From positions 1 through 35,571 of the forward strand of contig CAITVK010000082.1 in the NCBI GenBank assembly GCA_903895845.1: a DNA stretch of 35,571 bases. The letters are read 5' to 3'. Under the pieces are notes generated by a model. The model saw nothing but the letters and a program-made list of their open reading frames with translations. It was not told the DNA's origin and made no database searches. Both the position numbers and the translations under genes were made by a program. Each line of letters opens with the position of its first letter. The stretch's first letter is position 1. The stretch comes from an uncultured Chitinophagaceae bacterium. Its GTDB lineage: Bacteria; Bacteroidota; Bacteroidia; Chitinophagales; Chitinophagaceae. Positions 1 to 35,571 of the stretch are shown here, piece after piece.

Positions 1-108
1 AGTCTATTAGGAATAAATGAAGAAGATAGACTGAAAATGAGCATATTTACAGCCGTAGAAAAAAGTTTTTATCAAGCAACAACACAAATGGAGTTGTTTA
101 ATAGTTAA
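1..108 (+). CDS. 3' end of an unidentified protein gene (truncated by window edge)
   Basis: The first 35 codons are open in frame 1 and end at a TAA at 106-108. The peptide begins SLLGINEEDRLKMS and ends TQMELFNS. It is polar and probably helical, with no motif that I recognise. The gene lies on the same strand as dprA, 76 bp upstream of it. I cannot say whether the two are co-transcribed, because a 7-bp-repeat element lies between them. No function is proposed. Confidence 0.5.
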   Translation, partial: SLLGINEEDRLKMSIFTAVEKSFYQATTQMELFNS

Positions 109-157
109 ATAACATGTCAACCTATATCAGGCAGGAACAATTGCTTATTTACAACTC

Positions 158-180
158 ATATCTACTATCTAATAACTAAT
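158..180. repeat. Single arm of a 7-bp-repeat element, identical to the ruvC/folE hairpin arm
   Basis: These 23 bp are identical to 3799-3821, the right arm of the large hairpin between ruvC and folE. The sequence is a degenerate run of the heptamers (A/T)CTA(A/C)TA and similar. Here it is a lone arm ending 4 bp before the dprA start codon, so it also forms the dprA 5' leader. I did not find its partner arm nearby. Confidence 0.6.
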
Positions 181-184
181 CACT

Positions 185-1279
185 ATGAAAGATGCCCTTT
201 ACACCATCGCGCTCACACAAGTAACTGGCATCGGACCGATACAGGCCAAAGTACTGATTGAACAGTTCGGTACTGCCGCTAAAGTCTTTGAGGCACCCCT
301 GAGAACCTTGGCAGCAATAGAAGGTTTTGGACTGATAAAAGCAACAGCAATTAAGAAGTTTTCTGACTTTAAGACTATTGAGGCGGAGATAAACTTCTGC
401 GAAACATACTATATCAGAATACTCTCTCTTACTAGTGCTGATTACCCCAAAAGATTATTAAATTGTTTTGATGCACCTACTGTATTGTACTATAGAGGTA
501 CAGCAGATTTAAATGCCTCCCGTGTAATCAGTATTGTGGGTACCAGGGTGAACAGTGATTATGGCAAGCAACTGACAGAACAAATTGTGAAAGAACTGAC
601 TGCACAAAACGTATTGATTGTAAGCGGGATGGCATTTGGGATAGATGCCATTGCACACAAGGCCGCACTACAAAATGACCTTGCGACAGTGGGTGTACTG
701 GCACACGGATTAGATACTATTTACCCTGCACAACACACCAACCTCGCCAAAGAGATGTTGCAGAATGGGGGATTGCTGACGGAGTTTCCACGCTTTACAA
801 AACCAGACAAACACAACTTTCCTAGAAGAAACAGAATTGTAGCGGGCATGGCGGATGGCACCATTGTAATTGAAACTGCTGCAAAAGGCGGGAGTATGAT
901 TACCGCAGAGCTTACCTATGATTATAACAGGGATTTATTTGCCGTACCTGGAAAAGTAACCGATGCAAAAAGTATGGGTTGCAATAAACTGATACAGCAA
1001 AATAAGGCCACCATCTTTACCACCACAGAGCAAATGATGGAGGTGCTAGGTTGGCAGAAAAAGAAGGTAACTGCACGAAAGCAAAGGGAATTGTTTGTGG
1101 AACTGAGTAAGGATGAACAAACGATTGTCACCATTTTGCAAAGCAAGGAGACGGTTCACATAGACGAAATATACTTGACATCGGGGCTCAGCAGCAGCAG
1201 TGTTGCAGTGGCGATGTTGAACCTGGAACTTCAGAATATGTTGGTGTGTCTACCGGGAAAAATGTATAGGCTGATGTAA
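185..1279 (+). CDS. dprA: DNA-processing protein DprA (Smf)
   Basis: This is a cytoplasmic single-strand DNA-binding protein that loads RecA on incoming DNA during natural transformation. It has 364 residues, the usual family length. Visible parts are an N-terminal helix-hairpin-helix-like segment (about 1-60, VTGIGPIQAK), the Rossmann-like DprA domain (about 90-290) with SIVGTRVNSDYG, SGMAFGIDAIAHKAAL, KHNFPRRNRIVAG and ETAAKGGSMITA, and a C-terminal winged-helix domain (about 305-364). The ATG at 185 gives the complete N-terminus. The gene converges on the DUF3108 gene with 14 bp between them. I see no other competence gene in the window. Confidence 0.95.
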   Translation: MKDALYTIALTQVTGIGPIQAKVLIEQFGTAAKVFEAPLRTLAAIEGFGLIKATAIKKFSDFKTIEAEINFCETYYIRILSLTSADYPKRLLNCFDAPTVLYYRGTADLNASRVISIVGTRVNSDYGKQLTEQIVKELTAQNVLIVSGMAFGIDAIAHKAALQNDLATVGVLAHGLDTIYPAQHTNLAKEMLQNGGLLTEFPRFTKPDKHNFPRRNRIVAGMADGTIVIETAAKGGSMITAELTYDYNRDLFAVPGKVTDAKSMGCNKLIQQNKATIFTTTEQMMEVLGWQKKKVTARKQRELFVELSKDEQTIVTILQSKETVHIDEIYLTSGLSSSSVAVAMLNLELQNMLVCLPGKMYRLM

Positions 1280-1293
1280 TGATTGTTATAGCA

Positions 1294-2091
1294 TCAACGC
1301 AATTTGATGAGTGAACTAAGCGGATGACGCAAGTTGCTGTATCCCATCATATCTACTTTCACCGAGCCAACAGCAATGGGACTTTCAATACGGATAGGCA
1401 CATGGTTGGCATCATCAGTTACCCAAACCGTCATCTTTTCTCCTCCTTCAAAAATGGTTCCTTTCACTAGTAGTGGCTTGAATTTGATTGCATTGAAAGT
1501 GCCATATTTTGTTTTTATCTGCTCTTTACCCAAGTATTTAATGTACAGGTTATTGACTGCATTATCTAAGAACATACAAAAAGGAATCTTGTCATTTGGT
1601 TTGTATTTGTTGTAGTCAATATTACGCGCATAATAAATGGAGCTTAAAACATCTTGTGTGCAATTGGGTATCTGAATGGTGCCTTTGAGGGTAGTAGCCG
1701 TATTCTTTTCATTATTAAAAGTCGCACTTTCTTGCTGTTTGTATCCTCCTTCATCTATGTTGCGCATGAACTTTTGTGGCTGTAAATTGGCAGTGTCTAT
1801 ATAACTTTCATAACGGTCTCTCACTTTAAAGATCCAGTCGTAACTAGGATTGCTAGAGCCTAAACCAACCACATGGTACACTGCTTTTCCGGCATACTTT
1901 TCTAGATTGGCCGTAAACGTGGCACTACCTGCATTTACATACAATCCAATTACAGAATAGTAAATAGTGTAAGAGATTTTTTCGTCATTCTTGAACGCAG
2001 TATTGGTGATACCACAAAATTCATTGCCTGAATAAATACGGATACCCATCAACAAAAACAGAAAAGCAATAATAAGTGACTTCATAAACAT
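1294..2091 (-). CDS. DUF3108 domain protein, probably secreted or periplasmic
   Basis: It has 265 residues. An N-terminal signal or anchor segment (about 4-20, LIIAFLFLLMGIRIY) is followed by the DUF3108 pattern: KISYTIYYSVIGLYVNAGSATF, then a central section with YDWIFKVRDRYESYID and a C-terminal VWVTDDANHVPIRIES. The family is common in Bacteroidota and Proteobacteria and is thought to be a periplasmic beta-rich protein, but its function is unknown. Its ATG (2089-2091) overlaps the stop of the upstream flippase-like gene in a TAATG arrangement, which suggests translational coupling and possibly a shared cell-envelope role. A second ATG lies two codons in. Confidence 0.85.
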   Translation of the reverse strand: MFMKSLIIAFLFLLMGIRIYSGNEFCGITNTAFKNDEKISYTIYYSVIGLYVNAGSATFTANLEKYAGKAVYHVVGLGSSNPSYDWIFKVRDRYESYIDTANLQPQKFMRNIDEGGYKQQESATFNNEKNTATTLKGTIQIPNCTQDVLSSIYYARNIDYNKYKPNDKIPFCMFLDNAVNNLYIKYLGKEQIKTKYGTFNAIKFKPLLVKGTIFEGGEKMTVWVTDDANHVPIRIESPIAVGSVKVDMMGYSNLRHPLSSLIKLR

Positions 2092-3077
2092 TATTTTCTA
2101 ACAATCCTTAATCCAAGTATCAGTAAACTTCCAGCTAATGCAGGCACAATCAGGTTGATGAGCCAAATGCTTGCTGCCGTTGCAATAACACCCAGAGAAT
2201 TGTTTGTGAGTAAAGAGAACAGGGCGATACTTACCTTTCCTCTGATGCCAACTTCTGCCAGTGCAATACTAGGTACAATGGTCATAATCAACAATTGAAC
2301 ATTGGTAAGGCAAATAATCTGCCACCATATAATATTGATGCCAAAAAAAGTATAAAGGAGGAGGTATTGCAATACATAGACGCTGTAACGAACAAAAGAA
2401 AGAAAAAGAATGTTCGTTAACTCCTTTCGGTGCAGGGTTTCTAATTTCTGGATGAAATAACTGTATTTGGCTACAAAAGGAATCCGTTCGAAAACCTTGG
2501 TTAACCATGCCAGGTTATAATAAAAAAGACCTAGGAAAACAGTCGAAGAAAATACGACTGTAAGCAGACTAGTCAGCCAGACAATTGATAGGCTATGGGT
2601 GAGTGACAGGTTGTTGCGTAGAAGAAAATAAACATACATCAATCCCCAAAAGCCAATGAAAAAAGTAACCAATACTTGCGCCACACTACCTACAGCGGAA
2701 AGAGACAATGCCCTGAGCCTGTTGCCATCATTCATGTAAACAATTCTTCCCACGTATTCCCCTACCCTGTTTGGGGTTCCAAGTGCCAGTGCCTGTCCAC
2801 TGAAAACAGCCCTGAAAGCACGTTTGTATGAAAGAGATTGTATGGGGCGCATCAACAACTGCCATTTCTTTGCTTCTAATCCCCAATTGACCATCATTAG
2901 TAGTATGACCATATATAGCAACCATTGTTTGGGACTATTAAAAGTATTTACGATTATCTCCCAAGATTGGTGCAGATCTTTTTGTGCTACAATCTGTTGA
3001 TAGATGCTGTAAGACAACCAAATGAAAAGTATCGGCCCGACGAAATAGTTAAGTAATATTTTTATTTGCTTGTTCAG
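2091..3077 (-). CDS. Flippase-like integral membrane protein (UPF0104 / LPG-synthase transmembrane domain family)
   Basis: This is a multi-pass inner-membrane protein of about 328 residues with six to eight predicted helices and the family signature GQALALGTPNRVGEYVGRI in the first third. The family includes the membrane domain of MprF and is assumed to move lipids or lipid-linked sugars; the substrate here is unknown. The start is unusual. The first canonical codon is TTG at 3015-3017, but the frame runs on upstream as NKQIKILLNYFVGPILFIWL, which is the first membrane helix and matches how family members usually begin. That frame opens at a CTG (3075-3077) two codons after a TAA. I chose the CTG; the shorter product would lack most of helix 1. 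It is coupled to the DUF3108 gene. Confidence 0.82.
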   Translation of the reverse strand: MNKQIKILLNYFVGPILFIWLSYSIYQQIVAQKDLHQSWEIIVNTFNSPKQWLLYMVILLMMVNWGLEAKKWQLLMRPIQSLSYKRAFRAVFSGQALALGTPNRVGEYVGRIVYMNDGNRLRALSLSAVGSVAQVLVTFFIGFWGLMYVYFLLRNNLSLTHSLSIVWLTSLLTVVFSSTVFLGLFYYNLAWLTKVFERIPFVAKYSYFIQKLETLHRKELTNILFLSFVRYSVYVLQYLLLYTFFGINIIWWQIICLTNVQLLIMTIVPSIALAEVGIRGKVSIALFSLLTNNSLGVIATAASIWLINLIVPALAGSLLILGLRIVRK

Positions 3078-3193
3078 GCGTTATAAATTTAGTTGCAAAG
3101 AAACACCATATAAAGATATAGCGGTCAAAGTGATGCTGAATAACTATTTTCACACCGTGCAATACTGTTAATAGCAGTGTTAAATAACAATGG

Positions 3194-3754
3194 ATGCAAG
3201 AAATAAATATAATTCTAGGGATAGATCCGGGAACGCAGTTGATGGGATATGCTTTGCTGCGAACCGATGGCAATCAACCACAAGTGCTTTTGATGGATAC
3301 ATTGAAACTCACCGGCTATGAAGACATATATGAACGGCTGGAGAAAATACATACTAAAGTGGTTGAACTAGTGCGGTTATACAAGCCAACCACCTTCGCC
3401 ATTGAAGCACCCTTTTTTGGCAAGAATGTACAGAGTATGTTAAAGCTCGGACGTGCGCAAGGCGTAGCAATTGCTGCGGCGATGCAAGCAGGATTGGACA
3501 TTACAGAATATAGCCCCAAAAAGGTAAAACAATCTATTACCGGCAACGGCAATGCAGACAAAGAACAGGTGTGGATGATGCTGAAGAATGTGTTGAAGAT
3601 AGAAGAGAAGCCACAATATTACGATGCCACCGATGCATTGGCGGTTGCCTTATGCCATCACTATCAATCAAATTCTGTATTGGGGAAACAAACTAAGGGG
3701 TTGAAAGGCTGGGGTGATTTTATAGCAAAGAATGCAGATAGAGTGCGGAAGTAA
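3194..3754 (+). CDS. ruvC: Holliday junction resolvase RuvC
   Basis: This endonuclease cuts Holliday junctions made by homologous recombination and works with RuvAB. It has 186 residues. All four acidic catalytic residues are present in the RNase-H-like fold: D11 (LGIDPGT), E71 (FAIEAPFFGKN), and D144 and D147 (YYDATDALAVALCHH), with the same three-residue spacing of the last pair as the E. coli enzyme. It is divergent from the flippase-like gene (117 bp between them) and convergent with folE across a long hairpin. ruvA and ruvB are not in the window. Confidence 0.96.
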   Translation: MQEINIILGIDPGTQLMGYALLRTDGNQPQVLLMDTLKLTGYEDIYERLEKIHTKVVELVRLYKPTTFAIEAPFFGKNVQSMLKLGRAQGVAIAAAMQAGLDITEYSPKKVKQSITGNGNADKEQVWMMLKNVLKIEEKPQYYDATDALAVALCHHYQSNSVLGKQTKGLKGWGDFIAKNADRVRK

Positions 3755-3758
3755 AAGT

Positions 3759-3826
3759 AAGATATTAGTTATTAGATAGTAGATATTAGTTTCATCTAAT
3801 ATCTACTATCTAATAACTAATATCTT
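3759..3826. terminator. Long perfect hairpin of 7-bp repeats between convergent ruvC and folE
   Basis: The arms 3759-3789 and 3796-3826 are perfect 31-bp inverted repeats around a 6-nt loop (TTTCAT). Each arm is a run of degenerate heptamers such as AGATATT, AGTTATT and AGATAGT. The hairpin starts 4 bp after the ruvC stop and its right arm overlaps the first two bases of the folE stop triplet, so it probably ends both transcripts. It has no GC-rich stem and no long U tract, so calling it an intrinsic terminator is an inference from position. Confidence 0.6.
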
Positions 3827-4553
3827 AAAATGTTGTATTTAGTTCGAGGTATTTCAAGAATTCATTCTTTCTTTTTTCATCCTTGAAAGCGCCATCGTAG
3901 AAGGCAGTTATGGTGCTGCTGGTATCATCTTTAACACCTCTGCTAGAAACACATAAGTGTTTTGCATCTATTACCACTGCTACATCATCTGTACCTAATA
4001 TTTCTTGTAATTTCTTACCAATCTGCATAGTCAACCTTTCTTGAACTTGTGGACGCTTTGCAAAATATTCTACAATACGATTTAGTTTACTCAAGCCAAT
4101 CACCTTTCCGTTGCTGATGTAGGCAATGTGTGCTTTACCCATAATAGGTACAAAGTGGTGCTCGCAGTTGCTGTAAAAAGAGATATTCTTTTCAACCAGC
4201 ATCTCATTGTATTTGTACTTGTTTTCGAACAAAGCAATCTTCGGCATATTCGCAGGATTCAGTCCGCTGAATATCTCCTTCACATACATCTTTGCAACAC
4301 GGCGGGGTGTTCCTTTCAGGCTATCATCTGTAAGATCTAAACCCAGCGTATCCATTATTACTTTGAAGTGTTTTTCAATCTCAGCAATTTTCTCCTCTTC
4401 GCTTAGTACAAATGCATCACTCCTCATAGGGGTGTCTACCGAGGTAAGAACATGGTTATCTCCTATTTCATCAATCATAATATCTGCATCGGTAAGTACC
4501 AGTTTATTGTCTTCGTTAAGATGGATATTCGACAAAATTTCGTTCTGTTTCAT
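3825..4553 (-). CDS. folE: GTP cyclohydrolase I
   Basis: It converts GTP to 7,8-dihydroneopterin triphosphate, the first step of folate, biopterin and queuosine synthesis. It has 242 residues. The zinc ligands are visible as C130 and H133 (NCEHHFVPI) and C201 (KHLCVSSRG), with the 71-residue spacing of the E. coli enzyme. The core motifs GKVIGLSKLNRIVEYFAKRPQVQERL and SSRGVKDDTSSTIT are intact. An acidic extension of about 50 residues precedes the fold. The start overlaps the end of the upstream queD-like gene by 38 bp, so the two are one operon, and the product of FolE is the substrate of the QueD-like partners. Confidence 0.96.
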   Translation of the reverse strand: MKQNEILSNIHLNEDNKLVLTDADIMIDEIGDNHVLTSVDTPMRSDAFVLSEEEKIAEIEKHFKVIMDTLGLDLTDDSLKGTPRRVAKMYVKEIFSGLNPANMPKIALFENKYKYNEMLVEKNISFYSNCEHHFVPIMGKAHIAYISNGKVIGLSKLNRIVEYFAKRPQVQERLTMQIGKKLQEILGTDDVAVVIDAKHLCVSSRGVKDDTSSTITAFYDGAFKDEKRKNEFLKYLELNTTF

Positions 4554-4926
4554 AAAGTCTAATTTTTAAATCTAATTCGTTATTAATTTTTTCTCTTAGC
4601 AGGTTGTAAATAACAATTACAATGTTTTCTGCTGTAGGATTTAATGTTTTGAATTCTACTGTATCCAGATTTAAGTTCTTGTGATCGAATCTATCTAGCA
4701 CTTCAGTTGTAATTAGGTCGCTGAGCAATTTCATATCTATTACATAACCTGTTTTGGGGTCAGGGACGCCCGTAACTTTAACTATCAGGTCGTAATTGTG
4801 ACCGTGGTAGTTTTTGTTATTGCATTTTCCAAAGAGCATTTCATTCTCTGCATCACTCAATGCGGGATTGTGCAAACGGTGTGCAGCATTAAAATGTTCT
4901 TTCCTAAAAACGGCTACTTTATTCAT
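4516..4926 (-). CDS. queD: 6-carboxytetrahydropterin / 6-pyruvoyltetrahydropterin synthase family protein, copy 1
   Basis: This is a QueD/PTPS-fold enzyme acting on dihydroneopterin triphosphate, either for queuosine (CPH4) or for a tetrahydropterin cofactor. Counting from the ATG at 4924-4926, it has 136 residues with zinc ligands H16 (FNAAHRL), H41 and H43 (YHGHNYD), catalytic C35 (FGKCNNKN), a DHKNLNLD motif and a C-terminal YETERNFVEYPS. An ATG at 4966-4968 would add 14 residues that the paralogue lacks, so I prefer the inner start. It overlaps folE by 38 bp at the 3' end. The true substrate branch cannot be told from the sequence. Confidence 0.88.
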   Translation of the reverse strand: MNKVAVFRKEHFNAAHRLHNPALSDAENEMLFGKCNNKNYHGHNYDLIVKVTGVPDPKTGYVIDMKLLSDLITTEVLDRFDHKNLNLDTVEFKTLNPTAENIVIVIYNLLREKINNELDLKIRLYETERNFVEYPS

Positions 4927-5271
4927 ATAAAACTGCATAAACAAGTCGATTTCTTTAGTATCCGTCACTTTCTTGTGGGAACTGAGAAAACAAAATTTAT
5001 TTGTAAGAATCTAAGAAACCTAACGTTACCAACTTTCCAGCACTGTGTAAAAAGTGTGTTTACCAAGTGGCTAGAAAAAAAGAACGACAACAAAGCCGGT
5101 AACAATGCTTCAAATATAAATCAACCGATGAATAATATTTCTAAACTAGTATCTTAAACTATCATCTTCTAGTTGATGTACGATGTATAAACCAACAAGG
5201 CTTTTATTTTGTTTAAAATTTTTGAATAATTTCTTAAACGATTTCCGATTTAATAAATTAAATGCTGCTTA
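4927..5271. other. 345-bp gap between the two QueD-like genes
   Basis: No credible gene. The longest open frame on the plus strand (to 5157) is antisense to the preceding gene and has no recognisable product. The region must hold the promoter of the queD-folE operon. A CAAATATA at 5111-5118 reads as TATATTTG on the minus strand and fits the Bacteroidota -7 box, but I see no matching TTG at the right distance. I found no convincing riboswitch fold. Confidence 0.4.
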
Positions 5272-5679
5272 TTATCCAAAATATTCCACATAAATCCGCT
5301 GTGTCTCATACAGTTTTACGCAGTGCAATTGCACGACTGAAGGGATGTGTGGGGCTAGCTCATTCCATATCCCCATTGCCAGATTTTCTGTGCTGCACAT
5401 TTTTCCGTTCAAAAAGTCTACATCCAGATTAAGGTTTTTATGGTCCAGCTTTTTGATAACGTGTTCTTGAATAATCTTGCTCAGCTTCTTTACATCCATC
5501 AAAAAACCAGTGTCTGGGTCAGGTGTTCCCTTTACTGTCACAAATAAATCGAAGTTGTGTCCATGCCAATTTTCATTGGCACATACACCAAATATTTCTT
5601 CGTTTTTTTCTTTGCTCCAATTGGGATTGTACAATTTATGTGCTGCATTAAAATGCTCCAACCTAGTTAAATACACCAT
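5272..5679 (-). CDS. queD: 6-carboxytetrahydropterin / 6-pyruvoyltetrahydropterin synthase family protein, copy 2
   Basis: This is a second full-length QueD/PTPS-fold enzyme of 135 residues. It has zinc ligands H14 (FNAAHKL), H39 and H41 (WHGHNFD), catalytic C33 (FGVCANEN), LDHKNLNLD and a final YETQRIYVEYFG. It clearly shares ancestry with copy 1 but has diverged over much of its length, especially in the C-terminal half. The two lie 345 bp apart in the same orientation. One may serve queuosine (QueD) and the other a PTPS-type reaction; the motifs do not decide which. Confidence 0.88.
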   Translation of the reverse strand: MVYLTRLEHFNAAHKLYNPNWSKEKNEEIFGVCANENWHGHNFDLFVTVKGTPDPDTGFLMDVKKLSKIIQEHVIKKLDHKNLNLDVDFLNGKMCSTENLAMGIWNELAPHIPSVVQLHCVKLYETQRIYVEYFG

Positions 5680-5700
5680 TACCTCTTGTCAAAATTTTTG

Positions 5701-5708
5701 CAAATGTA
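5701..5708 (-). promoter_or_regulatory. Candidate -7 box of the second queD-like gene
   Basis: The minus strand reads TACATTTG, an exact match to the Bacteroidota -7 consensus TAnnTTTG, 22 bp upstream of the ATG. The -33 element is weak, since no TTG occurs at the expected distance. The implied 5' leader is only about 15 nt. Confidence 0.35.
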
Positions 5709-5883
5709 ACGTATAGGAAGATAATGGCATTGTGGTAAGGTGCATAATAATTTTCTGGTTTTGTCCGTTTAGTGACTCTGGCAGAGTATTTTCTGTCGTT
5801 TTTTTGCACGGTTACTTTCATCTACAAGAGGTCTGATATTTATATCTTCATCTATTTTGCTTTGTTTCCTAAGCCCTATAAAT

Positions 5884-6071
5884 CATTTCCACAGGACTGG
5901 GAAATTTTCTTACAAGCCGGGAAATGTTTTCCGTGCAACTAGGAAACATTTCCATAGGCCTAAGAAACTTTCTTACAGGCCGGGAAATATTTTCTATAGA
6001 GCTAAGAAACATTTCCACAGTCCTAGGAAACTTTCTTATGGGCCGGGAAATGTTTTCCATAGGCCGGGAAA
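5884..6071. repeat. Nine-unit ~21-bp repeat array with a 63-bp higher-order period
   Basis: There are nine tandem units of 20, 21 or 22 bp with junctions at 5905, 5925, 5947, 5968, 5988, 6010, 6031 and 6051. Each begins with a pyrimidine block (TTTCC or TTTCT), has a centre related to AGGCC and ends in GGAAA or GAAA, so every unit has partial dyad symmetry. Units 1, 4 and 7, units 2, 5 and 8, and units 3, 6 and 9 resemble each other most, which means a 63-bp block was copied three times. Both strands are open in several frames only because 21 is a multiple of three; the open frames start at TTG and are very basic, so I regard the array as non-coding. Confidence 0.85.
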
Positions 6072-6077
6072 TTTTTA

Positions 6078-6100
6078 TTTGCCTAATAGGCAAAATCTTT
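6078..6100 (+). terminator. Small hairpin with T-rich tail directly after the repeat array
   Basis: TTTGCCT (6078-6084) and AGGCAAA (6088-6094) form a perfect 7-bp stem with a 3-nt loop, followed by ATCTTTTT on the plus strand. It lies 6 bp after the last repeat unit. It would fit the end of a plus-strand RNA carrying the array. No protein gene on that strand needs it, because the nearest upstream gene is on the minus strand. Confidence 0.4.
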
Positions 6101-6281
6101 TTAACATTTTAAAACCTGTATTTAGATGTAAAAAGGCAAATAAAAGGATAGATATGTTAAAATCCACCTAAACTCAGGCTAAACAAACAGACGCAAGGGA
6201 AATATTCTTTGTGTTCAATTAATCTGGATGTGTAATAGGTTGTTTTGGAATGTCTTATCAACAACAAATAATTAAATTTTA

Positions 6282-6311
6282 TTGCCTACTCAACCGCAAC
6301 TGTTATTTTTG
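6282..6311 (+). promoter_or_regulatory. Promoter of glyA
   Basis: TTG at 6282-6284, a 19-bp spacer and TATTTTTG at 6304-6311 match the Bacteroidota sigma-ABfr consensus (TTG, about 19 bp, TAnnTTTG). The start of transcription would be near 6318, giving a leader of about 43 nt before the glyA ATG at 6361. Confidence 0.6.
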
Positions 6312-6360
6312 CGCCTCGATTTTTAAAAGAGGACTAATCCCCTCATATAAAACATAGTAA

Positions 6361-7638
6361 ATGCAAAGAGATACATTGGTTTTCGACCTGATAAATCAGG
6401 AATTAGAGCGTCAGCGTCATGGTATAGAATTGATAGCGAGTGAAAACTTTACTTCGCTGCAAGTAATTCAGGCAATGGGTAGCGTACTGACGAATAAATA
6501 TGCCGAAGGGTATCCTGGACGCCGTTACTATGCTGGTTGCGAAATAGTAGACCAGACAGAACAATTGGCTATCGATCGTTTGAAGCAAATATTCAATGTA
6601 GAATATGCCAACGTGCAACCCCATAGTGGTGCACAGGCAAACGCGGCTATTGCTTTGGCTGTGTTGCAACCTGGAGATACAACCCTTGGATTGGATTTAA
6701 GCATGGGCGGTCACCTCACACACGGTAGCCCGGTAAATTATAGTGGTAAACTATACAATGCCCAGTTTTATGGTGTGGTAAAAGAAACTGGTTTGATTGA
6801 TTATGAGATGTTGGAAAGCAAAGCCCGCTCCCTCAAACCAAAATTGATTATCTGTGGGGCGAGTGCTTACAGCCGTGATTGGGATTATAAAAGAATCCGT
6901 GCAGTTGCTGATGAAGTGGGTGCATTGGTTTGGGCTGATATCGCACATCCTGCCGGATTGATAGCCAAAGGATTATTGAACAGTCCGTTCGAGCATTGTC
7001 ATTTTGTAAGTTCTACCACACACAAAACATTGCGTGGTCCTCGTGGTGGCGTTATTATGTTGGGTAAAGACTTCGAAAATCCTTTTGGGCTAACAGACAA
7101 CAAGGGGAATGTCCGTATGATGAGCAGCCTGATTGATTTGGCTGTATTCCCTGGTATTCAAGGTGGTCCGTTGGAACACGTAATTGCTGCAAAGGCTGTT
7201 GCTTTTGGCGAAATATTAACTGATGAATTTTTGGTTTACCAACAACAAGTTCAAAAGAATGCACAAGCAATGGCAAAGGCATTTATGGCTAAAGAATATC
7301 ACCTGATTAGTGGTGGTACAGATAATCACCTGATGCTGATTGACCTTAGAAATAAGAACATCAGTGGTAAAAAAGCAGAACAAGCATTGGTAAAAGCAGA
7401 CATCACTGCCAACAAAAACATGGTTCCTTTCGATGATAAGAGTGCCTTCATCACGAGCGGTATCCGCTTTGGTGTGCCAGCTATTACAACAAGAGGTTTG
7501 GTAGAAGGCGATATGCAATTTGTAGTAGACGCTATTGACAGGGTATTGATGAATGCTGACAATGAAGCAGAAATAGCTGCTGTGAAGAAACAAGTGAATG
7601 ATTTCATGACGCAATTTAAATTATACCCAGAGCTTTAG
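6361..7638 (+). CDS. glyA: Serine hydroxymethyltransferase
   Basis: This PLP enzyme interconverts serine and glycine and charges tetrahydrofolate with a one-carbon unit. It has 425 residues, the normal length. Visible signatures are [24 protein letters not shown], the PLP-binding [14 protein letters not shown] with the Schiff-base lysine K222, and IQGGPLEH. The ATG at 6361 follows a good promoter. It reads away from the pterin cluster, and the two share folate metabolism. A hairpin of 7-bp repeats follows directly. Confidence 0.97.
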
Positions 7639-7702
7639 TAATTGATAATTGACAATTGATAATTGACAAGTGTACTGCTTAAAATTATCAATTATCAATT
7701 AT
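7639..7702. repeat. Imperfect hairpin of TTGATAA/TTGACAA heptamers between glyA and the DUF4293 gene
   Basis: Directly after the glyA stop (7636-7638) the heptamers TTGATAA and TTGACAA alternate (about 7641-7669). They face a complementary run of TTATCAA heptamers at 7683-7702 across a 13-nt loop, with a few mismatches. It has the same design as the ruvC/folE hairpin but a different heptamer. It may end the glyA transcript. Confidence 0.6.
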
Positions 7703-7718
7703 CCAATCTCAATTAATT

Positions 7719-8144
7719 ATGATACAACGTATCCAAACAATATGGCTTTTGCTAGTAAGTATACTAGGGATTTTATCCCTTAAAACGTCTACTTTCAGCG
7801 GGCATCGCATTAAGGATGTGATTCCTAAGCCAGTTGTATTTGTAAGTGGGCAGTATAATCTTTTATTAATCGTAACGACCACAGCCGTGGCAATAACGTC
7901 ATTCATTGCTATCTTTTTATATAAAAATAGAAGGCTGCAACTAAGAGTGACAATATTTTCTTTTTTGATATCTATACTTATACTTGGTCTATACTACTGG
8001 CAAAGTCAATCTTTTATCTCTGAAGAAAGTACATATAATTTAACAGCAACAATTCCTCTTTCAGTCCCTGTATTATTATTGCTTGCCGCAAGGGGCATCT
8101 GGAAAGACGAACAATTAGTAAAAAGCGCAGATAGACTAAGATAG
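7719..8144 (+). CDS. DUF4293 family membrane protein
   Basis: It has 141 residues. It begins MIQRIQTIWLLLVSILG, typical of the Bacteroidota family DUF4293, and has four hydrophobic segments (about 7-22, 45-65, 77-94 and 108-125), so it should be a four-helix inner-membrane protein. Function is unknown. It lies between glyA and an aminotransferase in the same direction, separated from both by heptamer hairpins, so it may be its own transcription unit. Confidence 0.85.
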   Translation: MIQRIQTIWLLLVSILGILSLKTSTFSGHRIKDVIPKPVVFVSGQYNLLLIVTTTAVAITSFIAIFLYKNRRLQLRVTIFSFLISILILGLYYWQSQSFISEESTYNLTATIPLSVPVLLLLAARGIWKDEQLVKSADRLR

Positions 8145-8215
8145 ATATGAGTTATGAGTTATGAGTTATGAGTTGCCCAAAACACTTATAACTCATAACT
8201 TATAATTTATAACTT
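8145..8215. repeat. Imperfect hairpin of TATGAGT heptamers after the DUF4293 gene
   Basis: Four tandem copies of TATGAGT begin at 8147, one base after the TAG. A run related to the reverse complement (ATAACTC, ATAACTT, ATAATTT) follows at about 8186-8214. The arms pair imperfectly around TGCCCAAAACA. This is the third heptamer hairpin in the window and its sequence differs from the other two. Confidence 0.6.
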
Positions 8216-8231
8216 CTTCTAAAGAAGATTT

Positions 8232-9425
8232 ATGTTACAAATAAGTAAGCGTGGGCAGGAAATGCCCCCATCACCCATTAGAAAGCTTGTTCCTTATGCA
8301 GAAGCTGCCGTAGAAAAAGGAACTAAAGTATATCATTTAAATATAGGTCAGCCAGATATAGAAACGCCACAGTTAATGCTGGATGCGGTACGTAATAGTG
8401 ATTTTAAAATACTGGATTACGGACATAGCGCAGGTAACGAAAGCTACAGAAGAAAGCTGGTAAAGTACTATAAAAGTGTTGGTGTAGAAGTTGATTACAA
8501 ACAAATACTCATTACCACCGGTGGTAGCGAAGCTTTGCTGTTTGCGTTCATGGCCTGCTTCGATCCGGGTGATGAAATCATTATCCCAGAACCTTTTTAT
8601 GCCAACTATCATGGTTTTGCAGCAGAAGCAGGGGTGGAGGTAGTAACCATTACTTCCGATATAGCTAAAGGCTTTGCCTTGCCACCCGTTGAGGAAATAG
8701 AAAAGAAAATTACGGCTCGTACAAGAGGGATTGTTATTTGTAACCCCAACAATCCAACTGGCTATGTTTACAGCAAGGAAGAATTGGAACAGTTAGCAAC
8801 AATGGTTGCCAAGCATAATCTTTACTTCTTTTGTGATGAAGCTTATAGAGAGTTTAATTATGAAGGAGAAATGCCCATGTCATCTCTGAACCTGAAAGGA
8901 GTAGATGATAATGTGGTGATGGTAGATACAATCAGTAAACGGTATAGTGCTTGTGGTGGAAGAATAGGTGCATTGGTAACAAGAAATAAATTACTGATTG
9001 ATACCGTAATGAAGTTTGCTCAAGCGAGGTTATGCCCCCCAAGCTTTGCGCAGATGGCAGGGGAAGCAGCATTGGATTTGCCAGCTGATTACTTCGATCA
9101 AACAAAAGCAGAATATAAAAGCAGAAGAGATTTGATTGTAGAACGCCTGAACGCAATGGAAGGTGTGTATTGCCCCAAGCCAAGTGGTGCTTTCTATGCC
9201 ATTGCCGAATTGCCAATTGATGATGCCAATAAATTTTGCCAATGGCTGCTGGAATCATTTAGCTATAAAGGCGCAACAGTGATGTTAGCACCAGGGTCGG
9301 GGTTTTATGCAACGCCGGGATTGGGACTAAATCAAGTGAGGTTGGCGTATGTACTAAATAAAACAGATATTAATGCTGCGATGGATTGCTTGCAAGAAGC
9401 TTTGAAGGTATATTCTGCCGATTAA
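8232..9425 (+). CDS. Class I PLP-dependent aminotransferase (aspartate aminotransferase-like)
   Basis: It has 397 residues of fold-type I. Visible are YGHSAGNESYRRKL, the TTGGSEALL turn, NPNNPTGYVYS (PLP and substrate contacts), CDEAYREF with D202, and the Schiff-base lysine K236 in TISKRYSACGGRIG. The C-terminal domain ends in GLGLNQVRLAYVLN, with the arginine that holds the substrate carboxylate. Amino donor and acceptor cannot be fixed by eye; aspartate, alanine or aromatic specificity is possible. The start is the ATG at 8232, just after the heptamer hairpin. Confidence 0.92.
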   Translation: MLQISKRGQEMPPSPIRKLVPYAEAAVEKGTKVYHLNIGQPDIETPQLMLDAVRNSDFKILDYGHSAGNESYRRKLVKYYKSVGVEVDYKQILITTGGSEALLFAFMACFDPGDEIIIPEPFYANYHGFAAEAGVEVVTITSDIAKGFALPPVEEIEKKITARTRGIVICNPNNPTGYVYSKEELEQLATMVAKHNLYFFCDEAYREFNYEGEMPMSSLNLKGVDDNVVMVDTISKRYSACGGRIGALVTRNKLLIDTVMKFAQARLCPPSFAQMAGEAALDLPADYFDQTKAEYKSRRDLIVERLNAMEGVYCPKPSGAFYAIAELPIDDANKFCQWLLESFSYKGATVMLAPGSGFYATPGLGLNQVRLAYVLNKTDINAAMDCLQEALKVYSAD

Positions 9426-9526
9426 AAAGGAAGTTAACCGCTTCATACATGTCATGGGGCAACGACGATAGGCTCTAGCATATCATTTGGGGACGTATTT
9501 AATGATACAGTATAAATACTCCTTTT

Positions 9527-10957
9527 ATGATGAAATCTTGCGGATATGTTTTGGGCTTGTTGTTTTTTATCTACTGTGTCAAAGCCAATGGTCAGAGCTA
9601 CCATGCAGCAAACGGTTCTGCATATGCAGGGGTGCTCGGTAATTTTACTAATCCAGCAAGTGGTATCAATTCTCCTTTTAAATGGGATGTTTCAATAGTT
9701 GGGGCGCAGTCAATAACTACAAATAATGCGCTATCTATTGGTAATCTGTACTTCAATAATTTAGCATCAACTGCAGTTTTATTCCAACCTACTTCTGGAA
9801 CTGGCAACAGGCGAATTGACAATAATGCTGATTTGCACCTGTTCAATGTGAGGTATGCAATAGACAAAATTCAATGTGTGAGTTTTGGAATACGGGTACG
9901 ATCCTACACACATGCTACCGCTTCTTCTTTCAACTTCATAGATACCACAAGTGGACTTCTGCCTTTTCTGAGTTACAACGCTGGCTCTACACCATTCAAT
10001 TCATCAGTATCAAATGAGGCATGGGTGGAAAATGATTTCAGCTATGCCAGAATTCTCAAAGAAGATAATAACAGCAGGTGGTCTGGCGGAATTACAATTG
10101 GGCTTTTGAGGGGTATATCTGGCTTTTATGGATCGATAAATAATCTTAGATATGTATCTGAAGCAGGCAGAAGCGTTGCTACTGGGGGAGGTGTAAAAAT
10201 CCTTTATTCTGACACCTATTCTGTCACAGATGAGGGCAATACACTACTCAAAAATGCGCTAAAACTTAAACAGGTAGGAAACTTAAGTGTTGGGGCAAGT
10301 GTTGGGGTGGAGTATTTGGTTAAAAAGAATGTTTTTGATGAACCCTATAATCCCAAGAACTACTACTGGAAAATTGGGTTTAGCATCATGGATATAGGTG
10401 GTAACAAATTCAACACAGCGGCCTATTCTTTTATTGTTGATTCTCCCAAGGCCAATGTTACAGATACAGGGCTCATCAACCAGATTGATGCTGCTTACGG
10501 GCATTATGATGTAAAGCGGGTGCTTATCAATAACTTCAAAGGTTCTTTACCTTATCAATCTACATTTAAAATGAGGCTACCCACACGTTTAGTACTAGCT
10601 ATTGATAAAAGCTTTAGTTCCAACTTTTATGTGAATGCCATGCTAAGCCTAAACGTCTACAATGAAAATTCTGCTAATATCTACAAGATAAATACAACTG
10701 AACTTAATTTATTAGTCATTACACCTAGATGGGAGAATCATTTCTGGGGGTTTTATATGCCCGTGCAGTACACAGCCACGCACAATCTTTTTGTAGGAAC
10801 AGCGATAAAGATAGGGCCATTACTCATCGGGCTTCATAACCTCAACTGGCTAGATAAATCTAAGATTGCAGAACTAAATGGGGGTAGTTATGTTGCCTTG
10901 CATATTCAGCCAAAGACAAAGAAGTTGCATCATTCATTGGATTGTTTTTACGATTAA
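9527..10957 (+). CDS. DUF5723-type outer-membrane beta-barrel protein
   Basis: It has 476 residues with a signal peptide (about 1-22, GLLFFIYCVKANG then QSYHA). The early NPASGINSPFKWDV and the long series of alternating aromatic or hydrophobic strands (for example KIQCVSFGIRVRSYTHA and NLFVGTAIKIGPLLIGLHNL) match DUF5723-like proteins of Bacteroidota, which resemble outer-membrane porin-type barrels. I place it in the outer membrane with unknown role. It stands alone, 101 bp after the aminotransferase gene, and converges on asd across a shared terminator. Confidence 0.75.
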   Translation: MMKSCGYVLGLLFFIYCVKANGQSYHAANGSAYAGVLGNFTNPASGINSPFKWDVSIVGAQSITTNNALSIGNLYFNNLASTAVLFQPTSGTGNRRIDNNADLHLFNVRYAIDKIQCVSFGIRVRSYTHATASSFNFIDTTSGLLPFLSYNAGSTPFNSSVSNEAWVENDFSYARILKEDNNSRWSGGITIGLLRGISGFYGSINNLRYVSEAGRSVATGGGVKILYSDTYSVTDEGNTLLKNALKLKQVGNLSVGASVGVEYLVKKNVFDEPYNPKNYYWKIGFSIMDIGGNKFNTAAYSFIVDSPKANVTDTGLINQIDAAYGHYDVKRVLINNFKGSLPYQSTFKMRLPTRLVLAIDKSFSSNFYVNAMLSLNVYNENSANIYKINTTELNLLVITPRWENHFWGFYMPVQYTATHNLFVGTAIKIGPLLIGLHNLNWLDKSKIAELNGGSYVALHIQPKTKKLHHSLDCFYD

Positions 10958-11019
10958 CTCAAAAAGTTTCAAAACCTTAAAAAGAAACTATTTGTAATAC
11001 GATTGGGTGCACTTATAAA

Positions 11020-11059
11020 AAAAGTGCAGCAGCTACCAATCAGGCAGCGCTGCACTTTT
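11020..11059. terminator. Bidirectional terminator between DUF5723 gene and asd
   Basis: AAAAGTGCAGC (11020-11030) and GCTGCACTTTT (11049-11059) form a perfect 11-bp stem with an 18-nt loop. On the minus strand the stem is followed by a run of T that makes a strong intrinsic terminator for asd; on the plus strand TTTTGGTTT follows and could serve the DUF5723 gene. Confidence 0.8.
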
Positions 11060-11083
11060 GGTTTATAACTAGTGATGATTATC

Positions 11084-12073
11084 TTACAATAATCCTTTGC
11101 TTGTCAAATATTCAGCAATCTGAATTGCGTTGGTCGCAGCACCTTTACGAAGGTTGTCGCTCACTATCCACATATTCAAAGTTTTTGGTTGAGTCTCATC
11201 CCTACGCAAACGACCTACAAATACATCGTCTTTTTCGTGTGCCCACAAAGGCATTGGATAAAACTGTTCTGCATCATTTTGTTGTAACACAACACTTGGA
11301 GCAACTGCCAACAACGCTTTTACTTCTTCCAGATCAAACTCATTTTCAAACTCCACATTCACGCTTTCACTGTGTCCGCCCACAACTGGAATACGAACGG
11401 TGGTAGCTGTTACTTTGATGTTGTCGTCCTGCATGATTTTGCAAGTTTCTTTCACCATTTTCATCTCTTCTTTGGTGTATCCATTTTCAAGGAATACATC
11501 TATCTGAGGGATTACGTTCAGGTCAATCTGGTATTTGTAAGCTCTTTCGCCTTCAATACCTTTTCTTTCATTGAACAATTGGTCAACAGCAGCTTTACCA
11601 GTGCCAGTCACACTTTGATACGTACTTACAACGACTCTTTTTATTTTGTATTTAGTGTGCAAAGGCTGCAAGGCAACCACCATCTGAATAGTGCTACAGT
11701 TAGGGTTAGCAATTATTTTATCTTCAGCAGTCAACACATCAGCATTCACTTCTGGTACTACCAATTTCTTGCTAGGATCCATACGCCAAGCACTACTATT
11801 GTCGATAACAGTGATGCCAGCAGCTGCAAACTTAGGCGCCCACTCTGTTGATGTACCACCACCTGCAGAAAAGATAGCAACAACAGGTTTTGCATCAATA
11901 CCAGCTTGCATACCCACTACTTTGTACTTCTTGCCTTTGAATTCTACTTCTTTACCCACAGAACGCTCCGATGCTACGGGTATCAACTCAGTTACTGGGA
12001 AGTTTCTTTCGGCTAGTACTTCCAACATTTTTGTGCCTACTAGGCCTGTGGCCCCAACTACGGCTACTTTCAT
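11084..12073 (-). CDS. asd: Aspartate-semialdehyde dehydrogenase
   Basis: It reduces aspartyl phosphate to aspartate semialdehyde, the branch-point precursor of lysine, threonine, methionine, isoleucine and meso-diaminopimelate. It has 329 residues from the ATG at 12071-12073, where the NADP-binding MKVAVVGATGLVG begins; the open frame extends 21 codons further upstream but those residues are not part of the fold. The catalytic cysteine is C126 (NPNCSTIQ), and GGHSES carries the conserved histidine. An AAAGGAGAA ribosome-binding site lies just upstream. The 5' leader holds a short peptide gene and a terminator, described separately. It is not linked to other lysine genes here. Confidence 0.96.
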   Translation of the reverse strand: MKVAVVGATGLVGTKMLEVLAERNFPVTELIPVASERSVGKEVEFKGKKYKVVGMQAGIDAKPVVAIFSAGGGTSTEWAPKFAAAGITVIDNSSAWRMDPSKKLVVPEVNADVLTAEDKIIANPNCSTIQMVVALQPLHTKYKIKRVVVSTYQSVTGTGKAAVDQLFNERKGIEGERAYKYQIDLNVIPQIDVFLENGYTKEEMKMVKETCKIMQDDNIKVTATTVRIPVVGGHSESVNVEFENEFDLEEVKALLAVAPSVVLQQNDAEQFYPMPLWAHEKDDVFVGRLRRDETQPKTLNMWIVSDNLRKGAATNAIQIAEYLTSKGLL

Positions 12074-12138
12074 TTTTGTGTTCTCCTTTGTGCTGATTTC
12101 ACTCAGCGTTTTTAGATTAATAATTGATAAAAACAAAA

Positions 12139-12163
12139 CAGCCTCCCCAGAGTGGGAAGGCTG
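12139..12163 (-). terminator. Attenuator terminator in the asd leader
   Basis: On the minus strand CAGCCTTCCC (12154-12163) pairs with GGGGAGGCTG (12139-12148) over 10 bp including one G-U, with a 5-nt loop, followed by TTTTGTTTTT. It lies about 65 bp upstream of asd and downstream of the leader peptide, so it can stop transcription before the gene. The 5' half (AGCCTTCCC) can instead pair perfectly with GGGAAGGCT at 12194-12202, giving an antiterminator. Confidence 0.85.
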
Positions 12164-12190
12164 CTGTTATATTTTGAAATACACAAACGA

Positions 12191-12253
12191 CTAAGCCTTC
12201 CCTCTCGGGAATCCCTTTATTGTCTTTATTGTTGTATTTTTAAAATTTATCAT
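12191..12253 (-). CDS. asd leader peptide (20 residues, rich in Lys, Thr, Ile, Asn)
   Basis: ATG at 12251-12253 to TAG at 12191-12193. The peptide starts MINFKNTTIKTIK and ends GFPRGKA. Twelve of its residues apart from the start Met are Lys (4), Thr (3), Ile (3) or Asn (2), all products of the aspartate pathway that asd feeds. It starts a few bases after the predicted transcription start. Its last codons and stop lie on GGGAAGGCT (12194-12202), the strand needed for the antiterminator, and TTCCC-GAGA-GGGAA (12198-12211) can form a competing small hairpin. This is the layout of ribosome-mediated attenuation. Too short for gene finders; expression is inferred. Confidence 0.75.
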   Translation of the reverse strand: MINFKNTTIKTIKGFPRGKA

Positions 12254-12260
12254 TGCGGGG

Positions 12261-12291
12261 CAAATATATAATCCAGATTTAAATGGAACAA
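12261..12291 (-). promoter_or_regulatory. Promoter of the asd leader transcript
   Basis: On the minus strand TTTG ending at 12289, a 20-bp spacer and TATATTTG (12261-12268) match the Bacteroidota consensus. Transcription would start near 12254, so the leader peptide ATG lies at or within a few bases of the 5' end, and asd is translated from about 180 nt further on. Confidence 0.65.
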
Positions 12292-12384
12292 AAAAATAAT
12301 TTAATAACGGTATTTCTTTTGAGATCTTTAGTAAGTCTTTAGTGCCTATCTAACAATAATCGGCTATATAAATAATAATTTATT

Positions 12385-12427
12385 TAGTATTTTGTAAATA
12401 TTATTATCTTGTAAATGATTAATACTA
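12385..12427 (+). promoter_or_regulatory. Candidate control region of the umuDC-like operon
   Basis: TAGTATT (12385-12391) and AATACTA (12421-12427) are a 7-bp inverted repeat 29 bp apart, and TTGTAAAT occurs twice between them (12392-12399 and 12409-12416, 17 bp apart). They lie 29-71 bp upstream of the umuD ATG, where an SOS-type operator is expected. They do not match a LexA box that I know, and the region is so AT-rich that chance is possible. Confidence 0.3.
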
Positions 12428-12455
12428 TTTAATTTAGCATTTTAAATTACTAATT

Positions 12456-12932
12456 ATGATAGACGAAGGATTTTACCAATCAACTTATACTGGCACGAAA
12501 AGTTTTAGTCAGACAGATATACAAACAGCCAATGCCACTGGCTTTGGTGCTGCTGCCGACGACTACGCCGAAAGAGGGATTGACCTGAATGAGCAGTTGA
12601 TAATGAACAAGCCTGCTACTTTCTTTTTTAGGATGAATGGCGATGCAATGCAGGAAGCTGGCATATATCCGGGCGATATTTTGATTGTGGATAGAAGTAT
12701 AAAGGTAGCCTCTGGGAAAATAGTTGTCGCCTCGGTAAATGGCGATTTGGTAGTGCGATACTTCAAACAAACGATGAATAAATTGTGGCTAGAACCTGCC
12801 AACAATCGCTTAGGAAACATTTCCCTCGATGAGTTTACTGAATATAAACCTTGGGGAATAGTTACCTGTGTTGTACACATAATAGACCCAACATTAAGTG
12901 CCTTCAATATGCCAAACAAACGCAAGAAATGA
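12456..12932 (+). CDS. umuD: UmuD-like S24 family protein with lost protease active site
   Basis: It has 158 residues. It aligns by eye with E. coli UmuD over nearly its full length (DYAERGIDLNEQLI, GIYPGDILIVDRSI, GKIVVASVNGDLVV), but the residues needed for self-cleavage are changed. The nucleophile Ser60 of UmuD is A64 (NGDAM), the general base Lys97 is R101 (LVVRYF), and Cys24-Gly25 at the cut site is T28-G29. Spacing between these sites (36 and 37 residues) is exactly that of UmuD, so the alignment is firm. Its stop overlaps the umuC start (ATGA), so the operon is intact. It probably acts uncut as a partner of the polymerase; it should not cleave itself. Confidence 0.88.
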   Translation: MIDEGFYQSTYTGTKSFSQTDIQTANATGFGAAADDYAERGIDLNEQLIMNKPATFFFRMNGDAMQEAGIYPGDILIVDRSIKVASGKIVVASVNGDLVVRYFKQTMNKLWLEPANNRLGNISLDEFTEYKPWGIVTCVVHIIDPTLSAFNMPNKRKK

Positions 12933-14209
12933 TAGCTATATTGGATTGCAACAGCTTTTACTGTTCTTGCGAAAGGGTGTTTAGACCCGATTTGGCAGAA
13001 AGCCCCGTCGTTGTGTTAAGTAACAACGATGGTTGCATTATTGCCCGTAGCGATGAAGCAAAGGCGATTGGTGTGGGGATGGCAGGTCCTTATTTTAAGG
13101 CAAAACCATTGATAGAAGAACACGCAGTAACCGTTTTCTCTAGCAACTATAATCTGTATGGAGATATGAGTTGGCGCGTAATGGAAACTCTTAGGATTAT
13201 GATGGGAAAGGAGAATGTGGAGGTTTACTCGGTTGATGAATGTTTTATAAACCTGGCACATACTCCCAAAGAAAAGATACACGAAGTAGCATTTAGTCTT
13301 AAAGAAACGGTAGAAATCTGGACCGGTATAAAGGTTTCTGTAGGAGTAGCACCTACCAAAGTACTGAGTAAAGTTGCTAACAGATTGGCTAAGAAAAACA
13401 AAGGCGTTACCAATTGTGTATTGGTATTGGATAGTCCAAGGAAAATAGAACAAGCCTTGCAAAAAACGTTGGTGGAAGATATATGGGGCATTGGCGGACA
13501 ATACGCGGATAAACTAAGGAAGGGTGGTGTTCTTACAGCTTTTGATTTAAGTAAGAAAGATATTAGTTGGTGTAGAAAGAATCTAGGTGGCGTGGTGGGC
13601 GATCGATTGCTACGTGAATTGAAAGGGGAAATGAGTAAACTAATGGAGAATCCTTTAGTAGAAAAGAAAATTATTGCGACTACAAGAATGTTTGGAAGCC
13701 CCGTTACTGACATAAATAGTATCAAAGAAGCAATAGCTACTTATACCACAAGGGCAGCAGAAAAACTAAGAAGACAATATTGTGCGGCCAAAACAATAAG
13801 CGTCTTTGTGGTGCCTAAGGAACAAAATTACAATACACACTTTCGGCACGGACCAAGTATTGGTAGTCATACCAAGCTGCTTCGTGCGACTTCATTGACT
13901 AATGAACTGATAAAACCTGCCGTTAGTTTAGTTGAAAAGCTATTTGAAGTGGGAAGATCGTATAAAAAAGCGGGTGTAATGCTTAGTGATATTGTATTTG
14001 ACAATTCTATACAAGGCGATTTGTTTCTTCCCAATAATAAGAATGGAGGAAGGCTTTTGATGGATATGATGGATAATATCAATTTCTCAATGCGAAATGA
14101 TGTATTGAAGTTTGCGGCTAGCGGAACTGCCCGCAACTGGAAAATGCAAAAAAACTTTCATAGTCCACGTTATACAACAAGGTGGGATGAATTGCGGGAG
14201 GTACATTGA
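12929..14209 (+). CDS. umuC: Y-family DNA polymerase UmuC-like (Pol V catalytic subunit)
   Basis: A translesion DNA polymerase of 426 residues. The start is the ATG overlapping the umuD stop; a longer frame from 12851 adds residues outside the fold. Catalytic acids are D6 (AILDCNSFY) and D103-E104 (YSVDECFINL); SNNDGCIIARS is the family nucleotide-binding motif. The helix-hairpin-helix segment (DIWGIGGQYADKLRKGG), the little finger domain and the C-terminal DUF4113-like part (MDMMDNINFSMRNDVLKFA, ending TTRWDELREV) follow in normal order. Nothing looks broken, in contrast to its UmuD partner. It converges on the DUF72 gene with 3 bp between stops. Confidence 0.94.
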   Translation: MIAILDCNSFYCSCERVFRPDLAESPVVVLSNNDGCIIARSDEAKAIGVGMAGPYFKAKPLIEEHAVTVFSSNYNLYGDMSWRVMETLRIMMGKENVEVYSVDECFINLAHTPKEKIHEVAFSLKETVEIWTGIKVSVGVAPTKVLSKVANRLAKKNKGVTNCVLVLDSPRKIEQALQKTLVEDIWGIGGQYADKLRKGGVLTAFDLSKKDISWCRKNLGGVVGDRLLRELKGEMSKLMENPLVEKKIIATTRMFGSPVTDINSIKEAIATYTTRAAEKLRRQYCAAKTISVFVVPKEQNYNTHFRHGPSIGSHTKLLRATSLTNELIKPAVSLVEKLFEVGRSYKKAGVMLSDIVFDNSIQGDLFLPNNKNGGRLLMDMMDNINFSMRNDVLKFAASGTARNWKMQKNFHSPRYTTRWDELREVH

Positions 14210-14212
14210 TAC

Positions 14213-15121
14213 CTAAAACAATGTCCAAGCTTTTTTCACAAATTCTGGTTTCTTCAAACTCAAACCACAGTTAGCATTTAGTTTATCGACCATGTAAACA
14301 GTCAGCTCTGGCGAAAAAGCTTCATCATGCATGTGCATAAAGAAATAAATTTCTTCAATCCCTTCTTCAATCCAGTATTTAATGCGTTCTATCCATTCAT
14401 CTATGCGCTTATAATCTGTTGGATGAAGACTATTACCTACATATCTTATAAACGCTTTTGGTATAGATAATTGCATGTGCGCACAATCTCTTCTGCCACT
14501 TGTATCGGTAATTACTGCGCCTATTTTGTGCTCTCGTAAGAAAGAAAGTAGCTCGCTTCGGTTATCCTCATTGCTAAACCATTCTGGATGACGGACTTCT
14601 ACAAAGAATTGTAAATTGGTAGGTAATGACTTTAAGTACTCAAACAATTCTGTCTTCCGCAAAGGACTAAATGTCTCACTCAACTGTACGAATATGGGAC
14701 CAAGCTGTTCCTCAAAAGCTGCCAAACCAGCTAGGAATTCCTGCGTAAGTGCGTCTTTGCCATGAAGACTTCCCATGTGTGTAACCCCCTGATACATTTT
14801 GGGACAATACAGAAATCCAGTTCCCCTGGTTTTCTCTGCCCATTTATCTATACCTCTGGTACTGTAAATTTTGTAGTGGGTAGCATTTAATTCTATGCTA
14901 TTATAGTGATGGGCATAGTGTTCCAAAAAATCTTTCTCATTAGTTTTGTACGGATATATTTTTCCAACCCATTCTGTTCTGCCCCATTTGGAACACCCTA
15001 GATAGACCTTAGGAGAACCATTTCTTTTACTCGAAAGAATTGATTTGTTTGATGGATGATCTTGTGGCAAAACAAAATCAATCGTACTTAATTTACTCTC
15101 AGGTACACGTCCAAATTCCAT
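14213..15121 (-). CDS. DUF72 family protein
   Basis: It has 302 residues with a TIM-barrel-like DUF72 domain. Visible signatures are VYLGCSKWGRTEWVGKIYP, HYNSIELNATHYKIYS, FFVEVRHPEWF and the C-terminal EEIYFFMHMHDEA. The family is widespread (YecE-like) and has no settled biochemical function. The protein starts at the ATG at 15119-15121 and appears to have its own promoter; it is convergent with umuC. Confidence 0.92.
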   Translation of the reverse strand: MEFGRVPESKLSTIDFVLPQDHPSNKSILSSKRNGSPKVYLGCSKWGRTEWVGKIYPYKTNEKDFLEHYAHHYNSIELNATHYKIYSTRGIDKWAEKTRGTGFLYCPKMYQGVTHMGSLHGKDALTQEFLAGLAAFEEQLGPIFVQLSETFSPLRKTELFEYLKSLPTNLQFFVEVRHPEWFSNEDNRSELLSFLREHKIGAVITDTSGRRDCAHMQLSIPKAFIRYVGNSLHPTDYKRIDEWIERIKYWIEEGIEEIYFFMHMHDEAFSPELTVYMVDKLNANCGLSLKKPEFVKKAWTLF

Positions 15122-15187
15122 CTTATCTTTTAATAACAGCGATTAAAAATATATTTATGCAATAGTAATTGAGAAAAATAGTCCTGA

Positions 15188-15215
15188 CAAAAATATTCTT
15201 TAGCTGCAAATCAAA
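15188..15215 (-). promoter_or_regulatory. Candidate promoter of the DUF72 gene
   Basis: The minus strand reads TTTG (15212-15215), a 16-bp spacer and TATTTTTG (15188-15195). The -7 box is an exact TAnnTTTG match; the spacer is about 3 bp shorter than usual. The leader would be about 60 nt. Confidence 0.35.
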
Positions 15216-15250
15216 GCCGTCCCTTATCTTCAATTTTTAAATCTGACTAC

Positions 15251-15712
15251 ATGTTTATTACAAAAAAGCTACCTCAAAGAAAATGTATAGCCCTGATAGC
15301 GCATGACCATAAAAAAGAAGATATGGTACAATGGGCAGTTCATAATAAGCAAATGTTGGCAAAACATGAATTGTATGCCACCGGCACAACAGGTAAATTA
15401 GTAGAAGAAGCCTTGGACAGACCAGTAAAAAAGTTTCTGAGCGGCCCTCTTGGTGGCGATCAACAGATAGGTAGTCTTATAGCTACAGGTGACATTGATA
15501 TGGTTATTTTCTTTTGGGACCCAATGGAAGCACAGCCACATGATACCGATGTAAAAGCATTGTTGCGCCTTTGTGCCGTGTGGAACATTCCGATGGCTTG
15601 TGATAGGTCTACGGCAGATTTCATAATTACCTCTCCTTTTATGAGTGAAGATTATGAGGCCATCATACCTGATTATTCTGGTTATCTAAAACGAAATATA
15701 GCCGCTGAATAA
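15251..15712 (+). CDS. mgsA: Methylglyoxal synthase
   Basis: It converts dihydroxyacetone phosphate to methylglyoxal and phosphate, a bypass that relieves sugar-phosphate stress. It has 153 residues. The active-site residues are present in the E. coli register shifted by one: H18 (IAHDHKK), D70 (GPLGGDQQIG), D90 (FFWDPM), H97 and D100 (QPHDTD). The phosphate-binding TGTTG lies at 44-48. It stands between the divergent DUF72 gene and the convergent DUF3109 gene as a single-gene unit. Confidence 0.95.
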   Translation: MFITKKLPQRKCIALIAHDHKKEDMVQWAVHNKQMLAKHELYATGTTGKLVEEALDRPVKKFLSGPLGGDQQIGSLIATGDIDMVIFFWDPMEAQPHDTDVKALLRLCAVWNIPMACDRSTADFIITSPFMSEDYEAIIPDYSGYLKRNIAAE

Positions 15713-15720
15713 TTGACTGA

Positions 15721-15757
15721 ACATTTGAAGGAGTAAATTTATCGCTCCTTCAAATGT
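15721..15757. terminator. Perfect 13-bp inverted repeat at the mgsA / DUF3109 convergence
   Basis: ACATTTGAAGGAG (15721-15733) and CTCCTTCAAATGT (15745-15757) pair perfectly across an 11-nt loop, 8 bp after the mgsA stop. The right arm and part of the loop are the last codons and stop of the DUF3109 gene, so the stem lies partly in coding sequence. No clear T tract follows on either strand, so it may protect or separate the two messages rather than act alone as a terminator. Confidence 0.55.
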
Positions 15758-16323
15758 TGTGCACTGGCTTCTAGGGCTTCATAAAAATCCTCCCCATATT
15801 TCATGATGATGGGTTCTTTCAAAAAAACATATACGGGTACTTTCAACTTCTTTCCAAAGCTACAAGCCGCAGCACACAGGTCTTGGCGAGGTTCGTAGTT
15901 CACATACTCCACATCAGGATCTTGTTTGCTCTGTGAAATTCGGATAGGAAAGAGATGGCAACTTATAGGTTTTTTCCAGCCAATCTTTCCGTCGTTATAA
16001 GCTTGCTCAAAACCACATTGAATAACCCCTAGCTTGTTCTTATAGCCGTACACGCACAAGCCACTGTTGATGGTTGGCGTTACCCAACCAAATTCTTCAT
16101 CATACACATAGTTGCCTTGCTTTCTTATTTCTTTTTGCCCTTTAGGCGTCAGGTAAGGCGTTACTATATCCAGATATTTATCTATTTCATCCTTTTCCCA
16201 ATCTTCCAATGGTGCACCCGCAACGCCATCTTCACAGCAGCCTCCTCTGCAACTTGTTAGGTCGCACACAAACTGCTCTTCCAATACTTCGTCGCTTATC
16301 AATTTATTATCTATTGCTATCAT
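15739..16323 (-). CDS. DUF3109 cysteine-rich protein
   Basis: It has 194 residues with the N-terminal cluster FVCDLTSCRGGCCEDG and further cysteines at NSGLCVYGY, VIQCGFEQAY, KKPISCHLFPIRI and DLCAAACSFG. This pattern, related to YkgJ-type Fe-S or zinc proteins, defines DUF3109, which is common in Bacteroidota. A metal centre is likely; the function is unknown. The gene follows gldD by 35 bp in the same direction, so it may be transcribed with gldE-gldD, although a small hairpin lies between. Confidence 0.85.
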   Translation of the reverse strand: MIAIDNKLISDEVLEEQFVCDLTSCRGGCCEDGVAGAPLEDWEKDEIDKYLDIVTPYLTPKGQKEIRKQGNYVYDEEFGWVTPTINSGLCVYGYKNKLGVIQCGFEQAYNDGKIGWKKPISCHLFPIRISQSKQDPDVEYVNYEPRQDLCAAACSFGKKLKVPVYVFLKEPIIMKYGEDFYEALEASAQHLKER

Positions 16324-16334
16324 GTTTATTATTT

Positions 16335-16356
16335 ATAATTGATGATTATCAATTAT
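16335..16356. repeat. Small ATAATTGAT/ATCAATTAT hairpin between gldD and the DUF3109 gene
   Basis: Arms 16335-16343 and 16348-16356 are a perfect 9-bp inverted repeat with a 4-nt loop, placed between the gldD stop and the DUF3109 start. The arm sequence is the same TTGATAA-type motif as the glyA hairpin, reduced to one copy. Confidence 0.5.
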
Positions 16357-16358
16357 TT

Positions 16359-16967
16359 TTATTTCCATTTAAATGTACTGATCATGTGCTTCATGTCTTT
16401 CAACAAAAACTCATCTACCACACCCAAAGAATCCTCATTGGGGGTTGCATCAAAGTATAGGGCACCGCGCAAGAAATGCTTGACGGAATCTGTGACGAAA
16501 AACTGGTTGGCAGTTGCCACATTACCCCCCACTTTAAAAAACATCCCGTGAATGTTATTTGGCGTATTGATGAGTGAATCATCAATGGAACTTGCTTTAC
16601 TAGTGTGCTTATTGGTCAATGCAAAAGCGTCATTAAGTAACTTATCAAATTTATTAACGCCAATCTGCTTGTAGCTCACATAAATACGTCCATTGAACTG
16701 AGGGAAATCTACATTTATCCACCACGGGTTTTCGGTAGCATCACCAAAAAAGGTAGAATCTTTTATGATTCTTGCATACAAAGGATACTCGAAAGTATAG
16801 GGATAACCAGGTTGATTGAATACTTGATATCTCTTCTCGGGAAGTTCTATCTTGAAATACCCTCTGGGCTTTGGAACGAAGTTGCTATTGCAGGCAATGC
16901 AGACAATCAGTGCCCCAAAAAAAAGCCAATTCAATGAAATCTTAACCTTGTGAAAACTATTATCCAT
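16359..16967 (-). CDS. gldD: Gliding motility lipoprotein GldD
   Basis: This lipoprotein is needed for gliding and type IX secretion in Flavobacterium-type Bacteroidota. It has 202 residues. The N-terminal hydrophobic segment ends in a lipobox-like VCIAC with the lipidated cysteine at C26, and then PKPRGYFKIELPEKRYQ, the characteristic GldD opening. The last residues, MKHMISTFKW, also fit. It lies 3 bp downstream of gldE, the order known for gldE-gldD, so they form one operon. It fits the T9SS client at 28171-31734. Confidence 0.93.
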   Translation of the reverse strand: MDNSFHKVKISLNWLFFGALIVCIACNSNFVPKPRGYFKIELPEKRYQVFNQPGYPYTFEYPLYARIIKDSTFFGDATENPWWINVDFPQFNGRIYVSYKQIGVNKFDKLLNDAFALTNKHTSKASSIDDSLINTPNNIHGMFFKVGGNVATANQFFVTDSVKHFLRGALYFDATPNEDSLGVVDEFLLKDMKHMISTFKWK

Positions 16968-16970
16968 AAT

Positions 16971-18317
16971 CTATTTTTCGCCCTTAGGCTTCATTGTAAT
17001 CTTTACCCTTTGAAGTCTGTTCTTTTCTATTTCCAATACAGTAAAGTTGAAATTAGTACTTTCAATGAGTTCTCCAACGGCTGGTATTTCTCCTGCCAAC
17101 TCCAAAACCAATCCCGCTAAGGAATCACTGTCACCTCTTATCTCATCAAAAATATCAATGTTGAGGTGCATGGTTTTGCAGACATCATTCAGCATTATTT
17201 TCCCCTCGAAAATGTAGTTGAAGTCGTCTTCTTTAGTATAATTGATTTCCTCATCATCAAACTCGTCTTTTATTTCTCCAATCACTTCTTCCAGAATATC
17301 CTCCAAAGTAACGATACCACTTGTTCCCCCAAACTCATCTACCACCACTGCAAAGTGTATTCTTTTTCCTTGAAACTCTTTCAGCAAGTCTTCAATCAAC
17401 TTATGTTCATGAACAAAGTAGGGCGGACGTAGTAACGAATGCCAATTGAAATCGTTGGCATGATTGATATATGGAATTAAATCTTTGGTGTGTATCATTC
17501 CAATTACCTTGTCTAAATCTTCTTCATAAACTGGTAACCGGCTGTAATGCCATTCGCCTATCTGACTGATTAAGGATGCAAACGAGGCTTTTTTATCAAT
17601 ACCGTGTACATCTACCCTTGTTTTCATAATCTGTTTAACGGTGATATTGCCGAACTTAACAATACCCCTCAAGATGTTTTTCTCTTCGATAGATGCACTT
17701 GTATCAGTACTTAAATCAATTTCATTGTCAAGCTCCTCCAAGTTATAAGTACTCTTTTTTCTACTCAGTCTTCTTTCAATAACCTCACTGTAACGAACGA
17801 ACCAGATACTGGCGCGCTTGAAAACTAAGAATACAAATTCTACTATGGGGCCTAAATCCTTTGCAAAGCGGATATTATTTTGTGCGGCCATCACCTTGGG
17901 CATTACTTCGCCAAAGAGTAATAAAATGGAAGTAATACCAACTACTTTGATAACCACTTCTAGCCAGAAAGCATGTACTCGCTCCAAGTTTAATAAATCG
18001 CCAAGAAAAATATTTGAAATAATAATAAGACCAATATTTATTAGGTATTTAGCAATCAGTAAGCAGCCAAGTAACACTTTAGGGTCTTCTAACAGGTTTA
18101 CAATGCGCCTGTAACCAGATTGCTGTTTTGTTTTGAGTAAATTGATGTCTTTTTGAGTGAGCGAAAAAAAGGCAACTTCTGCACCGCTGATTACATAAGA
18201 GAAAAATAACAAACAAAGAAGCGCAAACACAATCGTAGTAGAACCTTGGGCATTGATAGCACCCAAATGATACAAGTTAAATAGTAGTGTACTCCTGATG
18301 TCCGAATAATATTCCAA
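16971..18317 (-). CDS. gldE: Gliding motility-associated protein GldE (CNNM/CorC-type membrane protein with CBS pair)
   Basis: It has 448 residues. Four hydrophobic segments of a DUF21/CNNM domain (about 25-190, starting FVFALLCLLFFSYVISGAEVAFFSLTQKD in two parts) are followed by a CBS pair (about 225-345, VKQIMKTRVDVHGID, DEFGGTSGIVTLEDILEEVIGEI) and a CorC_HlyC domain (about 360-445). GldE works with GldD and can partly replace it in Flavobacterium. A -7-like TATTTTTG lies about 50 bp upstream, so this gene is the first of the gldE-gldD operon. Confidence 0.93.
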   Translation of the reverse strand: MEYYSDIRSTLLFNLYHLGAINAQGSTTIVFALLCLLFFSYVISGAEVAFFSLTQKDINLLKTKQQSGYRRIVNLLEDPKVLLGCLLIAKYLINIGLIIISNIFLGDLLNLERVHAFWLEVVIKVVGITSILLLFGEVMPKVMAAQNNIRFAKDLGPIVEFVFLVFKRASIWFVRYSEVIERRLSRKKSTYNLEELDNEIDLSTDTSASIEEKNILRGIVKFGNITVKQIMKTRVDVHGIDKKASFASLISQIGEWHYSRLPVYEEDLDKVIGMIHTKDLIPYINHANDFNWHSLLRPPYFVHEHKLIEDLLKEFQGKRIHFAVVVDEFGGTSGIVTLEDILEEVIGEIKDEFDDEEINYTKEDDFNYIFEGKIMLNDVCKTMHLNIDIFDEIRGDSDSLAGLVLELAGEIPAVGELIESTNFNFTVLEIEKNRLQRVKITMKPKGEK

Positions 18318-18365
18318 TGCCTTGTATTTAAATGAAAAATTGCATTATTCATGTACTGACCCTTA

Positions 18366-18373
18366 CAAAAATA
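18366..18373 (-). promoter_or_regulatory. Candidate -7 box of gldE
   Basis: The minus strand reads TATTTTTG, an exact TAnnTTTG match, 48 bp upstream of the gldE ATG. No good TTG sits at the -33 position. Confidence 0.35.
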
Positions 18374-18432
18374 TCTGTTTAATCTAATTGAAGACTAAAT
18401 TATATTCACTTTATTGCGTTAATTCTATGAAA

Positions 18433-18462
18433 AAAGGCTATCTCATTTCTGAGATAGCCTTT
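18433..18462 (-). terminator. Intrinsic terminator of the ileS-TraR/DksA operon
   Basis: AAAGGCTATCTCA (18433-18445) and TGAGATAGCCTTT (18450-18462) form a perfect 13-bp stem with a 4-nt loop. On the minus strand it is followed by TTTTT and lies 20 bp after the end of the TraR/DksA-like gene. The plus strand has only a short T tail. Confidence 0.88.
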
Positions 18463-18482
18463 GTATGAAGATTATGTTTTAA

Positions 18483-19133
18483 TTACTCACCACTCGGTTT
18501 AACCAAACCTAGCTTAGCTTCCAAGCTCAAGGTAGCGTGTGGTACAGCTTTCAGTCTTGCTTTGTCAATCAGTTTACCTGTAACCCTGCAAACACCATAC
18601 GTTTTGTTTTCAATACGCATAATTGCTTTTTCGAGGTGGTCGATATAACTTATCTGACGACTGGCCATCTGACTCAATTGTTCACGCTCCATACTCATAC
18701 TGCCATCTTCCATGGTCATATAACGAGCATCGTCGTTATCAGACCCCATTCCATCTTTACGGGTAATTAAACCTTGTAAATATGCCAACTCTTTCTTGGC
18801 AGTATCCATCTTTTTGTTGATGATTTCACGGAACTCTTTTAAGTCCGAATCGCTATATTTTACTAGCGGCGTATTTGTTTGGGGTACTTCTACTCTTTTT
18901 TCCATTGGTGTATATCCTGGGTTGTAAGCAACACTTGATGTTGTTGTAATTTTTGGGAGTTTCACTTCTTTCATCGGTTCATCTGAACGCCTTTGAACCG
19001 GAACAGGTTCACGCTTCTTGATGGGAATGTGAGATTTCTCATTCATGTCAACTTCGGAATAACCAACCGGTTTCCGTGCTACCTGTTTTACTACCTGAGG
19101 TTTTTTAGTACCAGTGCCTTTACTTGTTGCCAT
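18483..19133 (-). CDS. TraR/DksA-type protein with a long Lys/Pro-rich N-terminal extension
   Basis: It has 216 residues. Residues about 1-90 are Lys/Pro/Arg-rich and probably disordered. From about 95 a DksA-like coiled coil (LKEFREIINKKMDTAKKELAYL to ASRQISYIDHLEKAIMRIE) leads into NKTYGVCRVTGKLIDKARLKAVP, the TraR/DksA signature. Only one cysteine of the usual four remains, so a zinc finger cannot form in the classic way; this is usual for the Bacteroidota branch as I recall it. It may bind RNA polymerase. Its ATG overlaps the end of ileS by 14 bp, so it is translated as part of the ileS operon and ends at a strong terminator. Confidence 0.85.
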   Translation of the reverse strand: MATSKGTGTKKPQVVKQVARKPVGYSEVDMNEKSHIPIKKREPVPVQRRSDEPMKEVKLPKITTTSSVAYNPGYTPMEKRVEVPQTNTPLVKYSDSDLKEFREIINKKMDTAKKELAYLQGLITRKDGMGSDNDDARYMTMEDGSMSMEREQLSQMASRQISYIDHLEKAIMRIENKTYGVCRVTGKLIDKARLKAVPHATLSLEAKLGLVKPSGE

Positions 19134-22100
19134 TCTTTTTGTCGTTTTTAATTATTTCTATTTTCAGCAAAGTATCATTAATATCAATTTCGATGCCTTC
19201 ATTTAATTCTGTCACCCAATCGAGACTATCTGCCAAAATTTCCGTGCAAATATATTCTTTAAACGGTTCGATACTATCTTTCAAATTCACATTAGTGAGT
19301 AACTTGACAAAAATGCGGTCTGTAAGGTCGAAATTACTCTCTTTTCTGATGTTTTGAATCCTGTTTACCAACTCTCTGGCGTTCCCTTCATCTTGCAATT
19401 CTTTCGAAATAGTAATATCCAGTGCCACTGTTAAGCTGCCTTTGCTCGCAACACTCCATCCTGGAATGTCTTCTGCAGCAATATCTACCTCATTAATCAG
19501 AATGATTAATTCTTCTCCTTCAATGTTCAGTGCAATCTGTCCATCCCTTTCAATGGCAGCAATTTCATGTTGGGTAAAGTTCATGATGGCAGCATTTACT
19601 GCTTTCATCTTAGCTCCCATTCTTGTACCTAAAGCTTTAAAGTTTGCCTTTACCTTTTTCTTGATAACCCCTTCCGTATCTGTTAGGTATTCGAACTCCT
19701 TTACGTTTACTTCAGCCTTAATCAAGTCCTCAATCTTTTCTAACTGTTCTTTCATCTTTGGATTAAGAACAGGCACCATCACTTTTTGCAACGGCTGACG
19801 AACTTTGATATTTACTTTCTTGCGGATAGACAATACCAACGAAGAAGTATCTTGCGCCAACTGCATCCTTTCTTCCAGATCAGTATCAATTGCCGCTTCG
19901 TTATGTGTAGGGAATAATGCATGGTGTACACTTTCTGCCTCAAAACGGTTGGTGATAGCATTCAAGTTCTTAAACACCGCATCACTAAAGAACGGGGAAA
20001 TAGGCGCCATCAATCTTACCAATGTTTCTAAACACTCATACAATGTTTGATAGGCTGCAATCTTATCTCCCTCATATTCTCCCTTCCAGAACCGACGACG
20101 GCAAAGACGCACATACCAGTTACTCAAATGCTCATCCACAAATTCTTCCATTAAACGCCCAGCCTGTGTTGGCTCATAATCGTCCATTGCCTCAGTGACT
20201 TTCTTTATCAAAGTATTTAAGGAAGACAATATCCAACGATCAATCTCAGGTCTTTCTGCCAAAGGAATATAGGCTTCCTTAAACGCAAAACCATCCACGT
20301 TGGCATATAAAGCAAAGAACTGATAGGTATTATAGAGTGTTCCAAAGAACTTACGTTGCACTTCTTGAATGCCTGCCAGATCGAATTTTAAATTGTCCCA
20401 AGGACTTGCATTGGTTATTAAATACCACCGGGTAGCATCGGCACCATATTTTTCAATCGTCTCGAATGGGTTAACTACATTACCCAAACGCTTACTCATC
20501 TTGTTGCCATTCTTATCTAGCACCAACCCATTAGAAACAACAGCTTTGTAAGCCCTACCGTCTACTTTATCAGAAGGGATACCCGCTTCATTCAATACAT
20601 CAACAACGCTGTCTTTTATTAAAGAACCGATAGCATGAAGCGTATAAAACCATCCACGTGTTTGGTCAACCCCTTCGGCAATAAAATCTGCAGGATAGTT
20701 ATTAGCAAACAATTCTTTATTCTCAAAAGGAAAATGTTGTTGTGCATAAGGCATCGCTCCACTATCAAACCAAACATCTATCAAATCGGGAACACGCTTC
20801 ATTATCTTTCCTTCCGATGAGAAGAGAAATATCTCATCCACAAAAGGTTTGTGTAAATCCTCAGTTTTAAATCTAAATATTGGTTGAGTAACAATATAAT
20901 CTACATTTGCCTCAGAAACTGCTCCCACATCATCACGGTTAAGCGTAGGGATTATGTGCGTAGGGTTGGAGAGTGCGGAATCGCTACCAACATCTTCAGT
21001 TTCCTTTTTCTTTTTAAAGCCAGTCACCAACCAATTATAATCCTCATCGTGCAAGAATTCAGAAATAATTACAATATACTGCTCGGACTGTATTTCTACT
21101 CGCTTAGCCTTTTCTGGGCCATACTCCCTAACTATTTTCCCTTTCGCAATTGTGTCAGTAATTCCATCAAAGACTTCTTCAATGGTCAGGTCTGCAAATT
21201 CAGGCAGATTTAAAATCTCCCATTTCCTTTTTGCAATTATTTTACTTGTTCCGTATCCTCCTTCAAAATCTTTATGCTCATTACCCTCCTTACCCCAAAG
21301 AAAATGAATGAACCCATTATGAATATCGGGTCTGCACATGGCAAACTCAACGTCTTTATGATTTTTTTGCTGATACTCGAATGCTTTCTTTCCTAAAAAA
21401 ATCTCTCTATCAGCATCATATAATTTTATTCTTTCTTCGGATAAATAAAATTCATTAGCTGATTGAATCACTTCTTTCAACTCAGCCACACTTCCTATTA
21501 TCTTCTGCTCGCTGCCATCTTCTGTTTTCCAAATTGGCAGCGGCGTTCCCCAAAAGCGGCTACGGCTCAGGTTCCAATCCACCATATTCTCCAACCAGTT
21601 ACCAAACCTTCCTTCGCCCGTACTCTTCGGTTTCCAGTTGATAGTCTTATTCAAATCTATCATCCGTTGTTTGATAACAGGATCTGTTGTTTTGATAAAC
21701 CAAGCATCCAATGGATAATACAATATTGGTTTATCAGTACGCCAGCAATGCGGGTAGCTGTGTTCGTATTTCTCTACCTTAAAGGCACGATTTTCTTTTT
21801 TCAGTAGTACGCAGATGTCCACATTTACGTCTGCATAGTTAGGGTCGTCCTTATAATTCTTTACATATCGTCCACTAAACTCACCCAATCCATCTACAAA
21901 CTTACCTTGCCTATCAACCAGTGTAAGAATACCAACGTTCCAAGCCTTGCCAACTTTGTAATCATCTGCACCAAAGGCAGGGGCGGTATGAACAATACCT
22001 GTACCATCTTCAGTAGTTACAAAGTTTCCTAGTATTACTTTGAATGGCTTTGCATCAGGGGTTATTGATTTTATTACTTCAATCGAATTTGCTTCATAAG

Positions 22101-23091
22101 GCAAAAGTTGTTCATATTCTGTCCCAGCCAAAGTTTCACCGTGTATATTAGCTAGATGTAACCAAGGAAGTATTTTGCTTTTTTCATCATAACTATCCCA
22201 ACCAAGAGTTAACCCTTCTTCTTTAAAGAATTTATTAATAAGATTTTCTGCTAGAATAACAATTATCTTCTTTCCTGTATACGGACTAATCGTTTTAATA
22301 ATTGAATAGATTATTTTAGGTCCAACCGTCAAGGCAAGGTTAGAAGGTAAAGTCCAAGGAGTAGTTGTCCATGCAAGAAAAAACATTTCCTCTTCATGTT
22401 TACCTTTTAGGACTTCCAACATTGCTTGTGCAGATTCTTCTTTAACCTTGAACATCGCCACCGCACTCGTATCCTTCACATCCTTATAAGTACCCGGTTG
22501 ATTCAGTTCATGGCTACTTAAACCTGTTCCTGCCGCTGGACTATAAGGCTGAATACTCACACTTTCGTACAGCAATCCTTTCTTGTACAGCTCGCTCAAT
22601 ATCCACCACAAACTTTCAATATAGTTATTCTCGAAGGTGATATAAGGGTTATTCAAATCAACCCAATAGCCCATCTTGCGGGTAATTGCATCCCATTCAT
22701 CCTTGTAGCGCAACACGGCTTCACGGCATTTTTGGTTATATTCCTCCACGCTGATCTTCTTGCCAATATCTTCTTTTGTAATGCCCAATTCCTTTTCCAC
22801 CCCCAATTCCACAGGCAATCCGTGCGTATCCCAACCGCCTTTACGTTTCACCTGAAAGCCTTGCATGGTTTTGTATCGGCACACCAAATCCTTCAAAGTT
22901 CTAGAAATGACGTGGTGAATGCCCGGCATACCGTTGGCACTTGGCGGCCCCTCGTAAAAAACAAATGGCACGGCGCCTTCCCTTATCGAAACACTTTTCT
23001 CGAATGCACTGTTCTCATCCCACGATGCCAATACTTCCTTTTCTATTTTAGGCAGATTAAGCCCACCAAAATCTTTGTATTTATCGCTCAT
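19120..23091 (-). CDS. ileS: Isoleucyl-tRNA synthetase with a large inserted domain
   Basis: It charges tRNA-Ile. It has 1323 residues, versus about 1100-1150 for the eukaryote-like IleRS type it belongs to. The HIGH region is GMPGIHHVIS (55-63), editing-domain signatures are WTTTPWTLPSNLAL and GTGIVHTAPAFGADD, SRFWGTPLPIW is at 511-521, DLIDVWFDSGAMPYAQ at about 769-784, and the KMSKS loop is NKMSKRLGN (863-871). All normal parts are intact. The extra length lies mostly at about 556-740 (window 20872-21426), between SANEFYLSEER and DLHKPFVDEI, and does not look like synthetase sequence. It contains GFIHFLWG, GYGTSKIIAKR, RVEIQSEQYIVIIS and YNWLVTGF, a pattern I associate with the colicin E5/D-RelE-like nuclease superfamily. 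Forms an operon with the TraR/DksA gene. Confidence 0.96.
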   Translation of the reverse strand: MSDKYKDFGGLNLPKIEKEVLASWDENSAFEKSVSIREGAVPFVFYEGPPSANGMPGIHHVISRTLKDLVCRYKTMQGFQVKRKGGWDTHGLPVELGVEKELGITKEDIGKKISVEEYNQKCREAVLRYKDEWDAITRKMGYWVDLNNPYITFENNYIESLWWILSELYKKGLLYESVSIQPYSPAAGTGLSSHELNQPGTYKDVKDTSAVAMFKVKEESAQAMLEVLKGKHEEEMFFLAWTTTPWTLPSNLALTVGPKIIYSIIKTISPYTGKKIIVILAENLINKFFKEEGLTLGWDSYDEKSKILPWLHLANIHGETLAGTEYEQLLPYEANSIEVIKSITPDAKPFKVILGNFVTTEDGTGIVHTAPAFGADDYKVGKAWNVGILTLVDRQGKFVDGLGEFSGRYVKNYKDDPNYADVNVDICVLLKKENRAFKVEKYEHSYPHCWRTDKPILYYPLDAWFIKTTDPVIKQRMIDLNKTINWKPKSTGEGRFGNWLENMVDWNLSRSRFWGTPLPIWKTEDGSEQKIIGSVAELKEVIQSANEFYLSEERIKLYDADREIFLGKKAFEYQQKNHKDVEFAMCRPDIHNGFIHFLWGKEGNEHKDFEGGYGTSKIIAKRKWEILNLPEFADLTIEEVFDGITDTIAKGKIVREYGPEKAKRVEIQSEQYIVIISEFLHDEDYNWLVTGFKKKKETEDVGSDSALSNPTHIIPTLNRDDVGAVSEANVDYIVTQPIFRFKTEDLHKPFVDEIFLFSSEGKIMKRVPDLIDVWFDSGAMPYAQQHFPFENKELFANNYPADFIAEGVDQTRGWFYTLHAIGSLIKDSVVDVLNEAGIPSDKVDGRAYKAVVSNGLVLDKNGNKMSKRLGNVVNPFETIEKYGADATRWYLITNASPWDNLKFDLAGIQEVQRKFFGTLYNTYQFFALYANVDGFAFKEAYIPLAERPEIDRWILSSLNTLIKKVTEAMDDYEPTQAGRLMEEFVDEHLSNWYVRLCRRRFWKGEYEGDKIAAYQTLYECLETLVRLMAPISPFFSDAVFKNLNAITNRFEAESVHHALFPTHNEAAIDTDLEERMQLAQDTSSLVLSIRKKVNIKVRQPLQKVMVPVLNPKMKEQLEKIEDLIKAEVNVKEFEYLTDTEGVIKKKVKANFKALGTRMGAKMKAVNAAIMNFTQHEIAAIERDGQIALNIEGEELIILINEVDIAAEDIPGWSVASKGSLTVALDITISKELQDEGNARELVNRIQNIRKESNFDLTDRIFVKLLTNVNLKDSIEPFKEYICTEILADSLDWVTELNEGIEIDINDTLLKIEIIKNDKKNGNK

Positions 23092-23339
23092 AAATCCTTT
23101 ATAAAATTAGCCGAAGACAAGTGCCTCCTACTTTTTTAATGGCGGCGAAGGTATTAATAATTGATAATTGATAGTGTATAATTGAAAACTGATTGATTCC
23201 TACTGAAATTGTCCTAAACCAATTTGAAATAATGGGTTTTTATTCCGTTAATGTGATGATGCAATTCTTTTCAATTAGTAGGGTCGCTAAGATTAGTAAT
23301 TTGAATTGATTTATTGCAAATTTGGAATTACTTATTAAG
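23092..23339. other. ileS upstream region and heptamer remnant
   Basis: No gene. The minus strand carries TACCTTCG (23146-23153), one mismatch from TAnnTTTG, 55 bp upstream of ileS, without a clear -33 TTG. At about 23157-23190 there are copies of the TTGATAA-type heptamer (TAATTGATAATTGAT, then TATAATTGA), related to the glyA hairpin but without a full complementary arm. The rest is AT-rich with no feature seen. Confidence 0.4.
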
Positions 23340-23507
23340 CTTGTAACCTGTGACAGAAACCTTGTCACAGGTTACAAACAATTTTGCACACGTGACAAGG
23401 AATTGGGAACCTGTGACGAAAAGTTGGGAACCTGTGACAATAAACCTGTCACCTGTGACAAACAATCTGTAACCTGTGACAGAAACCTTGTCACACGTGA
23501 CGAGTTT
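23340..23507. repeat. Eight-unit array of exactly 21-bp dyad repeats
   Basis: Eight tandem units of exactly 21 bp start at 23340, 23361, 23382, 23403, 23424, 23445, 23466 and 23487. The core is a 14-bp near-palindrome TGTnACCTGTGACA; unit 6 (TGTCACCTGTGACA) is palindromic except for its central two bases. Unit 2 has the core in reverse orientation, and units 3 and 8 carry CACACGTGAC. Units are joined by A-rich spacers such as AAACAA. An open frame from a TTG at 23322 reads the array as heptapeptides (LVTCDRN type), but it has no ATG or GTG start and I treat it as non-coding. Confidence 0.88.
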
Positions 23508-23646
23508 AAAAACAAATACCAGATTGGAAGGATTATATACTAAAAAAAAGTAAACAGATATCGAATGACCAAGAAGTTATTATGTAGTAGCAGTAAGGCA
23601 TTTGAAGGTTTTGATAAGAAATTAGATACAGCTTTGTTTAGAATTT

Positions 23647-24078
23647 ATGAAGAAAGAAAGTAGATTTGTGGGTGAAGACCGGTTTATAAACAAGACAACA
23701 AAAATACTTTACATGGATAAGAATAGAAAAAAAGTAGTAACCACTAAATCTAGGTTTAGAATAAAATATATCATTGCACCGCTTGTCATCCTATGGGCAA
23801 TTGGATACATTGGTTATAAAATAGGCAGGAGAATTCTTACTGATAATTTAATTAAAAATAACAGCGTACACATTAAAGCAGTAATCATTGATGATAAGAA
23901 CTTTTTAGGTAATCAGAATGTCGACCCTGAATTTTCCTATTCATATCAATTTAAAGTGAATGGAAAGGATTATACAAATAATGCGCACAACATTAGCCTT
24001 AAGATTGGCGATTCGGTAGAAGTAGAATTTGTGAAAGATTGGCCATTCTTAAATAGACCGTTGCATCCAATAGATTAA
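23647..24078 (+). CDS. Small single-pass membrane protein of unknown function (DUF3592-like)
   Basis: It has 143 residues. A Lys/Arg-rich N-terminus is followed by one membrane helix (about 46-66, IIAPLVILWAIGYIGYKIG) and an exterior beta-rich domain (about 75-143) with FSYSYQFKVNGKDYTN and LKIGDSVEVEFVKDWPFLNRPLHP, a layout like DUF3592 proteins. An inner ATG at 23713 gives a more typical N-terminus (MDKNRKK), so the first 22 residues are uncertain. The gene follows the 21-bp array by 139 bp and converges on the acyl-CoA synthetase gene with 23 bp between stops. Function is not known. Confidence 0.7.
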   Translation: MKKESRFVGEDRFINKTTKILYMDKNRKKVVTTKSRFRIKYIIAPLVILWAIGYIGYKIGRRILTDNLIKNNSVHIKAVIIDDKNFLGNQNVDPEFSYSYQFKVNGKDYTNNAHNISLKIGDSVEVEFVKDWPFLNRPLHPID

Positions 24079-24101
24079 ACTACTTTTTCATTTAATTCTC
24101 T

Positions 24102-25886
24102 CTACCCATACAACCCCTCTATCACTTCCTTATATCTATTAGTAATTACCTTTCTTTTTAAACTGAGTTTAGGCGTTAACTCGCCAGATTCTATGCCCCA
24201 TTCCTTGGCTAATAAAGCAAACTTCTTTACCCTTTCTACTTGATTGAAGCTTGCATTATAGGTTTCTATTATGCTTTCCAGATGCGTTATGATGGCAGGG
24301 TGTTTTATTATTTCCTCTTCTGTCAAACCGATAATATGGTGGTCTTTCATCCATTCTTTCAATACTTCAAAGTTCGGGACTATCAATGCCCCTACAAACT
24401 TTTGCTCGGCACCCACTATCATTATTTGTTCTATAAAAGGGCTTTCTTTCAGCTTATTCTCCAATGGTTGCGGTGCCACATATTTGCCCCCACTCGTTTT
24501 AAAGAGTTCCTTCTTTCGGTCAGTAATCTTGAGGTTGCCCCCATCCCAAACGCCAATATCGCCCGTGTGTAGCCAGCCATTTTTGATTGTTTCGGCAGTA
24601 AGGTCTGGGCGTTTATAATAGCATTGCATCACGCAAGGGCCCGTAACCAATATCTCACCGTCGTCGGCTAATTTCACTTCAATGCCATTCAGTGGTGGGC
24701 CGACTGTTCCAAACTGGTGTGCACTTAATTCCTTTCTAGTGACAGTAATCACAGGGCTATTTTCGGTAGGACCATAGCCTTCATACACAGGAATTTTCGC
24801 TGCATTGAATAGCCGCATCAGTTTCATTTGGCATGCCGCACCACCCGTAACAATAAAGGATATATTGCCGCCTAATCCCTCGCGCCACTTACTGAAAACA
24901 AGTTTGTTGGCAATGGACAATTGCAAATTGTACCACCAGCCACCATCTATTTGATTGTTGTATTTCCCACCCAAACTGACCGACCAAAAGAACAAACGAC
25001 GTTTTATTCCCTTCAGTTCATTCCCCTTGTGCATGATCTTCTCGAATACTTTTTCTAATAAACGGGGGACGGTTGTAAATCCATTTGGCCGTATCTCCCT
25101 GAGATTATCGCCGATTGTTTCGAGACTTTCTGCGTAATAAATACTGATGCCGCTGTAGAGATAGATGTAGGTGACCATCCGCTCGAAGATGTGGTTGAGT
25201 GGAAGGAAACTGAGTACGCGCCAGTCGGGACGGTCTTCGAAAGGGAAGCTTTCTTTGCTCAATACCACGTTGGCATAAATGTTTTCGTGACTCAATACCA
25301 CTCCTTTTGGAGTACCCGTTGTACCCGATGTATAAATGATAGTTGCCGTGTGCGAGGTAGGAATGCCTTGTTTTAATACCTGCATCTTTTCTCTGCTTTC
25401 CGCTGTGGCGAGGGTAAGAATCTGTTTCCAATTATCGACGCCTTCAATTGAGTTGAAGGTGAATATGTTGATTAAGGAAGGGATATTAGCGCTAATCTCT
25501 TTTATCTTCTGATACAACTCTGCATCGCTGACAAACATATATTTCACCTGTGCATCATTCAGAATAAATTCTATTTCGGGCTGACAAGTAGTTGGATAAA
25601 TGGGAATTAAGATAGCACCAATCTGTTGCGCAGCCATATCAGCAATCACCCACTCGGGACGATTGTTACTGATAATGCCAATTTTGTCGGCGCCTTCAGC
25701 AGTCATATCGTTGCCGCTGATGCCCATTGCCAATAAGCCTGCACTCAAAGTATCTACTAGATATTGTATTTCCAGAGTGCTGTAAGGTTTCCAATTGCCT
25801 TCTTCTTTGGCAATCAGCATTTCCTTTTTAGGAAAGTTTTCCAGCTGATGGTCGATGCAATCAAAAAGGCGTTTGCCGTATTTCAT
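24102..25886 (-). CDS. Long-chain fatty acid-CoA ligase (AMP-forming)
   Basis: It activates fatty acids with ATP and CoA. It has 594 residues of the ANL superfamily. The P-loop is IIYTSGTTGTPKGVVLSHEN (about 188-207), then GYGPTENSPVITV, WLHTGDIGVWDGGNLKITDRKKELFKTSGGKYV with the linker aspartate and the hinge, and a C-terminal domain with the catalytic lysine in LTPKLSLKRKVI. This long form with the FTTVPRLLEKVFEKI segment is typical of long-chain enzymes. The start is the ATG at 25884-25886; the gene is divergent from sixA, with 149 bp between them. Confidence 0.95.
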   Translation of the reverse strand: MKYGKRLFDCIDHQLENFPKKEMLIAKEEGNWKPYSTLEIQYLVDTLSAGLLAMGISGNDMTAEGADKIGIISNNRPEWVIADMAAQQIGAILIPIYPTTCQPEIEFILNDAQVKYMFVSDAELYQKIKEISANIPSLINIFTFNSIEGVDNWKQILTLATAESREKMQVLKQGIPTSHTATIIYTSGTTGTPKGVVLSHENIYANVVLSKESFPFEDRPDWRVLSFLPLNHIFERMVTYIYLYSGISIYYAESLETIGDNLREIRPNGFTTVPRLLEKVFEKIMHKGNELKGIKRRLFFWSVSLGGKYNNQIDGGWWYNLQLSIANKLVFSKWREGLGGNISFIVTGGAACQMKLMRLFNAAKIPVYEGYGPTENSPVITVTRKELSAHQFGTVGPPLNGIEVKLADDGEILVTGPCVMQCYYKRPDLTAETIKNGWLHTGDIGVWDGGNLKITDRKKELFKTSGGKYVAPQPLENKLKESPFIEQIMIVGAEQKFVGALIVPNFEVLKEWMKDHHIIGLTEEEIIKHPAIITHLESIIETYNASFNQVERVKKFALLAKEWGIESGELTPKLSLKRKVITNRYKEVIEGLYG

Positions 25887-26035
25887 AAGGTCAATCTTTA
25901 GTTGCGAAATAAAGGAAAAGGTAATAATAATTTAACAGAGAAAAAGATGTTTTGTATTATTGCAACAGATATCAAGCCTAAATGGGTATCAAAAGAAGGC
26001 ATTTTTCTTAAAAAACAACATGATTTAGTCTTGCA

Positions 26036-26536
26036 ATGAAACAATTACTATTGGTACGCCATGCAAAAAGCAGTTGGGATATTACTGTTTCGAAAGATTT
26101 TGATAGGGAACTGAACGACCGTGGTCACCGGGATGCACCCGAGATGGCAAAGCGGTTGCTGAAAAAGAAGATTTCTATTGATGCTTTCGTGAGTAGTACT
26201 GCCGTTCGGGCTTTTACTACCGCCGTTTACTTTGCCGATGAGTATGAAAGAGGCGGGCATAAATCTTTGGATGTAATTGGCATACCGCAGTTGTATCATG
26301 CAGAACCCCCTGTTTTTGAGAAGGTAATTGTTGGACTTGATGATGCATTGGAAACGGTAGCCATCTTTGCGCACAACCCCGGCATCACAGAATTTGTAAA
26401 TGGATTGACTACAGCCCGCATAGACGATATGCCTACAAGTGGGATTTTTGCCATCAATATAGAAACAGATAACTGGAAGGATTTTCTTACTGCTAAGAAG
26501 GCATTCTGGTTCTTCGATTATCCAAAGAATAAATAA
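26036..26536 (+). CDS. sixA: SixA-type phosphohistidine phosphatase
   Basis: It has 166 residues of the histidine phosphatase superfamily. The catalytic RHG-type motif is LLLVRHAKSSW with R8 and H9; the second arginine is in SSTAVRAFTTA, and the second histidine in FAHNPGIT. SixA removes phosphate from histidine phosphotransfer domains in E. coli; here the substrate is not known. Monocistronic, divergent from the acyl-CoA ligase gene. No two-component genes are nearby. Confidence 0.9.
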   Translation: MKQLLLVRHAKSSWDITVSKDFDRELNDRGHRDAPEMAKRLLKKKISIDAFVSSTAVRAFTTAVYFADEYERGGHKSLDVIGIPQLYHAEPPVFEKVIVGLDDALETVAIFAHNPGITEFVNGLTTARIDDMPTSGIFAINIETDNWKDFLTAKKAFWFFDYPKNK

Positions 26537-26898
26537 TCTTTCTTAGCTTATTACCAAAGGAGATAGTATATCCTATTCTCAAAGCTAATATCAATTTTGG
26601 ATTCTCACATTGCCTTGATGGTACTAATAATTGTGTTACTGTTAGTGGAGGTACTAAAGCTAAAGCCTCTAACATGAAATTAATAGTCGGGGGAACTGCT
26701 TCTTTCAAGGGTGTTACTGATGCTTTTTTGTATGTAAATTTATAAGAAGCAGGCATGTATCTATTGGGTATAAAATAGATAATATTGATTTTTTGAAAGA
26801 AAAATACCAAAATGTATGTATTCTATTCTTTTTCCGTATGTTCGCAAACGGTAATACATTTAACGGGTTATTGTAAACAAAATAAAATAGAAAAACAA
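26537..26898. other. 362-bp gap upstream of the exosortase cluster, with a possible gene remnant
   Basis: No credible intact gene. On the plus strand a start-less open stretch of about 65 codons ends at the TAA 26743-26745; it reads protein-like (PILKANINFGFSHCLDG, then IVGGTASFKGVTDAFLYVNL). The opposite strand is also open here. It could be a decayed gene end or chance. The remaining part up to 26898 must hold the promoter of the exosortase cluster, but I found no exact TTG/TAnnTTTG pair. Confidence 0.3.
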
Positions 26899-27105
26899 AT
26901 GAAAAAACAACTATTACAATCAGCTGTTTTACTAGGCTGTATGCTGTTGACAGCAACATTTATTTTTGCAGGCCCTCCAGGTAATGGCGGTGGTTCGGGT
27001 GCTCCAATTGATGGTGGTTTAAGTTTGTTGATTGGTGCTGGTGCTTCTTATGGCATCAAAAAGCTTTATAAAAATAAGGCGAAGAAGGGAGAAGAAAATA
27101 AGTAA
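26899..27105 (+). CDS. PID-CTERM-type exosortase substrate, very small
   Basis: It has 68 residues: a signal peptide (about 1-24, ending TATFIFA), a tiny mature region GPPGNGGGSGA, then the sorting tail PIDGGLSLLIGAGASYGIKKL and a Lys-rich cytoplasmic end. The tripartite tail (motif, hydrophobic helix, basic end) is that of exosortase substrates, and the PIDGG motif is that of the PID-CTERM family as I recall it from Bacteroidota. I chose the ATG at 26899 because an upstream ATG at 26812 adds non-signal sequence. Its stop overlaps the exosortase start as TAATG, so substrate and enzyme are coupled. Cleavage at the motif would release only about a dozen residues. Confidence 0.8.
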   Translation: MKKQLLQSAVLLGCMLLTATFIFAGPPGNGGGSGAPIDGGLSLLIGAGASYGIKKLYKNKAKKGEENK

Positions 27106-27704
27106 TGGGAGACTTTATAAAAAGCACAACCATCTTAAAGACAATTATAAAAGAGTGGAATCAAATTCCAGTAGTAGTAAGGCAATTCGTTGTAAGGGCC
27201 TTATTACTACTGGTTTTTTGGTTTGTAGCATACACCTGTATTCTTAAACCGAGTGCCGGTTTAGATAACTGGTTAACTAAGATTACTGCACAGGCAACCA
27301 CTGCCGGCCTCAACAGGTTTTATAACAATGGATTTGTAACCGAACCAATGGTAAGTGAGATAGAGGGAATAAAGGGGGTGGTTACCCAATACATACTCCT
27401 ACAAAACAAATTTGCTGTTTATATTGTACCTCGTTGCAATGGTCTGGAGTTATTTGCTGCTTACATTGGCTTTCTCGTTTGTGTTCCAGGAACCATTAAA
27501 AAGAAACTTGCATTTGTTCTTTTTGGAATAATGCTCATTTATCTTGTAAATGTTTTACGCTGTTGCATACTGGCATGGCTGAATCTCAACAAGCCACAGT
27601 GGAGTGAGTTTGCACATCATTATGCTTTCACAACGATAGTATATGTGTTTATATTTATGTTGTGGGTGTTATTTATGAAGAAAACAAAGACGAGTGAAGC
27701 ATAA
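27105..27704 (+). CDS. xrtX: Exosortase (XrtX-like transmembrane cysteine protease)
   Basis: It has 199 residues with four to five membrane helices, short for the family. The exosortase/archaeosortase catalytic triad is in place: C111 (VPRCNGLELFAAYIGFLV), R152 (YLVNVLRCCILAW) and H171 or H172 (EFAHHYAFTTIVYVF). The enzyme cuts C-terminal sorting tails in the inner membrane. The ATG overlaps the stop of the small substrate gene, and the next gene overlaps its end by 11 bp, so the three form one operon. The XrtX subtype is inferred from the PID-type partners. Confidence 0.85.
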   Translation: MGDFIKSTTILKTIIKEWNQIPVVVRQFVVRALLLLVFWFVAYTCILKPSAGLDNWLTKITAQATTAGLNRFYNNGFVTEPMVSEIEGIKGVVTQYILLQNKFAVYIVPRCNGLELFAAYIGFLVCVPGTIKKKLAFVLFGIMLIYLVNVLRCCILAWLNLNKPQWSEFAHHYAFTTIVYVFIFMLWVLFMKKTKTSEA

Positions 27705-28062
27705 GAAACTGATAGTAGCCATTGCACTTGTGCTTTTGATAACAATGCTAAGCAACCTTTTACTGGAAGGTACGGATTGGCCCTACAAGGATATCGTTGT
27801 TTGCTTTGCCCTTCTGGCAATCATGTTTTCGGGGAATATTTATTGGAAAACGCTTGTTAAAGATCGATATGTCACTTTCCTTTGGATGGCTGCATACATT
27901 ATAACATTTGTGTATTGTGCCGTGTCTAGTTTTGGTCGTCATCTATTGGGATGGGACAGGCCTATTCATCACTTCTTTTGCCTTTCTCCTGTACCGTTTG
28001 TGGTTATCTATTTTATTAGTAAATTATCACAATACAATTCACAAAACAATGAGTCTGAGTAG
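27694..28062 (+). CDS. Exosortase-associated small membrane protein
   Basis: It has 122 residues with four predicted membrane helices (about 5-22, 34-47, 60-77 and 95-112) and starts from a GTG inside the exosortase gene. Between helices lie DWPYKD and FGRHLLGWDRPIHHFFCLSP, rich in charged and aromatic residues. It resembles no enzyme I know. Tight coupling to the exosortase gene suggests a partner subunit, as found for XrtX systems as far as I recall. The GTG start fits coupled translation. Confidence 0.7.
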   Translation: MKHKKLIVAIALVLLITMLSNLLLEGTDWPYKDIVVCFALLAIMFSGNIYWKTLVKDRYVTFLWMAAYIITFVYCAVSSFGRHLLGWDRPIHHFFCLSPVPFVVIYFISKLSQYNSQNNESE

Positions 28063-28170
28063 TCATTTTACTCAATTGTAAGCTCATATAAATTATTAAA
28101 TCCCCATATTGTTTGCATAGATACCTTACCTTGTTTATATTGCAGACTCATTCACTTCATTTACAAGGCA

Positions 28171-31100
28171 ATGACCCAATTAAATAGACTCTTAATTCTG
28201 GCTGCACTATATTTTTTTAGTAGTATCTCTTTTTTAATTCAAGCGCAAAACATCTCTACAATAGCAGGTATTGGCTCGACAATAAATGGCTTTAGCGGAG
28301 ATGGTGGGCTAGCAACAAAGGCAACACTTGGCTATCCGGATGCGATTGCTTTTGATGCTGCCGGAAATAAATATATTGCTGATACTTGGAATAATAGGAT
28401 ACGAAAGATCGATTTAAACGGAATTATTACAACGTATGCTGGCAAAGGCAGTCAGGGTTATAGTGGCGACGGATTATTGGCTACTAAAGCAGAATTAAAT
28501 GGCCCCAACGCCTTGGTGATAGACACAAGCGGTAACCTTTATATTTCGGATGCCAATAACTTTTGTATAAGAAAAGTCGATACAAAAGGCTTTATTACTA
28601 CGGTTGTAGGAGGTGGCATCAATGGATTGGGTGATGGCGGCCCCGCTACTTCGGCACAATTACAATTTCCTTACGGCGTTACGTTAGACGCGATTGGTAA
28701 TTTGTATATAGCTGACTTTAATGATCATAGAATCAGGAAAGTTGATAGAAGTGGTATTATCACCACTGTAGCCGGAAATGGTACTGCTGGTTATAATGGT
28801 GATAACATACTCGCTGTAAATGCTGAATTAAATTATCCTGCTGGTGTTGCAGTTGATGCGAAAGGTAATCTCTATATTTCTGATAATACCAATCAACTCA
28901 TCAGAAAGGTTGATACAGATGGTGTCATCACCACTATTGCAGGAACCAAAGGTGTAAAGTCGTTTAGTGGAGATGGTGGCTTGGCAACAAATGCTACGTT
29001 GAAATATCCTTGTGGTATTACATTGGATGCGCTTGGCAATATTATCTTTAGCGATCAGAACAATTATCGTATCAGAAAAATAAATGCAACCGACGGTACC
29101 ATATCTACCATTGCAGGAAATGGTTATGGCTTTGGTGGAGACGGTGGGTTGGCAACAAAAGCCCTACTTGCGACACCATACGGTGTTTCATTTGATGGAG
29201 CTGGCAATCTGTACATCGGCGATCACGGTAATAATTGTATCAGGGAAGTAACTTATTTATCAATTACCTCTTTTACTCCTACCACAGCATGTGTGGGTAG
29301 CATAGTCACTGTCAAAGGCGTCGGCTTTTCTACTGCAAATGCTGTTATTATAGGTGGGGCTCCTGCTGAATCTTATTCAATCATTTCCGATTCTGTCATT
29401 ACTTTCATTGCTGGTACAGCCGATTCTGGCAAACTAAGCGTAACCAATACTGGCGGCACTTTTACCTTCAATAAAGCGCTTAATTTATTAAAACCTTCTG
29501 CTACAACTATCAATCAATCTGCTTGTGGTAGTTTCTACTGGCAAGGTACCAGTTTTACAACCAGTGGTTCTTATACTTTTGATACAACCAATGCCGTTGG
29601 CTGCGACAGCTTGGTTACCCTCAACTTGACCATTACTATTTGTTTGCCGAACTATGTATGGACGGGTGCAACCAGTAAAGACTGGAACGATGCCTCTAAC
29701 TGGTCTAACAATGTGTTGCCTGCCGATACCAGCAGTGTCTCTATACCTTCAACGGCCATCAATCAGCCAGTAATTTCTAATAACATAACGGTAAATGATA
29801 TTGCATTGGATGGACAATTGTCTATAAATGGTAAGTCTTTAACCATAAACGGCGCAGTGAGTGGCTCGGGAAGTTTAATTGGTTCCGCTGCCTCCTCTCT
29901 GATTGTTGGTGGTACGGCAGGCACAATCAGTTTCTCTCCTTCGGCAAATAGGTTAAACTATTTAACGGTCATTGGCACAGCAACATTGGGTGATACTTTA
30001 AATCTATTTGGAACACTATCTGTTCCTATTGGCGGTACGTTTAATACGGGTGGGAAACTGATACTCAAATCCAGCAATGCAGGTACGGCTGTAGTTGGAC
30101 CAGTTGGCGGAAGCATTAGTGGAAACGCAACCATAGAGCGCTACATTCCTTTTGGTTATGCTGCTTACAGAGATTTAGGTGTTTGTGTTTCGGGTGCAGG
30201 AAGTTTGGATAATACATGGGGGACGGTGCTGAATAATTATCCCACTTACACATATGATGTAGCCACTGGTTGGAATACTTTTGCCGGTTCTGGTACGTTG
30301 CAACCTTATACAGGTTACAGAATATTGGTTACCGGGTATAAAAACACCGTTGTCCCAACTACTACAATCAGTCAGATGAACAGCGATGTTACACTTGACT
30401 ATACGGGTAGTCTGTTAACAGGAAATCAAAGTGTACCATTGGCTTCGGGTGTAGATAAATTCTCGTTCATCGCCAATCCCTACGCTTCTCAGGTAGATTT
30501 TAATCAATTAACAACTAATGGAATTTATAATGGATACTGGTATCTGGATCCTACCACTTTGTATGGCACTTTTGAGAACTACAATTTCTATGGAGCCAAC
30601 ATTGGTGTAAGTAATATCTATGCGAAGAGTGCTGCCCAATACCTGCAACCCGGACAAGCCATTTTTGTGTGCAGCAACAGTGCTTCGCCTTCCTTAACCT
30701 TTACTGAAAGTGCCAAAGACAATACGTCACCGCAACAAAATATCTTTGGTAAACCAACTCTCAACAGGATTGCTTTGGGCTTATTTACCAATAACAAAAA
30801 TGTAGATGGGGCAGTGGTAGTCTTCAACAATAACTTCTCTAAAAACATCAGTCAAGAAGATGGTTTGAAGATTAATAACCAAGGTGAGAACCTCACTTTT
30901 ACTGTAGCAGGAAAAGAGCTTTGTGCCAACGGATGGACACTTCCTATTGCTAGTGATGAACTGCCTTTGCATTTATTCAATCTCAATGCAAATACTACCT
31001 ATCAATTGCGGTTGGATGCCAGTCTGTTTGTTGGAAATGGTGTAAATGCCTATCTGAAGGACAATGTTTTGAAGACTGGATTCTTACTCGTTGGCGATAG

Positions 31101-31734
31101 CAATGTGGTTTCTTTTACCACTTCCACAGACACTGCTTCTTACAGCAATCGTTACAGCATTGTGTTTGATGGCGGCTTCCTGCCAGTTAAAAACATTAGT
31201 TTGTCTGCCAATATGCTGGAGAATAAACAGGTAGCTATCAAGTGGACTGTCACTGGTGAAACCAATGTTGTTCAGTACCAACTAGAGCGGTCACTAGATG
31301 GCGTTAGATTCACTAATCTGGCAACTGTTGTTCCAACTATCTTAAACAATTATGGTTTTACAGATGCTTCATTACCTTCGAGAGGGGCGGTTTATTATCG
31401 CGTAAAAGCAATTGATAATACAGGTAAATTATCATATAGTAATGTTGCTTCACTCACCACTAATAACTCATCACTCACCACTATTACTGCTTATCCCAAT
31501 CCAATAAAAGGCAATACTTTTAGCTTGAATTTAAATAATTTGGTAGCAGGGAAATACGCAATCAGCATCATCAATAAGTTAGGGCAAGTGGCATATACTA
31601 GTGTATTGAATCATTCTATTATAAATGCTACCGAAAGTATTTATCTGGATAAAGAATTGGCTGCGGGTAGTTATACAATTGTGCTGAAAAGTGCTGCAAA
31701 TAAAGTTTTCAGTACAGAAGTGATGGTCAAATAA
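28171..31734 (+). CDS. Large secreted NHL-repeat protein with T9SS C-terminal sorting domain
   Basis: It has 1187 residues. A signal peptide (about 1-26, ending LIQAQ) is followed by six NHL repeats (about 40-365) of the form GDGGLATKA-x-L-x-x-P-x-G-[VI]-x-x-D-x-x-GNLYI-D-NN-RIRK, enough for a six-bladed propeller. An IPT/TIG domain (about 368-445), a CDSLVTLNLTI module (about 450-490), long beta-rich repeats with WNDASNWSN, and a fibronectin-like section (about 1010-1095) come next. The last 80 residues (ITAYPNPIKG to GSYTIVLKSA) are the type A T9SS domain. It should be secreted to the cell surface, perhaps as a binding or adhesion protein. It lies in the exosortase cluster but has the other sorting signal. 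Confidence 0.9.
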   Translation: MTQLNRLLILAALYFFSSISFLIQAQNISTIAGIGSTINGFSGDGGLATKATLGYPDAIAFDAAGNKYIADTWNNRIRKIDLNGIITTYAGKGSQGYSGDGLLATKAELNGPNALVIDTSGNLYISDANNFCIRKVDTKGFITTVVGGGINGLGDGGPATSAQLQFPYGVTLDAIGNLYIADFNDHRIRKVDRSGIITTVAGNGTAGYNGDNILAVNAELNYPAGVAVDAKGNLYISDNTNQLIRKVDTDGVITTIAGTKGVKSFSGDGGLATNATLKYPCGITLDALGNIIFSDQNNYRIRKINATDGTISTIAGNGYGFGGDGGLATKALLATPYGVSFDGAGNLYIGDHGNNCIREVTYLSITSFTPTTACVGSIVTVKGVGFSTANAVIIGGAPAESYSIISDSVITFIAGTADSGKLSVTNTGGTFTFNKALNLLKPSATTINQSACGSFYWQGTSFTTSGSYTFDTTNAVGCDSLVTLNLTITICLPNYVWTGATSKDWNDASNWSNNVLPADTSSVSIPSTAINQPVISNNITVNDIALDGQLSINGKSLTINGAVSGSGSLIGSAASSLIVGGTAGTISFSPSANRLNYLTVIGTATLGDTLNLFGTLSVPIGGTFNTGGKLILKSSNAGTAVVGPVGGSISGNATIERYIPFGYAAYRDLGVCVSGAGSLDNTWGTVLNNYPTYTYDVATGWNTFAGSGTLQPYTGYRILVTGYKNTVVPTTTISQMNSDVTLDYTGSLLTGNQSVPLASGVDKFSFIANPYASQVDFNQLTTNGIYNGYWYLDPTTLYGTFENYNFYGANIGVSNIYAKSAAQYLQPGQAIFVCSNSASPSLTFTESAKDNTSPQQNIFGKPTLNRIALGLFTNNKNVDGAVVVFNNNFSKNISQEDGLKINNQGENLTFTVAGKELCANGWTLPIASDELPLHLFNLNANTTYQLRLDASLFVGNGVNAYLKDNVLKTGFLLVGDSNVVSFTTSTDTASYSNRYSIVFDGGFLPVKNISLSANMLENKQVAIKWTVTGETNVVQYQLERSLDGVRFTNLATVVPTILNNYGFTDASLPSRGAVYYRVKAIDNTGKLSYSNVASLTTNNSSLTTITAYPNPIKGNTFSLNLNNLVAGKYAISIINKLGQVAYTSVLNHSIINATESIYLDKELAAGSYTIVLKSAANKVFSTEVMVK

Positions 31735-31855
31735 ATGATTTATGCTGAATAAGAGGAAACAAATGCAGCATTTGGTAGGACAAATGCGACGGAAGGAGGG
31801 TCTTATCCGTGAATATATCCTGTTGCTGATGGTTTATAAATAGAAAAGAAAGATT

Positions 31856-32089
31856 TTGATTAAAAGAGTAAAAATTATATTGATAACTGCGGTTGTCGTT
31901 GTACTTGTTGGCACAGCCCATGCCCAATTTAACGTTGGCGGGCCAGGTACCATTGGCAGTGCCACCAATGCCAATGGTACAAAATCTAATGATGCCAACA
32001 ACTCGCCTGCCGTTCCCTTTGATGGCGGTATGAGTTTGATATTAATAGCTTCTGGTGTTGGCTTGGGCGTTAAAAAACTAAGGACTTAA
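31856..32089 (+). CDS. Second PID-CTERM-type exosortase substrate, very small
   Basis: It has 77 residues from a TTG start; no ATG or GTG is available. The signal peptide (about 1-23) ends GTAHA and is followed by about 30 Gly/Asn/Ser-rich residues (QFNVGGPGTIGSATNANGT and on), then the tail VPFDGGMSLILIASGVGLGVKKLRT in two parts. PFDGGMSL matches PIDGGLSL of the first substrate, at the same position before a helix and a basic end. It lies 121 bp after the T9SS protein gene, so the two substrates frame the cluster. Confidence 0.72.
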   Translation: MIKRVKIILITAVVVVLVGTAHAQFNVGGPGTIGSATNANGTKSNDANNSPAVPFDGGMSLILIASGVGLGVKKLRT

Positions 32090-32280
32090 TGAAATTGACG
32101 GATTAATGTATTGGCAGAATCAGGTACTTTTATTTCCTTACACAAAGCACCAAAAGTTATTTATGATGGGTGTTTTGTAAAAGCACGAACTAGGCAGCGA
32201 TTGATATTTTCCTTTTTTGGATGAATACTTTTGCTTCCCTTCTCGAAAAATCTCCGCTCTGTTTTCCCCTTACTTTGCAG

Positions 32281-32297
32281 CATAATAGTCTATTATG
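32281..32297. promoter_or_regulatory. Palindrome covering the nitroreductase start codon
   Basis: CATAATA-GTC-TATTATG is a perfect 7-bp inverted repeat whose last three bases are the ATG. It could be an operator or a small hairpin that hides the start codon; at 7 bp it is short enough to be chance. Confidence 0.3.
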
Positions 32298-32873
32298 AGC
32301 GATTTTTCTATACTGTCAACTACAATCAAAACAAGAAGAACAACTAAGCCTGCACAATTTAATGGCAACAAAATCCCTGACGAGCAAGTTGCGCAATTGC
32401 TGGAACTGGCAGACTGGGCACCTACACACACTTATTCCGAACCTTGGCGTTTTGTGGTGTATGGGGGCAATAAGGTAAACGAGTTCAGTATGCAACACGC
32501 TTTGCTTTATCAACAATTTACCCCTACAGATAAATTTATGAAAGGTAAATTTGATGGTATCATTGCCAATGGTGAAAAGTCGTCCCATATCATTGTCTGC
32601 ATCATGAAGCGCACCAACTATAAACTTCCTGTCATTGAGGAGATTGCAGCTGTAAGTTGTGCTGTACAGAATATCTTGTTGGGCGCTACGGCATTGGGCA
32701 TTGCCTCGCTTTGGAGTACGGGAGGTATGGTGCTGCATCCAGCTATGAAAAACCTTTTTGAGTTGGATGAAGCCGATGAAATAGTGGGGCAACTGTTTTT
32801 GGGTTACAGCAATGAAAAAATAGAAGGCGTGAGAAAGATAGCCCTGTCTGAAAAGATTGTCTGGAAAAGATAA
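32295..32873 (+). CDS. Nitroreductase family protein
   Basis: It has 192 residues and is an FMN-dependent oxidoreductase. Visible are TIKTRRTTKPAQF (FMN phosphate contact), LLELADWAPTHTYSEPWRFVVY, SCAVQNILLGATALGIASLWSTG and VGQLFLGY. The fold and length are those of YdjA-type small nitroreductases. Electron donor and substrate are not known. It stands alone between the exosortase cluster and the MscS gene. Confidence 0.92.
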   Translation: MSDFSILSTTIKTRRTTKPAQFNGNKIPDEQVAQLLELADWAPTHTYSEPWRFVVYGGNKVNEFSMQHALLYQQFTPTDKFMKGKFDGIIANGEKSSHIIVCIMKRTNYKLPVIEEIAAVSCAVQNILLGATALGIASLWSTGGMVLHPAMKNLFELDEADEIVGQLFLGYSNEKIEGVRKIALSEKIVWKR

Positions 32874-33059
32874 CGTTTATAACGTTTATTGCCTGAGTAA
32901 CGGCTGTAATCAAAGTTAGTCGGGCGAACGTAATAATTGCTGATGATAATAGGCAATGACTTTCAGAAAGCAGTAAGTATCGAGAGGACAGTTGGCTGGG
33001 AAGGAATATTTTAAATAAATTTCTGTACTATACTGTAATATTGACCCAAAATATTCGAT

Positions 33060-35450
33060 ATGTCACTAGTAGACTTATTCAAACAGCGGTTCTCTGGGAT
33101 TACCATTCTTTTTTTACTTTTTCTATTGATACTGACAGTTAATAGTTCTGCTCAGAGCGACTTGAAATTGACGGATAAGCAAAAGGTGGATTCTACATTG
33201 TTATCTGATACTAATGTACTGACAAAGAGCGATTATCTGTCTGAATTGGAAAAGCTATTGGAAGCACAGAACAAAGTTCCAGGCATCATCAATGGGTTTG
33301 ACAATCTGGAAGATATAGAAAGTAGCTTGGAGGATGATGATTCTATCCTTAGCCTGATAAAAACCAGATTGGGTGGTGCCAAAGACAGAACTGTTAGCTT
33401 GAAAACCCTACAGACTTTCAATCGCTTATTGGATGAGCTACAAAACAATATCCAGAATGATTACCAGAGCGACCTGAATAGTTATAGTACACAACTTGAC
33501 AATCTGAAACGGGAACTTTTTGCATTTAGAAAAGATACCATCATTCAAAAAATATATAAAAGCACCGAATTACGGAATGAATTTCTACCACAATTGCTTC
33601 AGGTGCGTACTAAATGGAAAACAACGGATAGCCTGATTAGTGAGACTTCCCAATTAATTAAGAACCTGAAGGCAAAAGCGTCCAGCAACGCTTATGAAAC
33701 GACTGATTTGCTTTCTACTATTGATGATCTTACATCAGAAACAGCAATCAATGCCTTTGGTAAAGAGCGTCGTTACCTGTGGGAACCGATTAATAAAAGC
33801 TTGATTGCAAAGAATTATTCAAGCTTTCAGAAGAAATTAGAGATAGAAAAACAAATATCCGATTACTATTTTGATAATACCCAAAACAACAGGCAGTTAC
33901 CTTTTGTGGTGGGTATTATTTTCTTTTTGTGGGTACTTTATAACTACAATAGCCTGAAGAGACGCTCAAAATTGGCAGTTCTACAGAAGTTTAGTTTCCA
34001 GTATATCACTGCATGGCCATTATGGGGATCGTTGGTATTTGTGGCATCCCTTACACCACTTTTCGATTTGGCTGCCCCTGCACTCTATACAGAATCTGCG
34101 GGAATCGTGACATTGTTGATACTTACCATCTTCTTTATTAAGCGGCTACCGCTGCCCATATTTATCATGTGGTGTGTTTTCTCGCTTCTTTTTCTTACAC
34201 ATCCAGCACTACGTTTTATTGGTATGCCTATCTATCAGGAGCGGATGTATATGTTTTGCATCAACATTGCCTCATCCATTTTTGGAGTTGTTGCCTTGAT
34301 TAAGTTATGGAAAAAAGCAGCCTCCTATAAAGCAGTATTATGGATAGGTGTTTTCTATACTGTACTTAACATCAATGCCGTATTCTGCAACCTTTTTGGA
34401 AGGGTAACACTTTCTCAGATTTCCTATGCAGCCAGCACTTATGGGTTTGCACAGGCAGTTTCATTAACTGTACTTTGTCATCTGATTAAAGAAGCCATAT
34501 TGCTACAGATACAAAGTAGCAGAATCCGTAAAAGATATCCGGAAGCATTTGAATTTGCTCCAATAGAAAAGGGTGTTTTAAAATTGACAGGTTTGTTTGC
34601 CAGTATATTATGGCTAATAGTTTTTGCTGATAATATAAATGTATTGGACAAATCGCAAGATTGGATTACTTCTATTTTGAATGAAGAGCATACAGTAGGA
34701 AGCTTTACTTTCTCATTCGGCGGTATCTTCTTATTCCTTGGTATAATATGGATTGCCAACTTCTTTCAGAAGTATATTTCTTATTTTTTTGGCGATTTGG
34801 GCGAGGATATGCAGGTAGACAATAAGGAGGGACGCTCTCGCTTGTTGATGACCAGATTGATTGTTTTGATTGCCGGATTTATGTTGGCAGTAGCGGCTTC
34901 TGGGTTGCCTATTGATAAGATAACCATCATATTGGGCGCTTTGAGCGTTGGTATTGGCTTGGGCTTGCAGAACATTGTAAATAATTTTGTGTCGGGCGTA
35001 ATCTTAATATTTGACAGGACACTTAGGATTGGCGATATTGTAGAAGTGAGCGATAAAAAGGGGCGAGTGAGAGAAATAGGTATCCGAACCAGTCGTTTAT
35101 TAACAGATGACGGAGCAGAAATTATTATTCCTAATGGAGATGTGGTATCTCATAATATTATTAACTGGACTTTGACCAATGCGAATGTCCGGATGAATCT
35201 GACATTTACAATTGCAAAGCCTTATGATATTGACAAGGTAATTTCTATTTGCCGGAATGAGATAATATCCAATGAAAATGTGCTTACTCAGAAGGAGCCG
35301 GAGATATTAATCACTGCAGTTACGCCAACATCTGGAACAGTAAAAGTTTATTTCTGGTGTAAAAGCATTACGGCCACCGAAGCGACTTATAGTGCATTGT
35401 ACCCCGCTATTTATGCTAAACTGGAGGCAGAAAAAATGAAGCTACTCTAA
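33060..35450 (+). CDS. Large MscS-family mechanosensitive channel
   Basis: It has 796 residues. A signal-type segment (about 14-31) is followed by an extended helical periplasmic region (about 35-275), many membrane helices (about 280-620) and the MscS pore and beta domain (about 600-720: AASGLPIDKITIILGALSVGIGLGLQNIVNNFVSG, in two parts, then FDRTLRIGDIVEVSDKKGRVREIGIRTS and EIIIPNGDVVS). The C-terminal alpha/beta part (about 720-796) is complete. It opens under osmotic downshock to release solutes. The layout recalls MscK/MscM-type long channels. Confidence 0.93.
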   Translation: MSLVDLFKQRFSGITILFLLFLLILTVNSSAQSDLKLTDKQKVDSTLLSDTNVLTKSDYLSELEKLLEAQNKVPGIINGFDNLEDIESSLEDDDSILSLIKTRLGGAKDRTVSLKTLQTFNRLLDELQNNIQNDYQSDLNSYSTQLDNLKRELFAFRKDTIIQKIYKSTELRNEFLPQLLQVRTKWKTTDSLISETSQLIKNLKAKASSNAYETTDLLSTIDDLTSETAINAFGKERRYLWEPINKSLIAKNYSSFQKKLEIEKQISDYYFDNTQNNRQLPFVVGIIFFLWVLYNYNSLKRRSKLAVLQKFSFQYITAWPLWGSLVFVASLTPLFDLAAPALYTESAGIVTLLILTIFFIKRLPLPIFIMWCVFSLLFLTHPALRFIGMPIYQERMYMFCINIASSIFGVVALIKLWKKAASYKAVLWIGVFYTVLNINAVFCNLFGRVTLSQISYAASTYGFAQAVSLTVLCHLIKEAILLQIQSSRIRKRYPEAFEFAPIEKGVLKLTGLFASILWLIVFADNINVLDKSQDWITSILNEEHTVGSFTFSFGGIFLFLGIIWIANFFQKYISYFFGDLGEDMQVDNKEGRSRLLMTRLIVLIAGFMLAVAASGLPIDKITIILGALSVGIGLGLQNIVNNFVSGVILIFDRTLRIGDIVEVSDKKGRVREIGIRTSRLLTDDGAEIIIPNGDVVSHNIINWTLTNANVRMNLTFTIAKPYDIDKVISICRNEIISNENVLTQKEPEILITAVTPTSGTVKVYFWCKSITATEATYSALYPAIYAKLEAEKMKLL

Positions 35451-35571
35451 GAGCCTGTTTAAAAATGTTCTTTAAAAGAAGTAAGGGCACATGCTAAAAA
35501 AGAGATACATACGTTCTTAGAGTTACCAAGCTTAAAGAAAATATGTATTCGACAAATTTAACAGATGCCCA

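Follow-up and report, generated by a model that had tools for sequence, protein, structure and literature searches.

A putative leader-peptide attenuator rich in lysine and threonine codons precedes asd in the Chitinophagaceae

The aspartate-semialdehyde dehydrogenase gene (asd) of an uncultured Chitinophagaceae bacterium, located on a stretch of DNA of 35,571 nucleotides that was analysed as a whole (the window), is very probably preceded by a ribosome-mediated, leader-peptide transcription attenuator that senses the charging of the lysine and threonine tRNAs, and hence the supply of aspartate-family amino acids. As judged by comparison of relatives, the element is a conserved switch in which a predicted antiterminator and a predicted intrinsic terminator are mutually exclusive.

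The components of the element occupy the minus strand 180 nt before asd, in the order promoter boxes, leader ORF, strand 2b, strand 4, strand 5 and T tract. The -33 promoter element TTTG (12289..12292) and the -7 element TATATTTG (12261..12268, of the form TAnnTTTG), which are separated by 20 nt and form a promoter of the Bacteroidota type, are read directly from the DNA, as is the leader ORF (12191..12253), in which the ATG at 12253 opens a peptide of 20 codons, MINFKNTTIKTIKGFPRGKA, that is closed by TAG at 12193-12191; leaders are also present in relatives. The initial annotation had described exactly these features, and its count of 12 Lys, Thr, Ile or Asn among the 20 residues is right. 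It had also placed GGGAAGGCT on the last leader codons and a perfect partner 31 nt downstream, and both are found. The former, strand 2b (12194..12202, assigned by the swap test described below), can pair either with strand 2a (UUCCC, 12207..12211, from the fold and the swap test) or with its perfect complement, strand 4 (AGCCTTCCC, 12154..12162, read directly and supported by covariation), the latter pairing being the antiterminator. Strand 4 is common to antiterminator and terminator; the 3' arm of the terminator is strand 5 (GGGGAGGCT, 12140..12148, from the fold), and the T tract TTTTGTTTTT follows (12129..12138, read directly). A terminator with a T tract that shares strand 4 had been correctly recognized, and its length needs revision from 10 bp to the 13 pairs given by RNAfold. 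Two further helices had been missed. Strand 1, which lies on the control codons (12229..12239), pairs with strand 3, directly after the stop codon (12177..12186), both being assigned from fold and covariation. In the fold, helix 1:3 joins 12239-12229 with 12186-12177, and hairpin 2a:2b joins 12211-12207 with 12202-12198.

The full-length minimum-energy fold of the window element combines the terminator with helices 1:3 and 2a:2b. The folding z-score is -5.46 and none of 200 shuffles is as stable, which, taken together with the conservation in the family, indicates that the element is not a product of chance. The gene presumably controlled, asd (11084..12073, minus strand), was identified by the NCBIfam models TIGR01296 (asd_B, 425.6 bits) and NF011456 (440.4 bits), both above cut-off. 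Since the gene upstream (12456-12932, plus strand) is divergent from asd, the terminator cannot belong to the end of a preceding gene. This neighbor encodes a UmuD-like protease subunit (NF007621, 121.3 bits, above cut-off) and is overlapped by a UmuC-like ORF (12851-14209, plus strand; NF002955, 356.8 bits, below its cut-off of 431).

For comparison, 110 asd loci of relatives were assembled (30 plus 80 named loci, one of which, labelled Chitinophagaceae, is the contig of a genus-mate of the window). Scanning and hand curation yielded an element at 53 of the 110 loci, most of them by way of a filter requiring at least five Lys plus Thr codons, with seven starts placed and three elements cut by hand; removal of a duplicate (L031) left 52 elements, aligned as A1. 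The covariance model R1 was built from these 52 relatives' elements with the off-structure (1:3, 2a:2b, 4:5) set by hand. At E <= 0.01 it has matches in 142 of the 195 genomes of the family, representing 77 of 101 genera, and at E <= 1e-5 in 113 of them; the 29 genomes in between match only at E > 1e-5, and 53 family genomes are without a match. The surroundings of 110 R1 matches were examined, of which 97 lie directly before asd on the same strand: 30 of the 30 best, which are roughly 20-200 nt upstream of the gene (distances accurate to about 10 nt), 60 of 60 weaker ones and 7 of 20 second-copy loci. The remaining matches precede dapA (8), hisG (3), lysA (1) and, at one locus, no assigned gene. 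Across the 80 named loci (533 kb) R1 produced 25 matches, every one before asd and none elsewhere, with no match in loci labelled Mucilaginibacter, Pedobacter, Sphingobacterium, Dyadobacter, Spirosoma, Flavobacterium or Algoriphagus; three of the 80 (L057, L068 and L083) comprise less than 240 nt before asd, too short to count as absence. Cultured relatives with the element include Niabella ginsengisoli, Sediminibacterium roseum and Niastella yeongjuensis. Among 395 genomes of the phylum 23 match. Eleven belong to the family, with E at 1.4e-6 or better; the other 12 lie outside it and all match weakly (E 4.1e-5 to 1e-3). On this sequence comparison the element, with its leader, promoter box, codon bias and stems, is conserved in the family Chitinophagaceae.

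The -7 box scores at least 5/6 (best of 13 positions before the ATG) in 50 of the 52 elements, 4-10 nt from the ATG, and a TTG is found 16-24 nt upstream of it in 43 of the 52, a count made without a shuffle control. According to the part of PMC9723704 on promoters, the box spans -12 to -5 relative to the transcription start, which would put the start near 12256 and leave a 5'UTR of about 3 nt in the window and of 0-6 nt across the elements. The asd mRNA would then be nearly leaderless, beginning about 3 nt before the leader AUG. Such a start, if correct, is unusual, since the same part of PMC9723704 gives 5.5% leaderless mRNAs for Flavobacterium psychrophilum and the relevant portion of PMC7366714 gives about 3.7% of 5'UTRs below 10 nt for Bacteroides thetaiotaomicron.

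Covariation was assessed by a swap test, in which each strand is paired with the partner strand from other species and the result is compared with its own pair. The test was applied to 36 representatives of the 52 training elements and to 54 representatives of 71 held-out elements from asd and dapA. These 71 were retained from 75 because each has less than half of its 8-mers in common with every training element. In the held-out alignment (A2) the helices of the off-structure were fitted by R1, whereas 2b:4 is not part of the model and is free of such fitting. The z-scores in the 36 representatives are -8.3 for 1:3, -10.6 for 4:5, -4.9 for 2b:4 and -2.5 for 2a:2b, and those in the further 54 are -9.9, -11.4, -5.9 and -2.6, respectively; the covariation of 2a:2b is weak. 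Eight other segment pairs that served as controls range from -1.0 to 2.7 and from -1.9 to 2.8 in the two sets, and are partly not flat, as 3:4 deviates in the opposite direction (2.7, 2.8) and 2a:4 in the same direction (-1.0, -1.9). Changes on both sides occur in 23 of the 28 off-structure pairs, a number reached in none of 500 shuffles. The off-structure is paired in 82.7% of its alignment cells overall, with 93.9% for the terminator helix and 68-76% for 1:3 and 2a:2b. RNAalifold applied to A1 recovered the terminator alone, and the swap test was used in its place. A hairpin inside strand 3 (3:3') was also considered and was dropped, having no covariation (z -0.5, 36 representatives). Thus, four predicted helices covary, namely the terminator 4:5, the antiterminator 2b:4, and 1:3 and 2a:2b, and this covariation indicates that strand 4 and strand 2b are each under selection for two mutually exclusive pairings. 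Alignment of relatives had been proposed initially as a check on the leader frame and stems; the leader frame proves to be conserved, and the stems both conserved and covarying.

The codons of the leader are biased in the zone where this matters. In the stall zone of the 36 representatives, Lys, Thr, Ile, Asn and Met together make up 72% of codons compared with 47% in shuffles, none of 200 shuffles reaching the observed value, and the other two frames contain 53 and 30 stops, the leader frame being open by selection. Within the 52 leaders the stall zone contains Lys in all 52, Thr in 48, Ile in 39 and Asn in 30. Of the four amino acids named in the initial annotation, Ile and Asn are most frequent in the window's own genus. 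Lys and Thr have frequencies of 0.32 and 0.16 among the codons at which stalling would keep 2b accessible, and of 0.07 and 0.02 among those at which the ribosome would cover it. The codons for the pathway products therefore sit where stalling frees the antiterminator. Codon counts on the 52 elements lean upward owing to the filter of at least five Lys plus Thr in part of the gathering, and 59 held-out asd leaders picked without that filter give Lys 0.24 and Thr 0.11 of all codons, compared with 0.24 and 0.14 in the set of 52. The leader start in the held-out elements follows a box by 2-12 nt in 67 of 71, including one clearly wrong pick (L370) that was kept in the counts. Adenine occupies 74, 50 and 36% of codon positions 1, 2 and 3 of the stall zone. 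As 74% of the codons begin with A (Ile, Met, Thr, Asn, Lys and some Ser and Arg), members of this group may replace one another, as in the core KHTKRTKK, which recurs in this or near forms in many relatives, and its counterpart NTTIKTIK in the window.

Polybasic chains slow ribosomes, and the recurrence of KHTKRTKK or near forms in many leaders would suit an arrest peptide, in which the nascent chain itself, or a ligand bound to it, halts translation and codon identity is of minor importance. This explanation is very unlikely, as the stretch NTTIKTIK of the window is hardly basic, part of the conservation of the core is accounted for by the pairing of strand 1 with strand 3, and the same build uses His at hisG and Trp at trpE.

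The latter two genes were examined with a strict scan for promoter, leader and terminator that is blind to the amino acids encoded, and with a looser scan that allows one mismatch in the promoter box and counts His or Trp leaders only with two His or with Trp-Trp. The strict scan returned one candidate each at 15 of 22 hisG loci, all with three or more His. In the genome of the window, hisG (L166, G000 C18:18129-21671) has the His leader MNTTGILHHYYHVIPNG and a terminator after a TAnnTTTG box. For trpE, the 16 best of the 36 trpE-family matches listed were scanned, the others being weaker. The strict scan found 2 of 16, both with Trp-Trp-Trp, a low yield that reflects promoters one base off the strict pattern at most trpE loci, and the looser scan found Trp-Trp-Trp leaders at 14 of the 16, along with a few non-cognate candidates. 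Upstream of trpE in the genome of the window (L278, G000 C62), the Trp-Trp-Trp leader MSNSILNNNWWWHTNLVRGL is likewise followed by a terminator. Lys, His and Trp account for 0.24, 0.05 and 0.001 of the codons in asd leaders, whereas His accounts for 0.27 in the hisG set and Trp for 0.16 in the trpE set, both sets being counted by virtue of having His or Trp. In relatives, the strict scan gave no candidate at any of 30 dapA, 21 ilvD or 30 aspartokinase loci, taken from 44, 24 and 53 matches, respectively, and the looser scan of 29 dapA loci gave a single candidate, non-cognate and from the genome of the window. These scans are usable as background, and they also show control of dapA to be confined to certain genera. 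That the codons follow the pathway at asd, hisG and trpE constitutes the strongest argument for the ORF as a codon sensor.

The same observations bear on the alternative that the short ORF is incidental and that the element is a metabolite riboswitch or a terminator/antiterminator to which a protein binds. A structured 5' region with alternative pairing is what such a device would display. It is nonetheless highly improbable here, given the lack of an Rfam match, a codon composition and zone that are constrained while the other frames are closed, and the cognate codons that elements of this layout carry before his and trp genes. The short terminated transcript, which is predicted here too, could also act mainly in trans, as a regulatory RNA or through a small peptide, for which rnTrpL/peTrpL of Sinorhizobium is a precedent (PMC10117765, in the portion on that system). 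This is extremely unlikely, as the peptide end varies among relatives and the covarying 2b:4 antiterminator is most sensible in cis; such a role and attenuation are compatible rather than exclusive.

In ribosome-mediated attenuation, the course of events at the asd leader, from transcription start through translation, stalling and termination to the amino-acid response, would be as follows. RNA polymerase would start some 3 nt upstream of the leader AUG and be followed by a ribosome translating the leader. When charged Lys or Thr tRNA is scarce (in the window's genus, Ile or Asn as well), the ribosome would stall within the first 13 codons and hold strand 1, leaving 2b free to pair with strand 4, so that the terminator is blocked and transcription continues into asd. 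With a sufficient supply of amino acids, the ribosome would reach the stop codon and cover 2b, and strands 4 and 5 would form the terminator. With no ribosome nearby, helices 1:3 and 2a:2b probably hold 2b.

A stall model, in which the footprint of the ribosome is masked and the probability of the antiterminator is computed for the 52 elements, gives 0.83 when the ribosome sits on Lys/Thr codons. When it sits at the stop, the value is 0.02, and it is less than 0.2 in 49 of 52 elements. The codon-sensing attenuation proposed in the initial annotation is therefore backed by these values, by the conserved and covarying stems and by His at hisG and Trp at trpE. In the RNA cut before strand 5 and free of ribosomes, the antiterminator probability averages 0.72, is 0.96 in the window and falls below 0.5 in 11 of 52 elements. 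The fold model of untranslated RNA thus favours the antiterminator in 41 of 52, even though 1:3 and 2a:2b covary. This departure of the thermodynamic model from the expected off-state is a weak point of the attenuation reading. Helices 1:3 and 2a:2b are able to form before strand 4 is synthesized.

None of the 4227 families of Rfam 15, which include Thr_leader, Bacteroid-trp, asd RNA and the lysine riboswitch, matched the window at gathering score, and none matched the locus L001, which holds the element, at E <= 0.5. The asd element resembles the enterobacterial leaders of the thr, his and trp operons (Rfam Thr_leader, RF00506, and the his and trp counterparts) in that a leader ORF carries cognate codons, antiterminator and terminator exclude each other, and biosynthetic genes are controlled. 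Unlike these leaders, the asd element has no Rfam match, combines Lys and Thr codons at asd, has a strand 1 that pairs across a nested hairpin, and may be nearly leaderless. Lopatovskaya 2010 may list attenuators of Bacteroidetes. Among the closest known cases is SEP5, a small ORF of Sinorhizobium meliloti that contains six codons for Thr and three for Lys. It lies in the 5'UTR of a gene named there as aspartate dehydrogenase, and for it translation was seen and a leader peptide proposed (PMC10117765). Both are proposed Thr/Lys leader ORFs; SEP5 is alphaproteobacterial, reportedly conserved in Sinorhizobium only and, in the passages of PMC10117765 that describe it, is presented without an attenuator structure. 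The same source, where it treats trpL of S. meliloti, describes an attenuator leader ORF that begins at the RNA 5' end, as would the asd leader, in a different phylum and before a different gene. Bacteroid-trp RNA (RF01692) is introduced in the relevant part of PMC2864571 as a candidate cis-regulatory RNA of Bacteroidetes, related to trp by name; at E <= 0.5 it matches neither the trp leaders of L278, L268 and L273 nor the asd element of L001. A survey of 2010, in the portion concerned (PMC2965389), reports leader peptides beyond Proteobacteria and Actinobacteria only in Firmicutes, as its own find, the ermC leader aside. Within the phylum, leader-peptide attenuation has been suggested for amino-acid biosynthesis operons of Flavobacterium psychrophilum, with conserved 5' elements of pheA and hisG (PMC9723704), in a section that contains neither asd nor anatomy or codons. 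The initial annotation knew of no asd attenuator described in Bacteroidota, and the literature searches, within the listings and passages that they returned, yielded no description of the element at asd in this phylum. The mechanism is classical and has already been suggested in Flavobacterium.

The Bacteroidota, an abundant phylum, have ribosomes in which the Shine-Dalgarno contact is hidden, and their transcription and translation may or may not be coupled closely enough for classical attenuation. Family-wide attenuators with cognate codons that begin practically at the 5' end of their transcripts would be ready test cases for such coupling. The asd leader would also offer a peptide-based sensor of lysine and threonine; to our knowledge, lysine control of such genes has so far been by riboswitch. 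On balance, the evidence leans modestly towards a broader picture, in which nearly leaderless attenuators at asd, hisG and trpE (at dapA and lysA in some genera, and perhaps at thrA) are a main amino-acid control of the Chitinophagaceae and the asd leader is a joint sensor of the whole aspartate family.

Several observations concern further genes of these pathways. The 20 second-copy places, most of them in family genomes where R1 matches more than once, were fetched and assigned by NCBIfam (dapA, hisG, lysA) or by eye (asd), giving 8 before dapA, 7 before asd, 3 before hisG, 1 before lysA and 1 without assignment. The last (L154 248-359) is a match of 52.4 bits with no long ORF within 600 nt downstream. 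The copies before dapA (TIGR00674, above cut-off) are at L141, L143, L145, L147, L149, L152, L153 and L158, and their leaders are rich in Lys, with a lower share of Thr, 0.066 compared with 0.11 to 0.14 in the leaders of asd. A weak copy of 47.1 bits (L160 221-343), with Lys and Thr codons in its leader, precedes lysA (TIGR01048, 392.3 bits). In the genome of the window, thrA (aspartokinase/homoserine dehydrogenase; L242, G000 C114) lies downstream of a Thr-rich leader, MKRQQNIVLFPTAVSTTATTLFTTTL, which is similar in several genus-mates. No T-tract terminator was seen for this leader, which was left out of the attenuator counts; the sequence immediately preceding its ATG is able to pair with a stretch further downstream that is conserved. 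Weak R1 matches outside the family were inspected by eye at nine loci from 7 of the 12 genomes, of which six showed no Thr/Ile leader of the kind found at the other three. These three (L303 1501-1632, L309 1501-1634 and L310 1501-1633), from another family (f22), have the Thr/Ile leader MTINNTTIITIITTG or a close form of it, with a terminator. At L303 there is a match to Rfam Thr_leader below threshold (40.5 bits compared with 55). The gene that follows all three leaders, cut off by the end of the stretch, encodes an aspartate kinase/homoserine dehydrogenase (NF006959, 558-584 bits).
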